Below are positions 1 to 64,000 of a DNA stretch of 64,000 nt, piece by piece (within the stretch, counting starts at the first letter, position 1; each line of letters begins with the position of its first letter). This DNA is from Fulvivirga sp. M361 (lineage in GTDB: Bacteria; Bacteroidota; Bacteroidia; Cytophagales; Cyclobacteriaceae), in assembly GCF_007097395.1 (NCBI RefSeq), contig NZ_VKDC01000033.1, positions 1 to 64,000 on the forward strand, given 5' to 3'. Made by a program: the position numbers and the translations under genes. Below the pieces are notes generated by a model. That model was given only the letters and a program-made list of their open reading frames with translations, searched no databases and was not told the DNA's origin.

Positions 1-2
1 TC

Positions 3-581
3 TTCCACTCCGGCAAGCACCTGAACCAGTCCCTGATGCAGGGCAACTACTTCTTCAAGGACATTAAAAAGGAAGGCATTGTACTGTATGATACCGGCAA
101 GGTACACTTGCAAAACCCTAAGAAACTCACCGCGGAAGAGGCCCGGCAAAAGGCTCAGGGGTATTTTGATCAGTGGTTTACGAGTGCTAATGAGTTCTTA
201 GAATTTTATCAATTAGCATATGACAAAAGTTACTTTCATAACGCAGCGTTTCTGCTTCATCAAGTCACTGAACGTTTATATACAACCATACTGCTGGTCT
301 ATACAGACTACCGCCCCAAAGAGCATGACCTGGAGCGGCTGGACCTGCGAGTGAAAAACTGTGACCCTCGCTTTGCAGTATTCCCCTCCTCCACGGATCA
401 GGAAAAACAGCTTTTTGAGTTACTCCGTCGTGCGTACGTAGATGCCCGGTATAAGATGGATGAGTACAGTATTTCTAAAGTGGAGTTAGATTACCTGGCG
501 GATAAGGTGGAACAGCTAAAAGAGCTTACGGAGAAGCTTTGCAGGGAAAAGATCGGGGAGATTGGGAAAGGGGAGGTGTAA
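3..581 (+). CDS. HEPN-domain protein, 3' part of a nucleotidyltransferase-HEPN gene (partial)
   Basis: The reading frame is open from the left edge, so the ATG at 36 is internal and the gene starts outside the window. The first visible residues (FHSGKHLNQSLMQGNYFF) continue into YFFKDIKKEGIVLYD, the usual end of an MNT-type nucleotidyltransferase domain. The rest is an all-helical HEPN domain: FHNAAFLLHQVTERLY at about residues 67-82, then RRAYVDARYKM, where HEPN proteins of this kind carry a conserved Arg-rich helix. MNT-HEPN proteins are often toxin-antitoxin or defence-related nucleotide-binding proteins, and single-chain fusions are common in Bacteroidota. The N-terminal catalytic motif is not visible, so activity cannot be judged. 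Family assignment is fairly secure; biological role is inference. Confidence 0.75.
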   Translation, partial: FHSGKHLNQSLMQGNYFFKDIKKEGIVLYDTGKVHLQNPKKLTAEEARQKAQGYFDQWFTSANEFLEFYQLAYDKSYFHNAAFLLHQVTERLYTTILLVYTDYRPKEHDLERLDLRVKNCDPRFAVFPSSTDQEKQLFELLRRAYVDARYKMDEYSISKVELDYLADKVEQLKELTEKLCREKIGEIGKGEV

Positions 582-839
582 AAATTGTTAATGAGGTAAA
601 CTTAGATATGGCTCTTTAAATCCTAATCAAAATCAATTCGTCAAAAGTATCCGCATTATAATGCTACAATGCTCGGTCATACGAGGAAAAGGGGAACGCA
701 TTACGATTTGCTAAATGCGCTCCAGAAGAAGCCATTTCTTGCGCCACCAAGATATTTAGGTGTAATGTGAGACGAAACGGCCAGAGGCCTTCCCAATAGC
801 CGTCACTTGCCAAAGGCATAGCGACTGTTTTTATCTTTT

Positions 840-3800
840 TTGGATACACGAGCGATTGATAGAGCAGCGGCACTGACTAAACATGTGGATATGCCCATAG
901 GTACGTATACCGGAACACCACAGATTTCAGTACCTATATACACTATTGAAGATAACAATCTACAGATTCCAATCTCACTAAGCTACAATGCCTCCGGAAT
1001 TCGGGTCGCTGAAGAGGCCAGTTGGACGGGTTTAGGTTGGGCCTTAAATACAGGAGGGGTGATCTCCAGAACGATAAGAGGAGTTAATGACTTTGAAATA
1101 ACCGTGAAGACAGGATTTATCAGATCAAGGCAAATACCGGTCACAGGGCTGAATGATATTGATTCTGTTTTTTATGATGACCCTAACTGGCCCAGTATCA
1201 TGGGAGCAGCAGTTCTGGGCTATTATGATCCCGAGCCTGATATGTTCTACTTTAGCTTTTTGGGGAATTCAGGTAAATTTTTCTTTAAGAATTGTTATGG
1301 ATGTCCTCCCAAGACCATAGAAAAACCTGTATTTGATCAACAGGGAGATGATCACTTGGACATCGAATATCATCGAAACACTGACAAGTGGGAAGTGACA
1401 GACGTCATGGGAGTCAAATATATTTTTGGTACAAAGGAGATTACAGATACCAACACCATTTCCTCTGCGACTTATCTTCCTGATGATGCTACTGTCGGGA
1501 TGAGTCTTGATCCCGTAACAAGCTCTTGGTACCTGGATAAAATTATTCTGCTCAACGGGGAAGAAATAAACTTCGAATATGACGTTGTTACGGCGAATAA
1601 TATTTCCCTATACAGAAGTAAAAGCCAGTTAAGAAAATCCCAAAGTAGTACACGATCTGTTTCTCCTAGACCTATTGTTTACTGCTATACTGAATGCGGT
1701 GCTCCTGATGCGAATTGTCAAAACCCTTCACTGATCATTAATAATCATACGGCTTCATCAACTGTAACGGACCACATTTACCTAAAGAAAATAACATTTT
1801 CAAATGGTTACATGGAGTTTTTAAAAAGTCAGCGTTTAGATCTGGACCCAGTATTGAATCCGGGGTACCTACCACCTCAGAAACTTGATGAAATTTTGAT
1901 CTACAACTCCAATGACGATTTGATAAAAAAGTATAAACTCTACCAGAGTTATTTTAAAAGAAACCCGACAGATACGGATACAAGATTTTTGCGTCTTCGC
2001 CTGGACAGCATACAGGAGATCAGTCCGGAAGGCGGAGCAATACCGCCTTATAAATTTGCCTATATTGACAATATATCCATTCCTAAGAAAACGTCCAGGA
2101 ATATAGATCATTGGGGGTATTACAATGGTAAGAACAATGAAACGATCCCCGATTGGGGTAGAAACGGGAACACTAACGGGACATTGATCCCCAACTATTT
2201 TGATGGACTGGGTAATTCTTTCCTGGGAGCAAACAGGGAGCCTGATATCGATTATGCCAAAATTTTCACGTTATATCAAATTGAATTCCCGACTGGAGGC
2301 ATACATACCTACGAATATGAAGCCAATGAATTCTTCAGCCTATCCCCACCCACTACGGTGGTACAAAACAAATCTTTATTTGATCCCATATATGCCTGTA
2401 CTTTAGGACCTGATTTCTGTGATTATAATGACCCTGAGGTGATTTTGGATTTTGAAGTTACCACAGAGATGATCCAAAACAGCCCCTTTTCCAATGAGAT
2501 TGAGGTTAGCTTCACTTTTGATGGTATTGCAAACCCGGTTGATTGTAATGATGGTATGATTTTACCCGGATCATTTTTGGGCATGGTTTGGTTGAATGAA
2601 ATTGATGGCCCTGGTTCGGCGGCAGGTCAAATAAGACTAAACATCCTGTATCCCGATCCTTCTGATGCTGTCTACGGCTGTGAAGGTGGTGTTTCAGGCG
2701 AGTACTATTATTCTTCGAACCGGGACGATCGTTACCACAACCTCGATAAGGTAAAACTACAGGCAGGATGGTATAGGTTAAAAGTAAGATCTGAAATGGC
2801 GGGGCTTGAGATCTATGCCGATGCCACCTACAAGGCTAATGTGAGCATACCAAATAATCCAAATCAAAAGGGAGGTGGTCTGCGGGTTAAAAGAACGGAA
2901 ATGAACCCAGGGGCAAACAGTATCATCAAAACCTATGAGTATACAAAAACCAATAACCCTGCTGAAACCTCTGGCTTGATCATGTCCAAACCGAGCTACT
3001 TTGTAGTACCTCCGTCCATAAACAACAAAAAGGTGTTTGGAGTAAATAGTTATGGTCATATCTATTGTTCTATCGGCGGCTATGTCAATGCATCTTCGGA
3101 TAGCTACAGGTTGCTAAGTTCAGCTGCACAGGGCAGTTATATAGGATACTCCAGTGTTAAGGAAACCATGGAGCCGGATGGAGGGTACATCATTTATGAA
3201 TTTGAAAATAATGTTGATCAGTATACTGGCCCTCAGGAATTACCCCAAATGCCACTGATTTCCCACCCCGGGAACGGAAGCTTGCGTCACAAAAAATATT
3301 ACAACAACGGAAATACAATCGTTCGATCAGAGTATAATTCATATGATTACGATGAAGGCGAAAGTATTTACCATGTGGGAGTTAAGTTTTATGCTGTTCC
3401 ACTGGAAGGAGGAGGTGTTTTGCCAATATTTTCTTCTTATCAGGTAAGATCTAGCGGATATTGGAGATTAGCATCGACCGGAATTACTGTATACGATGAA
3501 GGAGGAAGCCCTACAATTACGAAGGCTACATCTTACGAGCACAACACAAGCAACAGGCAAATTGCACAAGTGACCAGGCACAACAGCCACGGAAAAAATC
3601 ATATAACGTCATACTTGTACCCTACAGATTTTCCCCAGGGTAATCCTCAATACGGTAGCGACCTTCTCCTTACCAATAAGATGAAGGGACAGGTACTGTA
3701 CGAAACCCGAAACTATAATGGGAGTTCGATCTTTTCAAAAGAAAACCATTACAATACCCAGGAAAATCACATAGTTCCCGGTAGAATAGTTGAAAAAAGC

Positions 3801-4238
3801 AAACCATCTTCCACCCCCATTGTCCATGATATCGTTTACGATTCAAAGTCAAATCCTATTGAAGTGACTCGTGAGCATGCTCCGACTACTTCCTATTTCT
3901 GGGGCTATAACAAACAATACCTTATCGCTAAAATAGAAAATGCCAGCTACCAGGATATTGTTGATGTTCTCCCAGGTGTCAATAGCATCACAACCCTTAA
4001 AAATTTTGATGAATCCAATTTAACACAATTGGATCAACTCAGAGATCTGCTTCCCGAAGCAACTATGGTAACTACCTACACTTATCATCCTCTTGTAGGG
4101 GTTGCCAGTATGACTGACCCGGGAGGTTATACTACGCACTATCATTACGATGAATTCAAACGGCTTAAAGAAGTGCGTGACAGGGATAACAATCTTGTAT
4201 ATAGCTACGAATATCACTACGCGGGGCAGACCAAGTAA
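840..4238 (+). CDS. RHS-type repeat protein, first partner of an RHS pair, apparently 5'-truncated
   Basis: A 1132-residue protein of the long Bacteroidota RHS-like family. The N-terminal region has the family motif SYNASGIRVAEEASWTGLGW near residues 48-67, and the C-terminus carries YD-type repeats (TYTYHPLVGVASMTDPGGY, then YEYHYAGQTK). The only start is TTG at 840, and a stop codon at 819 closes the frame upstream. Relatives begin with a signal peptide before the AAALTKHVDMPIGTYTG segment; here only about eight residues precede it, so the secretion signal seems lost. The 582-839 gap holds no in-frame signal sequence, and a minus-strand frame there is not convincing. The gene lies 127 bp upstream of the giant RHS gene, the usual order. 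It may be a silent cassette or pseudogene. Family confident; functionality doubtful. Confidence 0.75.
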   Translation: MDTRAIDRAAALTKHVDMPIGTYTGTPQISVPIYTIEDNNLQIPISLSYNASGIRVAEEASWTGLGWALNTGGVISRTIRGVNDFEITVKTGFIRSRQIPVTGLNDIDSVFYDDPNWPSIMGAAVLGYYDPEPDMFYFSFLGNSGKFFFKNCYGCPPKTIEKPVFDQQGDDHLDIEYHRNTDKWEVTDVMGVKYIFGTKEITDTNTISSATYLPDDATVGMSLDPVTSSWYLDKIILLNGEEINFEYDVVTANNISLYRSKSQLRKSQSSTRSVSPRPIVYCYTECGAPDANCQNPSLIINNHTASSTVTDHIYLKKITFSNGYMEFLKSQRLDLDPVLNPGYLPPQKLDEILIYNSNDDLIKKYKLYQSYFKRNPTDTDTRFLRLRLDSIQEISPEGGAIPPYKFAYIDNISIPKKTSRNIDHWGYYNGKNNETIPDWGRNGNTNGTLIPNYFDGLGNSFLGANREPDIDYAKIFTLYQIEFPTGGIHTYEYEANEFFSLSPPTTVVQNKSLFDPIYACTLGPDFCDYNDPEVILDFEVTTEMIQNSPFSNEIEVSFTFDGIANPVDCNDGMILPGSFLGMVWLNEIDGPGSAAGQIRLNILYPDPSDAVYGCEGGVSGEYYYSSNRDDRYHNLDKVKLQAGWYRLKVRSEMAGLEIYADATYKANVSIPNNPNQKGGGLRVKRTEMNPGANSIIKTYEYTKTNNPAETSGLIMSKPSYFVVPPSINNKKVFGVNSYGHIYCSIGGYVNASSDSYRLLSSAAQGSYIGYSSVKETMEPDGGYIIYEFENNVDQYTGPQELPQMPLISHPGNGSLRHKKYYNNGNTIVRSEYNSYDYDEGESIYHVGVKFYAVPLEGGGVLPIFSSYQVRSSGYWRLASTGITVYDEGGSPTITKATSYEHNTSNRQIAQVTRHNSHGKNHITSYLYPTDFPQGNPQYGSDLLLTNKMKGQVLYETRNYNGSSIFSKENHYNTQENHIVPGRIVEKSKPSSTPIVHDIVYDSKSNPIEVTREHAPTTSYFWGYNKQYLIAKIENASYQDIVDVLPGVNSITTLKNFDESNLTQLDQLRDLLPEATMVTTYTYHPLVGVASMTDPGGYTTHYHYDEFKRLKEVRDRDNNLVYSYEYHYAGQTK

Positions 4239-4365
4239 GGGCCGGGAAAATAAATGCAAACATGAAATCATGGATGTGCAGATTAATTAAACAGGATGTG
4301 AGCATTCGTAGGAAGTAAATTGATATTATATATCACTTAAGACAATAGAAAAAAGAAGTTAAGTT

Positions 4366-7300
4366 ATGAAATTAAGGTTTACTTTTTTTAATTCAATTGT
4401 TGACTTCAACAAACGTTTACCCATACTAATATTAATATTGATTGTTCATAACCTTGTCTATGGACAAAGTCTTGACATAGTTGGTCCAACCAACGTTGAT
4501 CTTAATGGGACATATCATTATTATATTCCAAATTTTCCGGAACCGATCAATTCCTATACTTGGGATCCGACAGGTATAATTATCAGTGAGAATTCGTATA
4601 GTGTGGATATTAAATGGGACGAACCAGGGGAAAATTATTTGTATGCAGAGTTCTATGGAAGTTCCAACACCTATGTTATAGATCTGATTGTCACTGTAGT
4701 TGATCCCAATCCAGTGCCCTATACTCCAAATGCTCCTTACAGGCCTTTGGATGGCTGTGGAGATGCAGTTGTGAAAAAGACTGGAAGTATCCCTGAAAAT
4801 GTTACCTGGTACTGGCAAACACAACCCAATGGAACAAGTACCTCAGATTCCAGCTCTAGCATTACAGTTTCGAGTTCACAAACAGTTTATCTAAGGGCAA
4901 GACATGATATTTCTGGATTATGGAGCGTCAGCTCTTCGTACTTGGTAGTCAACATAAAGCCTATTCCTGCCGTCCCTTCACCTGCGTCCGTAACCAATAA
5001 TTGTGGCAGCAGCCTATTGACTCGTGGTAATCCTCCCAGCGCGATCACATGGTACTGGCAGAGCAGCGTCTCAGGAACCAGTACGTCAAATTCCAGTGCT
5101 TCTGTTACTCGTACTACCGGCAGTACCTATTACCTAAGGGCCAAGTGGAACAACACTGACTGTTGGAGTACTGCGAGAGCTATAAACTATTCAATACAAC
5201 AACCGACACTTTGGTATGCCGATACGGATGGAGATGCCTTTGGTGATCCCAATGTGACGCAAAATGCCTGTTCACAGCCTGCCGGGTATGTAGATAATAA
5301 TCTTGACAGGTGTCCCGAAGAGTACGGAGAAGTGGAGGGATGCCTTTTTACACCTTATGATCTTTCATTATCTGATGAAAATTATGTGTATATCAGGCAA
5401 TACCAGGTGCCCACGACTACACAAACAGTGAAATATAGCAAAGAGGTTGTGGAAGTTGTAAACTACTACGATGCGCTGGGACGTCCAAAACAAAAAATCG
5501 AAACTGCGGCAGGCGGAATTGATGCTGAAAATTACGTCAACGAACTGTCCATGGACTGGAGCGCAGGCACAGGTAGTGCTCCTTTCTTCAACCAAAATGG
5601 TAGTGCCAGTGAAAACAATAGGTTAACGGGGGTGGATCCCAGTGGTGGACTTTCTTTGCTTTGGAAATGTGGTAATGATATTGAAAGTAATGCTGACGGA
5701 GGATGGAACACTGATTACTTCAATGTAGACAAAAGTACGGGATATCGATATACAGTTTGGGTAAAACGTACAGGCTCTCAAAATGGAACTACCTATCATG
5801 GAACCAATAACGTCAGTAATCTTGCAGGAACAGTACAAAGCAATCCCTATTTCTGGTATGGAGATCTGCCACAGCTTGACACCTGGTACCTGATCGTAGG
5901 GATCATTTATCCCTACGATTATGCCGGAGAGGATCAAGGGATTAGTGGAGTATATGACCAACAAGGAAACAAGGTACTGGATGGAACCGAATTTAAGTGG
6001 AATAGCAATACTACCACAGCCCGGTTCAGAAGTTACCTGGATTACAGTACCGATCTCAGCACTAATCAGTTTTTTTGGAACCCGATCGTGCAAAGATCAG
6101 ATGGGAATGAAACTTTATTATCTGATCTTATTAATGATCAACAGGGAAAACCAGCAGACATAGTAACTCATATCGAACATGATCAATATGGCAGGCAGGC
6201 AAAAATGTATTTACCGTTTGCGTCCGGCACCCTGGCTGGAAGTTATAAAACGATAAATATCACTGAAGATATCCATCAATATTACAAGAACCGCCATAGT
6301 GATGACTTTCCCGGAGTAGCTCTTGCTGACGTAAATGCGTATTCAGAAAGTATTTATGAAGCCTCTCCTCTTGACCGGGTACTGGAAAAGGCTGCTCCTG
6401 GGAAAACCTGGAAAGCGGATCCCGTTGTTAATACAGATCATACAATAAAATTTGATAGGAATAGCAATGGGGCTAGCGAAGTAGTATTCTTTTCTGTTGA
6501 TTTTCCAAATAGTGGTGATACTTCGTCCCCCGTTTTGGTCAAAAACGGGAATTATAATGCAAATGAACTTTACGCAACCATAATCAAAGATGAAAATTGG
6601 CAACCCGGACAGGCCTATATAGATAATCATACTACCAGAGAGTATAAAGATAAATTAGGCCGTTTAATATTAAAACGCACCTACAATGCAAGCGAAGTAC
6701 TCAACACTTACTATGTCTACGACGATTTCGGTAATCTTAGCTTCGTTCTGCCACCCAAGGTAGATGTCAATGATGGAGTGAGCCAGGAAGAACTTTCGAA
6801 ATTATGCTACCAGTATAGGTATGATCACCGAAATCGTGCATTTGCCAGGAAGCTTCCAGGAAAAGGTTGGGAATATACCATCTTTAATGAGCTTGATCTG
6901 CCTGTTTTGACACAAGATGGCAATCAGCGAAGTAAAGATGAGTGGCTGTTTACCAAGTATGATGTTTTGAACCGCACTATAAGCACCGGTACCCTCCACG
7001 ATTCAGGGAGTAGAACGGTCTTACAGCAAACCGTTGATCGACATTTTGCTACCAACGATTTTAGCTGGGACACACATTCAGGTGTGGTGTTTAACGGGGA
7101 TCAGCGATTTACCAAAACCGCAACGGATTCATGGGGCAATGCCATACTGGCTTCTTTACCTATTGCCGGTGCCGGAGAAGATGCCATGATAATGATAGAA
7201 GCCCAACAAACCGACAAGGGATTCAGGTTTGGATTTGATGACTCCAGCGACAATACGGTATACAACGATATTGATCATTCCATTTACGTTCAGGTAACCG

Positions 7301-10300
7301 GTGCTCTGGCCATCTATGAAGGACCAACCTCAGTCTATTCATTACCAAGCGGAGCGTATGACGTAGGGGATCTGCTGTCCATAGAACGTGTCAATGGGGT
7401 GGTATACTACAAAAGAAACGGAGAGCTTCTGCACACCTCTTCTGTAGCTTCAAACGGATCAATAAAAGTTAGCACTGTAGTACACTCCAATAACACCGAG
7501 TTATACTTTCCTAAGGCTACGCATGAAGATACAGGAACGATGTTCGGTTATTCTAATTATAGCTTCCCTTTTACCAGTAAAGAAGAGGACTACCTGACGA
7601 TCACTTACTACGATGATTATACCTTTCATCATGCCAGCCTTTCGGAATACCAGTTTAAGCCCAGTGAGGCACATAGCACCTACTTTGATGGAGTCAAAGG
7701 TCAGGTGACCGGTACCATGACCCGGATACTGGGGAGCAGGCAATGGCTGCGTAACATCACCTATTATGACGATCGCTACCGGGTGATCCAGGCCATAAAT
7801 GACAACCACCTGGGGGGGTCAGACTGTATGACCAATACCTATGACTTTGTGGGTAAGGTGCTGGAAAGTAAAACCAAGCATACTACCCCGGAACCCATCC
7901 TGTGGCGTAACCGAAAAAGTGTCCGGGAGGTCAATAGTATTTTCACCGGGCTGGCCAGCAGCTCAGGATTTTCCTCGGTCAATACATTGGATGAAGACCA
8001 GGATGGCTGGGTCAGTACTGTAGTGACCAGCCTAACCGGGAGCCGTGTTTTTGGGTTGAATGATAATGACCTGAACACCAGCGTAGCAGACATTGACTAC
8101 CCGGTCAACCTCTACAATGATGTTCTCCGGGTATTCGAACCGGTCAGCCAGTGGGTGGTTGTCGGATCGCTTGAGCTGGGAGACGTGATCAAACTGTCGC
8201 GGGAAGGCGGTAGTGTGAAAGTTTACCAGAATGACGTGCTGGTGCATACCTTTAGCACTGCCACTACCGGAGCATTGGTGATTGACACCTGGTTAGCAGC
8301 CGGTTCCGAATTAGCCTACCTGGACTGTTCCTTTTCCTTCGTCCGGCAGGCTACCGCACCCTATGACATCCTGTGGACCGGACTATCCCGGGTAACCCAG
8401 TCCTATGACACCCTGACCAAAGATGCCGTAGGCGGTTGGAATGGCGGAGCTTCCTCAGTGAACCGACTGGCCGCCGGGTATGACGGATGGGTCTCGTTTA
8501 AGAGTATGTTCACCGATAAGGCCCTTATGGTAGGACTCTCCCGGCAGGACATGAGCATAGCCTTCAATTCGATCGAATATGCCCTTTCTTTACAAGCCAA
8601 TGGCCAGATCGTGGTCTATGAAAAAGGCGTACTCATCAATTCCTTTGGCACCTACCAGGTAGGGGATGATTTCCGTGTGGAACGCAATGGGACCCAGGTT
8701 ACCTACCTTCATAACGGTACCCCATTTTACACCTCCACCACATCTTCTGCCACAGACCTGATCGTGGATGTTTCACTTTCCACGGCAGGTGCAGCGATGT
8801 CAGACCTGTACTGCTCTTTTGGGTTATTGCATCCTAAGGAAAAGAACTTCCCGATCACCCGTCAGTTTGACTACGACCACGCCGAACGACTGATCAATAC
8901 CTGGCACAGTGTCCCCGAACATGCTTCCTTTACCGATGTAGTAGGTGTCGAAGTGCAGGGGAATTCGATGGTAAAGACCACCCTTGCAGCCGGTTACAAT
9001 GCCGGTGCGGCTACGGTCAATACCATCCCTGCGAACAAGGAAGGCTGGATCTCGATGGAAGTGATCGGAGATAATTACGTTCTGTTTGGGTTAAGCGATG
9101 TAAATACCGGCACAGATTATCAATCCATAGATTATGCGCTACTAACGAATCCGATAGACCAACGGATTGTAGTCTATGAAGGTGGTACGAGCCGGGGAAT
9201 CAAAGCCTATTATGAAGAAGGGGATATTTTAAAAGTAGCCCGGGAAGGGGAGACGATCAGGTATTACCGTAATGAACAAGAGCTCCATACCTCAACCCTC
9301 TCTTCCACTTCAGCGCTGATCGGAGATTTTTCACTTTACAACCAGGGCGACCGAATTAACAATGTGCAGTTCATGGGAGCCCCCATATTACTGGCCCATA
9401 ACGAATACAATGAATTAGGCGAGCTGATCGAGAAGAATTTACACCAGGAGCCCGGGGGGACCGATTTTGCCCAAAGTGTAGATTACCGGTACAATATCAG
9501 AGGGTGGCTTACGAATATCAATAATGCAGCATTGACCAGCACAACTGTTAATGACGACACCAACCAAAACACCGATTACTGGGGAATGGAACTTGGATAC
9601 AACACACAGTTGACAGGAGTAAATGCTGTACCTTCATACAATGGCAACATCAGCGGAGCGAAATGGAGTGATCGATTAGGGCAGCGTACCAAAGCCTATG
9701 CTTACGATTACGATCCCATGAACCGGCTTATTGATGCAGACCACAGCATTGTGGGACAGACCAACGGCCCTGCTTTTGACGTCAGCATCCGGGATGGAGT
9801 GAACTCCGGCTATGACCTGAATGGGAATATTAAAGCCCTTAGCCGGGGGGGAACCTCAGGAGCAGGTATGGATGTGTTGACCTATAACTATGGTACAGGA
9901 AGTGCCAGGAGCAATCAATTATTAGCAGTTACTGACGCCGGAGACACAGCAGGTTTTCGGGATGGCAATACTACGGGAAATGATTACGGCTACGACGCTA
10001 ACGGCAACATGACCCAGGACCTGAACAAGGACATCACCGCTATCAGCTATAATCATCTAAACTTACCTGAAACGGTTGAAAAAACAGACGGCCAACTGAT
10101 CTATTATACCTACGATGCGGGAGGTATTAAGCTGAAACAGGAAGTACACGAGACGGTATTGCAAGACCAGTCCTTTACCCCAAGTGAATTGATCTTGTGG
10201 AGTCCCTCCAATACCTTCAGAAGTGTGATAAGCGGACCCATAGGAGGAGAAAGTAATGTGTTAAGAGTATATGCCGGAGGCCAAAACAGCTTACACCGTC

Positions 10301-12366
10301 TGCTCAAGTACATGGAACCGCTTCAGGGAAAGCGGGTACGGGTGAAAGCAAAACTGTACCTGCCTTCCGGGAACACGAATGTAGACGGTGTACAAATAGG
10401 GATAGGAGCTTACAACAGTGCGATCTATACCGCTACCGATCAATGGTTAGATATCGAATATTTCCTGGACGATGTGGAGAATACAAACGACGGATTTGTG
10501 TATTTTCACATGGTATCCGGGGGAAATCAGATCTTCACGGGGGCTAATAGTGTCACGGACGATTTATTTTACCTTAAGGATATCGAAGTAAGCACAGTAG
10601 AACCGGTGAAGACAACAGATTATATAGGCGAGTTTATTTATGAAGATGGGGAGATAGCCTTGATCCAGCATGAAGAGGGGAGGATTGTGTTTGATCCGGT
10701 TACGGAGGTGCCTGAATACCAGTACCACCTCAAAGACCATTTGGGCAATACCCGAGTGACGTTTACGACGAAACCCAAAACGATTGAGTTCACAGCGAAC
10801 TATGAAAACAACCCGGCAGTGCCTGATGATCTGGGCTTGTTTGAAAAGGTAGATCACACGACCCTTACTTCCAATGACCTGTTCGACCATACCGATGCAA
10901 CAGGAACAATATACACGTACACTCAACTACTAACAGGAGGATTAAACTCTCAGATCGGTTCGGTGATCGCTATCCCTGTAGGTATGGGAGACACCTTACA
11001 TGCAGAAGTCTTTGCGAAATACAAAGATAACTCAGGCAATGGCAACAACAGTGGGGCATTGGCTTTGGCTAACCTGTTAGTCACTGCCTTTACAGGAGGC
11101 ACAGGTTATGTCAATGAGTTAGGCAACCAAAGCATTCATAATAACTTCCAATCGGGTGCTTTGATCGGTACTACGGGGTTTGCTCCTGAAGATAGTGATG
11201 CTCCTATGGCCTTTTTGAATGTGATGTTCTTGCCGGAAGGTGAGTTGGTCAGTTTAGACAGTGCAGTATCTTTTGCCTATGATCAGATAGATGCAGCAGC
11301 CCAGCAGCCTAATACATCTGTGAAAGCTGCCCATGATCGATTGCATGTTGATAACTTCCAGGCTCCTAGCAATGGATATATACTGGTGTATGTAAGTAAT
11401 GAGAGTAGTATGATGACCGAAGTGTATTTTGATGATTTAAAAATAACTGTCAATGAGCATCCGGTGATCCAGACGGATAACTACTATCCCTTTGGAATGG
11501 CTCATGGGAACGGGTATCAACGTGTTACAGCTCAAAAAAATAAGTTTAAGTACAACGGTTTTGAATTACAGACTGCTTTAGACTGGGGTGTGTATGATTA
11601 CCAAGCAAGGTACTATGATCCTCAAATAGGACGATTCTTAATGGTTGATCCTGCTGCGGATTTGATGCGAAGGCATAGCCCTTACAATTATGCGTTCGAC
11701 AACCCGATCCGGTTTGTTGATCCAGATGGGATGATGCCGGGTGATGGAATATTTGGTGGGTTTGTTTCCAATCTAGCTACAAAGGCTAAAAATTATGTTG
11801 CTGCTAAGGTCAATGAAGCCATAGTTAACACTGGAAGGGCCATAGTACAGGAAGTTAGATCTTACGCTAATGATCTAGAGATAAGTTTTTATGGTAAGGC
11901 GGAAGGAAAATTGACAACTGGCCCTAGGATAGCCGGTGAGATTAAAGGAGTCGGTTTTGATGTAGATCTAGGCTCTAAAGAAATAGAATCAATAGAAGGA
12001 GAATTGACTGTAAATGTAAAAACGGGAGAGTTTGGTGCTGATGGCAATATTGATTACACGCTAGAAAATGGGAATGATAAATATACTGAAGGAGGAAGCG
12101 TAGGTTATTTGGTGGAAGGAGAGTATAAGGAAGAAAGCTTACAAAATTCAAACGGGGAAGTGGTGAAAGAGAAATCTTCAGGCAGTATGACCGTTGGAGT
12201 TGGAGTTGGAGCTAAATTTACTTTAGAATCAGGATCCTCTGAAGAATTTGAAACCCAATCTCTGAAAGGGGGGGCTGCTTTTGGAGGCAAAGTTGGAGCG
12301 GGTTTTGTTGTAGAAGGCGAACTACAGCTTGGACTAAAAATCGAAAGGAAAGTTGAACGAGATTAG
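4366..12366 (+). CDS. Giant secreted RHS/YD-repeat polymorphic toxin-like protein with lectin-like modules
   Basis: A 2666-residue protein. Residues 1-34 form a signal peptide (hydrophobic ILILILIVHNLVYGQ). Two Ig-like repeats follow at about 127-275 (each with VTWYWQ or ITWYWQ), then a calcium-binding-type DTDGDAFGD segment. A DUF6443-like start of the RHS region follows (VVNYYDALGRPKQKIE, about 365-380). Four lectin-like modules lie at roughly 905-1047, 1205-1325, 1364-1485 and 1550-1670; each carries a variant of FGLSxxN...IDYAL...VYExG...GDxxxxxRxGxxxxYxxN. A jelly-roll-like segment (about 1935-2080), HLKDHLGNTRVTF, and the RHS core YDYQARYYDPQIGRFL (about 2409-2424) follow. After PDGMMPGDG (about 2455) the sequence changes to a 210-residue Gly-rich, beta-strand tail that is visibly AT-richer than the core. 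The architecture fits a cell-surface or delivered toxin with an exchangeable tip; the tail's activity is unknown. Confidence 0.85.
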   Translation: MKLRFTFFNSIVDFNKRLPILILILIVHNLVYGQSLDIVGPTNVDLNGTYHYYIPNFPEPINSYTWDPTGIIISENSYSVDIKWDEPGENYLYAEFYGSSNTYVIDLIVTVVDPNPVPYTPNAPYRPLDGCGDAVVKKTGSIPENVTWYWQTQPNGTSTSDSSSSITVSSSQTVYLRARHDISGLWSVSSSYLVVNIKPIPAVPSPASVTNNCGSSLLTRGNPPSAITWYWQSSVSGTSTSNSSASVTRTTGSTYYLRAKWNNTDCWSTARAINYSIQQPTLWYADTDGDAFGDPNVTQNACSQPAGYVDNNLDRCPEEYGEVEGCLFTPYDLSLSDENYVYIRQYQVPTTTQTVKYSKEVVEVVNYYDALGRPKQKIETAAGGIDAENYVNELSMDWSAGTGSAPFFNQNGSASENNRLTGVDPSGGLSLLWKCGNDIESNADGGWNTDYFNVDKSTGYRYTVWVKRTGSQNGTTYHGTNNVSNLAGTVQSNPYFWYGDLPQLDTWYLIVGIIYPYDYAGEDQGISGVYDQQGNKVLDGTEFKWNSNTTTARFRSYLDYSTDLSTNQFFWNPIVQRSDGNETLLSDLINDQQGKPADIVTHIEHDQYGRQAKMYLPFASGTLAGSYKTINITEDIHQYYKNRHSDDFPGVALADVNAYSESIYEASPLDRVLEKAAPGKTWKADPVVNTDHTIKFDRNSNGASEVVFFSVDFPNSGDTSSPVLVKNGNYNANELYATIIKDENWQPGQAYIDNHTTREYKDKLGRLILKRTYNASEVLNTYYVYDDFGNLSFVLPPKVDVNDGVSQEELSKLCYQYRYDHRNRAFARKLPGKGWEYTIFNELDLPVLTQDGNQRSKDEWLFTKYDVLNRTISTGTLHDSGSRTVLQQTVDRHFATNDFSWDTHSGVVFNGDQRFTKTATDSWGNAILASLPIAGAGEDAMIMIEAQQTDKGFRFGFDDSSDNTVYNDIDHSIYVQVTGALAIYEGPTSVYSLPSGAYDVGDLLSIERVNGVVYYKRNGELLHTSSVASNGSIKVSTVVHSNNTELYFPKATHEDTGTMFGYSNYSFPFTSKEEDYLTITYYDDYTFHHASLSEYQFKPSEAHSTYFDGVKGQVTGTMTRILGSRQWLRNITYYDDRYRVIQAINDNHLGGSDCMTNTYDFVGKVLESKTKHTTPEPILWRNRKSVREVNSIFTGLASSSGFSSVNTLDEDQDGWVSTVVTSLTGSRVFGLNDNDLNTSVADIDYPVNLYNDVLRVFEPVSQWVVVGSLELGDVIKLSREGGSVKVYQNDVLVHTFSTATTGALVIDTWLAAGSELAYLDCSFSFVRQATAPYDILWTGLSRVTQSYDTLTKDAVGGWNGGASSVNRLAAGYDGWVSFKSMFTDKALMVGLSRQDMSIAFNSIEYALSLQANGQIVVYEKGVLINSFGTYQVGDDFRVERNGTQVTYLHNGTPFYTSTTSSATDLIVDVSLSTAGAAMSDLYCSFGLLHPKEKNFPITRQFDYDHAERLINTWHSVPEHASFTDVVGVEVQGNSMVKTTLAAGYNAGAATVNTIPANKEGWISMEVIGDNYVLFGLSDVNTGTDYQSIDYALLTNPIDQRIVVYEGGTSRGIKAYYEEGDILKVAREGETIRYYRNEQELHTSTLSSTSALIGDFSLYNQGDRINNVQFMGAPILLAHNEYNELGELIEKNLHQEPGGTDFAQSVDYRYNIRGWLTNINNAALTSTTVNDDTNQNTDYWGMELGYNTQLTGVNAVPSYNGNISGAKWSDRLGQRTKAYAYDYDPMNRLIDADHSIVGQTNGPAFDVSIRDGVNSGYDLNGNIKALSRGGTSGAGMDVLTYNYGTGSARSNQLLAVTDAGDTAGFRDGNTTGNDYGYDANGNMTQDLNKDITAISYNHLNLPETVEKTDGQLIYYTYDAGGIKLKQEVHETVLQDQSFTPSELILWSPSNTFRSVISGPIGGESNVLRVYAGGQNSLHRLLKYMEPLQGKRVRVKAKLYLPSGNTNVDGVQIGIGAYNSAIYTATDQWLDIEYFLDDVENTNDGFVYFHMVSGGNQIFTGANSVTDDLFYLKDIEVSTVEPVKTTDYIGEFIYEDGEIALIQHEEGRIVFDPVTEVPEYQYHLKDHLGNTRVTFTTKPKTIEFTANYENNPAVPDDLGLFEKVDHTTLTSNDLFDHTDATGTIYTYTQLLTGGLNSQIGSVIAIPVGMGDTLHAEVFAKYKDNSGNGNNSGALALANLLVTAFTGGTGYVNELGNQSIHNNFQSGALIGTTGFAPEDSDAPMAFLNVMFLPEGELVSLDSAVSFAYDQIDAAAQQPNTSVKAAHDRLHVDNFQAPSNGYILVYVSNESSMMTEVYFDDLKITVNEHPVIQTDNYYPFGMAHGNGYQRVTAQKNKFKYNGFELQTALDWGVYDYQARYYDPQIGRFLMVDPAADLMRRHSPYNYAFDNPIRFVDPDGMMPGDGIFGGFVSNLATKAKNYVAAKVNEAIVNTGRAIVQEVRSYANDLEISFYGKAEGKLTTGPRIAGEIKGVGFDVDLGSKEIESIEGELTVNVKTGEFGADGNIDYTLENGNDKYTEGGSVGYLVEGEYKEESLQNSNGEVVKEKSSGSMTVGVGVGAKFTLESGSSEEFETQSLKGGAAFGGKVGAGFVVEGELQLGLKIERKVERD

Positions 12367-12368
12367 TA

Positions 12369-12794
12369 ATGGCGATAAGTGATAACAGTACCTTGATAAT
12401 ACAAGGATTTAATCTTTTTATTTTTTTGATGATAGTACTAATAGCGCTAGGCATTTGGTTATTGAGTGGAGTTCTTAGTTCTACATTTTATGTTTTAGGA
12501 ATAGGCTTTGTTTTTTGGGGTCCTGTAATCTTTATCTTTTTGAAACTTCGTGAAGTGCAACTTACCGCCAGAGTTTTTTTGGTTAGAAATATTTTTGGAA
12601 AGAACCAGTTTGAAAAGTCTCAGTTCCACAAAATTGAGAAAACGATTTTATCTCCCATCGTTTATAGGATATGCTTTAAAAATTCATCTAACTATTATTT
12701 TATGGCCCCAATGGAGTACTTCTTTAAATCTATATTCAGCTTGGGGAGTGACTATGCTCTGGGAAAGATGAATGATAAAGTGAATGCGGTATAA
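12369..12794 (+). CDS. Small membrane protein, candidate immunity protein of the RHS gene
   Basis: A 141-residue protein starting two bases after the RHS stop codon and therefore almost certainly co-transcribed. Two hydrophobic segments lie at about residues 12-34 and 38-60 (FLMIVLIALGIWLLSG, FVFWGPVIFIFLKL), followed by a soluble C-terminal domain rich in Lys, Phe and Ser. No known family is recognised. In polymorphic toxin loci the gene directly behind the toxin usually encodes the immunity protein, and an inner-membrane immunity protein would fit a toxin tip acting on membranes. That function is inference from position and topology only. The next gene downstream is on the opposite strand, three bases away. 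Confidence 0.6.
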   Translation: MAISDNSTLIIQGFNLFIFLMIVLIALGIWLLSGVLSSTFYVLGIGFVFWGPVIFIFLKLREVQLTARVFLVRNIFGKNQFEKSQFHKIEKTILSPIVYRICFKNSSNYYFMAPMEYFFKSIFSLGSDYALGKMNDKVNAV

Positions 12795-12797
12795 AAA

Positions 12798-13214
12798 CTA
12801 TTTAGATAGAGTTGATGCTTGCTCCAGTTCATCTATTATCTCTGAGTCATATTGAAAATTTTGCACCCTCCATTCATTTTTTGGATTGTATAAAGTAATC
12901 TTAAATCTTATAGGCTGTAGATCATACTTCATTAAGAAGCTATATTGTTGAAGGGTATTATCAACTTTTTTTGAGGTTAGCAAATCATAGCCGTGATATT
13001 TTCCTAATTGATCAAGAACTTTAGACAAACTAGTTTTAACCTCTATTATTTGTTCTTTTCCTATAGACTTATTTGTTGAGAAAAGATAGTTTATTGCAGA
13101 GTCACTGCCCTCATTTTCATACTTAGTTAAAAATTGATCCACAATAGGGTTCAAGTCATCAGTACTAGTGCAGCTACAAATAAACAATACAAAAAAAGGT
13201 AAAATTTTCTTCAC
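12798..13214 (-). CDS. Hypothetical lipoprotein
   Basis: A 138-residue protein with a lipoprotein signal peptide: MKKILPFFVLFICSC places a lipobox cysteine at residue 13 or 15. The mature part is mixed alpha/beta and resembles small NTF2-like or DUF3887-like periplasmic domains in size and pattern (helices, then KITLYNPKNEWRVQNFQYD near the end), but this resemblance is weak. The gene converges on the small membrane protein that follows the RHS gene, with only three bases between the stop codons. It may belong to the RHS accessory set or be unrelated. No function is assigned. Confidence 0.55.
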   Translation of the reverse strand: MKKILPFFVLFICSCTSTDDLNPIVDQFLTKYENEGSDSAINYLFSTNKSIGKEQIIEVKTSLSKVLDQLGKYHGYDLLTSKKVDNTLQQYSFLMKYDLQPIRFKITLYNPKNEWRVQNFQYDSEIIDELEQASTLSK

Positions 13215-13262
13215 TATGTTTTCCAGTTAAAATTACAAAACAAAATATTAAAGGTTAGCCCC

Positions 13263-13616
13263 TTATAGAGATAGTTGTTTTTGCAGATCTCTTTGAAAAA
13301 TAAAAGCCTTAAGCATGGCTTTGATAGACTGGCGATCCTCTTCACTTAAGGGTTGAGCTTTAGTAAACATGGTCAATAGCTCTGCATCCTGAATTTTACC
13401 TTTGGCCTTTTCCTCCTGAGAACCATAGACGAATATATCAGTAGATACTTCCAAAAGATCTGCCATCTTTTTGAGCACATCAATAGAAGGGACAGTTTGA
13501 TTGCGCTCGTATCTTGAAATATGGATTGGATGAATGCCCATCATATCGGCCAACTGGCCTTGTGATACTACTTTTTCTGTCCTTGCCTCTTTTAAATTAT
13601 CTCCAAAAGAACTCAT
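13263..13616 (-). CDS. XRE-family helix-turn-helix regulator
   Basis: A 117-residue DNA-binding protein. Residues about 6-62 form an XRE/Cro-type HTH (SQGQLADMMGIHPIHISRYE, with PSIDVLKKMADLLEV following). The C-terminal 50 residues are helical and charged (LSEEDRQSIKAMLKAF) and probably dimerise. It belongs to a frequent Bacteroidota group of short XRE proteins with a helical tail. It is followed by the minus-strand lipoprotein gene 48 bp downstream. The target is unknown; autoregulation is usual for such proteins, but no clear operator was identified upstream. Confidence 0.8.
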   Translation of the reverse strand: MSSFGDNLKEARTEKVVSQGQLADMMGIHPIHISRYERNQTVPSIDVLKKMADLLEVSTDIFVYGSQEEKAKGKIQDAELLTMFTKAQPLSEEDRQSIKAMLKAFIFQRDLQKQLSL

Positions 13617-13727
13617 GCTTCATACGCTTATGACATCAAAAATACCATAAAAGGCTATTAAATGAAATTGTTAGCTTCCCAACTAGTCCACAGTATATCG
13701 AGAAGTAAAAACTCGGAAACCCCTCCC

Positions 13728-13807
13728 CTAACTGGTCGTAGCATGAACGCAGTGGTGCTACGATCTAAAACCGGATAGGGCGTCCGCCCGGTTGAATTCA
13801 AGAGACG
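13728..13807 (+). repeat. 80-bp REP-like repeat, copy 1
   Basis: Copy 1 of a repeat that recurs at 14537-14614. It contains two potential stems: CGTAGC at 13736 pairs with GCTACG 14 bases further on, and GGGCG-TC-CGCCC forms a second small palindrome. Together with copy 2 it brackets the toxin-antitoxin pair. Copy 1 keeps both stems intact, whereas copy 2 has decayed ones. Confidence 0.75.
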
Positions 13808-13985
13808 ATATTTTTATAGCAGAAATTGAAACATCAGACAGAAGAAAAAAGTCATTTCCAAGAAAATCACCAATTATACAATTCGTTGTTTGAAGCACGA
13901 TTGCTGTCAGGTGGCCCTGGTCAAACTGGCATAACGACCCGCAGCCTGTATCCCGTTCATTAAACTAAAATAAAAATGAAACCGT

Positions 13986-13993
13986 TATCTTTG
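13986..13993 (+). promoter_or_regulatory. Putative -7 box of the toxin-antitoxin operon
   Basis: TATCTTTG matches the Bacteroidota -7 consensus TAnnTTTG exactly. Transcription would start near 14000, about ten bases before the antitoxin ATG at 14010. No convincing TTG -33 box was found upstream. The assignment rests on the -7 match and its position. Confidence 0.45.
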
Positions 13994-14009
13994 AAAAAAT
14001 GACAACCTC

Positions 14010-14174
14010 ATGGTGACCGTAATCAAAAAAGGAACAGATAAAGAGATCATAGACAAATTATTGAAAGAAGCCCTTAAAACTAAAGGTGTTGATACCCACA
14101 AATATTGTGGTGTAATCAAGCTAAAAGAAGACCCTTTAGTGATCCAGAAACGACTGAGGGATGAATGGGAATAG
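14010..14174 (+). CDS. Small antitoxin (VapB-like) of the PIN toxin
   Basis: A 54-residue protein beginning MVTVIKKGTDKEIIDKLLKE and ending RLRDEWE. It overlaps the start of the PIN-toxin gene by 14 bases, the translational coupling typical of antitoxin-toxin pairs. The short N-terminal strand followed by a helix, and a C-terminal basic/acidic tail that could wrap a PIN active site, fit the size and layout of Bacteroidota VapB-like antitoxins. No family motif is diagnostic, so the role is deduced mainly from position. Its length is below the usual gene-calling threshold, so it is easily overlooked. Confidence 0.7.
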   Translation: MVTVIKKGTDKEIIDKLLKEALKTKGVDTHKYCGVIKLKEDPLVIQKRLRDEWE

Positions 14175-14535
14175 TGTGTTATTAGATACCAATATTGTAC
14201 TTTATCTTCTGTCAGGGGATGAAGTTTTATCGGATTTATTATATAATCGGAAACTGTATATCTCGTTTGTTACCCAATTGGAATTGTTAGGTTATCAAGG
14301 TATCACAAAAAAGGAAGAACAAGAGGTTAAACACTTTTTAGAGGACTGCATTATCATCGATATCAATAATCAAATCAAAGAGGAAGTGATCCACCTCAAG
14401 CAGTCGCGTAAAATCAAATTACCGGACAGTATTATTTTAGCCACTTCAAAGTATTTGAATATCCCTGTCATAAGCTCAGATAGTGATTTTAGCAAGGTTG
14501 AAGAAGTAAATGTGATTTATTACGAAAAGGAATAA
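14161..14535 (+). CDS. PIN-domain ribonuclease toxin (VapC family)
   Basis: A 124-residue PIN-domain protein. The four acidic positions of the family are visible: D9 in LLDTNIVLYLL, E35-E36 region QLELLGY, D78-type LPDSIILATS, and SDSDFSKV near residue 108. VapC toxins cleave tRNA or rRNA until neutralised by their antitoxin. The ATG lies inside the last codons of the upstream antitoxin gene. The operon is bracketed by copies of an 80-bp repeat, which suggests that it arrived as a cassette. Confidence 0.85.
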   Translation: MNGNSVLLDTNIVLYLLSGDEVLSDLLYNRKLYISFVTQLELLGYQGITKKEEQEVKHFLEDCIIIDINNQIKEEVIHLKQSRKIKLPDSIILATSKYLNIPVISSDSDFSKVEEVNVIYYEKE

Positions 14536-14536
14536 T

Positions 14537-14614
14537 CCTAACTGGTCATAACATGAACACAGTACTACAATCTAAAACCGGATAGGGCATCCGCCCGCTT
14601 GAATTCAAGAGACG
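14537..14614 (+). repeat. 80-bp REP-like repeat, copy 2
   Basis: The second copy starts one base after the PIN-toxin stop codon and is in the same orientation as copy 1. It shares AACTGGTC, ATGAACxCAGT, ATCTAAAACCGGATAGGGC and TTGAATTCAAGAGACG with copy 1, but its stems have accumulated mismatches. The 154 bases between it and the next gene hold a weak hairpin (14719-14753) with no T-run and nothing else. Confidence 0.75.
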
Positions 14615-14768
14615 CCTCGCAGATATGAAGATCTTGTTGAGGTCAACCCTCTAGCAGAGCACATTCAGCAAAGCGTAAGCCATTCCAAATTTACTTTCAC
14701 AAAGAACATCCAATATCTCTAAGCCCACATTCCTGACTTGTGGCTGTGCTTAGAAACAACATAAAACA

Positions 14769-16289
14769 CTAATTAACTACCTCACCTTTCATTCTGATCT
14801 CCTCAAGGGCCTTCCAAATATCCTCTCGCCGGGCTTCTTTTTCTACATGAACCGGTGGCGCTATACGGTCTTCACATTCTGTCCATGAGCAGCGTTCGCA
14901 GGTGGTGTTGACAACACGGGATTTGATCTTTGGATCCTGGATAAACCTTACTTTTTTCCTGAGATCATCGTCAATGTAAAAGCCTATGGTCACGCTCATG
15001 CTTTCTGCCGGATTAGACACGTTGGGAAAGGCCAGTGACAGGCACAGGTAATCATCCTCAGTTCCATGATACTTTGAGATCTGGGCGCCGGACGTGATCG
15101 CATTCGCTTTGCCGATTCGCGAAGAAGTTCGCAGCTGTTTGATCATACGTATGGCTAACCATCTACGACAGTAATGTTCATTAACGCCATTCGCATGCGG
15201 ATTATGGAACCGGGCCAGGTGAAGCTCCTTAGTCAGGTTGTAAAATGAGAAATTATCGGTACCTACGAACCGAAGGAAAAAGAGGTTCTTGATCTTAAAA
15301 TGTTTTGGCAGCATATTCGTCAACCGTTGCATCAACATCTCCGGGGTGGCACGATACTTATCAATCAAACGCACCATCATGCTGGTATCCAGGGAAGGAG
15401 AAGCGGCCACTTTATGTACGTCTTTCAGTATTTTCTCCTCCGGCAGAATTAATGCGGCAGAAAAGTAAGAAGCCTTATAATTACTGAGAATGGCTTCAAA
15501 ACTGTCACCTCGCTGGGGAGGCGTTTCCATTGGGCGATGTGCCAGGTCCAGGTATTGAAAAGCTATCTCGCGGCCAAGCAGAAAGCTTTCCTGCTCCCGT
15601 GTTAACCCCTGATTTAGCAAGACCTTCTTTTCTTTTGCATTATAGTAGCAACGCAGATCACGCAATGATTCGTAAGTGGAAAGTGTACGCCGGTCCAGCT
15701 TAATACCGTACGTCTTATTCAGAATATCTTTCAAAGCGTTAACCGAGACAGGAACCGCCAGTAATGCGCCATGTTCTTTTCTAAATTGGCTGGCCGCTTC
15801 CTCTATTTCAGGAAAATAATTATCGTGTAACTCCTGGTAGGAGCGTAAGGCAGCAAAATAAAAATGCTCCCCGCGCATTTCATAGTTACGCGCAATGGTA
15901 ATAACAGAGGTGATAAAGGCATTGATCTTTTCAGGGGCCTGGGACAACAACTCGATGACCTTTTGCGGATCAAGGCCGAACGTTTCTAACGGGAACTCTT
16001 TGAAAAAGTCAGATTGCATCAAATTGATAATGGGCTCCAGCTTTTTGGATACCCGCAGGGAGACGAGGTAATCATAGGTCACTTTTAAAGCCTCTGCCAG
16101 CGCCAGTATTTTGTCCCCTTTTGGATATTTTTTCCCCTTTTCAATCTCACTGAGGTAGGAAACGGATAATCCCGTCTTTTCTGATAATTCCTGGAAGGAT
16201 AAGTCTTTACTCATCCGCAAGTCACGGATTTTCAGGCCAAAAATGTGCTTGAGTTGAAAATTACCATTGGTCATAAACAAAGATATCAA
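14769..16289 (-). CDS. RamB/ScfR-type regulator of acetate and glyoxylate metabolism
   Basis: A 506-residue regulator. An XRE helix-turn-helix covers about residues 15-70 (SFQELSEKTGLSVSYLSEIE), a middle domain of the ImmA/IrrE-like (DUF955) type about 190-320, and a C-terminal DUF2083-like domain ends with a cysteine cluster (CERCSWTEC, about residues 466-474). This is the architecture of RamB of Corynebacterium and short-chain-acyl regulators (ScfR), which sense CoA thioesters and control acs, aceA and aceB. It is divergent from aceB-aceA with only 88 bp between, the classical arrangement. A perfect 16-bp palindrome in that gap is probably its operator and may also autoregulate it. The ligand in this organism is inference. 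Confidence 0.85.
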   Translation of the reverse strand: MISLFMTNGNFQLKHIFGLKIRDLRMSKDLSFQELSEKTGLSVSYLSEIEKGKKYPKGDKILALAEALKVTYDYLVSLRVSKKLEPIINLMQSDFFKEFPLETFGLDPQKVIELLSQAPEKINAFITSVITIARNYEMRGEHFYFAALRSYQELHDNYFPEIEEAASQFRKEHGALLAVPVSVNALKDILNKTYGIKLDRRTLSTYESLRDLRCYYNAKEKKVLLNQGLTREQESFLLGREIAFQYLDLAHRPMETPPQRGDSFEAILSNYKASYFSAALILPEEKILKDVHKVAASPSLDTSMMVRLIDKYRATPEMLMQRLTNMLPKHFKIKNLFFLRFVGTDNFSFYNLTKELHLARFHNPHANGVNEHYCRRWLAIRMIKQLRTSSRIGKANAITSGAQISKYHGTEDDYLCLSLAFPNVSNPAESMSVTIGFYIDDDLRKKVRFIQDPKIKSRVVNTTCERCSWTECEDRIAPPVHVEKEARREDIWKALEEIRMKGEVVN

Positions 16290-16294
16290 AATTT

Positions 16295-16326
16295 ATGCTA
16301 AATTTTCTTTTAGCGAATTTTCGCTA
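16295..16326. promoter_or_regulatory. Operator between the RamB-like regulator and aceB
   Basis: TAGCGAATTTTCGCTA at 16311-16326 is a perfect palindrome. A third half-site, ATGCTAAAT at 16295-16303, lies next to it and pairs with TTTAGC at 16309-16314. The unit TTAGC(A/G)AA also appears in front of the acs operon and the IS1-like gene. It lies 6 bp from the regulator start codon and about 50 bp upstream of the aceB start, suiting both autoregulation and control of aceBA. Confidence 0.65.
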
Positions 16327-16377
16327 TTAAAGAATTTTCTCTATATTGCATGAGATTGACAAAAAAAGACAGATAAA

Positions 16378-17991
16378 ATGATGGAGACCGACAACAATAT
16401 CACTGAAACCGCCTCGTCTCTCAGAATAACTGCTGAGGTGCCTGAGGCCTATGCTCAAGTACTCACCCCTGAAGCACTGGCTTTTCTGGAAGTGTTACAT
16501 ATGAATTTCGATACGGAAAGAAAACAACGTCTGTCAGCGCGTGAACACCGGCAACTGGAACTCGATAGCGGTAAAATGCCTGGCTTCAGACCAGAAACCA
16601 AGGCCATTCGGGACGGGAACTGGACAGTAGCTCCTATCCCCGAAGATATTTTAGACCGGCGGGTAGAGATCACCGGACCTGTGGAGCGTAAAATGATCAT
16701 CAACGCGCTGAATTCAGGTGCGAAGGTATTTATGGCCGATTTTGAAGACAGCAACACCCCCAACTGGGAAAATACGATCCAGGGACAAATTAATCTGAGT
16801 GATGCCATTGCAGGCACAATAGCTTATACTCACCCTGCTTCAGGAAAAGAATATACTCTGAACCCGGAGACGGCCGTACTCTTTGTACGACCACGTGGCT
16901 GGCACCTGGAAGAAAAACACATCCTGGTGGATGGTGAACCTATGAGTGGAAGCCTGGTAGATTTTGGCCTGTATTTTTTCCATAACGCCGCTAAACTTCT
17001 GCAAAAAGGCAGTGGCCCTTACTTCTATTTACCCAAAATGGAATGCTATGAGGAAGCACGCCTGTGGAATGATGTCTTTAAGTTTTCGCAAGATTACCTG
17101 GGCATCCCTCAAGGCAGCATTAAAGCAACGGTACTGATAGAAACGATACTGGCCAGCTTTGAGCTACACGAAATCCTATATGAGTTGAAAGAGCACAGCG
17201 CCGGGCTGAATTGTGGACGTTGGGATTACATTTTCTCTTTCATTAAAAAATTCCGCAATAAGGAAGGTTATGTGATGCCGGACAGGGCACAGATCAGTAT
17301 GGAAGTGCCTTTTATGAAGGCTTACTCACTGGCCGTGATCAAAGCCTGCCATAAAAGAGGGGTCCACGCCATGGGAGGTATGGCAGCTCAGATCCCGATC
17401 AAATCTGACCCTGAAGCGAATAAGGCTGCACTTGAAAAAGTAAGGAAGGATAAAATGAGAGAAGTCCGTATGGGCCATGACGGCACCTGGGTAGCACATC
17501 CCGGTTTGGTGAAATTAGCCAAAGACACTTTTGACAACTGGATGCCCACGAAAAATCAGATCCATATCAAAAGGAACGATATCTACATTTCAGAAGAGGA
17601 CTTAGTGGCAAAACCCATTGGGACCATCACCGAAAAAGGACTGAGAACGAACATTAATGTAGGTATCCTGTACATAGAAAGCTGGCTGAGAGGCAATGGC
17701 GCAGCGGCATTGTATCACCTGATGGAAGATGCCGCCACGGCAGAGATCTCGCGCACACAGGTATGGCAATGGATCAATAGTAAAGCACACCTGGAAGATG
17801 GCAGGCTGATCGATAATGCCCTTTATCAAGAGCTAAAAGCCGAAGAATTAGAGAAGATAAAAGAATATATAGGAGCTGAGAATTATAAGAACGGACAATT
17901 CGGCAAAGCCATAGCCTTGTTTGATCAACTGGTACTCTCAGAAAACTTTGAAGAATTTTTAACACTTAATGCGTATCAAATAATCCACTAA
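16378..17991 (+). CDS. aceB: Malate synthase A
   Basis: A 537-residue enzyme condensing acetyl-CoA with glyoxylate to form malate, the second step of the glyoxylate shunt. Family signatures are clear: [19 protein letters not shown] at about residues 119-137, [26 protein letters not shown] and [12 protein letters not shown]. The length is that of the malate synthase A class (about 530 residues), not the 720-residue G class. The start could be either of two adjacent ATG codons (16378 or 16381). The gene is followed after four bases by aceA, so both form an operon under the divergent RamB-like regulator. Confidence 0.95.
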
Positions 17992-17995
17992 TATC

Positions 17996-19276
17996 ATGAG
18001 TAAAGCAGATCAAATCGAAAAGTTGTATAACGATTGGATGACTAATCCTCGTTGGAAAAACGTAAAACGCCCTTATGTTCCTGAAGAAGTGGTAAAATTA
18101 CGTGGCACAGTCACCGTAGAACATACCCTGGCACGTCTGGGAGCTGAAAAACTATGGAAAAAGCTTAATGCCCAGGATTTTGTGGCCGGGCTCGGAGCTC
18201 TGACCGGAAACCAGGCCATCCAGGAAGTAACTGCCGGACTGGAAGCTATTTATCTTAGTGGATGGCAGGTAGCAGCTGATGCCAACCTAGCGGGACAAAT
18301 GTATCCTGATCAGTCCCTCTATCCTGCCGACTCTGTACCTAACGTGGTCAAAAAGATCAACAACGCGCTCATGCGCAGAGACCAGATCCAAAGTGTAAGC
18401 GGGGAAACCGATATCGACTGGATGGTGCCCATCGTTGCGGATGCTGAAGCCGGTTTTGGAGGTAATCTTAATGCTTTCGAACTGATGAAAGGTATGATAG
18501 AGGCAGGAGCTGCAGGCGTACATTATGAAGATCAGCTTTCTTCTGCCAAAAAGTGCGGTCACCTGGGGGGTAAAGTACTGGTACCCACCCAAGAGGCCAT
18601 TAATAAATTGGTAGCAGCTCGTCTGGCGGCTGATGTAATGGATGTCCCTACACTGCTGGTGGCCCGTACGGATGCTGAAGCTGCTAACCTGATCACTTCT
18701 GACATTGATGAAAGGGACCACAAATTTATTACAGGCAAACGCACTGCGGAAGGGTTCTACCATGTGAATAACGGGTTAGCGCAAGGCATTGACAGGGGGT
18801 TAAGCTATGCCCCGTATTCAGACCTGCTTTGGATGGAAACCTCAAACCCTGACCTGGGACTGGCCAGAGAGTTTGCACAGGGTATCAAAGAAAAGTATCC
18901 TGATCAAATGCTGGCGTATAACTGCTCGCCTTCTTTTAACTGGGCAGCCAAGTTATCCGTAAGTGAAATGGAAACGTTCAGAGAGAATTTAGCAGAAATG
19001 GGGTATAAATTCCAGTTCATTACCCTGGCAGGATTTCATGCATTGAACACTTCTATGTTTGAACTGTCGCTGGACTACAAAAATCGTGGAATGGCCGGAT
19101 ACAGTGCGCTCCAGGAAAGGGAGTTCGCGCTTCAGGACAAAGGATTCAAAGCAGTGAAACATCAGGCATTTGTAGGAACGCAGTATTTCGATACAGTGCA
19201 GAACATCGTACAGCAGGGAAGTTCAAGCACCACAGCGATGAGTGGAAGCACGGAAGAAGCACAGTTTGTGAAATAA
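17996..19276 (+). CDS. aceA: Isocitrate lyase
   Basis: A 426-residue enzyme that splits isocitrate into glyoxylate and succinate, the first step of the glyoxylate shunt. The catalytic loop KKCGHLGGK contains Cys187, and [17 protein letters not shown] and [17 protein letters not shown] are family motifs for metal and substrate binding. The length matches the bacterial class of about 430 residues. It is translationally adjacent to aceB (four-base gap). A terminator-like hairpin lies about 45 bases downstream. With acs and the acetate symporter nearby, the pair lets the cell grow on acetate. Confidence 0.96.
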
Positions 19277-19318
19277 ACAAAGTAACCCCCTTGACGATTT
19301 CACCCATCTGATCTTCGG

Positions 19319-19356
19319 AACAGAGAGCACAGCAAATGACTGTGTTCTTTGTTTTT
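19319..19356 (+). terminator. Probable Rho-independent terminator of aceBA
   Basis: AACAGAGAGCACAG at 19319-19332 and CTGTGTTCTTTGTT at 19340-19353 form a 14-bp stem with two G-U pairs and a 7-base loop, followed by further T residues. It sits between aceA and a same-strand lipoprotein gene. Confidence 0.6.
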
Positions 19357-19439
19357 ATCATTATTCATATCTTTTCATTCCCTTAACTAAATATTACTTT
19401 TACTTAAAAAGTTTTAACTGATGGAAATGATCGACATAA

Positions 19440-19922
19440 ATGAATAGACCCATGCTCTTCCTTAATTTCATACTCTTACTTGTTTTTTCGTGTTCAGATG
19501 ATAATAGTAATGACTCAGGCGATGACAGGCAGGATAGAAAACAGCATGCGGATATCACTGCCGTCAGAGCTTCTGGTAGTAACGGTAGCTATACCTTCTC
19601 TGTAACGCTGTCTAGTCCTGATACTGGCTGCGATCAATATGCCGACTGGTGGGAGGTACTTTCAGAAGATGGCAAGCTGGTCTATCGACGTATCCTGGCA
19701 CACAGCCATGTCAATGAACAGCCTTTTGCCCGATCAGGAGGTCCGGTAGGTATTGATGAAAATCAAACGGTTTGGATAAGAGGGCATATGAATACTACGG
19801 GGTACGGAGGACAGGCTTTTAAAGGAAGTGTTGCCACTGGTTTTGAAGCCGCTGAACTGCCCGATCCATTTGCCACAGGTGTAGACAGCCAATCACCATT
19901 GCCCGGGAACTGTGCATTTTAA
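19440..19922 (+). CDS. Hypothetical lipoprotein
   Basis: A 160-residue protein with a lipoprotein signal peptide (FLNFILLLVFSCSDDN, lipobox Cys at residue 18), so it is probably anchored in the outer membrane. The mature part begins with a Ser/Asn/Asp-rich linker and continues as a beta-rich domain with two cysteines, one in SPDTGCDQYADWWEV and one at the C-terminus (LPGNCAF). I recognise no family. It overlaps the 3' end of the convergent exonuclease gene by four bases. No link to acetate metabolism is visible beyond position. Confidence 0.65.
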   Translation: MNRPMLFLNFILLLVFSCSDDNSNDSGDDRQDRKQHADITAVRASGSNGSYTFSVTLSSPDTGCDQYADWWEVLSEDGKLVYRRILAHSHVNEQPFARSGGPVGIDENQTVWIRGHMNTTGYGGQAFKGSVATGFEAAELPDPFATGVDSQSPLPGNCAF

Positions 19923-20605
19923 ATGGTCAGTTTATCCAGTCTGTCTATCCCCCTTTTTCTTAACCTGTAGAGTAACCTCATCAATAACAAAGCGGTAGAA
20001 TAAGCGTCGCCCAGCGCTGAGTGACGCTCAAGAGGAGTCACCTGAAAACGCTCCATAAGCGCATCTAAGGTATAATCCTTTCGATTGACATTACTCCGAT
20101 CAAAGCGGGAATGTTCTAACCGGATGGCTAGTTGTGCGGTATCCAATTTAGGATTAGCTAAAGACAATCCTTTGTAGTATTTATCTAAAACAGCATTGAC
20201 CATTGCTACATCGAAATCTATGTGATGCGCCACTAATACTGCCCCTTTAATGTATTCTAAAAAGGTTTCGATCAACTGTTCCGGTGTCATCCCTTTGTCA
20301 CTCTGCCTCTTCGTGATACCGTGTATTTCCACATTTTCCGGGCGTGAACTTTCTTCCCATGACACATAACAATCCAGGGCAGTTTCAATATTGATCTGAT
20401 GGCTTGTACAACTAACGGCACCAAGTGAAAGTAAGCGTGCCTCTTTCACGTTGAGTGAGGTAGTTTCAGTATCAAACACCACAAACCGTAGCCCCTCAAG
20501 CGAAGCAGATCTTTTGACCTGATCACATGAACTCAGATATTCCAGGGCAAACCCGGGAAGGTCTTTTTGCCGATCACCTTGAAACCACCCGGACAAAAAT
20601 CCCAT
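19919..20605 (-). CDS. DnaQ-like 3'-5' exonuclease
   Basis: A 228-residue DEDD-superfamily exonuclease. ExoI is VVFDTETTSLNVKEARLLSL (Asp-Glu), ExoII is VLVAHHIDFDVAM, and ExoIII is HSALGDAYSTALLL, where a His and an Asp stand at the expected DEDDh positions. The start overlaps the DUF294 gene stop by one base. DUF294 plus DnaQ-like genes travel with acetate permease/acs loci in several proteobacteria, and the same pair here closes the acetate operon. Why an exonuclease belongs to this pathway is not known; turnover of a nucleotide signal or RNA is speculation. Confidence 0.85.
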   Translation of the reverse strand: MGFLSGWFQGDRQKDLPGFALEYLSSCDQVKRSASLEGLRFVVFDTETTSLNVKEARLLSLGAVSCTSHQINIETALDCYVSWEESSRPENVEIHGITKRQSDKGMTPEQLIETFLEYIKGAVLVAHHIDFDVAMVNAVLDKYYKGLSLANPKLDTAQLAIRLEHSRFDRSNVNRKDYTLDALMERFQVTPLERHSALGDAYSTALLLMRLLYRLRKRGIDRLDKLTI

Positions 20606-22512
20606 TATTGAAAATACCCTAGTTGATAGCGTAGACTCAGCATTTTCTGAAGTTGATTAATGGGTTCAAACGTATTGCGGAGGATCTGTCTCTCCAGCTT
20701 ACTCAATGCGCTGATCGTAATAAACCGACCTGAATCCTGGTGCTTGAAGCCATTCAATGCACGAATTTGCATCAGGTATTCATAAGACTCAGCTGCTTGT
20801 GTATAAAGCTCACTACGTTTAGGTTCTTTTTCCGCTAATGCCAGGTAACGTTTTACGGTATTCATTTCGTCCAGCAAACCAACATCCAGGGCCAGGACCC
20901 TCGCTATATCTACCAAAGGCATCATGGCCCTGGCTTTTATATCAAACTCATCCTGGTGTTCGCCGGATCGTTCCACCATAAAGTTTTTGAAAAAAGTAAG
21001 TGGAGCCGGATTTTTCAATGCATTACTCGCCAGGAAGTTCAGGAAAATCCGTTCACTATTGATTTCTTTGGCCAAATGGGTTTTCAGCTCCCCAATGAGG
21101 TCAGAAGAACCGTATACTTTCCGGTAATCAAAAAAAATAGTGGACAGCATGAGTGATTTTTCCTGTGGTTGACTTATCCAACCGGTAAAGTATTTTTTCC
21201 ATGCTGACAAAGGCTGACACCATTCTTCATTACCCGCCATCATATCCGCCGGGCAACGCTCAAAACCCGTATCCTCCAGTATTTGATTCACACGGGCAGC
21301 TAATTGCAGGAAATAGTCTTTTACCTCACTAAGCTTATTCTCAGCTACATCTTCAAAAACAATGGCATTATCCTGATCGGTACGTATTAACTGTTCTGAA
21401 CGGCCTTCACTCCCTAAACTGATCCAGCTAAAATCTACGGGAGGACTACCTAAAGCAGGCACAAGCTCCTGCAGCGCGAGCGTAATGGCTTTATTGATCA
21501 AAGTATCATTGATGTGCGTGATCAATGAGGAAGTAAGCCTAACGGAAACATGCTGTTCCAAATAAAATTTAACCAGTACATCTGCATCACCTCGTAATCG
21601 CACCAGGTCATTGACAGAGGGTGCGCGCTCCAAAGCATAAATAAGCGCCATGGGATGGTTTTGGTGAGCGGCCATTAAATCGCGTTCACTTAACATTCCC
21701 ACTGGCCTGCCTTCTTCTTCCAGGCAGATATGACGTATCTTATGCCTGAGCATTTCCAATAAGTACCTGGAAAGTGGCTGGCCCAGCGGCATTTTGATCA
21801 AACCTGCAGACATGATTTCATTTACGGGTGATGTAATATCAACCTTCCCGGTCCCTACCTTCTTTCTAAAGTCAGTATCGGTAACAATACCGATGGCCTG
21901 ATCACTTGCATCGCAAAGTATAACGGACCCCACACGCTCCGTTTCCATCTTCAGCGCTATACTACGTATGGTTTCCGTAGTGTAAGCCCAAACCAAAGAA
22001 CGCGATGGCTTATCTACCGCACGGTTCCAGTTTAACAATGCGCCAGGGTCCTGTACCGGAAGGGGATTGGTTTTCTTCTTCAAGAGAACGGCCTGACCGC
22101 CGGCCAACCCTGCTGCAAAGAACATGGCAATTTTACCATTTCCTTCCAGCATGGATTGAAAAAGTGCGATCGGAATGCCATACACCAGGCTTTCTTCTTC
22201 ACACCTTGCTTGAAAAACATAGGGTTTACCGCTAAGCATGGCCCTCACACCAAAAAGGTCCCCTTCATCACATGTATCTACCAGTACGGCGACACCTGCT
22301 TCCAGCCTTTCCAGATGCACCAGACCTTCCCGTATTACATAAAGATAGCCCGACTTCTCCTCCCCCTGCTGAAAGACAAAATCGCCCGGGCCAAAGTACC
22401 GGACGATTGCCTGTTCGGACAACTGGCTTAACATATTCTCTTCCAGGTAAGAGAAGGGTGGATATTTCTTTAGAAAATCCGCAATTCTTGATCCTATGAG
22501 ATTGGCAGCCAC
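20605..22512 (-). CDS. cNMP-binding/CBS/DUF294 nucleotidyltransferase-like protein
   Basis: A 635-residue cytoplasmic signalling protein. Residues about 20-130 are a cyclic-nucleotide-binding domain (FGPGDFVFQQGEEKSGYLYV). Two CBS motifs follow at about 175-290 (GSVILCDASDQAIGIVTDTD; HICLEEEGRPVGMLSERDL). A DUF294 nucleotidyltransferase-like domain covers about 345-480 (SLGSEGRSEQLIRTDQDNA), and a helical C-terminal domain completes the fold. The GSEGR...DQDNA arrangement keeps the Gly-Ser and acidic residues of a nucleotidyltransferase, so catalysis is plausible. It lies 29 bp behind acs and overlaps the exonuclease. Relatives next to acetate permease genes suggest a regulatory role in acetate metabolism; the substrate is unknown. 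Confidence 0.88.
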   Translation of the reverse strand: MAANLIGSRIADFLKKYPPFSYLEENMLSQLSEQAIVRYFGPGDFVFQQGEEKSGYLYVIREGLVHLERLEAGVAVLVDTCDEGDLFGVRAMLSGKPYVFQARCEEESLVYGIPIALFQSMLEGNGKIAMFFAAGLAGGQAVLLKKKTNPLPVQDPGALLNWNRAVDKPSRSLVWAYTTETIRSIALKMETERVGSVILCDASDQAIGIVTDTDFRKKVGTGKVDITSPVNEIMSAGLIKMPLGQPLSRYLLEMLRHKIRHICLEEEGRPVGMLSERDLMAAHQNHPMALIYALERAPSVNDLVRLRGDADVLVKFYLEQHVSVRLTSSLITHINDTLINKAITLALQELVPALGSPPVDFSWISLGSEGRSEQLIRTDQDNAIVFEDVAENKLSEVKDYFLQLAARVNQILEDTGFERCPADMMAGNEEWCQPLSAWKKYFTGWISQPQEKSLMLSTIFFDYRKVYGSSDLIGELKTHLAKEINSERIFLNFLASNALKNPAPLTFFKNFMVERSGEHQDEFDIKARAMMPLVDIARVLALDVGLLDEMNTVKRYLALAEKEPKRSELYTQAAESYEYLMQIRALNGFKHQDSGRFITISALSKLERQILRNTFEPINQLQKMLSLRYQLGYFQ

Positions 22513-22541
22513 TTTACACTGGTTATGCGTTTATTTCAAAG

Positions 22542-24437
22542 CTATTTAGCCCCTTCCATGATCTCCTCCACTATTTCCGGGTTTAGCAAAGTGGAGGTAT
22601 CTCCCATATTGCTTACTTCTTTCGTAGCTATTTTTCGTAATATTCTACGCATTATCTTCCCGGAACGGGTTTTAGGTAAGCCGGAAACGATCTGTATTTT
22701 ATCCGGTTTGGCTATAGGCCCGATGATCTTGGTAACGGACTGCCGGATCTCCGAGGTAAGGTTCTCTTCAGAGCGGCCTTCCATATCACAGATCACATAG
22801 GCATAAATACCCTGTCCTTTAATATCATGAGGGTATCCGACAACGGCTGATTCCACCACTTTAGGGTGCTCATTAATGGCATTTTCAACTTCAGCCGTAC
22901 CCATTCTATGCCCTGAAACATTGATCACATCATCTACTCTACCCAATATCCTGTAGTAACCATCTTCATCACGTTTCACTCCATCACCGGTAAAATAATA
23001 TCCCTTAAACGATGAAAAATAGGTCTGTTGACATCGTTTGTGGTCGCCATAGGTAGTCCGGATCATAGCCGGCCATGGATACTTGATACAAAGATTACCT
23101 TCCACACTATTGCCGGTAAGCTCTTTCCCATCATTGTCCAGAATTGCCAATTGAATGCCTGGCAGTGGCAATGTAGCATAGGAAGGTTTAGTGGGTGTAA
23201 CACCCGCTATTGGCGAGATCATCATGCCTCCCGTTTCTGTCTGCCACCAGGTATCCACAATGGGGCACTTCCCTTTTCCAACGTGATCATGATACCAGTG
23301 CCACGCTTCCTCGTTGATAGGTTCTCCCACCGAACCGATCACTTTTAACGTATCCAGTTTATAGGGTCCAATAGGTTCGGTACCATACGCCTGCAACGCT
23401 CTGATAGCCGTAGGTGCGGTGTAGAACTGGTTTACTTTATGTTTATCACAGATCGCCCAGAAACGTCCCGGATCAGGATAAGTCGGTACCCCTTCAAACA
23501 TTACGGTAGTGGCTCCGGCCAGTAATGGTCCGTAAACAATATAGCTATGTCCTGTAATCCAGCCTATATCGGCACTACACCAGTATACGTCTCCTTGTGA
23601 GTATTGAAATACGTTTTGAAAAGTGTAGTTGGTATATACCATGTATCCTCCACAGGTATGCACCACGCCCTTTGGCTGTCCTGTAGAACCGGATGTATAT
23701 AAAATGAAGAGCATGTCTTCCGAATCCATAATCTCGGCTTTATTTTCCGTACTAACACCCTCAATGGCTTCATGCCACCAGATATCACGCCCTTCCTGCA
23801 TTGTTACGTCCAGCCCTGTTCGTTTTAGGACAATGGTCTTTTCAATCGTCGTAGTTTTTTCCAGGGCCTCATCCACTACTGCTTTAACGGGTATCTTTTT
23901 AGTTCCCCGGAAATTGCCATCGGCCGTAAGCACCATTTTTGCTTCACAGTCATTGATCCGGTCTGCCAGGGAGGTAGCGGAAAATCCTGCAAACACTACC
24001 GAGTGTACCGCTCCAATGCGGGCACAGGCCAACATAGCGACTGCGGCTTCAGGCACCATTGGCATATAGATGATCACTCGATCTCCTTTTTGAATGCCTT
24101 GTGCTTTCATGGTATTGGCAAACTGGCATACCATCTTATGCAATTCACTGTAAGTGATTGTTCTGGACGCTTCTTCAGGGTCGTTGGGTTCCCAGATAAT
24201 GGCCGGTTTATCCCCCATGATAAACAGATGCCGTTCCAGGATATTTTCAGTGATATTTAATTTCGCGTTGGTAAACCACTTTACGTCGGGGTCATCAAAA
24301 TTCCACTCCACGACTTTATCCCATCGCTTCTGCCAAAAAAAGGAATCGGCTACTCTGGACCAAAAAAGATCAGGGTTTTGAACACTCTTTGCGTATTCAT
24401 GTATGTACCCGCTGAGGGTTTGGATCTTGTTACTCAT
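22542..24437 (-). CDS. acs: Acetyl-coenzyme A synthetase (AMP-forming)
   Basis: A 631-residue enzyme converting acetate, ATP and CoA into acetyl-CoA via acetyl-AMP. Core motifs are present: LYTSGSTGQPKGVVHT (P-loop, about residues 250-265), DTWWQTETGGMM, YFTGDGVKRDEDGYY and GRVDDVINVSGHR. The C-terminal TRSGKIMRRILR contains the lysine that is acetylated in other Acs enzymes to switch activity off. The gene sits in the acetate operon behind the kinase and response regulator, 12 bp from the latter. Acs supplies the acetyl-CoA used by malate synthase, linking it to the aceBA operon on the other strand. Confidence 0.96.
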   Translation of the reverse strand: MSNKIQTLSGYIHEYAKSVQNPDLFWSRVADSFFWQKRWDKVVEWNFDDPDVKWFTNAKLNITENILERHLFIMGDKPAIIWEPNDPEEASRTITYSELHKMVCQFANTMKAQGIQKGDRVIIYMPMVPEAAVAMLACARIGAVHSVVFAGFSATSLADRINDCEAKMVLTADGNFRGTKKIPVKAVVDEALEKTTTIEKTIVLKRTGLDVTMQEGRDIWWHEAIEGVSTENKAEIMDSEDMLFILYTSGSTGQPKGVVHTCGGYMVYTNYTFQNVFQYSQGDVYWCSADIGWITGHSYIVYGPLLAGATTVMFEGVPTYPDPGRFWAICDKHKVNQFYTAPTAIRALQAYGTEPIGPYKLDTLKVIGSVGEPINEEAWHWYHDHVGKGKCPIVDTWWQTETGGMMISPIAGVTPTKPSYATLPLPGIQLAILDNDGKELTGNSVEGNLCIKYPWPAMIRTTYGDHKRCQQTYFSSFKGYYFTGDGVKRDEDGYYRILGRVDDVINVSGHRMGTAEVENAINEHPKVVESAVVGYPHDIKGQGIYAYVICDMEGRSEENLTSEIRQSVTKIIGPIAKPDKIQIVSGLPKTRSGKIMRRILRKIATKEVSNMGDTSTLLNPEIVEEIMEGAK

Positions 24438-24449
24438 AATAGTATAGTA

Positions 24450-24821
24450 TTAAGGTTTTGAGACTGTTAATTCATTTATTTTATTCACTAAATTTTTTGT
24501 AGAAAATGGTTTGGTCATATAGAAATCAGCACCTACTTCATACCCCTTGGCAATATCACTTTCCTTTCCTTTGGCAGATAAGAAAATAACCTTAGCTACC
24601 GGGGTTATCTTTTGCTGTTTTATATACTCGCATACCTCATAGCCGTCCACGTGCGGCATCATTATATCCAGGATTACAATATCAGGACGTTCGCGATCCA
24701 CTGCTTTGATAGCTTCCGCCCCATTTCGGGCAATAAATACTTCATAGCCGTTTTTTTTCATTAAAAATTCCAATGACATGATAATATTAGGTTCATCATC
24801 TACGATCAGTACTTTTTTCAT
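24450..24821 (-). CDS. Single-domain response regulator (CheY-like)
   Basis: A 123-residue receiver domain without any output domain. The acidic pocket (VDDEP, residues 8-9), the phosphoacceptor Asp52 in VILDIMMP, a Ser in FLSAKG, and the conserved Lys in YMTKPF are all present. It starts three bases after the sensor kinase gene and lies just before acs. The usual partner of CrbS-type kinases, CrbR, is a LuxR-type regulator that activates acs; the protein here lacks that domain, so it must pass the signal to another protein or act by interaction. Confidence 0.9.
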   Translation of the reverse strand: MKKVLIVDDEPNIIMSLEFLMKKNGYEVFIARNGAEAIKAVDRERPDIVILDIMMPHVDGYEVCEYIKQQKITPVAKVIFLSAKGKESDIAKGYEVGADFYMTKPFSTKNLVNKINELTVSKP

Positions 24822-24824
24822 AGG

Positions 24825-27524
24825 CTAAATTCTAGGTATGCTAAAGGTGACTACTGCGCCTTTTTTGATTCCATTTTTCACCCATATTTTCCCATCATGC
24901 ATATTAATGATCTTTTGACAGATGGTTAATCCCAGGCCAGTGCCCTCCGGTTTTTTTAAGGTCTGATTTTCCGCCTGATAAAAAGCTTCAAAAACCAATG
25001 ACTGGCTTTCAACAGGTACACCAGGACCATTGTCAAGTACGGACAACTCCACGCTGCCATTATTTGTCCCGGTAACAATCCGAATCTCTCCTGACTTCGG
25101 ATCACAAAACTTCATTGCATTAGATACCAGGTTCAATATGACCTGCATCAACCGATCTCTGTCCCCCTTGATCATGGGTAGTTTTGCATGTAATTGTGTT
25201 ACCAGTTTGATCTGCTTTTCTTTCAACAAGTGTTGCATAGAATTCAAGGCATCCCTGGTCACATCATTTAAACGTAAATCCCGGAGTGTAAGCTGTATCT
25301 GCCCTGATTCCATTTTCTCCAAATCCAACACCTGGTTGATCAAACGCTCCATACGTTCTGTTTCATCAATGATAGTTTTCAGAAACTGCCCGTGCTGCTC
25401 AGCTTCCAGATCGTCATTGTCATTCAATATCTCAGAAAATGCACGTATCGAGGTAATAGGTGTCCTCATTTCATGGGTTACTGTGGAAATGAATTCATCT
25501 TTTAGTCGATCGAGCTTCGTAAGTTCGTCGTTAGCTTGCTGCAGCTTAAGACTTGCCTCCTGAAGTTCTTCTGATTTTCGTTTCAGCTCCTTATTGTCCG
25601 AAATGTAGTGCTGCGTTTCCTGCAGCATATCAAATACCTCGTGCATGTTGATCTTTTCTTCCTTTACTACGGAAGACATCAACACCCGGGCTGATGCTGA
25701 ACCCACAGCCCCGGCCAACAATTTCTCCGCATAATTTACCACACGGGAATCCGCCTCTATGGAATCCGCTTCTATATCATTTCTGGCCTTAAATTTCCTG
25801 AATGCTCTATCCGTACGTTCGGGTCCTAAAAATGTAGCCAGCAGATCTCTAATGTCTGCTACAAAGGCCTTACCTTTCCATAAAATGGCACTTTCATATA
25901 CTGTTGAGTATTTGAAAATATCTACAAATACTTCCGATTGATTGGTCTCCTGGGTAGATTGGCGCGTGATGGCAGAGACCGCTACATAGGCCAACGTATT
26001 CAATAAGATACTCCACATGAAACCTTGTGCCACAAAATTACCCGTGTTGAGCCCCATAAAATAATTAGGCCTCAGATAGGATAGTCCTAAAAACCCTTCA
26101 TTTAAAAGGTTTGAAGGTAAAATATCGGCAGTGACCATGGTAGGAAGTATCAGTGTAAAAAACCAAACGACAAAGCCTATGATCAGCCCGGTCAAGGCTC
26201 CTTTATAGTTCCCCCTTTTCCAAAATAGTCCCCCTAACCCCGCCGGAGCAAATTGTGCAACTCCTACAAAAGAGATCAATCCAATCGATACAAGTGAAAA
26301 CCTCTCGCCCACCAACTTAAAATACAGGTAGGCCAGAATAAGCATTACTACTATCATCACCTGGCGCCCTCTCAATACCACGGAATTCAACCGCCCTTCA
26401 AATGACTTCCCCAGAAAATGGTTTCTCAGCACCATCGGCACCAATAAGTTATTACTTAACATAATGCTAAGCGCCGACGTAGAGACTATGATCATACTGG
26501 TGGCCGCTGAAAAACCTCCTAAATACACCAGTAATGCTAACGCCACACTATCGTTTGCCAAAGGCATGGCCAAAACATAAGTATCAGCATCTACCCCCTG
26601 ACCTTCGAACAATAACCTTCCCCCCAAAGCGATGGGAATAACAAATAAATTGATCAGTAACAGGTATAAGGGAAATAACCAAACTACTTTTTTCAGTTGT
26701 TCTTCATTCGTATTCTCTTTTACCGTAACATGAAACTGCCTGGGAAGTAATATAATGGCGAGCATAGATAAAAGATTAAGCCAAAACCAATTACTATAAC
26801 CATGCTCCGGATCAATAGTAATGAGCCTTTCAAAATCAGTTAATCTTTTGGCAGAAGAAAAAACATCTCCAAATCCGTCAAAGAGTCCATAAGTAACATA
26901 GATCCCTAACAGCAGGAATGCGAAGAGTTTGAATAAAGATTCAAAAGCAATCGCGGTAATCAGACCTGTATTTTTTTGAGTGGCATCAATCTTTCGTGTA
27001 CCAAACAAAATCGTAAATATCCCCAGCACCATGGTAACGTAGAAAGCGGTATCCTTGAAAAACGTATCACCCCTGGGAGGCAACTCTTCAGAGAATATGC
27101 TAAAACTATATGAGATAGCCTTCAATTGAATGGACATGTAAGGAATGATAGCCAGTACACAAATAATGGTAATGAAAGCCCCAAGAAAAAGGCTTTTACC
27201 GTACCTTGCTGAGATAAAATCAGCAATAGTAGTGATACGTTGCACTTTACATATCCGGATAATCTTACGACTCACCACCATATAAAGTGGTGCCATCAGT
27301 ATAGGTCCTACGTAGGTTGTCAGGAAGTCAAGGCCCTGGTTTGCCGCTCGTCCTACACTACCATAGTAGGTCCATGCCGTACAAAAAACGGCTAGTGAAA
27401 GGGCGTAGATATATGGGCTGGAAAATAACTTTTTGTGTGCATTTTTTTCAGCCCACCCGGCTATGAAAAACAGAAGAGTGAGGTAAGCAAAGGAAAGTAC
27501 GATAACTACCCATTCAATCGCCAT
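24825..27524 (-). CDS. CrbS-like fusion of a sodium/solute symporter and histidine kinase
   Basis: An 899-residue membrane sensor. Residues 1 to about 500 are an SLC5-type sodium:solute symporter with some 13 membrane segments. A STAC-like linker lies at about 530-600 (YESAILWKGKAFVADIRDLL), then a coiled coil, a DHp helix with the phospho-His near residue 680 (STVTHEMRTPITS), and an HATPase domain with NLVSNAMKFCD, VLDNGPGVP and GTGLGLTICQKI. No PAS domain separates STAC and kinase, unlike many CrbS/CbrA proteins. CrbS-CrbR regulates acs in Vibrio and Pseudomonas, and this gene is next to acs, so an acetate-sensing role is a strong inference. It overlaps the upstream small gene by 11 bases. 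Confidence 0.9.
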   Translation of the reverse strand: MAIEWVVIVLSFAYLTLLFFIAGWAEKNAHKKLFSSPYIYALSLAVFCTAWTYYGSVGRAANQGLDFLTTYVGPILMAPLYMVVSRKIIRICKVQRITTIADFISARYGKSLFLGAFITIICVLAIIPYMSIQLKAISYSFSIFSEELPPRGDTFFKDTAFYVTMVLGIFTILFGTRKIDATQKNTGLITAIAFESLFKLFAFLLLGIYVTYGLFDGFGDVFSSAKRLTDFERLITIDPEHGYSNWFWLNLLSMLAIILLPRQFHVTVKENTNEEQLKKVVWLFPLYLLLINLFVIPIALGGRLLFEGQGVDADTYVLAMPLANDSVALALLVYLGGFSAATSMIIVSTSALSIMLSNNLLVPMVLRNHFLGKSFEGRLNSVVLRGRQVMIVVMLILAYLYFKLVGERFSLVSIGLISFVGVAQFAPAGLGGLFWKRGNYKGALTGLIIGFVVWFFTLILPTMVTADILPSNLLNEGFLGLSYLRPNYFMGLNTGNFVAQGFMWSILLNTLAYVAVSAITRQSTQETNQSEVFVDIFKYSTVYESAILWKGKAFVADIRDLLATFLGPERTDRAFRKFKARNDIEADSIEADSRVVNYAEKLLAGAVGSASARVLMSSVVKEEKINMHEVFDMLQETQHYISDNKELKRKSEELQEASLKLQQANDELTKLDRLKDEFISTVTHEMRTPITSIRAFSEILNDNDDLEAEQHGQFLKTIIDETERMERLINQVLDLEKMESGQIQLTLRDLRLNDVTRDALNSMQHLLKEKQIKLVTQLHAKLPMIKGDRDRLMQVILNLVSNAMKFCDPKSGEIRIVTGTNNGSVELSVLDNGPGVPVESQSLVFEAFYQAENQTLKKPEGTGLGLTICQKIINMHDGKIWVKNGIKKGAVVTFSIPRI

Positions 27525-27723
27525 GCTCGTCTTTTGATTTACGTCTAACGATCAAGTAATTAGTCACTATCAGACCTACCCAGATGACGGCCAGATAAAT
27601 GATAAAAACCGGCATACCAAAAATGTATTTCGCTTCATTCGTCACCGCAATAAATGGATAGTGAAACAGAAATGAAAATACAACAAAAGATACAATGAGG
27701 TATGTAACGGTTTTTCCTGACAT
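27514..27723 (-). CDS. Small two-helix membrane protein (DUF3311-like)
   Basis: A 69-residue protein with two membrane segments (about 7-26 and 36-58: YLIVSFVVFSFLFHYPF and FIIYLAVIWVGLIVTNYLI) and a charged cytoplasmic tail. The PF...FGMPVFIIYL pattern recalls small subunits such as DUF3311 proteins that accompany SSS-family transporters. It overlaps the CrbS-like gene by 11 bases, so the two are translationally coupled. It could be an accessory subunit of the sensor-transporter. Annotation beyond small membrane protein is inference. Confidence 0.7.
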   Translation of the reverse strand: MSGKTVTYLIVSFVVFSFLFHYPFIAVTNEAKYIFGMPVFIIYLAVIWVGLIVTNYLIVRRKSKDEHGD

Positions 27724-27730
27724 AATGCGA

Positions 27731-27919
27731 TTATTCTTTATTCAAGGTCAAAAATCCCATCTTAAATAGCAAACCCAGCGCTCCTAAGAGTGAGACGCCC
27801 AGGAGGAATGAAGTAAGAAAATCAACGTTAAACTTCATTTCAAAATAAAACCTGGCAGCAACGGTGATCACACCATAAACCAGTAAAAACACTATGGAGG
27901 TTTCTCTTTTTAATTTCAT
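27731..27919 (-). CDS. Small membrane protein of unknown function
   Basis: A 62-residue protein with two hydrophobic stretches, roughly residues 9-25 (IVFLLVYGVITVAARF) and 34-55 (FLTSFLLGVSLLGALGLLF), basic at the start. It lies 7 bp upstream of the 69-residue gene and 90 bp downstream of the symporter gene. No family is recognised. Its place between the acetate symporter and the CrbS-like sensor, in an uninterrupted minus-strand run, supports it being real and part of the acetate membrane machinery. Confidence 0.6.
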   Translation of the reverse strand: MKLKRETSIVFLLVYGVITVAARFYFEMKFNVDFLTSFLLGVSLLGALGLLFKMGFLTLNKE

Positions 27920-28009
27920 TGGATGAAAAATTTATAACTGGAAAAACAAGCATAGCCCTCTCTCACCATTAGTTTGACGTAGAGAAGGCTACGCTCACCG
28001 TACTACCTA

Positions 28010-29704
28010 TTAATGATCATGTGCCTCTCCCGCACCCCTGGGGAAACGAATATTATCGACAATGCTCTGTACATTTTCCGGTGGTGGTGGTGTGAAATTG
28101 CTTACGGCAATAGACACTACAAAGTTTAGTATCATACCAATGGTACCGAAACCTTCCGGAGATATACCGAACCACCAATCGTCTGAAGTGGTAGGTCCGC
28201 CAATCCATCCGAGTTTGTAGCGCATCATATAAAACAAGGTGATACCCAGCCCTACTACCATGCCGGCAATGGCGCCTTCTTTGTTCATTCTTTTGTAGAA
28301 GATGCCCAGGATAATAGCCGGAAAGAAAGATGCAGCAGCCAGGCCAAATGCCAGCGCCACTACAGCCGCAACGAAGTCAGGCGGATTGATCCCAAAATAT
28401 CCTGCTACTACCACCGCCAGAACCGCTGCGCCACGGGCTATCCAAAGCTCTGAACTGTCTGAGATGTCCGGCGCTATCTGTTTTTTAACCAGGTCATGCG
28501 AAACGGAAGTGGAGATCACCAGCAACAGACCTGCCGCTGTAGACAATGCAGCAGCTAAACCACCGGCAGCCACCAGCGCTATCACCCAATTCGGAAGGTT
28601 GGCAATCTCAGGGTTGGCCAAGACCATGATGTCGCGATCTATTTTCAACTCATTTTGCTCTTTATCCGCTACATATTGTACTTTACCGTCACCATTTTTA
28701 TCGTCATAGGTCAAAAGACCTGTTTTTTCCCAGTTACTGAACCAGTTGGGTAAAGAAGCATATTCTTTATTGCTCACGGTTTCGATCAGGTTAGTACGGG
28801 CAAAGGCTGCTACGGCCGGTGCCGTAGTATAAAGGATAGCGATAAAAACCAATGCGTATCCTGCTGAAATACGGGCATCTTTTACACGCGGTACGGTAAA
28901 GAACCTTACAATTACGTGAGGAAGCCCAGCGGTACCTACCATCAAAGCAAAAGTGATGAAGAATACATCTATCATTGACTTACTTCCGCTGGTATAAGCA
29001 GCGAAACCCAGCTCTTCATGAAGGCCGTTAAGCTTGTCCAGCAAATACGTTTCCGTTCCATCCACGGTACCACCAAACCCTAATTGAGGAATAGGGTTAT
29101 TCGTAAGTTGTATGGAGATAAAGATCGCTGGCAACATAAAGGCGAAGATGAGAATGACATATTGGGCCACCTGGGTATAGGTGATCCCCTTCATGCCACC
29201 TAGTACGGCGTAGATGAAGACGATAAACATCCCAATATAAACCCCGTTATTGATGTCCACTTCCAGGAAACGGCTAAACACGACACCCACACCACGCATC
29301 TGTCCTGCTACATAGGTAAAGGAAACAAAGAGCGCACAGATGACCGCCACTGTTCTGGCAGTATTAGAATAATAACGATCACCTATAAAATCAGGCACGG
29401 TAAATTTTCCGAATTTTCTGAGGTAAGGCGCCAGAAGTAACGCCAGCAGCACATATCCTCCGGTCCATCCCATAAGGTAAACGGCGCCATCATAACCTGC
29501 AAATGAGATAATACCGGCCATCGAAATGAATGAAGCCGCAGACATCCAGTCAGCAGCCGTTGCCATGCCATTGGCCAGGGGAGGCACACCTCCACCCGCT
29601 ACGTAAAATTCTTTCGTAGAACCAGCCCTTGACCATATCGCTATACCGATGTAAATGACGAAGGTGATCCCAACAATAATATAAGTCCAAGTTTGTACAT
29701 CCAT
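28010..29704 (-). CDS. Sodium:solute symporter, acetate permease type
   Basis: A 564-residue SSS/SLC5-family transporter with about 13 membrane segments and the family signature region around GLAAALSTAAGLLLVISTSV, followed by SHDLVKKQ. It belongs to the subgroup paired with DUF4212 subunits, related to ActP-type acetate/short-chain monocarboxylate permeases. A hydrophilic loop of about 60 residues with DDKNGDGKVQYV separates two helices near residues 320-350. The DUF4212 gene ends four bases upstream. With acs, a CrbS-like sensor and an outer-membrane barrel in the same run, acetate is the most likely substrate. Confidence 0.9.
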   Translation of the reverse strand: MDVQTWTYIIVGITFVIYIGIAIWSRAGSTKEFYVAGGGVPPLANGMATAADWMSAASFISMAGIISFAGYDGAVYLMGWTGGYVLLALLLAPYLRKFGKFTVPDFIGDRYYSNTARTVAVICALFVSFTYVAGQMRGVGVVFSRFLEVDINNGVYIGMFIVFIYAVLGGMKGITYTQVAQYVILIFAFMLPAIFISIQLTNNPIPQLGFGGTVDGTETYLLDKLNGLHEELGFAAYTSGSKSMIDVFFITFALMVGTAGLPHVIVRFFTVPRVKDARISAGYALVFIAILYTTAPAVAAFARTNLIETVSNKEYASLPNWFSNWEKTGLLTYDDKNGDGKVQYVADKEQNELKIDRDIMVLANPEIANLPNWVIALVAAGGLAAALSTAAGLLLVISTSVSHDLVKKQIAPDISDSSELWIARGAAVLAVVVAGYFGINPPDFVAAVVALAFGLAAASFFPAIILGIFYKRMNKEGAIAGMVVGLGITLFYMMRYKLGWIGGPTTSDDWWFGISPEGFGTIGMILNFVVSIAVSNFTPPPPENVQSIVDNIRFPRGAGEAHDH

Positions 29705-29708
29705 GAGA

Positions 29709-29969
29709 TTATTCTTTTTCGTCTACATCAAATTCTTTATCCAGCTTATTCATCAGTGATACATAAACGAATATCAAAATGACGAAAACGTAAATCGATC
29801 CTTGTTGAGCAAACCAAAAGCCCACAGGAAAACCACCTATTTTAATAGTATTGAGAGGTTCTACCAGAAGTATTCCAGCCACATAAGATACGAGGAACCA
29901 TATGGCAAGTAAAATGGCGAGATAACTCAGGTTCTTCCGCCAGTACTGTTTCATTCTGTCATTATTCAT
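29709..29969 (-). CDS. DUF4212 symporter small subunit
   Basis: An 86-residue membrane protein with two helices (about residues 14-33 and 54-72) separated by the family's conserved IKIGGFPVGFWFAQQGSI loop. DUF4212 proteins occur immediately upstream of SSS-family symporters and are thought to be their small subunits. The spacing of four bases to the symporter gene and 13 bases to the porin gene supports co-transcription. Confidence 0.92.
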   Translation of the reverse strand: MNNDRMKQYWRKNLSYLAILLAIWFLVSYVAGILLVEPLNTIKIGGFPVGFWFAQQGSIYVFVILIFVYVSLMNKLDKEFDVDEKE

Positions 29970-29982
29970 GATTAATTAGTTT

Positions 29983-31275
29983 TTATAAGAAAATATGTGT
30001 CTGAAGCCTCCACTGGGTTACATCGCCACCGGTGCCGGAAGAATCACGGAAGTCTCCGCGTATGGTATGGTATTCAAGCGTGACTTTGGCATTGTGTCCA
30101 TTCACATAGTAATTCACCCCAAAATCGAATGAGGTGATGTTGTCTTCCAACGCCTCATAGTTACCTGACTGATAAGCTATGTAAGGCATGATCTTAAGAT
30201 CAGATAAAAAGTATCCTGCATGCACATAAACGTTAGTACCAGTGCCAACCCACCTGGAAACGTAGTTGTCGCCATAGTTAAAGCTTATAAAAGAAGCGTA
30301 GGCATTAATCCCTCCACCAGGAGCCGGAGCATCATAGAAAACATCTCCTGCTACATGAAAGACATTCTCATGATCGTTAGCAATGGTATCGTAGGTGCCG
30401 TTAGCATGACTGAAAAAACCTGTCCCGATACCCAGTACTTTCTTCTTTCCAAAATAAGTACCTACCTGGTAAGGTAATTTGGTGGATTCAAGGTCTAACA
30501 GATTGTACCTGAAGTATCCTTCAATAATTGTATTTCCGGTAGGATCTCCATCTTCATTCGCTGTTGCCGAACCAGTATAGGTAACCGATGATGCTTCTGC
30601 ATTGGGAAAGGCATCCCCATAATTTCTCCCGGCGCCTAAAGCATTTGCAGGGTTCAATGGATTATTAACGGCTATTCTATAATCAAACTGGCCAATCTGA
30701 CCTTTGGCATAAATACCAAAATGCCTGGCAAACTGGTCCGTGACACCCAGCGAATGCCAGTGTGTAAAGGGCCTTGCCTGATCTAAGGTCATAAAATTCA
30801 GTGTAGAAGCATTCGCCAGTCGGGTTAAGCCTTTCCAATAGTGTAGTCCCGTTCCTACATGAAGTGCTTCATTGTTAGAAATTTTAAACTCCGTCCAAAC
30901 GTCGTGAAGGAAAAATTGCGGACCGTCACCATTATTACCCAATGAAGTAAGATTACCTGTATTTAGATTATTAAGACCAAAATGGGTTAAAATCAAGAAT
31001 TTGGGTGAAACCTGGGCGTAAGCCAAAAAACGGCTTCTACGCGCAAATGAATTGAGTTGTAGTTTTGCATCATCGACCTCGCGGTTATTGGTTTGTAGCC
31101 ATTGCTGATGCCAAATAATAAAGCGAACATACTTACTACCGTTTTCATTTAAATTGACCTTTAACGGTTTGTAAGCATGGTCGTCCTCGGAAGTCTCGTC
31201 TTGGGCCATTAAGGGCATAGAACAGCACCATAACAGGCCCAGGGCCATTACAATTTTGTAGGTAATAGTTTGCAT
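29983..31275 (-). CDS. Outer-membrane beta-barrel protein of the acetate operon
   Basis: A 430-residue protein with a signal peptide ending near residue 24 (LLWCCSMPLMAQDE). The rest alternates aromatic and polar residues in strand-like stretches (FDYRIAVNNPLN, VTLEYHTIRGDF), and the C-terminus ends in the barrel-like TQWRLQTHIFL with a terminal hydrophobic residue. It looks like a porin-type barrel that would bring small substrates across the outer membrane. It is the first gene of the minus-strand acetate run, 13 bp from DUF4212. Substrate specificity cannot be read from the sequence. Confidence 0.75.
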   Translation of the reverse strand: MQTITYKIVMALGLLWCCSMPLMAQDETSEDDHAYKPLKVNLNENGSKYVRFIIWHQQWLQTNNREVDDAKLQLNSFARRSRFLAYAQVSPKFLILTHFGLNNLNTGNLTSLGNNGDGPQFFLHDVWTEFKISNNEALHVGTGLHYWKGLTRLANASTLNFMTLDQARPFTHWHSLGVTDQFARHFGIYAKGQIGQFDYRIAVNNPLNPANALGAGRNYGDAFPNAEASSVTYTGSATANEDGDPTGNTIIEGYFRYNLLDLESTKLPYQVGTYFGKKKVLGIGTGFFSHANGTYDTIANDHENVFHVAGDVFYDAPAPGGGINAYASFISFNYGDNYVSRWVGTGTNVYVHAGYFLSDLKIMPYIAYQSGNYEALEDNITSFDFGVNYYVNGHNAKVTLEYHTIRGDFRDSSGTGGDVTQWRLQTHIFL

Positions 31276-31307
31276 GTATGTTGAAATTTTAGTTGTCTCA
31301 GGGTAAA

Positions 31308-31319
31308 AGACGGCCGTCT
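31308..31319. promoter_or_regulatory. 12-bp palindrome in the leader of the acetate operon
   Basis: AGACGGCCGTCT is a perfect GC-rich palindrome about 33 bases upstream of the porin start codon and just downstream of a weak -7-like box (TGGATTTG on the minus strand, 31334-31327). It could be an operator or part of a leader hairpin. Position is the only support for a function. Confidence 0.3.
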
Positions 31320-31357
31320 AAAACTTCAAATCCAATTTGATATTTTTAGAAAGAATA

Positions 31358-31385
31358 TTGCTAATTGGATATATACTTTTGCTAA
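31358..31385. promoter_or_regulatory. Paired TTAGCAA half-sites upstream of the acetate operon
   Basis: TTGCTAA occurs at 31358-31364 and 31379-31385, which is TTAGCAA on the operon's coding strand. The copies are 21 bp apart, two helical turns. They match half-sites in the aceB operator. They lie about 80-110 bp upstream of the porin start, a position suited to an activator. The RamB-like protein at 14769-16289 is the natural candidate. Confidence 0.5.
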
Positions 31386-31396
31386 TAGTATAGTTT

Positions 31397-31816
31397 TCAA
31401 GAATGGAAACGCTCCCATTTTATGAGCATGAATTTATCTCCAAGTTCTGTGATAATCATCCCGGATCCGCTCATATACTCCGGATCAGCAATAACATTTT
31501 GTAATTCTTCATGACTCAAAATGCGATAGGTGGGCCGGTATTCATAGCGTTCCGGGGGTTTGATCTGGTATTTTTTCACCCAGTTCATAACAGATACATG
31601 GCTCACCCCCAGCAGTCTTTCTATCTCTCGATAGCTCACTCCTTCAAGGTAAAGCTGAAGGGCCTTGATAACGTAGTAATCATCAATTCTCTTCCCTAAT
31701 TTATTGACTGTAAAGAAGTAATTACATTTTTTACACCTGTAGCGCTGCTTGCTGTTAACGATACCGCTTTTTATTACAGTGCGTGAATCACATCTTGGAC
31801 AGGGTATATTTTGCAT
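31397..31816 (-). CDS. IS1 InsA-like zinc-ribbon/HTH protein, probable domesticated regulator
   Basis: A 139-residue protein. The first 35 residues form a zinc ribbon of the IS1/IS1595 type (CPRCDSRTVIKSG...RYRCKKC, four cysteines). Residues about 45-85 are an HTH (LYLEGVSYREIERLLGVSH followed by VSVMNWVKKYQ). In insertion sequences this is the DNA-binding half (InsA) that precedes a DDE transposase. Here no transposase follows; the C-terminal 50 residues (ITELGDKFMLIKWERF) are different and no terminal inverted repeats were seen. It lies 121 bp upstream of the acetate operon on the same strand, with two TTAGCA half-sites just before its own start. A role as a regulator of the operon is inference. 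Confidence 0.75.
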   Translation of the reverse strand: MQNIPCPRCDSRTVIKSGIVNSKQRYRCKKCNYFFTVNKLGKRIDDYYVIKALQLYLEGVSYREIERLLGVSHVSVMNWVKKYQIKPPERYEYRPTYRILSHEELQNVIADPEYMSGSGMIITELGDKFMLIKWERFHS

Positions 31817-31828
31817 AACTATATCAAG

Positions 31829-31854
31829 TTAGCATAAATATAATATTTTAGCAA
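31829..31854. promoter_or_regulatory. TTAGCA half-sites upstream of the IS1-like gene
   Basis: TTAGCAT at 31829-31835 and TTAGCAA at 31848-31854 are 19 bp apart and lie 13-38 bp upstream of the IS1-like start codon. They match the units seen at aceB and in front of the acetate operon, suggesting that the same regulator also controls this gene. Confidence 0.4.
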
Positions 31855-31865
31855 GAAAATAGTTT

Positions 31866-32606
31866 TTAAAACCAAACCTCAGCCATAATGGCCACCAACG
31901 CACCCGCCAGGGCTACTCCAAGCCTGCGTGCATTGAAGTGATGATCAACGCTACTTTCATAAACTATCGTGGTAGAGATATGTAGAAAGCTACCACTGAC
32001 TATGGCAAACAGAATGGAAAATGTCTCATCTGAAAGTTTACTGTTCTCAACGTAAAAATCACCTATCAGCAGTCCGATAGGAGATGCCAATGCGAAAATG
32101 ATGAGAAACAGCAAGGCTACATTCTTCTTCATAGAACATAACAAAATGGACATTAATGCAAAAGCAGCCGGGGCCTTATGTAAAACGATACCTGCCAGTA
32201 AGGATCTGCTATCATGATGTGGATGAATAGTGCTGGGGTGCGCCAGTAAGGACCCTTCCAAAAAAGAGTGAATCAACATGGCAATAAGTAGCATAGCAGA
32301 ACCCTTAATAGAATGCGAGGCACCCTTTTCATGCTCATGAACATGGCCATGCTCTGCCCCGTCGGTAAAATATTCCAGAAACTGTTGGAAAAAAAAACCT
32401 GCCAGCACATAAAGCCCTATGGTACCGGGCTGTTTTGTGTGGCTAAAAAGCTCAGGCAAAATATGTATGATGGTAATAGAAAACAGGTAGGCCCCTGCAA
32501 AGACAAGGGCTAATTTGTAATGTCTGGACCGGACTTCGGGCAGGGCAAATGTGGAAATACCTCCTGTAAAGGCTGCCAAAAATAAAATAAGAAGATCAAC
32601 GAACAT
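31866..32606 (-). CDS. ZIP-family metal transporter
   Basis: A ZIP-type transporter for zinc or related divalent metals, 246 residues from the preferred start, with about eight membrane segments. A histidine-rich loop (HGHVHEHEKG) and the membrane motifs LIHSFLEGSLLAH and LHKAPAAFALMSILL, with the metal-binding His/Glu residues of helices IV and V, are present. A longer frame opens at 32639, but that start lies inside a promoter and operator (TATATTTG on the minus strand and a 27-bp dyad), so the ATG at 32606 is preferred. The gene follows a methyltransferase gene by 49 bp and probably has its own metal-controlled promoter. Confidence 0.88.
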   Translation of the reverse strand: MFVDLLILFLAAFTGGISTFALPEVRSRHYKLALVFAGAYLFSITIIHILPELFSHTKQPGTIGLYVLAGFFFQQFLEYFTDGAEHGHVHEHEKGASHSIKGSAMLLIAMLIHSFLEGSLLAHPSTIHPHHDSRSLLAGIVLHKAPAAFALMSILLCSMKKNVALLFLIIFALASPIGLLIGDFYVENSKLSDETFSILFAIVSGSFLHISTTIVYESSVDHHFNARRLGVALAGALVAIMAEVWF

Positions 32607-32621
32607 CAGTTTTTTTAATTG

Positions 32622-32648
32622 AATGCAAATATACAACAATGTTGCATT
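32622..32648. promoter_or_regulatory. Dyad operator and -7 box of the ZIP gene
   Basis: AATGCAA at 32622-32628 and TTGCATT at 32642-32648 form a perfect 7-bp dyad, with an inner CAACA-A-TGTTG dyad at 32634-32644. On the minus strand the sequence TATATTTG (32633-32626) within it matches the TAnnTTTG -7 consensus, so a bound protein would block the promoter. A Fur/Zur or DtxR-type metalloregulator is the likely binder; the exact regulator is inference. Confidence 0.55.
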
Positions 32649-32654
32649 TGGGTT

Positions 32655-33389
32655 TTATTTATCAACAATGAATATCATTCGATCAGAAGTTTCAGCTTCA
32701 TAGGGTTCAAAACTGTAATTACCATATATTCCTTTGACTTTTAAACCGGCACGATGAAAATAATCAAGAAACTCTATCCGCCGAATGGCTCGTACCCGCT
32801 CCTGAAAATAATGAGGCACTCCTTGATCAAAAAAATGAATGTCTTTAATGATAAAGTCTTCTTCGAGTTTTTTTGAGATCTTAAAAGTAATCCCGTGCAT
32901 TACCTTCTCTTCAGAAAGCTTCAGGTTATGGATTACCGTGTAAGGGTTTAAAAAGTCCAGAAGAAATGTGCCCCCTTTTTTAAGAGAGGCGGCAATGGCT
33001 TTTATAGCCACTTCATTCTCTTCTTTGGCCTCAAAATAGCCAAAACTGGTAAAGAGATTCAGAATCACATCAAATCCTTCTCTGGCAAATACTTCACGCA
33101 TATCATGCTCGTAGAAATGAAGGTGTTCATTTTCATATTGCCGGGCGAATTCAATATTTTGCTCGGACAGATCAATGCCCACCACATCAAACCCCTTTTG
33201 ATTAAGGTGAATGGAATGCCTCCCTTTTCCACATGCCACGTCCAGGATTTTATCCTCCTCAGAAAAATGTAGCACTTCTACCAGCTTATTGATAAACTGT
33301 TCTGCTTCTTTATTATCACGCTCTTTGTAGAGTACGTGATAGTAGGGTGAGTCAAACCACTCGCCAAACCATTCTTTTCTTTGTGGCAT
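32655..33389 (-). CDS. Class I SAM-dependent methyltransferase
   Basis: A 244-residue methyltransferase. Motif I is ILDVACGKGRHSIHL at about residues 48-62, motif II FDVVGIDLSEQNI, and post-motifs VILNLFTSFGYF and GTFLLDFLNPY follow. The substrate cannot be inferred; the family includes many small-molecule methyltransferases. The ATG shares a base with the stop codon of the apbE gene upstream (TAATG), so the two are translationally coupled. Confidence 0.85.
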   Translation of the reverse strand: MPQRKEWFGEWFDSPYYHVLYKERDNKEAEQFINKLVEVLHFSEEDKILDVACGKGRHSIHLNQKGFDVVGIDLSEQNIEFARQYENEHLHFYEHDMREVFAREGFDVILNLFTSFGYFEAKEENEVAIKAIAASLKKGGTFLLDFLNPYTVIHNLKLSEEKVMHGITFKISKKLEEDFIIKDIHFFDQGVPHYFQERVRAIRRIEFLDYFHRAGLKVKGIYGNYSFEPYEAETSDRMIFIVDK

Positions 33390-34423
33390 TACTGCACTGG
33401 GTTAATAAATGACGCTATTCCCGGTGTTGCAAACGTATTTAACTTACCGGTTTCATCACTATAAATAAGATATGCATCATACTCCGTATGTTGCTCTAAA
33501 AATGCCTTGGTTTTTTCCAACCCGAATACCATAAATGCGGTAGCCAGCGCATCTGACGTGTGACAGTTATCAGTAATCACAGAAGCACTTAGCAAAGAGT
33601 GCTGGATCGGGTAACCCGTCATCGGACTAATGGTGTGACCGTATTTCACTCCGTCGACAATGTGATAATTAAAGTAATTTCCGGAAGTGGCCATCCCCTT
33701 ATCTGATAATGAGATAATACTGACAAAACGCTGGTCCAGCTCTTCTGAATTAGGGTCCAATATGCCCACCTTCCACTTTTCGCCCGACTGTAGGTTAATA
33801 CCTGAAGCCCTTACCTCACCGCCTATTTCCACAAAAGCGTTGGTAATGCCCTTACTTTGTAACAGCTCTGTCACCACATCCACTCCATATCCCTTGGCTG
33901 AAGCGCTAAAATCTAACTGTACACGTTTATCCGTTTTGGTTATATGTTTCTCATCAAACTGTACTTTGTCAAAGCCTGTAAATTGACGGAGCGAATCGAT
34001 CACCGTGCTATCCATAACAATTGCTTTCTGATGGCCGAACCCCCAGGTATTGATAAGCGGCCCAATACTTGGATCAAAAGCTCCCTCTGTGAGCTCATAT
34101 AACTCCTTACTGACTAAAACTGCCTCGCGGAAATAGGGCAACTCAAATTGAAAAGATGTGTCCGTATTGTATTGTGTTATCTCCGAGGAAGGAATATATG
34201 TGTTTAAGGACTGATTGAACACCATCAACACAGAGTCAACTTCTTTTTGAAAATCACGTTCTTCTGCGTCGAAATATTTGACGTTATAGGTGATTGGCCC
34301 CATGGTTTTACCTGAAAAATATACCATATGCGCCGATTCGTCCGTTTGACGATACTCATATACCAGGTACATTGCCAGAAGAACCAATACCGTGTAAAGT
34401 ATATTTTTATATCGATTACTCAT
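33389..34423 (-). CDS. apbE: FAD:protein FMN transferase
   Basis: A 344-residue ApbE-family flavin transferase, which attaches FMN covalently to Thr or Ser of target proteins such as Na+-NQR subunits. Residues 8-24 are an N-terminal membrane anchor (ILYTVLVLLAMYLVYEY). Family motifs: GAFDPSIGPLINTWGFG at about 121-137, DFSASAKGYGVD (about 177-188), FVEIGGEVRASG, and the C-terminal SDALATAFMVFG near residue 290, with its metal-binding Asp. It is the first gene of a two-gene operon with a methyltransferase. A TAGTTTTG box 18 bp upstream fits the -7 consensus. Confidence 0.93.
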   Translation of the reverse strand: MSNRYKNILYTVLVLLAMYLVYEYRQTDESAHMVYFSGKTMGPITYNVKYFDAEERDFQKEVDSVLMVFNQSLNTYIPSSEITQYNTDTSFQFELPYFREAVLVSKELYELTEGAFDPSIGPLINTWGFGHQKAIVMDSTVIDSLRQFTGFDKVQFDEKHITKTDKRVQLDFSASAKGYGVDVVTELLQSKGITNAFVEIGGEVRASGINLQSGEKWKVGILDPNSEELDQRFVSIISLSDKGMATSGNYFNYHIVDGVKYGHTISPMTGYPIQHSLLSASVITDNCHTSDALATAFMVFGLEKTKAFLEQHTEYDAYLIYSDETGKLNTFATPGIASFINPVQ

Positions 34424-34440
34424 TCATCCTTTTTTGCGGG

Positions 34441-34448
34441 CAAAACTA
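34441..34448 (-). promoter_or_regulatory. Putative -7 box of apbE
   Basis: Read on the minus strand, TAGTTTTG matches TAnnTTTG. It would give a transcript starting roughly ten bases before the apbE ATG at 34423. No -33 TTG was found at the expected distance. Confidence 0.35.
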
Positions 34449-34678
34449 ATTAATTGAGAAGGTTGAGGGTAGTATAGCTTGAATTATTTCCAACCCGGCA
34501 TAACGCATGAAGCAAAGCTTCAAGAGTAACTTATTTCAACAAGCCTGACCTAACACAAGCTATGCTCCTTCCTCCATGCGCCACACCCTCTGCCCTCTGC
34601 TCCATACGAGCGAGCGCTTTTTAAGCAATTATCACGTGGGTTAATCAAGGGTTATTTAACTTAGTGAGGTGTAAGCAA

Positions 34679-34686
34679 TACATTTG
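34679..34686 (+). promoter_or_regulatory. Putative -7 box of ruvB
   Basis: TACATTTG matches the Bacteroidota -7 consensus TAnnTTTG. A transcript starting near 34693 would have a leader of about 50 bases before the ruvB start, including a small CGATA/TATCG hairpin. The -33 element is not obvious. Confidence 0.4.
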
Positions 34687-34744
34687 GATCCGTTAGAATT
34701 AGATTCGATATTATTATCGTTGCTTACTTGAGGCAAGTTATCTT

Positions 34745-35773
34745 ATGAGAGAAGATTATTTACAGGCAGACGACGAGAATTACAGCTCAGAAGAACATGA
34801 GATTGAACGTGCATTACGTCCTTTAAATTTTGGTGACTTTACCGGACAACAGAAAATTGTCGATAATATCAGCGTATTTGTTCAGGCTGCAAAAAAAAGA
34901 GGTGAACCCCTGGATCATGTATTACTTCATGGCCCTCCGGGACTAGGTAAAACAACACTTTCCCACATTATTGCCACAGAAATGGGAAGTAACATCAAGA
35001 TAACTTCCGGCCCTATACTGGATAAACCCGGTGACCTGGCGGGCTTATTGACCAACCTGGAAGATAATGAGGTACTGTTTATTGATGAGATCCACCGCCT
35101 GAATCCAATTGTAGAAGAGTACCTGTATTCAGCTATGGAGGATTATAAAATTGATATTATGCTGGACTCCGGGCCGAGTGCAAGAACAGTACAGATTACC
35201 CTATCCCCTTTTACGCTGGTAGGCGCTACCACACGTTCCGGGCTGCTTACTTCTCCGCTAAGGGCACGGTTCGGCATTAATGCGCGCCTGGAGTATTATG
35301 ATGCTAAGATACTGACAGGCATCGTAAAAAGATCATGCGATATTTTAAACACTCCCGTAGATGATGATGCAGCTTATGAGATCGCCAGAAGAAGTCGGGG
35401 CACACCTCGTATTGCAAATAACCTGCTGCGCAGAACACGGGATTTTGCGGATATTAAGGGGGATGGCACCATTACCAAAGACATCGCACAATTAGCCCTG
35501 AATGCACTGGATGTGGATGAGCATGGCCTGGACGATATGGATAATCGTATTCTTTCTACCATTATTGAAAAATTTAAGGGTGGCCCTGTGGGTATTTCTA
35601 CTATCGCCACAGCTTGTGGTGAAGAAGGTGAAACCATCGAAGAAGTTTATGAACCTTTCCTGATACAAGAAGGATATATTAAAAGAACTTCACGAGGCAG
35701 GGAAGCAACCGAATTGGCCTACAAACACTTAAAAATTGTGCCCCCCAGTAAAAATATGGGATTGTTTGATTGA
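34745..35773 (+). CDS. ruvB: Holliday junction branch migration helicase RuvB
   Basis: A 342-residue AAA+ motor that drives branch migration with RuvA and allows RuvC to resolve junctions. Walker A is [15 protein letters not shown] at about residues 65-79, Walker [10 protein letters not shown], sensor 1 [10 protein letters not shown], and the arginine finger lies in SPLRARFG. The C-terminal winged helix ends in [20 protein letters not shown]. The length is standard. It has its own promoter region and converges on a minus-strand membrane gene. Confidence 0.97.
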
Positions 35774-35796
35774 TCCGATCAGCAACCTTGCTGAAA

Positions 35797-36378
35797 TTAT
35801 TCTTCCTTCAGGCCCTCAAGGATCTTCCTTAGCTTTTTGATCTTCCGCCCATAGATAAGGTTGATCAAAAAATGGAACAGGAGATAAACAGGTACAAAAA
35901 TCACGGTAACCAGTAATAATGGCCACACATGTTCTGCAAAAATGAATTGCCCTTTTTCCGAAGCTGTTTCATAGTACCCGTAAAACCCACCAAAATATAA
36001 TGACAGGAACATCACCACTTTATAGTGTAACAAATAGAACTTCAAATAATTGTAGATTTTCGTGAGGCTCACCTTTACATCCCCGGAGAAATCAAACGCT
36101 CTTAGCTTCAGGATCAGAAAAAGGAAATATAAAAAGTAAACTACACCTACCACAATCAAAAAGACCACAGTGATCCACGAGCCTCTTTGTATCTCTAAAT
36201 AAATGGCAATGGGTGTTATTACGAGATTAAGGCAAAATTCAATGGTAAGAATTACGCGAAGCCAAAATAAGACGTTCCTTGACCTGGCACCCTCGATATG
36301 CTCTATCCCAGGAAACTCTACTCGTTCAGGTCGAACAATGCTTTTATTCCATATGTCTTTAATGTCCAGTTCAGCCAT
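35797..36378 (-). CDS. Four-helix membrane protein coupled to an ECF sigma factor
   Basis: A 193-residue protein with about four membrane segments (residues 37-60, 69-91, 112-132 and 150-172) and cytoplasmic charged ends. It overlaps the upstream ECF sigma-factor gene by eight bases. Proteins in this position are commonly anti-sigma factors or their sensors. However, no zinc-finger anti-sigma motif is visible, so it would be an atypical anti-sigma or just a co-expressed membrane protein. No family recognised. Confidence 0.7.
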   Translation of the reverse strand: MAELDIKDIWNKSIVRPERVEFPGIEHIEGARSRNVLFWLRVILTIEFCLNLVITPIAIYLEIQRGSWITVVFLIVVGVVYFLYFLFLILKLRAFDFSGDVKVSLTKIYNYLKFYLLHYKVVMFLSLYFGGFYGYYETASEKGQFIFAEHVWPLLLVTVIFVPVYLLFHFLINLIYGRKIKKLRKILEGLKEE

Positions 36379-36850
36379 TGATAAGTTCTTTCAACTGGTT
36401 CTTCACCCGATTGACGCGGGCCCCTACGTTTGTAACTGTTATCCCTAATATCTCTGCCATTTCTTTGTAACTCTTATCTTCCAGGTACAACAATATAATG
36501 GCTCTGTCAGATTCTTTTAACTGTCTTATACTCTTATATAGCATGGCCACCTGTTCTTTTTCGGCTTCTGACTCACTTTCATGAACATCGGTCTCCAAAA
36601 GTGCTACTGTATCCACTCCTCTCTTTTGTTTCCTGGCCAGTGTAAGGCATACATTTAATGTAACACGATACACCCAGGTAGATAGCCTGGACTTATTTCT
36701 GAATTTATGGTGAGACCTCCATAATTGAATGGTCACTTCCTGAATAAAATCCTTGAGTTCTTCACTATCGTTTGCATATGCACGGCATATCTTATAGATC
36801 GTAGCTTTATTGTCTTCGACAAATTCCTTAAAGAAAGCGTCCGACTTCAT
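36371..36850 (-). CDS. ECF-type RNA polymerase sigma factor
   Basis: A 159-residue sigma-70 family ECF factor. Region 2 is AYANDSEELKDFIQEVTIQLW followed by RSHHKFRNKSRLSTWVYRV (about residues 25-65). Region 4 is the helix-turn-helix YLEDKSYKEMAEILGITVTN with VGARVNRVKNQL (about 118-150). It is translationally coupled to a four-helix membrane protein (eight-base overlap). The regulon is unknown. Confidence 0.92.
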   Translation of the reverse strand: MKSDAFFKEFVEDNKATIYKICRAYANDSEELKDFIQEVTIQLWRSHHKFRNKSRLSTWVYRVTLNVCLTLARKQKRGVDTVALLETDVHESESEAEKEQVAMLYKSIRQLKESDRAIILLYLEDKSYKEMAEILGITVTNVGARVNRVKNQLKELING

Positions 36851-36945
36851 TTATCCCGTATTGACCCGTCGATGAAAAAAAGTATTAGAATTTGTAATAA
36901 AACATAAATCCAGCGTACTAACATAACAAAGAAAACGAGAAAGTC

Positions 36946-37164
36946 ATGGTTAGGAAACATTTTAAAGAATTCATCATAGCGCTCGGATTGATTGTAGCTT
37001 TACTTATTACAAATTATGTTTGCCTTACCCCTACTCCTGTTAAATCCGATAAGAGAAATGTACAGGCCCAGATCAAGGTCAATAATAAACAGACTAAATA
37101 CGTGCCCATATTTACTGAAGTAGTTTTGCTTACTACTAAAATGATGTTAAAACCCAGACGCTGA
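36946..37164 (+). CDS. Small single-helix membrane or secreted protein, hypothetical
   Basis: A 72-residue protein with an N-terminal hydrophobic helix (FIIALGLIVALLITNYVCL, about residues 9-27) and a basic C-terminal tail. It is divergent from the ECF sigma gene (about 95 bp between starts) and 46 bp upstream of queG. No family is recognised. Support rests on an intact frame and sensible topology, so it may be spurious. It could also be a target or partner of the divergent sigma factor. Confidence 0.4.
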   Translation: MVRKHFKEFIIALGLIVALLITNYVCLTPTPVKSDKRNVQAQIKVNNKQTKYVPIFTEVVLLTTKMMLKPRR

Positions 37165-37210
37165 TAGCACAATACTACGAAAGCTGGCCAAACAGCTATA
37201 TTTGTAGATA

Positions 37211-38146
37211 ATGGGTAGGCATTCAGCAAAATACAGTAACACCGCACTTGTAAAAAAAACAGCTGCAGAACTGGGCTTTATGTATTGCGGTATTTCTAAA
37301 GCAGAATTTCTGGAAGATGAGGCTCCAAGGCTGGAAAAATGGCTTAAACAAAATCATCATGGTGAAATGGCGTACATGGCCAATCACTTTGATAAACGGC
37401 TTGACCCTACCCAACTGGTCCCGGGAGCACAATCAGTTGTTTCCCTGGCATACAACTATTTTCCGAAACAGGATCTGGCAAAAAAAGACCATTTTAAAAT
37501 TGCTAAATACGCCTATGGTAAAGACTACCATTTTGTGATAAAAGATAAGCTAAAGGCCTTTCTGAATATCCTCACAGAACAGATCGGAGAAATTAATGGA
37601 CGTGCTTTCGTAGATAGTGCACCTGTTATGGAGCGACAATGGGCACAAAAAAGCGGGCTGGGCTGGATCGGAAAAAACACACTATTACTTAACAAACAGA
37701 GTGGAAGTTTCTTCTTTTTGGCGGAATTGATCACCGACCTGGAATTGGAGTTTGATGGTCCGGTAAAAGACTACTGCGGTACCTGCACTGCCTGCATTGA
37801 CGCTTGCCCTACAGAAGCTATCCCACAGCCTTACATAGTGGATGCCAGTAGATGCATTTCGTATCTTACCATTGAATTAAAAGACAATATCCCGGACACG
37901 TTTAAAGGCAAATTTGATAACTGGGTATTTGGCTGTGACATTTGCCAGGATGTATGTCCCTGGAATAGGTTCAGCAAACCCCATTCAGAGCCAGCATTCA
38001 GTCCTCATGATCAGTTAGCTGAGCTTAACACAGTGGACTGGGAGGAGATGACTGAAGATGTTTTTAACACACTGTTTAGAAAATCAGCCCTAAAAAGAAC
38101 AAAATTCACTGGCTTGAAAAGAAATATTTCCTTTTCAAAAAAATAA
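37211..38146 (+). CDS. queG: Epoxyqueuosine reductase
   Basis: A 311-residue cobalamin- and iron-sulfur-dependent enzyme that reduces epoxyqueuosine to queuosine in tRNA. The two ferredoxin-type cluster motifs [16 protein letters not shown] (about residues 193-208) and [13 protein letters not shown] (about 239-251) are intact. Upstream, [20 protein letters not shown] is a family-specific segment. The protein is close to the short QueG form, without the C-terminal HEAT repeats of some relatives. Confidence 0.95.
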
Positions 38147-38185
38147 TATCCTTTCTAAAGGCTAACAAGCAACCGTATTTCACGT

Positions 38186-38371
38186 CTACACCATTACAAA
38201 GCAGCGCTGTAATACCAGTGGATGCTCATCATTGAATTTTTCAAAACACCACCTTCTTAGTTCGTCGATCTCTTCTCCAATGAGTGATTTGAGGGCCTTT
38301 TTTAATTCTTTTTCAAAAAGTTTTTTGTCAAAGCTAACTTTAAGCAAAATAATTTTTACGTAGTCTAACAT
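38186..38371 (-). CDS. Small conserved protein of unknown function
   Basis: A 61-residue protein (start MLDYVKIILLKVSFDKKLFE) predicted to be mostly helical, with KELKKALKSL and ELRRWCFEKF helices. Its start, MLDYVKIILLKVSF, is familiar to me from small hypothetical proteins in Bacteroidota genomes, though I cannot verify this. It lies between queG and batD in the opposite direction, 39 bp from the queG stop. No function is known. Confidence 0.55.
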   Translation of the reverse strand: MLDYVKIILLKVSFDKKLFEKELKKALKSLIGEEIDELRRWCFEKFNDEHPLVLQRCFVMV

Positions 38372-38461
38372 ATTGATAGAAGTCTATCTGGTAACGATAA
38401 TAATGGCCGCATCGTACAACCATAATATACAAAAAACTAATAGCATATACAGAGATTGCTA

Positions 38462-38469
38462 TAACTTTG
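38462..38469 (+). promoter_or_regulatory. Putative -7 box of batD
   Basis: TAACTTTG fits the TAnnTTTG -7 consensus, 47 bases upstream of the batD start. No matching -33 TTG lies at the usual distance. Confidence 0.35.
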
Positions 38470-38515
38470 TTACGTGTGGAAGTGTGAAGTGTAAATAAAA
38501 TATTAGGGCATTAAC

Positions 38516-39979
38516 ATGATTAATGTGATGATTGTTATAAGACATCTTTTTGCATCATTAAGTATATTACTGATTACCTGTCAGTTAGCTCTTGGGCAAG
38601 AGGCAAGTATTGAGTTAGGTCCGTCGCAAATCGGCGAGAACCAGGCCTGGACCATTACATTGACAGTTTCTAATGAAAGATTGAAAAGCTATGATGACTT
38701 TCCAGACATTAAAGGCTTTCGGAAACGTGGAACGTCATCTTCATCCAGTACCCAGATCATTAACGGCCAAATATCCTCCTCACAAAGTATCACAATGACC
38801 TATGTTCCCACCAGACAAGGTACCTTTCGCTTAACGCCTTTTAGTATGGCCATTAATGGCAAAACCGTCAAGTCACAAGGAACAACGATCACGGTAGGTC
38901 CTCCGGTAAAACGGCAACAACGTCGCGATCCTTTCAAAAGCCTGTTTGATAGAGATCCGTTTGACACATTCAACGACAAGGGTGACACAGAGTTCGTGGA
39001 TATAGCTGATGACGCTTTCCTGGCCTTAACCACCAGTAAAAAAGAGGTATACGTTGGAGAAGGGTTTACCACTACATTGTCCTTTTACGTAGCGGACAAT
39101 AACCGCGCTCCTTTGCAATTCTACGAGTTGGGCAAACAGCTTTCTGACATTTTAAAACAAGTACGCCCTGAAAACTGCTGGGAGGAAAACTTTAACATTG
39201 AGAACATCAATGGTGAGCCAGTAAACATCCGAAATAAGCGATATACCCAATACAAGGTGTATCAAGGGGTTTTCTATCCCTTAAACTCGGAGACTATCAC
39301 TTTTCCTTCGGTAGGCTTAAAAATGATCAAATACAAAGTGGCTAAAAACCCTTCTTTCTTTGGACAGAACAGGCAGGAAGATTTTAAAACCTTCTATTCA
39401 AAGGAAAAAATGGTAAAGGTAAAGGAATTACCACCACATCCTCTGAAAGACCAGGTAGCCGTTGGGGATTACTTGCTCGACGAGCGCATTAATTCCGAAA
39501 ACCTGGAGACCGGCCAAAGTTTCTCTTATGAATTTAACATTTATGGTGAGGGTAATATTTCCGGCGTAGGTAATCCTGTAGTCGATGGAGGTGAGAATTT
39601 TGATTTTTATGATCCGAATGAAACGCAAAAGATCAACCGAAGAAATAGCAGAGTAACGGGGTCTAAGTCATACAGCTATTTTGGCATTCCAAAAGAACCC
39701 GGCACATATGCATTACAAGACTATTTCAACTGGGTCTTTTTTAATCCAAATACTGAGAAATACGACACCCTCAAGTCAAACATTCAGGTGACGGTAAAAG
39801 GAGAAAGCAAAAAAAATGAGTCTATACAATCTAATGACCTGGGGTCTTTCTACGACCGCATAGCCTTTGAAGACAATACCCTCTTAAGCAATGATCGTTT
39901 TGAATGGACCAAGATAGTTGCTAACCTTTTGATTTTAGGAATGTTGCTGACCTCAGCGTACATTTTCATAAAAAAGTGA
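38516..39979 (+). CDS. BatD-family protein
   Basis: A 487-residue BatD (aerotolerance operon) protein. The signal peptide ends near residue 28 (ITCQLALGQE), beta-sandwich domains follow, and a C-terminal membrane helix (IVANLLILGMLLTSAYIFI) anchors it. The BatD repeat pattern is visible in QIGENQAWTITLTV and MTYVPTRQGTFRLTPF. It is usually encoded with BatABCE and MoxR; here those partners are not in the window. The start at 38516 or the second ATG at 38528 gives nearly the same protein. Its molecular role is not established. Confidence 0.88.
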   Translation: MINVMIVIRHLFASLSILLITCQLALGQEASIELGPSQIGENQAWTITLTVSNERLKSYDDFPDIKGFRKRGTSSSSSTQIINGQISSSQSITMTYVPTRQGTFRLTPFSMAINGKTVKSQGTTITVGPPVKRQQRRDPFKSLFDRDPFDTFNDKGDTEFVDIADDAFLALTTSKKEVYVGEGFTTTLSFYVADNNRAPLQFYELGKQLSDILKQVRPENCWEENFNIENINGEPVNIRNKRYTQYKVYQGVFYPLNSETITFPSVGLKMIKYKVAKNPSFFGQNRQEDFKTFYSKEKMVKVKELPPHPLKDQVAVGDYLLDERINSENLETGQSFSYEFNIYGEGNISGVGNPVVDGGENFDFYDPNETQKINRRNSRVTGSKSYSYFGIPKEPGTYALQDYFNWVFFNPNTEKYDTLKSNIQVTVKGESKKNESIQSNDLGSFYDRIAFEDNTLLSNDRFEWTKIVANLLILGMLLTSAYIFIKK

Positions 39980-40127
39980 TAGAAAGCCCTCCGACAGATT
40001 GAGTATGTATGATTCTTGTCATTGCTCATGCTGATAAAGAAGTCGTTTAGGACATTTTTGGCATTTTTGTGCTCGAAGTTTTATTAATTAACTTAGCCGA
40101 CTTTTAAGGAAAAAAATCAGATTTCAA

Positions 40128-41201
40128 TTGGGGAATTCATTTGGTGACCTTTTTAAAATAACTACGTTCGGCGAATCTCATGGAAAAGCCATTGGTGTAA
40201 TCATAGACGGTTGCCCGCCCGGTTTAGATATAGATGAGGCATTCATTCAGTCGGAACTGACGCGCAGAAAACCAGGCCAGTCTAAAATCACAACGCAACG
40301 TCAGGAAGATGACCGCTTTGAAATACAATCAGGAGTATTCGAAGGTAAAACAACAGGCACACCTATATCGCTGGTCATCTACAACCAGGATCAAAAAAGT
40401 AAAGACTATTCACATATAGCAGACAAATTTCGACCCTCTCATGCAGATTACACTTACTTTGAAAAGTATGGCGTGCGTGACTACAGAGGAGGTGGGCGCA
40501 GTTCTGCAAGGGAAACCGCCGCCAGAGTGGCCGCAGGAGCCATTGCCAAACAGATCCTCCGACAGTTAAGCGTTGAGATCACTGCCTATGTAAGCGCTGT
40601 CGGTGATATTGAAGCACCGCACTACAGTGAATTGGATTTAAGTACTGTGGAGGATAACATTGTTCGTTGCCCCGACCCGACTACCGCAGAAAAGATGATC
40701 GAACGGATCGATACCATAAGGAAAGAACGAGATACTATAGGAGGCCTTGTGACATGTGTTATAAAAAATACTCCTGCAGGTTTAGGGGAGCCGGTATTTG
40801 ATAAACTTCATGCTAAACTGGGATCAGCTATGCTTGGGATCAATGCAGTCAAGGGTTTTGAGTATGGCAGTGGTTTCCAGGGCACAAAAATGAAAGGTTC
40901 AGAACACAATGATGAATTTTTCGAAGAAGAGGGTAAAGTAAAAACCAAAACCAACTTTTCAGGCGGAATACAGGGGGGCATATCCAACGGGGAAGATATT
41001 TATTTTAATGTAGCCTTTAAACCGGTGGCTACTATCATGCAGGACCAGGATAGTGTGAATGAAAAGGGTGAAAAAGTAACCGTGACTGGTAAAGGTCGCC
41101 ACGACCCTTGCGTTGTGCCCAGGGCAGTGCCTATTGTAGAAGCTATGGCTGCACTTGTAATCGTAGATTTCTACCTGATAAATAGCGTAACCAAATTGTG
41201 A
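40128..41201 (+). CDS. aroC: Chorismate synthase
   Basis: A 357-residue enzyme that converts EPSP to chorismate, the last shared step of aromatic amino-acid synthesis. The start is TTG at 40128, placing [19 protein letters not shown] at the amino end as in homologues. Signature segments: [34 protein letters not shown] and [18 protein letters not shown]. The length is typical. No ATG in the frame fits the conserved N-terminus, so TTG seems real. Confidence 0.96.
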
Positions 41202-41218
41202 TCCAATCTTAATATAAC

Positions 41219-42541
41219 ATGAAAAAACTCGCACTGCACACTCAAATTTTGATTGGCATGACGCTGGGATTGATCTTCGGCATGGTTTGCCTTGAATTTG
41301 AAGGACTCTCAGGTTTCACTCTTGACTTTATAAAACCCATAGGAACCATATTCATTCGTTCATTAAAAATGGTAGCCGTTCCGTTGGTTCTGGCATCTCT
41401 GATCATAGGTGTAGCAAATATTGGCGATGTTTCCAAACTGTCACGAATGGGAGGTAAAACGTTAGGCATTTTTGTGCTTACTACTGTTATATCCATCACC
41501 GTCGGGTTATCATTAGTAGCTGTTATGAAACCCGGGCATAAGCTACCGGAGGAAACCCGGCAAAATTTAATGAGTTTGTATGATTCCAATGCCGAAAGTC
41601 AAATTTCTGCAGCAGAGGAAGTAAAAACAAGGGGTCCTTTACAGCCATTAATAGACATGGTCCCTGATAATATCTTTTTTGCAACCACCCAAAATGGCAG
41701 AATGCTCCAGGTAGTATTTTTTGCCATATTAGTAGGCGTAGCTTTATTGCAGGTCCCAAAGCAAAAGGGAGCAACCGTACTGGGGTTCTTCAATGGTATC
41801 AACGATGTTATTATCAAAATTGTACAGTACATTATGTTAATAGCCCCGTATGGTGTCTTTGCTCTGATTGCCTCGTTGATCATTGAAATTGCCGGAGATA
41901 ATCCCGAAAAAGCATGGGAACTATTGTACGCTCTTCTTTGGTACACCATAACGGTCGTTATAGGCATGTTCTTGATGATGATATTTGTTTATCCCATTCT
42001 CATAAGGTACTTTTCCAAGATCAAATATTTAGAATTCTTTAGAGGAATACGACCAGCCATGCTTTTAGGGTTTAGCACAAGTTCAAGTACAGCTACTTTA
42101 CCAGTAACCATGGACAGAGTGGAAAAACAACTGGGCGTTTCTGAAGAAGTGAGCAGTTTTGTGCTTCCACTCGGTGCCACCATAAATATGAATGGTACGA
42201 GTTTATATCAGGGGGTCTCCGCAATTTTTATTGCACAGGCCATGGGACTTGAGCTAACTCTTAGTTCACAAATAACCATAGTACTTACGGCAACTCTGGC
42301 GGCTGTTGGAACTGCGGGAGTTCCCGGAGCGGGCCTGGTGATGTTGGTTATCGTGCTGGAAGCTGTAGGTATACCTGCAGCCGGAATTGCACTTATTATG
42401 GCTCCTGAGCGTATTCTTGATATGGTCAGAACCATGGTAAATATTACAGGAGATGCTTCAGTTGCTGTAGTAGTTGCTTCAACAGAAGGTGAATTAGACC
42501 CTGATTTCGATAAAAAACTCACCACCGAGCAATCTTCATAG
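41219..42541 (+). CDS. Dicarboxylate/amino acid:cation symporter (DAACS), first of a tandem pair
   Basis: A 440-residue transporter of the glutamate/dicarboxylate DAACS family. The serine-rich re-entrant loop motif FSTSSSTATLPVTM is present, with NMNGTSLYQGV in TM7 and GTAGVPGAGLVML in the second hairpin. About eight membrane segments. It moves glutamate, aspartate, malate, fumarate or succinate with sodium or protons; the exact substrate cannot be read. It starts 18 bp after aroC and precedes a paralog by 34 bp. The two were probably produced by gene duplication. Confidence 0.92.
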   Translation: MKKLALHTQILIGMTLGLIFGMVCLEFEGLSGFTLDFIKPIGTIFIRSLKMVAVPLVLASLIIGVANIGDVSKLSRMGGKTLGIFVLTTVISITVGLSLVAVMKPGHKLPEETRQNLMSLYDSNAESQISAAEEVKTRGPLQPLIDMVPDNIFFATTQNGRMLQVVFFAILVGVALLQVPKQKGATVLGFFNGINDVIIKIVQYIMLIAPYGVFALIASLIIEIAGDNPEKAWELLYALLWYTITVVIGMFLMMIFVYPILIRYFSKIKYLEFFRGIRPAMLLGFSTSSSTATLPVTMDRVEKQLGVSEEVSSFVLPLGATINMNGTSLYQGVSAIFIAQAMGLELTLSSQITIVLTATLAAVGTAGVPGAGLVMLVIVLEAVGIPAAGIALIMAPERILDMVRTMVNITGDASVAVVVASTEGELDPDFDKKLTTEQSS

Positions 42542-42575
42542 CGTCAATGGTCCACAATAATATAATCTGAGTATT

Positions 42576-43988
42576 ATGAAAAAACTTCCTATTCATGTAA
42601 AGATCATTTTTGGGTTAATTCTCGGAGTTATATGGGCCTTCCTATCCAGCGCACTGGGATGGAATGAGTTTACCATCAACTGGATTGATCCTTTTGGAAC
42701 CATTTTTATACGGCTATTAAAATTCATTGCCATCCCACTCGTCTTGTTTTCAATCATTAGTGGGGTTTCAGGTTTAACCGATGTCTCCAAATTAGGTCGT
42801 TTGGGGGGTAAGACCCTCGGGGCTTATATGACCACTACCTTTCTGGCCATTGGTGTGGGGTTAATTTTCGTGAATGTAATTAAACCAGGCACACGTATTG
42901 ACCAGGAACAAAGGATTAAAAACAGGCTGTCCTATGAAGTCTGGCTTCAAGACAACCAAATGGGACCTTCCCAGGACGGCAAATCGTACCTGAATGATCC
43001 GACATATGCTCAATACCTGTCTCCTGATCAAGAATTGCATCAGCTAACAGAAGCCCAAAAGAGTGACTTGGAAAAGAAAGTAAGTGCGGCCAAAGAAAAA
43101 AAAGAAGGTAAGCCACTACAGTTCCTTATTGATGTAGTACCTGAAAACATTGTTTTTTCCATTTCAAATAACCAATTGATGTTGCAGGTAATATTCTTTG
43201 CGATCTTCTTTGGCATCACCATCATTCTTATTCCTAAAGATAAGGCAGCTCCTGTGATTGCTTTTGTAGAAGGAATTAATTCTATTTTCCTCAAAATGGT
43301 AGAGCTCGTAATGAAGGTAGCGCCTTTCTTCGTGTTTGCCCTGCTGGCAGGGGTAATCGCTAAAATGGCCGATACACCTGGCGAGGTATTTGAAATTTTT
43401 CTTGGATTAGGGTCGTATGCCATAACACTGCTTGGCGGGTTATTTTTTGTCGCCTTTATTCTTTATCCATTGATCTTAAAACTCTTTGTACCTAAAGTCA
43501 GCTACAAAGAGTTTTTCAAAAATATGAGTCCAGCGCAATTCCTGGCATTCTCAACAAGCTCGAGCGCGGCAACTTTGCCTGTTACTATGGAATGTGTGGA
43601 AGATAATATGGGTGTACCCAGAAGCATTTCAAGCTTTGTATTACCTATAGGAGCCACTATTAACATGGACGGCACCAGTCTGCATCAAGCTGTAGCGGTT
43701 ATTTTTATGGCACAGTTACATATGGTGGATTTAACCTTTGCTCAGCAGCTGACCATTGTACTAACGGCATCATTGGCTTCTATAGGAGCAGCAGCCGTAC
43801 CAAGCGCCGGTTTAATTATGATGATCATTGTGTTGCAGTCAGTAGGTTTAAATCCGGCATGGGTGGCCATTATTTTTCCGATTGACAGACCCTTGGATAT
43901 GTGCCGCACTGTGGTAAATGTAACAGGTGACGCTACAGTTTCTACGCTAATTGCCAAATCAGAAGGAGAGCTGACCAAATATTCTTAA
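42576..43988 (+). CDS. Dicarboxylate/amino acid:cation symporter (DAACS), second of a tandem pair
   Basis: A 470-residue paralog of the preceding transporter. Motifs FSTSSSAATLPVTM and NMDGTSLHQAV match, with GAAAVPSAGLIMMI in the second hairpin. It has a hydrophilic insertion of about 65 residues with many Gln, Glu and Lys between the third and fourth helix (around residues 110-175), longer than in its neighbour. The two probably form one operon. Substrate is uncertain and the pair may differ in specificity. Confidence 0.92.
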   Translation: MKKLPIHVKIIFGLILGVIWAFLSSALGWNEFTINWIDPFGTIFIRLLKFIAIPLVLFSIISGVSGLTDVSKLGRLGGKTLGAYMTTTFLAIGVGLIFVNVIKPGTRIDQEQRIKNRLSYEVWLQDNQMGPSQDGKSYLNDPTYAQYLSPDQELHQLTEAQKSDLEKKVSAAKEKKEGKPLQFLIDVVPENIVFSISNNQLMLQVIFFAIFFGITIILIPKDKAAPVIAFVEGINSIFLKMVELVMKVAPFFVFALLAGVIAKMADTPGEVFEIFLGLGSYAITLLGGLFFVAFILYPLILKLFVPKVSYKEFFKNMSPAQFLAFSTSSSAATLPVTMECVEDNMGVPRSISSFVLPIGATINMDGTSLHQAVAVIFMAQLHMVDLTFAQQLTIVLTASLASIGAAAVPSAGLIMMIIVLQSVGLNPAWVAIIFPIDRPLDMCRTVVNVTGDATVSTLIAKSEGELTKYS

Positions 43989-44031
43989 CCACACCGGGAC
44001 AGTTAGGAGATTCGGAATGGTGTTAAATCCT

Positions 44032-44039
44032 TAACTTTG
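44032..44039 (+). promoter_or_regulatory. Putative -7 box of the NifU-family gene
   Basis: TAACTTTG matches the TAnnTTTG consensus. A start of transcription near 44046 leaves a leader of about 45 bases before the ATG at 44093. No clear -33 TTG. Confidence 0.4.
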
Positions 44040-44092
44040 CCGGAACTAACTTTACCGAATATTGTTTTCATTCTAACGCAAAAGAATAAGTC

Positions 44093-44671
44093 ATGCAAAT
44101 AGAAAATTCAAAAGTTGTAAATCTATATTTAGAGGCAAACCCTAATCCTAATTCGCTAAAGTTTGTAGCTAATTTCATGCTGGTACCTGAAGGCCAAAGC
44201 CATGACTTTCCGGATGCAGCCAGTGCAAAAAACGCTCCTTTAGCAGAAGAATTACTGGCATATGATTTTGTAGGCAGGGTTTTCTATATGAGTAACTTCA
44301 TAACAGTTACCAAGAAGGAAGATATTGAATGGGCAGAAATAAAACAAACATTAAAAGACCATATTCAAACTTACCTTGAGTCTGGAAAACCGGTCATTAC
44401 GCTGGAAGAAGACGCCCCTCTTTTCGATGAAAACGACTCTGAAACAGTAAAAAAGATCAAAGGTATCTTAGACGAATATATTAAGCCGGCAGTAGAACAA
44501 GACGGTGGCGCCATCGCGTTCCACTCTTACACAGACGGTGTAGTAAAAGTATTGCTGCAAGGTTCTTGTAGTGGATGTCCTTCATCCACGGTAACTCTCA
44601 AAGCCGGTATTGAAAATCTTTTGAAAAGAATGCTTCCTGAAATTCAGGCTGTTGAAGCAGAAGGCGTATAG
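44093..44671 (+). CDS. NifU-family iron-sulfur cluster carrier protein
   Basis: A 192-residue two-domain protein. The N-terminal Nfu_N-like domain (YLEANPNPNSLKFVANFMLV at about residues 12-31) is followed by a C-terminal NifU domain with the cluster-binding motif CSGCPSS (about residues 159-165) in LLQGSCSGCPSSTVTLKAGI. Such proteins carry and deliver 4Fe-4S clusters to target enzymes. The length suits a Bacteroidota Nfu protein. Confidence 0.92.
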   Translation: MQIENSKVVNLYLEANPNPNSLKFVANFMLVPEGQSHDFPDAASAKNAPLAEELLAYDFVGRVFYMSNFITVTKKEDIEWAEIKQTLKDHIQTYLESGKPVITLEEDAPLFDENDSETVKKIKGILDEYIKPAVEQDGGAIAFHSYTDGVVKVLLQGSCSGCPSSTVTLKAGIENLLKRMLPEIQAVEAEGV

Positions 44672-44721
44672 TTCCTGATCTTATAAGGTGACATAATCTA
44701 TATCACGCTGCAAGAATAAAA

Positions 44722-44766
44722 TGCCCGTTCCTCAAAGAGTAATATGGGCAGTGTATTATTTTTTTC
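44722..44766 (+). terminator. Possible weak terminator after the NifU-family gene
   Basis: TGCCC (44722-44726) and GGGCA (44746-44750) can pair over a 19-base loop, followed after some bases by a T-rich run. The stem is short, so this is only a candidate. The rest of the 293-bp gap up to the next gene shows no coding frame. Confidence 0.3.
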
Positions 44767-44964
44767 ATTTATCGCATCGCTAAAATTCAAGTGATCCTGG
44801 TTGATGTTTTACCATGCTGTTCTCAAATAAATATTTTCATTCAATCTTAACCAATTGACTACCAATGATGTAGAATCTCATAGCACCTACAAGTGATGCT
44901 GGAAAGGCGAAATGGCAATGTTTTTGATTAATCACCACTTATTAACTCATCAAAAACATAACTT

Positions 44965-45690
44965 ATGAAAACCAGCATTATTTTTTCCATGATCCTTTTA
45001 ACGCCATTCTTTTACTCATTAAAATCACAACACGTAGACCCCATTTTAAAAGGAAAACATGTGATAGGTGGGGGGATCAACATTAACTTTTCAGAACAGG
45101 ATGCAGACAATGTAAGAAACAGGTACAGGATAAACGACAGTCGGTCTTTTGGCTTCAGGCCTTACGTAGGTAAGTTCATTAAAGACCGGCTCCTGATCGG
45201 TGCAGGGCTATCCATTTCATCCAACAGCCAGGATACGGAAGATCAATTTAATGACAGACTTGATAAAAGTAACTTTGAATCCTACAGTTATGGGGCAGGC
45301 TTTTTTGTAAGAAAGTATTATCCTATTGTTGGCAGGTTCGGCACTTTTTTTCAGCCCGAAGTGAATTTTGCTATTTCAAACCAAGAAATGGACCGCTCCG
45401 CTTTCAACGTGAACTCACAAGAGGTTATCGATGAATCAACGGATGAAACAGACCGCGTATCGTTTAACCTGGGAATAAACCTGGGATTATACCTTTTCCT
45501 GGGCGATCGTTTTTCAATAGAAACGAACCTTGGGAATTTAAGCTTTAGCCATGCTACTTCAGATCGGGAAATCCGATACGTTTCAGGCGCTACTGAACGT
45601 TTTGATGATATCTCATCTAACAGTTTGAATATTAACCTGGTCAATGAAATAGCTTTTGAGAGGCTTTTCGTGATCAATTATTTCTTCTAA
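44965..45690 (+). CDS. Outer-membrane beta-barrel protein, hypothetical
   Basis: A 241-residue protein with an N-terminal signal peptide (MILLTPFFYSLKSQ, about residues 9-22). Strand-like segments rich in Ser, Asn and aromatic residues follow (DRLLIGAGLSISSNSQ, RFSIETNLGNLSFSH), and the last residues INYFF end in a terminal Phe as is common for barrels. It resembles OmpW/porin-size Bacteroidota barrels of the OMP_b-brl type, but no diagnostic motif is seen. It is followed by a perfect-palindrome terminator. Confidence 0.7.
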   Translation: MKTSIIFSMILLTPFFYSLKSQHVDPILKGKHVIGGGININFSEQDADNVRNRYRINDSRSFGFRPYVGKFIKDRLLIGAGLSISSNSQDTEDQFNDRLDKSNFESYSYGAGFFVRKYYPIVGRFGTFFQPEVNFAISNQEMDRSAFNVNSQEVIDESTDETDRVSFNLGINLGLYLFLGDRFSIETNLGNLSFSHATSDREIRYVSGATERFDDISSNSLNINLVNEIAFERLFVINYFF

Positions 45691-45702
45691 TATTATTATA
45701 TT

Positions 45703-45732
45703 AAAAGGGGACATGACGTCATGTCCCCTTTT
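45703..45732. terminator. Bidirectional terminator, perfect 30-bp palindrome
   Basis: The 15-base arms AAAAGGGGACATGAC and GTCATGTCCCCTTTT are perfectly self-complementary, with T-rich ends in both directions. It lies between the convergent barrel gene (end 45690) and the EamA exporter gene (end 45746), so it can stop transcription from both sides. Confidence 0.85.
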
Positions 45733-45745
45733 CTTGCTGATTAGA

Positions 45746-46681
45746 TCATTGTTTACACACCGGATTTTCAGCTTTAACACGTCTTACTTTCATCTTCCAT
45801 TTCGGAAGACGTAGAATACCATTGACTATGGCAATCCCGGATAAAATGAGTATCGCTCCAATAAATGTTTCCATGGTAATCGTTTCACCTAACACAGTAA
45901 CCCCCAAAACCACACCATAAATAGGCATCAGGTAAGTGACCAAAGAGAGATACGATGCACTGGCCTTTTCTAACACCTTGTAATACACCACAAAAGCCAT
46001 GGCAGTACCTGGCACTGCCAGTATCAAAACCGAACCTATTGCGTTAAAGGAAAGTGAAGCCAAATTCACAGGGCCATCCGTTAAAAATGCAAAAGGAACC
46101 AGGTATACTGCCGTTACCAAAAGTTGTGATGCCGGAGCGTATACAGGCTTAACTGCCTTTAAATTCAATCGTGAATAAACCAATGCAACACCATAACTTG
46201 CGGCTCCGATACCCACGGCTACCACTCCTAAGACACTGGCCTTAATACCTGATATCAAACTGGGAGAGATCAAAACCATCAACCCGATAAAGCCCAATAT
46301 CGTGCCCAGAATTTTCTTAACGTCCATTTTATCATCTTCAATGACAAAATTGGCCATAACAATGGTAAACAAAGGCGTAAGCCCATTAAGAATAGAAGCC
46401 ATAGCACTGTCAATGTACTGCTCACCCCAATTGATGAGTATAAATGGCAACGCGTGTGCGAAAAACCCGGCAATGGTCACGTGCTTCCAAAAAGCGAGTT
46501 CCTTAATAAAGCTTCCTCCTCTCATATAGAGGTACAAATTGATAAAAACAGCGCCTATGCCGATGCGCAACGCCGCCAAAGTGACCGGAGGTATTTCAAC
46601 AATTGCCACCTTTATGAAAAGGAAGGAAGGTCCCCAAAGAGTGGCCAGTAATAATAACATTAGAAAATTTTTTAACTGCAT
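45746..46681 (-). CDS. EamA/DMT-family transporter
   Basis: A 311-residue membrane protein with ten predicted helices in two EamA halves, the drug/metabolite transporter superfamily. Recurrent segments include LLLATLWGPSFLFIKVAI at the start and TYLMPIYGVVLGVTVLGE in the second half (about 245-262). Family members export amino acids or metabolites; the substrate is not readable. The divergent LysR-type gene, 224 bp away, probably regulates it. Confidence 0.9.
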   Translation of the reverse strand: MQLKNFLMLLLLATLWGPSFLFIKVAIVEIPPVTLAALRIGIGAVFINLYLYMRGGSFIKELAFWKHVTIAGFFAHALPFILINWGEQYIDSAMASILNGLTPLFTIVMANFVIEDDKMDVKKILGTILGFIGLMVLISPSLISGIKASVLGVVAVGIGAASYGVALVYSRLNLKAVKPVYAPASQLLVTAVYLVPFAFLTDGPVNLASLSFNAIGSVLILAVPGTAMAFVVYYKVLEKASASYLSLVTYLMPIYGVVLGVTVLGETITMETFIGAILILSGIAIVNGILRLPKWKMKVRRVKAENPVCKQ

Positions 46682-46812
46682 AGGCTTTATATTTTAGACC
46701 TGAATAAAACTATTGTATCATAGACCTCTTTAAAACCCGATTCTTGCGGCCCTATCAATATCTATGTAAATCAATGTTAACGCCTTGCTAAATTTCCAGT
46801 TCTATTAATAGG

Positions 46813-46836
46813 ATGAATATATTTTCTTATATTCAT
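46813..46836. promoter_or_regulatory. Dyad operator between the EamA and LysR genes
   Basis: ATGAATATA (46813-46821) and TATATTCAT (46828-46836) form a perfect 9-bp inverted repeat with a 6-bp spacer. TGAA and TTCA at the outer ends recall MetR-type sites, and a second palindrome TTCATGAA overlaps its right half. The LysR protein encoded next to it would be expected to bind here. Confidence 0.5.
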
Positions 46837-46905
46837 GAAATATTTTAATATCACAATTTCACTATGTTAAGTCAGATATTTAGCTGAATAAGAAAGCATT
46901 AGACT

Positions 46906-47823
46906 ATGGAAATAAGACATTTAAGATTGATAAAAGAGGTAGCGGAAAAAGGCAGTCTTACCAAAGCAATGGACAGGCTTTATCTCTCTCAATCCGCCTT
47001 AAGCCATCAACTGAAGGAAGTGGAAAGTCAATTAGGGGCTCCCCTGTTTCATAGGGTAAACAAAAAGTTGGTATTGACCGGAGCGGGCAAAATAATATTG
47101 GCATCTGCCGAAAAAATCTTAACGGAGCTGGAGCAAGCGGAAATTTCTGTAAAGAAATATGCCAGTGGAGATATAGGGTCCATACGTCTTGCCACAGAAT
47201 GTTATACCTGCTACCACTGGCTGCCTTCTCTCATGATCGATTTTAACCGGGAGTTTCCGAATGTAGAAGTAGAGATCTTTCCCGAAACGGCACTGGAACC
47301 CATCAGGCTGATACTCGAAGGACAATTGGACTTAGCCATTGTAAGTGGAGACGTGGACAATTCCCAAATTCATGCAGAAAGATTGTTCACAGATGAACTG
47401 GTGGCTATTGTACCGGCGCATCATCCCTGGGCTGAAAAACAGTACATAAAAGCAGAAGACTTCACAGACCAGCAGGTACTCATTCACTCATTTCCGTTGG
47501 AATCCGTGACGTTGTTCAGGCAAGTGCTCAACCCTGAAGGGATCAGGCCTAAAAAAGTCACTGCCATTCAAATTACGGACGCTGCAGTACAAATGATAAA
47601 AGCCGGAATGGGTATAAAAGTCATAGCCAAATGGATCATAGCGCCCTATTTGAAGGATAAAAGCCTGGTCTCGATACCTGTTACCCGTAAAGGCCTTCAC
47701 AGGAACTGGTATGCTATCACGTTAAAAGGTTCAGAGCGGCCGCAATACCTTGATAACTTCATTTCCCACTTAAAGTGTAACATCAATGGATTGTGCGAAT
47801 CGACTGCCACGGTGGTAGTATAA
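46906..47823 (+). CDS. LysR-type transcriptional regulator (MetR-like)
   Basis: A 305-residue regulator. The N-terminal winged HTH (KGSLTKAMDRLYLSQSALSH, about residues 15-34) is followed by a substrate-binding domain. A segment, ATECYTCYHWLPSLMIDF, near residues 96-113 resembles the ECHTCFDWL motif of MetR. MetR activates methionine-pathway genes with homocysteine as ligand, so a link to amino-acid export by the divergent EamA transporter is plausible, though inferred. The length and domain order are standard. Confidence 0.88.
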   Translation: MEIRHLRLIKEVAEKGSLTKAMDRLYLSQSALSHQLKEVESQLGAPLFHRVNKKLVLTGAGKIILASAEKILTELEQAEISVKKYASGDIGSIRLATECYTCYHWLPSLMIDFNREFPNVEVEIFPETALEPIRLILEGQLDLAIVSGDVDNSQIHAERLFTDELVAIVPAHHPWAEKQYIKAEDFTDQQVLIHSFPLESVTLFRQVLNPEGIRPKKVTAIQITDAAVQMIKAGMGIKVIAKWIIAPYLKDKSLVSIPVTRKGLHRNWYAITLKGSERPQYLDNFISHLKCNINGLCESTATVVV

Positions 47824-47921
47824 TGATGAGACCCATCTCCGATTTTTTTATTCAAAACGGCGCAAAAAGTATATCTTTAAGTGGGTAACAATGATTTAAT
47901 CCATGATATTAGTGATTTGAT

Positions 47922-49187
47922 ATGGATTTGATTATTCTTGGGGTGTCTAAAGTTACTATCAATCAATTGAGTAAAAACGTTACATACGGTCTGTATACGT
48001 TGGTTTTATTTTTCATTATTCATGTCCAATGCTTCGGTCAGGGCTCCCCGGGACGGCATTATTATGTCATTGCAGGCGCCTATTCTTCTGAAGAAAATGC
48101 CCTCCGTTTTGCCTCACAAATCGATGAACAAAAGTATAATCCGAGTTACGCGCTTAATGCTGAACGGGACGTCTATTATGTCATACTACTGGAAACAGAG
48201 GATAAAAAAGAAGCCTATGCCTATGGCGCTCAACTACGGTCGCAGACCCTGTTTAAAGACAGTTGGGTATATTCCGGCAAGCTGACAAAAGTAGTTTCTG
48301 ATGAACTTTTGGTTCAGGAAACCCCGGAAGAAGAAGAAGAAGTAATGGCCCAGGCTGAGGAAGAAGAATCGGACGTAATGGTGGAGCCGGAAGAAGAAAT
48401 ACAAGAAGAGATTATGACTATTGCAGAGGTAGCTGAACCTGATGTTACTGACGAAGTAGTAATTTCTGAAAATCCAGTAAATAAAAGAGACCCGAATCTC
48501 ACTTCCTTTTTTTTCAAACTCACCGGAACGGATACCAACGAAGATGTCAAGGGGCAGGTTTATATTCTTGAAAATGAAAGAGATACACGCTTCGAATCGT
48601 TTCGTTCCAACGAAACCGTTCAGTTAAGTCCTCCTAAGAATTCCGAAAAAACTTACCTGATGGTGGTCAACGCTCCGGGATATAAGCCTGTGACAACTAC
48701 TATCAATTATGAAGAATTGAAGGCTGCAGCAAGTGAGGAGGTAGTCGTCCCTCAAGCCCTGAAACGCTCAAAAAGAGGTGATTACATTGAATTTAACAAT
48801 GTCCGTTTTCTGAGTAATTCTGCCATATTCACAGCCACTTCAAAGCCGGAACTGGATGCTTTTGCTGAAATGTTAAAGGTAAACCCAAAGTATAAAATAA
48901 AAATCCATAGCCATTGTAATGGCAAGTTCCAGCGTAATGCCACTATCCGCGATGAAAGCCCTGACTATTTTGTACGTGCTGAGGGAAATAAACAAATTTC
49001 AGCTTCGCCAAAGCAATTAACAGCTTACCGGGCGTCCTTATTTCGAGATTATCTGGTGGATCAGGGCGTTTCATCCAAAAGGATAAAGACGGCAGCCGAG
49101 GGTGGCAGCACCATGTTATTCCCTCAAAACGGACCATTGTCCGGCTTCAATGACAGGATAGAAATTGAGATCATCAAAGGGAAATGA
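47922..49187 (+). CDS. OmpA-family peptidoglycan-associated protein with SPOR-like start
   Basis: A 421-residue protein. A hydrophobic N-terminus (about residues 22-37) acts as signal. Residues about 45-125 look SPOR-like (YYVIAGAYSSEENALRFASQ, typical of glycan-binding SPOR domains). A Glu-rich stretch follows at about 130-165, then a Sm-like/PEGA-like segment, and an OmpA C-terminal domain (residues about 295-420: VRFLSNSAIFTATSKPELD ... AEGGSTMLFPQNGPL). An insertion of about 25 residues lies within the OmpA domain. It would bind peptidoglycan in the periplasm. Confidence 0.85.
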   Translation: MDLIILGVSKVTINQLSKNVTYGLYTLVLFFIIHVQCFGQGSPGRHYYVIAGAYSSEENALRFASQIDEQKYNPSYALNAERDVYYVILLETEDKKEAYAYGAQLRSQTLFKDSWVYSGKLTKVVSDELLVQETPEEEEEVMAQAEEEESDVMVEPEEEIQEEIMTIAEVAEPDVTDEVVISENPVNKRDPNLTSFFFKLTGTDTNEDVKGQVYILENERDTRFESFRSNETVQLSPPKNSEKTYLMVVNAPGYKPVTTTINYEELKAAASEEVVVPQALKRSKRGDYIEFNNVRFLSNSAIFTATSKPELDAFAEMLKVNPKYKIKIHSHCNGKFQRNATIRDESPDYFVRAEGNKQISASPKQLTAYRASLFRDYLVDQGVSSKRIKTAAEGGSTMLFPQNGPLSGFNDRIEIEIIKGK

Positions 49188-49308
49188 AGACTTCGGTTCA
49201 AAAAGAGTATCCCAAAGCCCCGCTCATGTGAAAATGTTATGTATGTGGCTACAATAAAAACTTTTCGCCCTGCATACCGTTTTTCTACAAGGTATTTAAA
49301 GTTACAAT

Positions 49309-50217
49309 ATGTCTAAAACAGTGCTCATAACAGGAGGCACCGGTCTGGTAGGCTCGCGGCTTACAGAACTGCTAAAAGAAAAGGGGTATAATGTTCGGTT
49401 CATGACCAGGAATCCAAAAAAGTCCTCGGACATTGCACTGTTCGGATGGGACGTCGGGCAAGGTACTATCGACGAAAGCGCACTGGAAAATGTAGACTAT
49501 ATCATGCATCTGGCCGGTGCAGGTGTAGCGGATAAACCGTGGTCAAAAGAACGGAAAAAAGAGATCCGCGACAGTAGAACAAAATCTACACAACTACTGA
49601 AAGATACACTGGAAAAAAATGCGCACCAGGTAAAAGCATTTATATCAGCTTCAGCCATTGGTTATTACGGGTGGGATTCCGGCGGCGTGTGGAAAAAAGA
49701 AGATAGCCGATTTGGAGATGACTTCCTGGCCACCGTCACAAAAGTCTGGGAAGCTGAAGTAGATGAAATAGATAAACTAGGCATCAGAACGGTCAAATTA
49801 AGAATAGGCGTAGTGCTCAGTGAGAAAGGAGGTGCATTAAAAGAGATCACGAAACCGATTAAATGGGGTGTTGGCGCTCCTTTGGGACCCGGCGACCAAT
49901 ACATGAGTTGGATACACCTGGATGACCTGTGTAATATGTTTATTTATGCCATGGAAAACGAAAACACTACAGGCATCTATAACGCTGTAGCTCCTAATCC
50001 TGTCACTAACAAAGAACTGTCAAAGTTGAGCGCCAAAATGCTTAATAAACCCTTTTTTCTCCCCAATGTTCCTGGATTTGTGCTTAAATTGATACTAGGC
50101 GAAATGGCTTCTATGATATTAGGAGGCAGCCGGGTATCTCCTGAAAAAATCCAGCAGGCAGGCTTCCGGTTTGATTTCACGGAAATTAAGCCTGCATTGC
50201 AAAATTTGCTGACATAA
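49309..50217 (+). CDS. TIGR01777-family NAD(P)-dependent epimerase/oxidoreductase
   Basis: A 302-residue Rossmann-fold protein of the extended SDR class. The cofactor loop GGTGLVGSRLTELLKEKGY is at about residues 8-26, with HLAGAGVADKPW and SASAIGYYG as the family's segments and a C-terminal helical domain (GSRVSPEKIQQAGFRF). The family includes YfcH/SulA-like proteins with unknown substrate. It stands alone, about 40 bp before the LOG-family gene. Confidence 0.9.
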   Translation: MSKTVLITGGTGLVGSRLTELLKEKGYNVRFMTRNPKKSSDIALFGWDVGQGTIDESALENVDYIMHLAGAGVADKPWSKERKKEIRDSRTKSTQLLKDTLEKNAHQVKAFISASAIGYYGWDSGGVWKKEDSRFGDDFLATVTKVWEAEVDEIDKLGIRTVKLRIGVVLSEKGGALKEITKPIKWGVGAPLGPGDQYMSWIHLDDLCNMFIYAMENENTTGIYNAVAPNPVTNKELSKLSAKMLNKPFFLPNVPGFVLKLILGEMASMILGGSRVSPEKIQQAGFRFDFTEIKPALQNLLT

Positions 50218-50259
50218 TTTACAAGAATTTTACTTAATTATTTTTTTAACAGACGAGCT

Positions 50260-51021
50260 ATGGACGCTAAAAAAGCCAAATTCGATCATATAGATCAACC
50301 CAACATGCCTACTCAGGATGACGAGCAGAAGATCATCAAAGCATTTGAACAACGGGACTGGAATGAAATAAAAAGTTACGATTCATGGGTGATCTTCAAG
50401 GTGATGTCCGAATTCGTAGAAGGGTTCGAGAAGCTGGCCAAGATCGGACCGTGTGTTACTATTTTTGGATCTGCTCGTACTAAGCCGGACCATGAATACT
50501 ATAAAATGGCAGAAGAGATCGCTGCCAAACTGGTACGCCATGGTTATGGAGTAATTTCAGGGGGGGGTCCCGGTATTATGGAAGCGGCCAACAAGGGCGC
50601 AAGTTCAGAAGGTGGAAAATCCGTTGGCCTGAATATTATCTTACCGTTTGAACAGAAAGGAAATGATTACATTGATCCGGATAAACTTATTACGTTTGAT
50701 TACTTCTTTGTTCGAAAAGTGATGTTCGTAAAGTATTCACAAGGGTTTATTGTTATGCCCGGTGGCTTCGGTACATTGGATGAACTGTTTGAAGCCCTGA
50801 CACTGATCCAAACAAAGAAAATTGGAAGATTCCCTATTGTACTGGTAGGAAAAGCCTTTTGGTCAGGATTAATAGACTGGATAAAAGCGGCGTTGCTGGC
50901 AGATGAGAAAACGATCAGCGAATCTGACTTGGACCTCTTCCACCTGGTGGAGACACCAACAGAGGCGGTAGCAGCTATTGACGAGTTTTACTCCAAGTAC
51001 TTACTTTCGCCCAATTTCTAG
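50260..51021 (+). CDS. LOG-family protein (TIGR00730), putative nucleotide 5'-phosphate ribohydrolase
   Basis: A 253-residue protein of the lysine-decarboxylase-like LOG family. Motifs SGGGPGIMEAANKGA at about residues 105-119 and the hallmark PGGFGTLDELFEAL at about 168-181 are complete. Related enzymes remove ribose 5-phosphate from nucleotide monophosphates (including cytokinin precursors). The substrate here is not known. It is followed 80 bp later by a lytic transglycosylase gene. Confidence 0.92.
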   Translation: MDAKKAKFDHIDQPNMPTQDDEQKIIKAFEQRDWNEIKSYDSWVIFKVMSEFVEGFEKLAKIGPCVTIFGSARTKPDHEYYKMAEEIAAKLVRHGYGVISGGGPGIMEAANKGASSEGGKSVGLNIILPFEQKGNDYIDPDKLITFDYFFVRKVMFVKYSQGFIVMPGGFGTLDELFEALTLIQTKKIGRFPIVLVGKAFWSGLIDWIKAALLADEKTISESDLDLFHLVETPTEAVAAIDEFYSKYLLSPNF

Positions 51022-51101
51022 TATTTACAAAAACCAGGCAGTTCATTTGAACTATTCCTTAGGATTTCTACTTTTATTAATACAATTTTTTAAACTAGGT
51101 T

Positions 51102-52064
51102 ATGAAGTATTTTCCGCATTTCATGTCCCTGCTGGCGTTTATAGTGATACTGGGATATATTCAATACGATCAGGCAAATGACACGACCGTGAAAAGTCCA
51201 TCGGATGAAAATCAGCTGGCTTTTTATAAATTAGATAACCCACCGGCAGGAGAATATGCAGGGTACCTTTATGCCGTTACACTGGAGCTTCCCAAAGAGC
51301 TTTCCTTTGCCGGTGAACGCGTGCCTCTGGAAATTCCTGACGTTGCCGAAAGACTGGATAGAGAGCTCCATATCAATACCTATTGGCATAGCAGCACTAT
51401 CTTCCTCATAAAAAGAGCGAACCGATGGCTGCCACAAATCGAAAAGATACTGGCTGAAAACGGGATCCCCGATGACTTCAAATACCTTACCGCCATAGAA
51501 GGTGGTTTTGTGAATGACGTATCTCCGAAAAATGCTGTAGGCTTCTGGCAGATCCTCAAGTCTTCAGGAAAAGAAAATGGCCTGGAAATCACACGTTATG
51601 TAGATGAACGCTATGACCCTATACGTTCTACCGAAGCGGCCTGTAAATACCTGAAAAAGGCTTATAAAAAATTTGGGAACTGGACCAGTGCTGCCGCTTC
51701 CTATAATCGAGGCATGGCAGGGTTAGGCAGGGCATTCAAAAATCAGCAGGTAGATTCTTATTATGATTTATTATTGAACAGCGAAACGTCCCGGTATGTC
51801 TTTCGCATCTTAGCCATTAAAGAGATCATCGAGCGCCCAAAAAAATATGGCTTCAATATCGACACCAACCACCTGTATGAGCAGGAAAAGCTCAGGTACG
51901 TTGAAGTAAGTAAAGACATCAAAGACCTGGTAAAGTTTGCCAAAGAGCAGGGCATTAACTACAAACTGCTAAAAAGGCATAACCCCTGGCTTAGAAACGA
52001 GCAACTGGACGTCAGAAAGAACAAAACCTACCGCATTGCCATACCTGAAGATGCCACCCCTTAA
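51102..52064 (+). CDS. Lytic transglycosylase (SLT domain)
   Basis: A 320-residue murein hydrolase. Residues about 8-22 form the N-terminal hydrophobic anchor. The SLT domain lies at about 105-235: AIEGGFVNDVSPKNAVGFWQ contains the catalytic Glu (EGG where most relatives have ESG), followed by YDPIRSTEAACKYLKKAYK and AAASYNRGMAGLGRAF. A degenerate LysM-like segment follows near residues 265-315. Its role is peptidoglycan remodelling. Confidence 0.9.
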   Translation: MKYFPHFMSLLAFIVILGYIQYDQANDTTVKSPSDENQLAFYKLDNPPAGEYAGYLYAVTLELPKELSFAGERVPLEIPDVAERLDRELHINTYWHSSTIFLIKRANRWLPQIEKILAENGIPDDFKYLTAIEGGFVNDVSPKNAVGFWQILKSSGKENGLEITRYVDERYDPIRSTEAACKYLKKAYKKFGNWTSAAASYNRGMAGLGRAFKNQQVDSYYDLLLNSETSRYVFRILAIKEIIERPKKYGFNIDTNHLYEQEKLRYVEVSKDIKDLVKFAKEQGINYKLLKRHNPWLRNEQLDVRKNKTYRIAIPEDATP

Positions 52065-52071
52065 AACCTCT

Positions 52072-52089
52072 CCATTTTGCTCAAAATGG
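52072..52089. other. Small perfect hairpin after the lytic transglycosylase gene
   Basis: CCATTTT-GCTC-AAAATGG lies 8 bp after the stop codon at 52064. The stem is perfect but lacks a T-run on either strand, so it is only a weak candidate for a terminator or mRNA 3' end. The remainder of the 297-bp gap to the next gene shows nothing recognisable. Confidence 0.35.
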
Positions 52090-52361
52090 CGGCTATAAAC
52101 AACACCTGCAACAAAACTTTGGGGACCTTCCTGATCTGGATTTTATTTCATAGTTTCATAGCTTACAATAGCCAGAGGGAAAGTAGGATTGCACCTTTAC
52201 CCCTATAGCCCGGACTGAGCACAAATAGAAAATATGACCAACATATATCAGGCTGCGAACCTGAAAAATTCGAATAAAAACATCACCATCAACAAGCGCT
52301 GTTACGGCTTTTCCCACAGTTATCAAATCCAGTGGCCCGAAAACAGTAACCTAATCCATTT

Positions 52362-53177
52362 ATGAAAGAACACATTGAAGCAACAGCAACGTACCTTAAA
52401 GAAAATGGTATGGATGCTCCTGAAATAGGTATAATTCTGGGTACCGGGCTAGGAAGCCAGTTTGTAGAGGCTATGAAAGTTGAAAAAACGATCAGCTATA
52501 CAGATGTCCCCAACTTTCCGGTAGCTACTGTCGAATTCCACAGTGGCAAATTGGTATATGGCGAGGTACATGGTAAAAAAGTGATCGCCATGCAGGGCAG
52601 GTTTCATTATTACGAAGGTTATAGCATGCAGGAAGTTACTTTTCCGGTACGTGTACTTAAACAATTAGGTGTCCAACAATTACTGATCTCAAATGCCGCG
52701 GGTAACCTGAACATGGAATGGACCAAAGGCGAGCTTATGCTCATTGACGATCATATCAACCTGCAACCGGACAATCCGCTCCGGGGAAAAAACCTGGATG
52801 AGTTTGGGCCAAGGTTTCCGGATATGAGCGCACCTTATGATAAGGTATTAAATAAAAAGCTACAGAACATCGCCGCTACCCAGGGCATAACACTTCGAGA
52901 AGGGGTATATGTATCTGTGACCGGCCCTAACCTGGAAACACGTGCTGAATACCGGTTCCTCAAAACCATTGGTGCAGACGCTGTGGGCATGTCTACGGTA
53001 CCGGAGGTCATTGTAGCCGCTCATATGGGTCTGCCCTGCTGTGCGATATCCGTATTAACAGACGATTGTGATCCTGACAACCTACAGCCGGCTAATATTG
53101 AAGAGATCATAGCCATTGCCGGAACTGCAGAAGTTGCTTTGACGACATTGTATGTTGAATTGATCAAGGCATTGTAG
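52362..53177 (+). CDS. punA: Purine nucleoside phosphorylase
   Basis: A 271-residue trimeric-type PNP, which converts purine nucleosides plus phosphate into free base and ribose 1-phosphate. Motifs: GIILGTGLGSQFVEAM (phosphate loop, about residues 22-37), GRFHYYEGYSMQEVTFPVR (about 83-101), LLISNAAGNLN, and GPNLETRAEYRFLKTIGADA with VGMSTVPEVIVAAH, including the active-site Glu and Asn region near 180-240. Length is standard. It stands alone. Confidence 0.95.
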   Translation: MKEHIEATATYLKENGMDAPEIGIILGTGLGSQFVEAMKVEKTISYTDVPNFPVATVEFHSGKLVYGEVHGKKVIAMQGRFHYYEGYSMQEVTFPVRVLKQLGVQQLLISNAAGNLNMEWTKGELMLIDDHINLQPDNPLRGKNLDEFGPRFPDMSAPYDKVLNKKLQNIAATQGITLREGVYVSVTGPNLETRAEYRFLKTIGADAVGMSTVPEVIVAAHMGLPCCAISVLTDDCDPDNLQPANIEEIIAIAGTAEVALTTLYVELIKAL

Positions 53178-53431
53178 ATTTATTTGGAAAATACGAAGGA
53201 CCGTTATCAAAAAATGACCTGAAACACTGATGTAACGTTATGTTGTGCAACTACCTCTGCCTAATAATGCCTGGCCTGGTCATCTCAAAAACTTCATAAG
53301 ATACTTGAAATAGAAAGTATTTCAGAAAAGGTTAAAATTCAACCTATAATTTAAAAATGAAGTACCTTCAATGAAAATTGAGTTACTTATTCAAAATACG
53401 TCGTACGGTATTTTCTAAATAACAAGGCATC

Positions 53432-54856
53432 ATGGGGAAATTGGAACATTATTTCATTGCAACATTTCTGGTAATTTGCTGCTCGTGTTCCGACACTCCG
53501 GAAACTAAAAAAACACTCCCCAATTTTATTGTCATTTTCACGGACGATCAAGGCTATGGTGATTTGAGTTGCTTTGGCCATCCTACTATTAAAACGCCTC
53601 ATTTGGATCAGATGGCAGCTGAAGGGCAGAAATGGACGCAATTTTATGTAGCCGCGCCTGTATGTACACCCAGCCGTGCCGGTTTACTCACCGGACGGTA
53701 TCCCATCAGAAACGGGATGACTTCGGCTAAAAGCGGTGTATTATTCCCCAACTCGGCGGGAGGATTACCTCAAAGTGAAATTACCATAGCAGAGGTGTTG
53801 AAACAGAAGCACTACGCTACAGCCATGATCGGCAAATGGCATTTGGGCCACCTCCCACAATTTCTACCCACCGCCCAGGGATTTGACTACTATTATGGCA
53901 TCCCCTATTCCAATGACATGAACGCTGTGGGAGAATGGAAAGAGTATCTCAAAAACACGGACGACCCAAATTACCAGGCGGATATAACCATGTATGATGT
54001 TCCGCTTATGGAAAACAATGAGATCATTGAACGCCCTGCTGACCAACGCACGATCACCCATCGTTATACTGAAAAGGCAGTGAGCTACATTCAGGCCAAT
54101 AAAGATCAGCCCTTTTTCTTATACCTGGCCCACAGTTTACCCCACATCCCGCTATTTGCGCATGATGATTTTAAAGGAAAAAGTAAACAAGGACTATATG
54201 GTGATGTCATTGAAGAAATAGATTGGAGTGTAGGCAAGATACTTCAAAAACTTCGAGACGTAAACCTGAAAGACAATACCGTGGTGGTTTTCACTTCTGA
54301 CAACGGCCCCTGGCTGGCTTTCAAAAGTCACGGCGGTTCGGCAGGCCCACTCAGGGCAGGCAAAGGGACTACTTTTGAAGGCGGGCAAAGAGTACCTGCC
54401 ATTTTCTGGGGCCCGGGCATTGTAAAGCCCGCCATTGTCAGTGAAATGGGTTCTACCCTGGACCTGATCCATACCTTTGCTACACTATCAGGCACAAAAG
54501 TACCGGCAGATAGAAAAATGGACGGTTATGACCTTTCTTCGGTGCTAAAGGGGACAACGGAAGTTAGCCCAAGGTCCGAGTTTTTCTATTGGACGGAAGC
54601 AAAATTATATGCGGTCCGATCCGGTAAATGGAAATTACATATTCAGCAAACGGAGCCTATCGTATATTGGAATAAGACCGAACCGCTCGAAAACCCCGAA
54701 TTGTACAATGTAGAAGCGGACATTTCAGAAAAATACGATCGTGCAAGTGCAAAACCTGAGGTAGTAACCCGATTAAAACAGGCACTTAAAGATCATCAGG
54801 CTGATATTACGGATGCTTTACCCGATAATTTGGCGGCTAAGGTAGAGGGTGAATGA
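53432..54856 (+). CDS. Sulfatase (formylglycine-dependent), lipoprotein
   Basis: A 474-residue arylsulfatase-family enzyme. The signal peptide ends in LVICCSC, so the protein is probably lipid-anchored. The metal-binding TDDQGYGDL (about residues 37-45) and the Cys78 of VCTPSRAGLLTGRYP, the C-x-P-S-R motif that becomes formylglycine, are intact. Later motifs MIGKWHLGH and FTSDNGPWLAFKSHGG are also present. It cleaves sulfate esters, for instance from polysaccharides. The last 87 codons plus 38 downstream bases are duplicated at 56336-56634. Confidence 0.93.
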   Translation: MGKLEHYFIATFLVICCSCSDTPETKKTLPNFIVIFTDDQGYGDLSCFGHPTIKTPHLDQMAAEGQKWTQFYVAAPVCTPSRAGLLTGRYPIRNGMTSAKSGVLFPNSAGGLPQSEITIAEVLKQKHYATAMIGKWHLGHLPQFLPTAQGFDYYYGIPYSNDMNAVGEWKEYLKNTDDPNYQADITMYDVPLMENNEIIERPADQRTITHRYTEKAVSYIQANKDQPFFLYLAHSLPHIPLFAHDDFKGKSKQGLYGDVIEEIDWSVGKILQKLRDVNLKDNTVVVFTSDNGPWLAFKSHGGSAGPLRAGKGTTFEGGQRVPAIFWGPGIVKPAIVSEMGSTLDLIHTFATLSGTKVPADRKMDGYDLSSVLKGTTEVSPRSEFFYWTEAKLYAVRSGKWKLHIQQTEPIVYWNKTEPLENPELYNVEADISEKYDRASAKPEVVTRLKQALKDHQADITDALPDNLAAKVEGE

Positions 54857-54894
54857 TGCTGTCTTTTTCAAAACTTGAACCTGCAAAAACCGAT
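54597..54894 (+). repeat. Duplicated sulfatase 3' end, copy A (native)
   Basis: The final part of the intact sulfatase gene and 38 bp beyond it. The same sequence recurs as copy B at 56336-56634, about 1.74 kb downstream, with scattered substitutions. The similarity starts at AAGCAAAATTATATGC and stops just after AAAACCGAT in both copies, so both junctions are sharp. Confidence 0.9.
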
Positions 54895-54961
54895 ATCTCT
54901 ACCAGCCCTTCTATTAATTTTTCGTAGTCATAATCCATCCCGGCCGGAGGCCTGGTCAATA

Positions 54962-55018
54962 GTCGTCACTCGGAAACCCGAGCGACTGGTAAAACCGTAC
55001 CCGACATAGAGAGGGTAC
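54962..55018. repeat. Two adjacent hairpins between sulfatase and toxin gene
   Basis: GTCG..CTCGG (54962-54973) pairs with CCGAG-CGAC (54978-54986), and GTACCC (54997-55002) pairs with GGGTAC (55013-55018). The ACTCGGAAACCC...ACTGGT run resembles the sequence just before and inside the 80-bp repeat at 13711-13740. It may be a member of the same dispersed palindromic family. The hairpins lie just behind the end of the ParE-like toxin gene. Confidence 0.45.
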
Positions 55019-55022
55019 ATAA

Positions 55023-55310
55023 TTAACGCTCTAAATCTTTAGGGTTTCGGCTAGTGTGGAATACAGCATAGATCACAACAGATGATTCTTCTATGCCATA
55101 GACAATTTTGTAGGGAAAACGAGTCATAACAGCAACATGAACTTCTTTTTCTGCTTGATAAAGCAACGGGTTAGCAGTTATTCTATTAAAATACTCTTCA
55201 AGCAAGCTGATAAATTCGTCTCCTAAACCTGTTTTTCGAGATTCGTACCAATGAAAAGCATCATTAATCTCATCAGATGCTTCTTCCTTAATTTCTAAAA
55301 AATAGGCCAC
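55023..55310 (-). CDS. RelE/ParE-family toxin
   Basis: A 95-residue toxin of the RelE/ParE superfamily. It shows the fold's pattern: N-terminal strand AYFLEIKEEASDEINDAF, helices with HWYESRKTGLGDEFI, and C-terminal strands YKIVYGIEESSVVIYAVF with HTSRNPKDLER. RelE members cleave mRNA at the ribosome and ParE members poison gyrase; this one is closer in length and pattern to ParE. The start is GTG at 55310, directly next to the antitoxin stop codon. It lies between two copies of the sulfatase 3' end. Confidence 0.85.
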   Translation of the reverse strand: MAYFLEIKEEASDEINDAFHWYESRKTGLGDEFISLLEEYFNRITANPLLYQAEKEVHVAVMTRFPYKIVYGIEESSVVIYAVFHTSRNPKDLER

Positions 55311-55532
55311 TTAAGATTGAAGGCGCTTTTTTACTTCATCCCATGTATAAGACTTGGAGTCACCTGTTCTATGACGACTAATCCTTTTTTTGACCTCTTG
55401 ATGTTCTGAATCGCTGAGTAAAAATTCAGAAGATTTATCGGCCTGTATCATACCATAAACCAAATGAATGAAGCGTTCATCTGCCTGACTAATATAATCT
55501 TGAACTTCTTCTCTTATGGTGGATGTCCGCAT
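55311..55532 (-). CDS. Antitoxin of the RelE/ParE-type pair
   Basis: A 73-residue helical, charged protein (IREEVQDYISQADERFIHLV, ending SYTWDEVKKRLQS). The ending resembles the addiction-module protein family, where a W-x-E-V motif lies near the C-terminus. It precedes the toxin gene with no gap, as is usual. The upstream sequence has TATCTTTA on the minus strand (a near-match to the -7 box), similar to the one in front of the VapBC pair. Identity is inferred from size, pattern and position. Confidence 0.8.
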   Translation of the reverse strand: MRTSTIREEVQDYISQADERFIHLVYGMIQADKSSEFLLSDSEHQEVKKRISRHRTGDSKSYTWDEVKKRLQS

Positions 55533-55644
55533 AATTGATAATCTATTGTATTTGTAAAGATAACGTTTTCATTGGTCATTTGGGTTTCACTAACAAAAAT
55601 GCAGGCCGCAACAAAAGCGGCCAGCATGATAATAATGGACCAGG

Positions 55645-55860
55645 TTAGAACTTAGGAGGAGTAGCTTCATGGATTTCCAATAGCTCGATGTACATCCTAT
55701 GTTCGGTATGGGCATCGTAAAAGCTGTCACTCAACTCTTGCAAAGCATAGCATAAGCTACGCTGGTCACGTTCGGGTAACCGATCTTTGGCTAAGAAGTG
55801 TAAACCGTAAATCGCGCGTTTCAGGTCCAGGTGCACCGAGGCGTAATCACCAGCATACAC
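55645..55860 (-). pseudogene. Fragment of a small element-associated protein
   Basis: A 71-codon frame that begins with GTG and has lost its native N-terminus (a stop codon lies a few codons upstream). Its sequence DYASVHLDLKRAIYGLHFLA ... YALQELSDSFYDA ... PPKF parallels the 57362-57649 protein over nearly its whole length (DYDDNYVVLSRYLQKIAYCLHF ... TVYELGECFYHA ... PPKPPR). The two are therefore paralogs, this one truncated and probably inactive. Sequence just upstream (56058-56097) also matches sequence upstream of the intact paralog (57808-57847), suggesting a decayed older copy of the same element. Confidence 0.6.
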
Positions 55861-56100
55861 GTCTTCAATCGGTTTTGTTAATACTTAGAGGTCTTTTTCG
55901 GCAGATAGTTTCATTTGGGTTCGAATAAAAGAACCCCTGTCTAGCCTCTCAATGCTCGTAAAAGGTATTGGCAGTTGTTTACGACTGCAAGCCATACAGG
56001 GTGAGGTAGCACAAAATTAAACGTTACGATGCCGAGAGTAAATGCACTGATTTTAAAGGCTTTTCCTAAGGACTGCGGTTATTTAGAGTTCATAAGCGTA

Positions 56101-56334
56101 TCATTTTAAGGTTTCGTAGTAATAGCCATTCTTCCGGTCTCCTCTCACACGTTGTATATACCCACTGTTTTCCAAAGCAATGAAATGACAGCGCTATATA
56201 CTCAATGGCAGTTGAATGATTTTTTGGGCTTCTCGAAAGGTAAAAGGGTGGTAACCGAACGCTGTTTTCAACTCATGATAAAGCTCACAGGTCTTTCTTC
56301 TGAGTAAGGTTTCAGGGATCGTGAGCGGTTGCAT
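56101..56334 (-). pseudogene. Winged-helix fragment with internal stop, remnant of the element ATPase or relative
   Basis: Starting at ATG (56334), the frame reads MQPLTIPETLLRRKTCELYH ... FTFREAQKIIQLP, is interrupted by TAG after about 46 codons, and continues in frame as RCHFIALENSGYIQRVRGDR followed by KNGYYYETLK to a TGA at 56103. The pattern (FTFREAQ ... LENSGYIQRV.GDRKNGYYYE) matches the winged-helix end of the 59767-61326 ATPase (FTNVQARQ ... LQEWGLIQKVQGDKKNGFAYE). It is a nonsense-mutated remnant. Its first codon lies two bases from the start of sulfatase copy B, so it was cut by the rearrangement. Confidence 0.65.
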
Positions 56335-56335
56335 C

Positions 56336-56634
56336 AAGCAAAATTATATGCGGTCCGATCCGGTAAATGGAAATTACATATTCAGCAAACGGAGCCTATC
56401 GTATATTGGAATAAGACCGAACCACTCGAAAATCCCGAATTGTACGATATAGAAGCGGACATTTCAGAAAAATACGATCGTTCAAGCGCAAAACCCGAGA
56501 TAGTAATCCGGTTGAAACAGGTACTTAAAGATCATCAGGCTGATATTACGGATGCTTTACCTGATAATTTGGCGGCTAAGATAGAGGGTGAATGATGCTG
56601 TCTCTTTCAAAACTTGAACCTACAAAAAACCGAT
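56336..56634 (+). repeat. Duplicated sulfatase 3' end, copy B (orphan fragment)
   Basis: About 299 bp that repeat the final 87 codons of the sulfatase and its downstream 38 bp. The copy encodes LYAVRSGKWKLHIQQTEPIV and onward in frame with TGA at 56593-56595, but has no sulfatase active site or start and is therefore a fragment. Copy B differs from A by scattered, mostly conservative changes, so the duplication is not very recent. It abuts the TGTACAA array directly on its right side. Confidence 0.9.
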
Positions 56635-56645
56635 GTGCGACTAGT

Positions 56646-56781
56646 TTGTACAACATTTTATTTTTTTCTTTTTGAGATTGTACAACCTTGTACAACATTT
56701 TTAAAAAAATATTTTCACCTTGTACAAAAGCAAAAACCGTTCTGTACAATCTCATTTCATTTTTATTTTTTTGTTGTACAA
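56646..56781. repeat. Array of six (T/C)TGTACAA palindromes in three 40-bp units
   Basis: TTGTACAA lies at 56646, 56678, 56688, 56720 and 56774, and CTGTACAA at 56742. Start-to-start distances are 32, 10, 32, 22 and 32 bp, so the six sites form three pairs of 40 bp with A/T-rich spacers and all lie near whole helical turns. Units 1 and 2 begin with TTGTACAACATTTT; unit 3 is inverted and shares TTGTACAACA and GAGATTGTACA with unit 1. The palindrome also occurs in front of the recombinase-operon ATPase. It could be a recombinase accessory array, an origin or a multi-site operator. Confidence 0.85.
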
Positions 56782-56789
56782 ACATCTAT
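56775..56789 (+). repeat. Direct repeat DR-L bordering the recombinase module
   Basis: TGTACAAACATCTAT. The only other copy, with one mismatch, is at 61352-61366 in the same orientation. Both are preceded by a T-rich TTTATTTTTT stretch. They enclose about 4.6 kb with the recombinase operon. Possible left attachment site or terminus of the element. Confidence 0.6.
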
Positions 56790-56820
56790 TCATTAACAGG
56801 AGGTTAGCAAGCTAATACCG

Positions 56821-56882
56821 TTTTTTGAGGTAAGTGCGCTTGGGGCAATGGGCAGCTTGTGCAGCGTGCTTACCTCAAAAAA
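56821..56882. repeat. Large inverted repeat (20-bp arms), unexplained hairpin
   Basis: TTTTTTGAGGTAAG at 56821-56834 and CTTACCTCAAAAAA at 56869-56882 are perfectly complementary. With a few more bases the arms reach 20 bp with two mismatches and a 22-base loop. No T-run follows the stem on either strand, so it does not look like a terminator. It might be a folded recombination site or a transfer origin. Confidence 0.65.
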
Positions 56883-56884
56883 AT

Positions 56885-57361
56885 GATGCAAGCCAACTGC
56901 TTATTAACTTCTGGTGGTATCGGTTCTTCGTGCTGCTAAGGACTACTGCAACGATAAAAGCCCCATGATTGGGGTCTACCTTCATTCCATTTCGGCAGAT
57001 AAATTGGGGTTGATCTTTCGCGAGACGCGTGCGAGTTCGACAGAAGCCGGGCAGGAAAAGGGCGATAGCCCGACTGACCGTGTCTGATGGCGGCCGCAGG
57101 CGAGCAATAACTCGGGCTGTGGTTTACTTTTTTACCCATAGCGCCGCTGGTGGCTTAATAACTCATCAAAAAAGTAAAAGGAAACAGCCGTGGCGAGGAA
57201 CACAGGACGGGCAAGTGGAGTAAAAAGCAAGGACAACCCCAGGGAGCTTGTATAGCCTTGCTTTTATGGAGCTCAGTTCCGGCCGAGTACCACAGGCACA
57301 CCTTACCTAAATTACTGCCTTAAGCAGTAACAGCGCGTTGGCCTGTGCGATCTGGGGCGGA
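56885..57361. other. GC-rich structured non-coding tract of the element
   Basis: No convincing gene lies in these 477 bases. They contain many inverted repeats: GGGC-GATA-GCCC at 57060-57071, TTTACTTTTTT (57123-57133) with AAAAAAGTAAA (57168-57178), AAAAGCAAGG (57223-57232) with CCTTGCTTTT (57256-57265) and ACTGC-CTTAA-GCAGT near 57313. A 64-codon plus-strand frame (57029-57223) is Arg-rich and looks fortuitous. The base composition is clearly richer in G+C than the neighbourhood. A regulatory RNA, transfer origin or replication origin is conceivable. Confidence 0.45.
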
Positions 57362-57649
57362 CTAGCGGGGTGGTTTTGGAGGAACGGAGAACTGTTCGAA
57401 CTCTTCCAAAAAGTGTTTGTAACGATGTTGTTTTCTCACTTGACCGGCATGGTAAAAACATTCGCCCAACTCATAGACCGTAAAACTTAACTGCTGTAGT
57501 TCTGACCGTGAAAAATCCTGATCACTAACGAAGTGTAGGCAGTAGGCTATTTTTTGCAGGTAGCGGCTTAATACAACATAATTGTCATCATAATCACCTT
57601 TGATATGTTCGATAAGCTTTTCAAGCTCTTTTTTTCTCTTGTATTTCAT
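57362..57649 (-). CDS. Small helical protein encoded by the element
   Basis: From the preferred start at 57649 the protein has 95 residues (MKYKRKKELEKLIEHIKGDY ... FSVPPKPPR). A longer frame opens at 57739 but adds only a basic, low-complexity stretch. It is all-helical, charged, with HFVSDQDFSRSELQQLSF and VYELGECFYHAGQVRKQH. A truncated paralog exists at 55645-55860. It lies about 200 bp downstream of the second recombinase on the same strand. Because the paralogs accompany copies of the element, it may be an element-specific accessory protein such as a directionality factor, though no such motif is visible. Family not recognised. Confidence 0.65.
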   Translation of the reverse strand: MKYKRKKELEKLIEHIKGDYDDNYVVLSRYLQKIAYCLHFVSDQDFSRSELQQLSFTVYELGECFYHAGQVRKQHRYKHFLEEFEQFSVPPKPPR

Positions 57650-57853
57650 TTTTACGGATTTTGGAAGTTTAAAAGAACCCGCCTTAGCTCTTCCATCGTG
57701 CCGTAAGGACGACCTGGTTCGTTTCCTTGCCAGGAACATAGCGGGTGTATTATAAATCAGGTTTGGATTTACATACGGCTTTTGGAAGTAAAATTATCTA
57801 ATTCAATGCCTTTTCCTATGGACTTCTATTTTTATGATTCATAATCGTTTGGT

Positions 57854-58750
57854 TTATCCTAGTGGGTGGAACTGATCTACATCCAATTGCAACCCTTCGG
57901 TATCGTTTCGTTGATAGCTTTCCGTACTCATGACTTTCCGGTGACCGGCCATGTATTGTACTTCTCTTAAGTTGTATTGCTTCAACCAATGGGTAATCAC
58001 ACTCGCCCGGATGTGTTTCAAGGATTGCAATTGGGGTTCTTGCTTCTTCAGCCGTTTGGTCAGGTTTCAGAGTGATTCATTGAACTGGGCAAAGCCTGTG
58101 ATCAATAGTGCTTCACTTTCTTCTTTCTTAAAAGCGTGCTGTAATTCTTTTCTGGTTTGGTTGATGTAGCGGTCGAGTTCAATGATCTGAATAGCTTGTA
58201 ACGGCAGGTTCCGGGCGGCATGGGTACGACTGCTTTGGATCGTTATGTTACCGCCTAATACATCTACATCTCTTACGGTCAGTGCGCCCAATGCGGTGGA
58301 GTTTAACCCTTGGAAGACTAATAAACCAACGGTAATCCTGTTTCTGATCGCTGAGGCTTTGGCGGTCGGCCTGGTATTTCGGGTCGCTTTGGTTTCTAAG
58401 TGGGTGTATAAGTGCTCTAATTGTTCCCGGCTCAGAACGGGATAGAGCTTTCGAGCCTGGTTATTCTTTAGTTGAAGGTATTTGGCTGGATTGACGGTAA
58501 TGATATTAAGCTTTATGAGATGATCAAAATAATGGCTCACGGCTGTCATGTAGCCTATGATGCTGTGTTGGGCCAGGTTTCTTTTTCGTAATTCGGTGAT
58601 GTAATCCAATAGATCTGTATAGGTGGTATTTTCTATTGCTATGTGCTTGTATTCCGCCCACGCTGTGAACTTTTCACAACACCGAACATAGCTTTTGATG
58701 CTGCTTTTCGAACGGCCTTTTTGCTGTAAATATCTAATTAGCTGATCCAT
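57854..58750 (-). pseudogene. Tyrosine recombinase B, Arg-I-less, interrupted by an in-frame UGA
   Basis: A tyrosine-recombinase gene with an N-terminal SAM-like DNA-binding domain (GRSKSSIKSYVRCCEKFTAW, about residues 12-31). TGA at 58067-58069 ends the frame after 227 residues, but the same frame continues for 70 codons with the missing catalytic end: SLKHIRASVITHWL and MAGHRKVMSTESY, with Arg II, the GH histidine and the Tyr. Box I is FQGLNSTALGAL, with Asn where the first catalytic Arg should be. So the protein lacks Arg I even without the stop. It overlaps recombinase A by 17 bases. It may be an inactive or accessory partner, and the UGA may be a recent nonsense mutation or a sequencing error. 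Confidence 0.85.
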
Positions 58751-59699
58751 AGTGTTTCTCCATGATGTGGGTGTATACCTGGGTACTTTCCAGCGAGTAG
58801 TGGCCTAAGAACTGGGCTACGTTTTCCAAGCTCATGCCCTGGTAAAGTAAGTGCGTGGCAATGCTATGTCTTAAGATATGCAGGTGCAGTTTCATTTGTC
58901 GCAAGGCGGCATCATCACTGTAGTGTTGAAGGGTTTTTAACCGGTTATTGAACATATTTCCTGTAGCCCTTTTCCCTTCCTGGTTCAGGAAAAGGGCATC
59001 TTCGTTGGCTTTTTTCATTAGGAGTGGCCGCCCTTCGTAGTGGTAGTTTTGCAGGTGGGCTACGGTGCTTAGGCTCATAGGGACGAACCGGGGTTTGCCG
59101 CCTTTGCCTTTTTTTACTTCCAATAAGCGGGTATCGTAATGTAGGTCGGACAGGTTCAGGGCTGCACCTTCTGACCTGCGTAAGCCACAGTTGTAAAAGA
59201 CAGCTAAGATGGCTTTATCCCTTAAAGGCATGGCTGAACGAAAGTAGCCCGGGGATTTTTCCTGGTACTCTTCGGCACAAGTATCAGCTGCCTGGTAGAG
59301 GTGTTTTACCTGATCTAAGGTGAGCGGCACAACTTCTTCAGGAGTTGGGGTTTCCTTCGGTATTCCGGTAGGTGGGATTTCGATCCGTGCTTGTTTTCTC
59401 AGGTATTCCAGTAACCTGTCTAGGGCGTTTAAATGGGTGTTCAGGTAGTTATTAGATAACCCACCACCCCGCCTTTGGTTGCCGCGCTGGGACAGTTCGT
59501 TGTAGTAGGTTTTTATCAGGGGGATGTCGATTTGCTGGATTTGGGTATATCCGTTTTTCTCCATGTAGTGCAGGAACTCACGGATGTAGGTGGGGAACGT
59601 TCGCACGGTGCTTGGGGCATAGCCCAGGATGTCAAGCCACTGGCCGTAGCTTTGTTCTAAGTATCTAAAAGCTGCCGTTTGGAGGGTTAGTTTTTTCAC
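58734..59699 (-). CDS. Tyrosine recombinase A (canonical integrase)
   Basis: A 321-residue tyrosine recombinase with an N-terminal SAM-like domain and a complete catalytic domain: Arg I in CGLRRSEGAALNL (about residue 175), Lys in KGKGGKPRFVPM, H-x-x-R in LHILRHSIATHLL, and GHYSLESTQVYTH with the nucleophilic Tyr near 309. It is of XerD/integrase type. It is 67 bp downstream of the ATPase gene and overlaps recombinase B by 17 bases, so all three are probably one transcription unit. It would cut and join DNA at the element's attachment sites. Confidence 0.92.
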   Translation of the reverse strand: MKKLTLQTAAFRYLEQSYGQWLDILGYAPSTVRTFPTYIREFLHYMEKNGYTQIQQIDIPLIKTYYNELSQRGNQRRGGGLSNNYLNTHLNALDRLLEYLRKQARIEIPPTGIPKETPTPEEVVPLTLDQVKHLYQAADTCAEEYQEKSPGYFRSAMPLRDKAILAVFYNCGLRRSEGAALNLSDLHYDTRLLEVKKGKGGKPRFVPMSLSTVAHLQNYHYEGRPLLMKKANEDALFLNQEGKRATGNMFNNRLKTLQHYSDDAALRQMKLHLHILRHSIATHLLYQGMSLENVAQFLGHYSLESTQVYTHIMEKHYGSAN

Positions 59700-59766
59700 T
59701 TCGGTATGTGTTTTCGGTTTGGAATGGACTTCTTTGATTTTCTTGGTTTCTAGCTTGTAGAGGTAA

Positions 59767-61326
59767 TTATGTGGTTCGTTTCTTGGATTGAACTTCTTTT
59801 GGGCTTCTTGAACTACTTAGGTGAACCAGTATTTCATCCAACACTGTAGTAATGCGCTTATTGCGCTGGTTCTGGTCTTCGTAGGTGGCGATTTCATAGG
59901 CAAAGCCGTTCTTTTTATCACCTTGTACTTTTTGTATTAATCCCCATTCCTGCAGGGCGGCCATGTAGCGTTTCTGATTGCTGGATTTCACACGCAAAGC
60001 TTGTCGGGCTTGCACGTTGGTAAAGCTGTTTTTGTCTTCTGCTTGCAGCCAATCTTTTAAGCGTTCAAAGTAATTTCTCGTTGCCCCGTTTAGGTCATCT
60101 GATTTTCGGAGCAGGATTTCTTTCATGAGGCCGTTGGCCTCTTTTATATCATCTAAAGTGGTGGCTATGAACTCTTCTCCGGTGTCCTTGTCGTATTGCT
60201 TTTCACGCTGGTACTGGTGGTAAAAGGTCACCGCTTCAATGAAAGCCAGGTAGTGGGCATTGGTTCGCCTGGGTTTGAACACTTCTTCGGGGATGTGCAG
60301 GGATTCGGCAAAGGGGTTGCGCACTTGTACAGGTTGCAGCACCCGTTGGGTGTTTTGAAGCAGTTCAGTGATCCGATGTTCTTCAGTTACGTCTATTTTG
60401 CCCGCACTCAATTTGCGTTGGTAGTCCATGATCTTTTGGTCTTGTTCCTGGCTTTCATCGATGTAGATCAAAAAGGAACGGTTCGCGTTGTCCCCGTAAA
60501 GGCTTTCTCGTGTGGTGCATCCGGCCACGCTGACAGGGCCTTCTACTTTTAGGGTCACGGTTTTGGTTTCGCCTCTGGTGTTCTTGATCACAATGGTTTT
60601 ACTGATGCGCTTTTTGGATTGGATTTCACGCAAGGGGTACAATACATCTTCCGCACCGTCCAGGTCTTCGATCAAGATCAGTTTGTTTCTGAGTTCTTGT
60701 TGGCCGAAGTAGTAGAAGGCATTGCCGCTCAAGCTGGTGATCTCTAGTTTATCTTCTTCCGGGATCAAGGCACTTACTTTTTCCTGTAAATGGGTTTTGC
60801 CTATCCCTGAACTTCCTAAACTGATGATGTGGAGTGGGTTTTCTCTCTTTCTACTCGTAAAGATCAGGTACATCAATAATCGGTTGATTTCCTCTCCAAT
60901 GACCCCGGCTTTGCCGATGTCCTCTTTGGTGCGTTCGATCAGGTTCGGACTGGATAGGTACAGTTGAGCTGCTTTGATTTCTTCCGGGGTGAGGAACTTG
61001 CGTTTGTCCTGGGCTTGGGTTTGTTTCTCGATCTCGTTCATTCGGTAATCTTCCAGCTCTTCGGTGAGGTCAACGAGTGCAGCAGTGATCACGCTCGTTC
61101 CGATCTCTAACCGCTCGGCTACTCTCCGGATCAGCTTTTCTACCTGGATGTTGTTATACAGATCGAGGTTATGTCTAACTGCCTGCTGTTCTTCTGTTTT
61201 GATCTTTAGTGTGACTCTCATTCTATCTAAGCCCTCTAATCTGATTCCTCCTAGCACTGTAATTTCCAATGGTGGGTGTTCGTAGGTGAGGCAGTCGGGG
61301 TTGGTGGTATTAAGAGTACTTTTCAT
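59767..61326 (-). CDS. P-loop ATPase related to the helicase half of Bacteroidota primases
   Basis: A 519-residue protein. Walker A is GSSGIGKT at 171-178 and Walker B LILIEDLDG at 216-224, followed by QSKKRISKTIVIKNTRGETK and GPVSVAGCTTRESLYG, an AAA+-like sensor region. The C-terminus is a winged helix (ALRVKSSNQKRYMAALQEWG; about 430-480). The N-terminal 110 residues match the linker that follows CHC2/Toprim primase domains in longer Bacteroidota proteins (as far as memory allows), but those primase domains are missing here. It probably unwinds or loads on DNA for the element. Transcribed with the two recombinases. Confidence 0.75.
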   Translation of the reverse strand: MKSTLNTTNPDCLTYEHPPLEITVLGGIRLEGLDRMRVTLKIKTEEQQAVRHNLDLYNNIQVEKLIRRVAERLEIGTSVITAALVDLTEELEDYRMNEIEKQTQAQDKRKFLTPEEIKAAQLYLSSPNLIERTKEDIGKAGVIGEEINRLLMYLIFTSRKRENPLHIISLGSSGIGKTHLQEKVSALIPEEDKLEITSLSGNAFYYFGQQELRNKLILIEDLDGAEDVLYPLREIQSKKRISKTIVIKNTRGETKTVTLKVEGPVSVAGCTTRESLYGDNANRSFLIYIDESQEQDQKIMDYQRKLSAGKIDVTEEHRITELLQNTQRVLQPVQVRNPFAESLHIPEEVFKPRRTNAHYLAFIEAVTFYHQYQREKQYDKDTGEEFIATTLDDIKEANGLMKEILLRKSDDLNGATRNYFERLKDWLQAEDKNSFTNVQARQALRVKSSNQKRYMAALQEWGLIQKVQGDKKNGFAYEIATYEDQNQRNKRITTVLDEILVHLSSSRSPKEVQSKKRTT

Positions 61327-61351
61327 GCTTTGCGTACTTATTTATTTTTTC

Positions 61352-61366
61352 TGTACAATCATCTAT
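61352..61366 (+). repeat. Direct repeat DR-R bordering the recombinase module
   Basis: TGTACAATCATCTAT, differing from DR-L (56775) by one base, in the same orientation and behind a similar T-rich stretch. It lies 25 bp upstream of the ATPase start and could also serve as an operator for that operon. Confidence 0.6.
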
Positions 61367-61429
61367 AATGGAGCTAATTATTGTATAGGTCAATATTATG
61401 ATGTAATAATATATATTTTTGATTTTATA

Positions 61430-61455
61430 ATCAATTATTAAATCAAATAATTGAT
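61430..61455. promoter_or_regulatory. 26-bp dyad operator between ATPase and XRE genes
   Basis: ATCAATTATT (61430-61439) and AATAATTGAT (61446-61455) are perfectly complementary with a 6-bp spacer. The dyad lies in a 190-bp A/T-rich gap between divergent genes; the XRE protein encoded just to the right is the natural binder and would regulate itself and the recombinase operon. Confidence 0.5.
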
Positions 61456-61516
61456 CCAATACAGTATTTCTTTGATCTAATTTTATATAAAAAGGGTTTT
61501 TAACTAACTTCGACCT

Positions 61517-61729
61517 GTGACTAAGTCAAAAAAGAGACTCAACAGAATTAAAGTTGTCCTTGCAGAAAAGGAAAAGACAAATGCGGATTTGGCCAGAGCG
61601 TTAGAAAAAAATCAAGCTACGGTTTCTCGTTGGTGCACAAATGACGCTCAGCCAGGACTGGAAACACTATTTGAAATAGCCGACTTTCTCAAGGTAAATG
61701 TATCGGACTTAATCGCTGAGAAGAAATAA
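61517..61729 (+). CDS. Small XRE/Cro-type regulator
   Basis: A 70-residue single-domain HTH protein starting with GTG at 61517. The motif TNADLARALEKNQATVSRWC followed by PGLETLFEIADFLKV is a complete XRE domain and occupies nearly the whole chain. Such small Cro-like proteins next to mobile-element operons are normally repressors. The divergent recombinase operon starts 190 bp away, with a perfect dyad between. Confidence 0.85.
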   Translation: MTKSKKRLNRIKVVLAEKEKTNADLARALEKNQATVSRWCTNDAQPGLETLFEIADFLKVNVSDLIAEKK

Positions 61730-61913
61730 AACCCCTCAAGTATTTCTTAAGATACATTTATGTCTAATCAGAGAAGATAAGTGTGATTTTTTTGAATGAC
61801 ATATATGTTTTTCATTTGATGCATATATATGACCAAGAATACAAGACTTAAGCGTTCATTAACTTTATGAAATCGACTCTGGTATTAGACTTAGGTTTTT
61901 TAGGGTTAACCAA

Positions 61914-62159
61914 ATGAAATACAATTCATGTGTAAATTACATGAGTATAGAAATTAATAGCTGGAATAGATTTCAAAATTGGGTTTCAAGGTATTTTGCC
62001 TACCCTGAATTAAACAGTGAAGAACTTCAGGAAAGTCATGAAGAAGGAAAGATAAAACCTTCGCATATGGAACGCCTAACTCTTTTTAGAAGAAGGCTTT
62101 TTGTAGCTGTACTGATTGTTCTGGGTATAATACTTTTATTCAAATATCTGTTCGGTTAA
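61914..62159 (+). CDS. Small single-helix membrane protein, hypothetical
   Basis: An 81-residue protein, or 72 residues if the second ATG at 61941 is used. The C-terminus is a single membrane helix (LFVAVLIVLGIILLFKYLFG) preceded by basic residues (FRRR); the N-terminal part is soluble and acidic (YPELNSEELQESHEEGKIKP). It is a tail-anchored-type topology. No family is recognised, and the following 365 bp contain no gene on this strand. Sequence upstream is A/T-rich. Confidence 0.5.
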   Translation: MKYNSCVNYMSIEINSWNRFQNWVSRYFAYPELNSEELQESHEEGKIKPSHMERLTLFRRRLFVAVLIVLGIILLFKYLFG

Positions 62160-62525
62160 GAATTGTGATTCTAAAGTGATTAAATTACTTATCAACGGGA
62201 GCAAAAATTGCATCAGCAATGTAGTGGTTTTCGTACCAATTATTATTAGTGATTGAATGAAACTTCCCATTTTCAATAATAGCTATATCATAAAGTTGGG
62301 GTTCGGATTCTGAATGACTCGATTACGAATAAGGTATAATTATTTTGTTCCTAATAGAGTAAGAGATGTTTTGATAAATAAACAGCTTCTTAAAGTCAAA
62401 TACTACTGATAGAAAAGGAGAGACACAATGCTTACTAAGTAAATTAGATTTTTGCATTCATATGATTTACTAATCTTCATTCTATCAGATCGATTTTTTT
62501 ATAAGTAACTAGTCGTTTTTGACGA
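62160..62525. other. Gene-free stretch with a degraded minus-strand fragment
   Basis: No complete gene. A minus-strand frame at 62322-62185 reads SSHSESEPQLYDIAIIENGK and ends IADAIFAPVDK with TAA at 62187; a stop codon precedes it and no start codon is available. Its composition looks protein-like, so it may be the tail of a lost gene. The part 62341-62525 is A/T-rich without recognisable features. Confidence 0.4.
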
Positions 62526-62984
62526 TTAGATGACCGTTATCTGTTTTCTTTCTGCAAAAGTCATCAAAAACGTAAAAGACTTTTTTGAATGATTAGAGAC
62601 GAATTGAATTCTCCATAAAGTTTTTTCGGCATCTATGTTTACTGTGTGATCAGGTTTTATTAATAAATCTCCAATTTTATTAATCATAAATACTTCTTTG
62701 CCTTCTGACAGGTTAACTTCAATGGCATCTTCTGTGAAAGCCAATTGACCTAGTATGAATTTTCTACTGAAAATATTATCTAGTAGGAGAAGAAAAAAAA
62801 TCAACCCTAATATACTTGCAGTGATGTATACCGATAAGGGAGCGTTCAAAATAGAAAGAATAGGCATACCCCCATAAGTTCCACCAAGTACTAAGGCAAT
62901 GCTCAAAAAGAGGCATATGGAATACAATACCCGCAAAGATTTCTGTCTTCTGAACTTACTAATGGAAACAAGCTCAAATGTCAT
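62526..62984 (-). CDS. Membrane protein with two helices, hypothetical
   Basis: A 152-residue protein: two hydrophobic segments at about residues 21-39 and 49-70 (YSICLFLSIALVLGG, VYITASILGLIFFLLLL), then a C-terminal domain of alternating strands (AIEVNLSEGKEVFMINKIGD ... RIQFVSNHSKKSFTFL). Topology resembles the putative RHS immunity protein at 12369, though no sequence similarity is apparent to the eye. It overlaps the upstream lipoprotein gene by four bases. It may belong to a toxin-immunity cassette that runs off the right edge. Function unknown. Confidence 0.6.
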   Translation of the reverse strand: MTFELVSISKFRRQKSLRVLYSICLFLSIALVLGGTYGGMPILSILNAPLSVYITASILGLIFFLLLLDNIFSRKFILGQLAFTEDAIEVNLSEGKEVFMINKIGDLLIKPDHTVNIDAEKTLWRIQFVSNHSKKSFTFLMTFAERKQITVI

Positions 62985-63358
62985 TTTGATCTTTTGAAAA
63001 ATAATCTGAAAGCCATAGGGTTTTCTGGATGATCTTCATTATACTCTAAAAGTATCAAACTTTCAGCATCAAGATTCTCTATGATATAATTTCTATTACC
63101 CAGAATCAAGATGCTATCCCTTACAGAATATTGAAATTCGGTATTATTCGAATATTCAAACCCACGACCATCTTCGAAAAGATCGAACTTCAAAGAGGTT
63201 CTATAAGGTTTACCATCAAATGTGTACTTTTCACCTGTTTCGCCATTCCGTAAAACTTTCTTGTATGCCTCCCAGCTGCCATAAATTATTTCAGTACTTG
63301 ATGTAGGTTGGCATGAAAAAATCAGGAATAAAATAAATGGTAGAATTAAGTACTTCAC
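62981..63358 (-). CDS. Small lipoprotein, hypothetical
   Basis: A 125-residue protein with a lipoprotein signal (LILPFILFLIFSCQPTSSTE, lipobox Cys16). The mature part is a beta-rich domain (IIYGSWEAYKKVLRNGETGE ... SVRDSILILGNRNYIIENLD) of lipocalin-like size, as in many periplasmic DUF lipoproteins. It shares one base with the upstream frame and overlaps the downstream membrane gene by four bases, so all three genes form one operon. Function unknown. Confidence 0.65.
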   Translation of the reverse strand: MKYLILPFILFLIFSCQPTSSTEIIYGSWEAYKKVLRNGETGEKYTFDGKPYRTSLKFDLFEDGRGFEYSNNTEFQYSVRDSILILGNRNYIIENLDAESLILLEYNEDHPENPMAFRLFFKRSK

Positions 63359-64000
63359 TATTGTTGATTTGATAAATTATTTATGTCTTTGACGATTTGT
63401 TGGAAATTATCTTTTAAATATTGCTGTGCAACTTCTAAATCATCTGAATTAGTTAAATCAAATTGTGATAATACTTGACTCAAACCATTATAAGTGTTGT
63501 TTAAAACTTGTATCGCTTGGTCTTCATTCAGCGAATCATCATTAAAATTCAAAACACCCTCATTAGCAATATTCAAAGCCCCTAAATCACTCTTCACGGC
63601 AATCGCAAATGTTGTTTCTTCCAAAACCTCTTGAGGTGTAGCATCAGAAGCCATCTCGGTCACTGCTCCAAGTAGCCCAAGACCTCGACCAATTTTTTTA
63701 ACAATTGAATTCGCAGATTTTAGCATTCCTCTGTTTTGACCAACCATAGCGTCTTTAGAACCTGCATCTGTTATGAAATCTAAAGTTCCTATTGTACCAG
63801 CTTGGGCGGTTGTAGAAATTGCTGTGTTGTTTTCTCCAATGCTGGCTTTACTGATCTCAGTTCCTACTCCAATTACAGCACCTCCAGGAGCAAATGTAGA
63901 AGCAACAGCCATACCTACATTAAAAGATTTTCGTTCACCAGTGGTCATTCTTCTTGCAATTAATCTTCCACCTACCTTTCTAACATTGCTTCTATTAAAA
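63358..64000 (-). CDS. C-terminal part of a larger protein, possibly an RHS-like toxin (partial)
   Basis: The minus-strand frame is open to the window edge, so the true start lies outside. Visible residues begin FNRSNVRKVGGRLIARRMTT and continue with Gly/Ala-rich helices (VGMAVASTFAPGGAVIGVGT) and an acidic, helical end (DSLNEDQAIQVLNNTYNG). Many Bacteroidota RHS proteins have such Gly/Ala-rich helices between the RHS core and the toxin domain, but nothing diagnostic is in view. The lipoprotein and membrane genes that follow may be its immunity partners. Treat the identity as open. Confidence 0.5.
   Translation of the reverse strand, partial: FNRSNVRKVGGRLIARRMTTGERKSFNVGMAVASTFAPGGAVIGVGTEISKASIGENNTAISTTAQAGTIGTLDFITDAGSKDAMVGQNRGMLKSANSIVKKIGRGLGLLGAVTEMASDATPQEVLEETTFAIAVKSDLGALNIANEGVLNFNDDSLNEDQAIQVLNNTYNGLSQVLSQFDLTNSDDLEVAQQYLKDNFQQIVKDINNLSNQQ

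Follow-up and report, generated by a model that had tools for sequence, protein, structure and literature searches.

The window, as we call the whole stretch of 64,000 nucleotides analysed here, contains an element with genes for an ATPase, two tyrosine recombinases (R1 and R2) and a small protein on one strand, together with a GC-rich structured block on the other (Table 1). The recombinases match Pfam Phage_integrase plus SAM-like domains, an RHS gene follows on the right-hand side of the element, and an array of six short palindromes lies beside the block at the opposite end. The palindromes start at 56646, 56678, 56688, 56720, 56742 and 56774, exactly where an earlier reading of the sequence alone had placed them, and are thus spaced 32-10-32-22-32; five read TTGTACAA and the fifth in order reads CTGTACAA.

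Table 1. Features of the window and of loci compared with it; positions are those of the window unless a locus is named.
Feature	Position	Strand	Remark
Sulfatase 3' end, first copy	54597..54889	+	duplicated
Sulfatase 3' end, second copy	56336..56628	+	95% identical, abuts the array side of the element
Left edge, CTACAAAAAACCGATGTGCGACTAG	56620..56645	.	junction; common to C121
Array of six TTGTACAA/CTGTACAA palindromes	56646..56781	.	proposed operator array
GC-rich structured block	56795..57361	+	antisense to the recombinase operon
Hairpin in block	57115..57189	+	GGCTGTGG-helix-loop-helix-AGGA-ACAGCC
Small protein, 125 aa	57362..57739	-	recurrent family in these elements; no Pfam match above cut-off
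Second tyrosine recombinase R2, 227 aa	58067..58750	-	Pfam Phage_integrase below cut-off
First tyrosine recombinase R1, 321 aa	58734..59699	-	Pfam Phage_integrase above cut-off
ATPase, 519 aa	59767..61326	-	assigned by eye; no Pfam match above cut-off
Single CTGTACAA, 5' of ATPase gene	61351..61358	.	chance level
XRE-type regulator, 70 aa	61517..61729	+	alternative candidate array binder
RHS-type ORF, 3' end (tip)	63358..64000	-	2203-aa ORF, runs on to contig position 69969
XRE-like gene near array	L072 (C112) 11751-11942
XRE-like genes near array	L116 (C72) 6019-6219, 5268-5453
Dense iteron-like cluster	L059 3191-3326
Dense iteron-like cluster	L080 4306-4414
Dense iteron-like cluster	L107 6485-6602

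The element in the window is a damaged copy, having a short R2 and lacking both the left structured block and the RHS orphan piece. The R2 frame compares with 286–330 aa in six relatives (R2 of locus L088 is also short), and because it ends early the protein is probably not functional here. On the array side the element meets the duplicated sulfatase 3' end (293 bp, 95% identical) at a short similarity, the left edge resembling the sequence that follows the first sulfatase copy (54880–54894, CCTGCAAAAACCGAT), so that the array begins 26 bp from a rearrangement junction; the same edge recurs on contig C123 with one letter missing and one changed. The stretch separating the two sulfatase copies encodes a ParE-like toxin, an antitoxin-like protein and a small protein like that of the element, and these genes are probably the remnants of a related element. 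The start of the element's own small protein gene gave an Rfam match to the c4-2 RNA (57671–57750, minus strand, E=1e-5), which was set aside as it scored 39 bits against a gathering score of 41 and lies off the structured block; among the literature matches listed, c4-2 referred to an unrelated cell line. A second element of the genome, on C113 (L057), carries RadC-like and ORF6N-domain genes as cargo.

With a helical turn of 10.5 bp the palindromes of the window array are in phase (R=0.90, p=0.0014), with one of 11.0 bp more weakly so (R=0.73, p=0.029) and with one of 10.0 bp not at all, which supports the proposal that all sites lie on one face of the DNA. The array was also rightly judged unlikely by chance: across the 8.1-Mb genome all 21 forward matches to pairs of TTGTACAA 1–30 bp apart fall inside arrays (reversed control, 0), as do all 18 TGTACA pairs exactly 32 bp apart (control, 1). 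Isolated copies occur at chance level, the window holding 38 sites with at most one mismatch where 38.4 are expected. Since single sites match this expectation, the lone CTGTACAA before the ATPase gene, which the sequence-only reading had counted as a further copy, was rejected as a meaningful site, and the corresponding region between the ATPase and XRE genes of the C113 element lacks TGTACA. Nor does the earlier sorting of the sites into two direct pairs and one inverted pair have a clear meaning for perfect palindromes.

In the assembly, which is 97.55% complete in 148 contigs, complete six-site arrays are found on four contigs, C76 (the window), C58, C112 and C121, and a four-site array spaced 32-10-32 on C72. 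Partial arrays of five sites each stand at the ends of C113 and C123, which overlap by 96 identical bases; these are probably one array, giving a total of six or seven. The window, C121 and C113/C123 arrays belong to recombinase elements. Of the pieces missing in the window, the left structured block is present at C121 and C123, and an orphan RHS piece lies beyond the array at C123 and, by eye but without a tblastn match, at C121.

The remaining arrays, at C58, C112 and C72, lie directly upstream of genes for HTH-like proteins, as operator sites lie upstream of a regulator gene. The arrays of C58 and C112 each occupy the gap between a terminator-like hairpin (recognised by eye) and the gene of a 175–176-aa protein; its likely start codon, an ATG, is one base past the proximal palindrome, within which a TTG stands in the same frame. 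At C72 an in-frame GTG inside the proximal site likewise leads into an HTH-like gene. No promoter was identified. The C58 and C112 proteins are 91% identical, and the C72 protein is 44% (whole alignment) to 47% (BLAST) identical to this type; no member of the gene family was found in 116 other relatives or in the 295 other genomes of a phylum sample (E≤0.001). The C58-type protein looks like Cro/C1 HTH proteins, a weak assignment: it has no Pfam match at E≤0.01, a profile comparison aligned it in register with XRE proteins at a probability of 1.2, and the best relevant solved structure was C.AhdI (E=0.9).

Between the C58 locus and those of the window or C121, homology is confined to the array (136–141 bp). 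As the HTH and element contexts have the array alone in common, we favour, at a probability of about 0.55, the reading that it is an operator for a small HTH-type regulator and has been reused in an element that serves as an integrative RHS-tip exchanger. Dimers of the regulator would bind cooperatively to palindromes some three and one helical turns apart and so control transcription from the array. At its home locus the HTH-like protein would bind the array and repress its own gene. In the elements the copied array may control leftward transcription, through the left block and orphan RHS tip as seen at C121 and C123, or alternatively rightward transcription into the structured block. No HTH-like gene stands alongside the window array or in the other recombinase elements, and regulation there would therefore have to act in trans.

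A second and less likely binder could be the window-type XRE protein, given that C112 has one relative of its gene (E=2e-16) and C72 two (E=3e-22 and 1e-5), all within ∼2.5 kb of the array. The C58 locus has no gene of this type near its array. Scattered repeats of 60–160 bp surround small genes at C58 (L071, 4289–4650 and 6721–6858) and at several places of C112 (L072), some of them near the gene of a 290-aa tyrosine recombinase, and look integron-like at first sight.

How the sites have been kept bears on whether the array in the element could instead be a transposed relic of the HTH module, without present function there. The module is itself repeated, C58 and C112 having in common a 1499-bp block of 96% identity, and the element copies lack the HTH-like gene, as such a relic would. 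The C58 and window arrays show no length difference, however, and agree at 47 of 48 positions in the sites against 57 of 88 in the spacers (p=2e-6), which makes a functionless relic improbable. Similarly, C72 and C58 agree at all 24 core positions and at 24 of 58 others (p=1e-7). Each C72 site has a G or C in place of one outer base, which would be expected of a site and a protein evolving jointly, and the phasing is retained (R=0.99, p=0.0006 at 10.5 bp per turn; p=0.069 at 11.0 bp; absent at 10.0 bp).

The sequence-only reading had likened the array to iterons or to the accessory sites of a nucleoprotein complex, and had proposed looking for it near homologues of the ATPase-recombinase operon in related genomes. 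The three-site core, at up to two mismatches, is absent from the 30 other genomes that have an ATPase relative and from the other 389 of 390 genomes sampled evenly from the order (the control gave one match in one genome), a search that is tied to this motif and could miss arrays built on a different one. We therefore rejected conservation of the array in relatives. A general scan of the fetched element loci gave no comparable array on the block side, and the spacing or a TGTACAA cluster was met solely in loci of the same genome; viral_contigs gave no match to the array, and nothing relevant to TTGTACAA was among the literature matches listed, as judged by titles and the starts of abstracts. 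Some four-copy clusters of other, non-palindromic words, which may be chance occurrences, were seen near the block in L048, L060 and L079 and near the orphan tip in L045/L046. Homologous elements lack the array and the same spacing occurs elsewhere away from any ATPase operon, the two outcomes that the sequence-only reading had itself named as refuting its proposal, and the iteron or accessory role is unsupported; what stands of the earlier proposal is an array of several protein-binding sites, all facing the same side of the DNA, within a recombinase-encoding element.

If the array did serve as arm-type accessory sites of the tyrosine recombinases, shaping the recombination complex at the end next to the block, one would expect the helical phasing and the position of three array loci beside the structured block, with the RHS orphan piece beyond the array at C123 and, by eye, C121. 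The rearrangement junction 26 bp to the left of the window array, and a lone tyrosine recombinase gene related to R1 (E=3e-21) ∼2.2 kb from the C58 array, fit a recombination role as well as an operator. Yet the array is missing in all 30 of the other ATPase genomes, the C112 and C72 flanks (19 and 16 kb fetched) contain no relative of the ATPase or the recombinases, and the att core of relatives, described below, lies in RHS coding DNA and not at such an array, so that we regard accessory sites as unlikely.

Repeats were also sought between the ATPase and R1 genes, where a 7-mer is repeated beyond the shuffled expectation in 12 of 35 gaps at p≤0.01 and in 18 of 35 at p≤0.05 (related elements among these are not independent), compared with 1 of 35 control stretches inside the ATPase gene at p≤0.01. 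The repeated words differ between groups of elements; the dense clusters of Table 1 consist of TTCGCAA and GTATAAC (partly spaced by 11 bp) between ATPase and R1, and of AATTACG between R1 and R2. If the family has iterons or arm sites at all, the repeats between ATPase and R1 are better candidates than the TTGTACAA array. That the array is itself an iteron set, serving an excised circle or a former plasmid as replication origin or partition site and recognised by an initiator or HTH protein, seems to us doubtful. Its spacers are AT-rich, the element encodes a relative of primase-fused ATPases, one copy of the element closes as a circle, and relatives do carry iteron-like repeats; these, however, have another place and another sequence, the gap of the window itself shows no significant repeat (p=0.60), and the array also stands upstream of HTH-like genes whose fetched flanks contain no ATPase relative.

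The operator reading leaves the element itself to be accounted for. ATPase relatives are present in 31 of 194 genomes, the Fulvivirga genome included. A longer relative (908 aa) has a primase-like front part with a CHC2 zinc ribbon and Toprim, others are also annotated CHC2/Toprim, and a plasmid collection yielded 30 records with ATPase relatives, 13 of them from Leptospira, with CHC2 or Toprim annotated in 8 of the 10 rows listed. Relatives of R1 were absent from viral_contigs and present at two loci of genome_contigs. The order ATPase, R1, R2 is constant in nearly all fetched loci, and in many R2 is followed by the small protein gene and the antisense GC-rich block. Exceptions are block matches on the operon strand (L052), on the ATPase side (L083, L084) or on both strands (L050, L060), and several loci in which none was found.

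Among 40 ATPase places, counted without duplicate loci, 27 have at least 3 kb upstream, and in 22 of these RHS sequence is present on the same strand no further than 6 kb away; downstream, at least 6 kb is available for 22, of which 18 have RHS sequence on that strand within 9 kb, and none was scored on the opposite strand, L045, L047, L052 and L078 having supplied the RHS queries and matching by construction. Control stretches that do not adjoin the element (L071, L072, L075, L076, L077 and L116) gave no RHS match, and three of six other ATPase-less stretches adjoining or belonging to element loci did. Several RHS pieces stand in a row in L047, L048 and L049, with common repeats of ∼300–640 bp.

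The element carries its own recombinase genes, according to Pfam and to named records, as does a tyrosine-recombinase integrative element, and both a circular form and att cores at the two ends were found in relatives. The two ends of an 8659-bp contig (G009:C44), which do not overlap, can be joined to a circle in which the 310-aa R1 frame is intact, although an exact tandem repeat would look identical; of 18 other short contigs tested, 17 had no terminal overlap and L050 one of 79 bp. The 8659-bp contig comprises XRE, primase-ATPase, R1, R2, two small genes (HicA/HicB-like by eye), the block, and an RHS tip of 413 aa with the gene after it, which may be an immunity gene. Two tandem copies are present on pAT2 of Aureibacter tunicatorum, with a period of 8169 bp and 99.98% identity. 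A 32-bp core coding for Y(R/G)YGFNGKEK marks the passage from RHS core to element tip at the entry and from the exit to the next tip, entry and exit being equal at 30 of 32 bases. The second pAT2 copy abuts at its far end a tip annotated as polymorphic toxin type 47, the DNA of which agrees with the core without a break over the first 14 bases alone. In the chromosomal copy, of which the right end alone was used as the left part differs, 32 of 32 exit bases are kept ahead of a different tip. The same tandem arrangement is seen in Aureispira sp. CCB-E, where the boundary lies at DNA that encodes SNHLGNVLVT, and it therefore appears, from these boundaries, that different subfamilies use different conserved RHS motifs. 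In another genome two 8030-bp copies (99.8% identical) end in RHS core DNA.

The block is 97% identical between the window and C121 and 89–91% at C113, and pieces alike to it are found in many other elements. An automatic alignment fold of 13 block stretches gave 17 pairs, two of them changed on both sides, with an unfavourable covariation term of +0.45. In our view this weak result comes from misalignment of divergent helices, and we therefore extracted the hairpin by its conserved ends and folded each copy alone, a procedure that fixes the outer helix and favours such ends. The L048 stretch, which lies in recombinase genes, was dropped as a chance match and the window copy, identical to that of C121, was added. 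In all 13 copies (12 distinct) GGCTGTGG is followed by the inner helix around its loop, an AGGA-like bulge and ACAGCC, and all fold to the same two-helix form. The inner helix is out of register in the hairpin alignment, and its 5' arm varies between elements (TTTACTTTTTT, TTTTTATTTTT, TTTTGTTTTTT, GTGGATGTG, TCCCGAACCC and TTGCAGGT); its sequence thus changes while pairing is kept. Swapping arms between the most different types usually gave worse pairing, but A/T-rich types cross-paired almost as well, and the longest unbroken helix of L050/L058 (4) is below their pairing with the L060 arm (5). Rfam gave no match over the block at E≤1, and over nine stretches, the c4-2 one included, a search at gathering score returned only a tRNA. 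The kept pairing supports a structured RNA or a folded DNA strand, and the covarying block is a candidate for a new structured RNA or folded DNA of mobile elements.

To judge from gene content and boundaries, the ATPase, two tyrosine recombinases, structured block and RHS toxin tip form one unit, insertion of which at RHS-motif DNA appears to join a new tip to the RHS core in frame, orphaning the old one. Some of the boundaries could be due to homologous recombination between RHS genes, but in our view this does not account for the recurrent linkage of recombinases, block and tip. We consider it probable that the unit is a toxin-tip exchanger, in which the recombinases, an often primase-fused ATPase and the structured RNA or folded single DNA strand would mobilise an RHS tip and its immunity gene, in-frame insertion at conserved motifs such as YGFNGKEKD would orphan the resident tip, and transcription would in this genome be placed under the HTH-operated TTGTACAA array. 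The array is of modest interest in itself, as a likely operator module at no more than seven loci of one genome. An element with a tip, an immunity-like gene, recombinases and cores in RHS codons makes the question of how tips are gained directly testable. Among the papers listed, from a literature collection short of subscription papers, none describes such an element as judged by title and abstract start.

Autoregulated repressors of the XRE/Cro type have several short palindromes upstream of their own gene, and the arrays at C58, C112 and C72 resemble such operators in that phased short palindromes stand upstream of a small HTH-like gene and reach its start. They differ in the number of sites (six over 136 bp, or four at C72), in a protein that is no recognised XRE member, and in the reuse of the array in a mobile element without the gene. 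As to the element, some known elements bring a substitute 3' end for the gene into which they integrate, and similarly insertion here is into coding DNA and the element bears a 3' end; in contrast, that end is a toxin tip, which would alter the product and not restore it. To our knowledge, the gain of polymorphic toxin tips is described as displacement, usually without a dedicated agent. In the RHS C-terminal displacement reportedly set out by Jackson in 2009, a new tip is joined to the RHS core and old tips are left as orphans, as appears to be the case here. While the passages of PMC13183296 that cite this work name no agent, the present system has a recombinase-encoding element with att cores in the codons of RHS motifs, which is likely the agent of tip displacement. 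The rAID elements of gut Bacteroidales, as defined in passages of PMC12247911, consist of a recombinase and an array of short co-oriented orphan immunity genes with conserved intergenic motifs, and likewise link a tyrosine recombinase to cassettes for interbacterial competition in Bacteroidota. By that definition our element is set apart from rAID by its architecture, having two recombinases, an ATPase (often primase-fused), the structured block and a complete RHS tip with a possible immunity gene.
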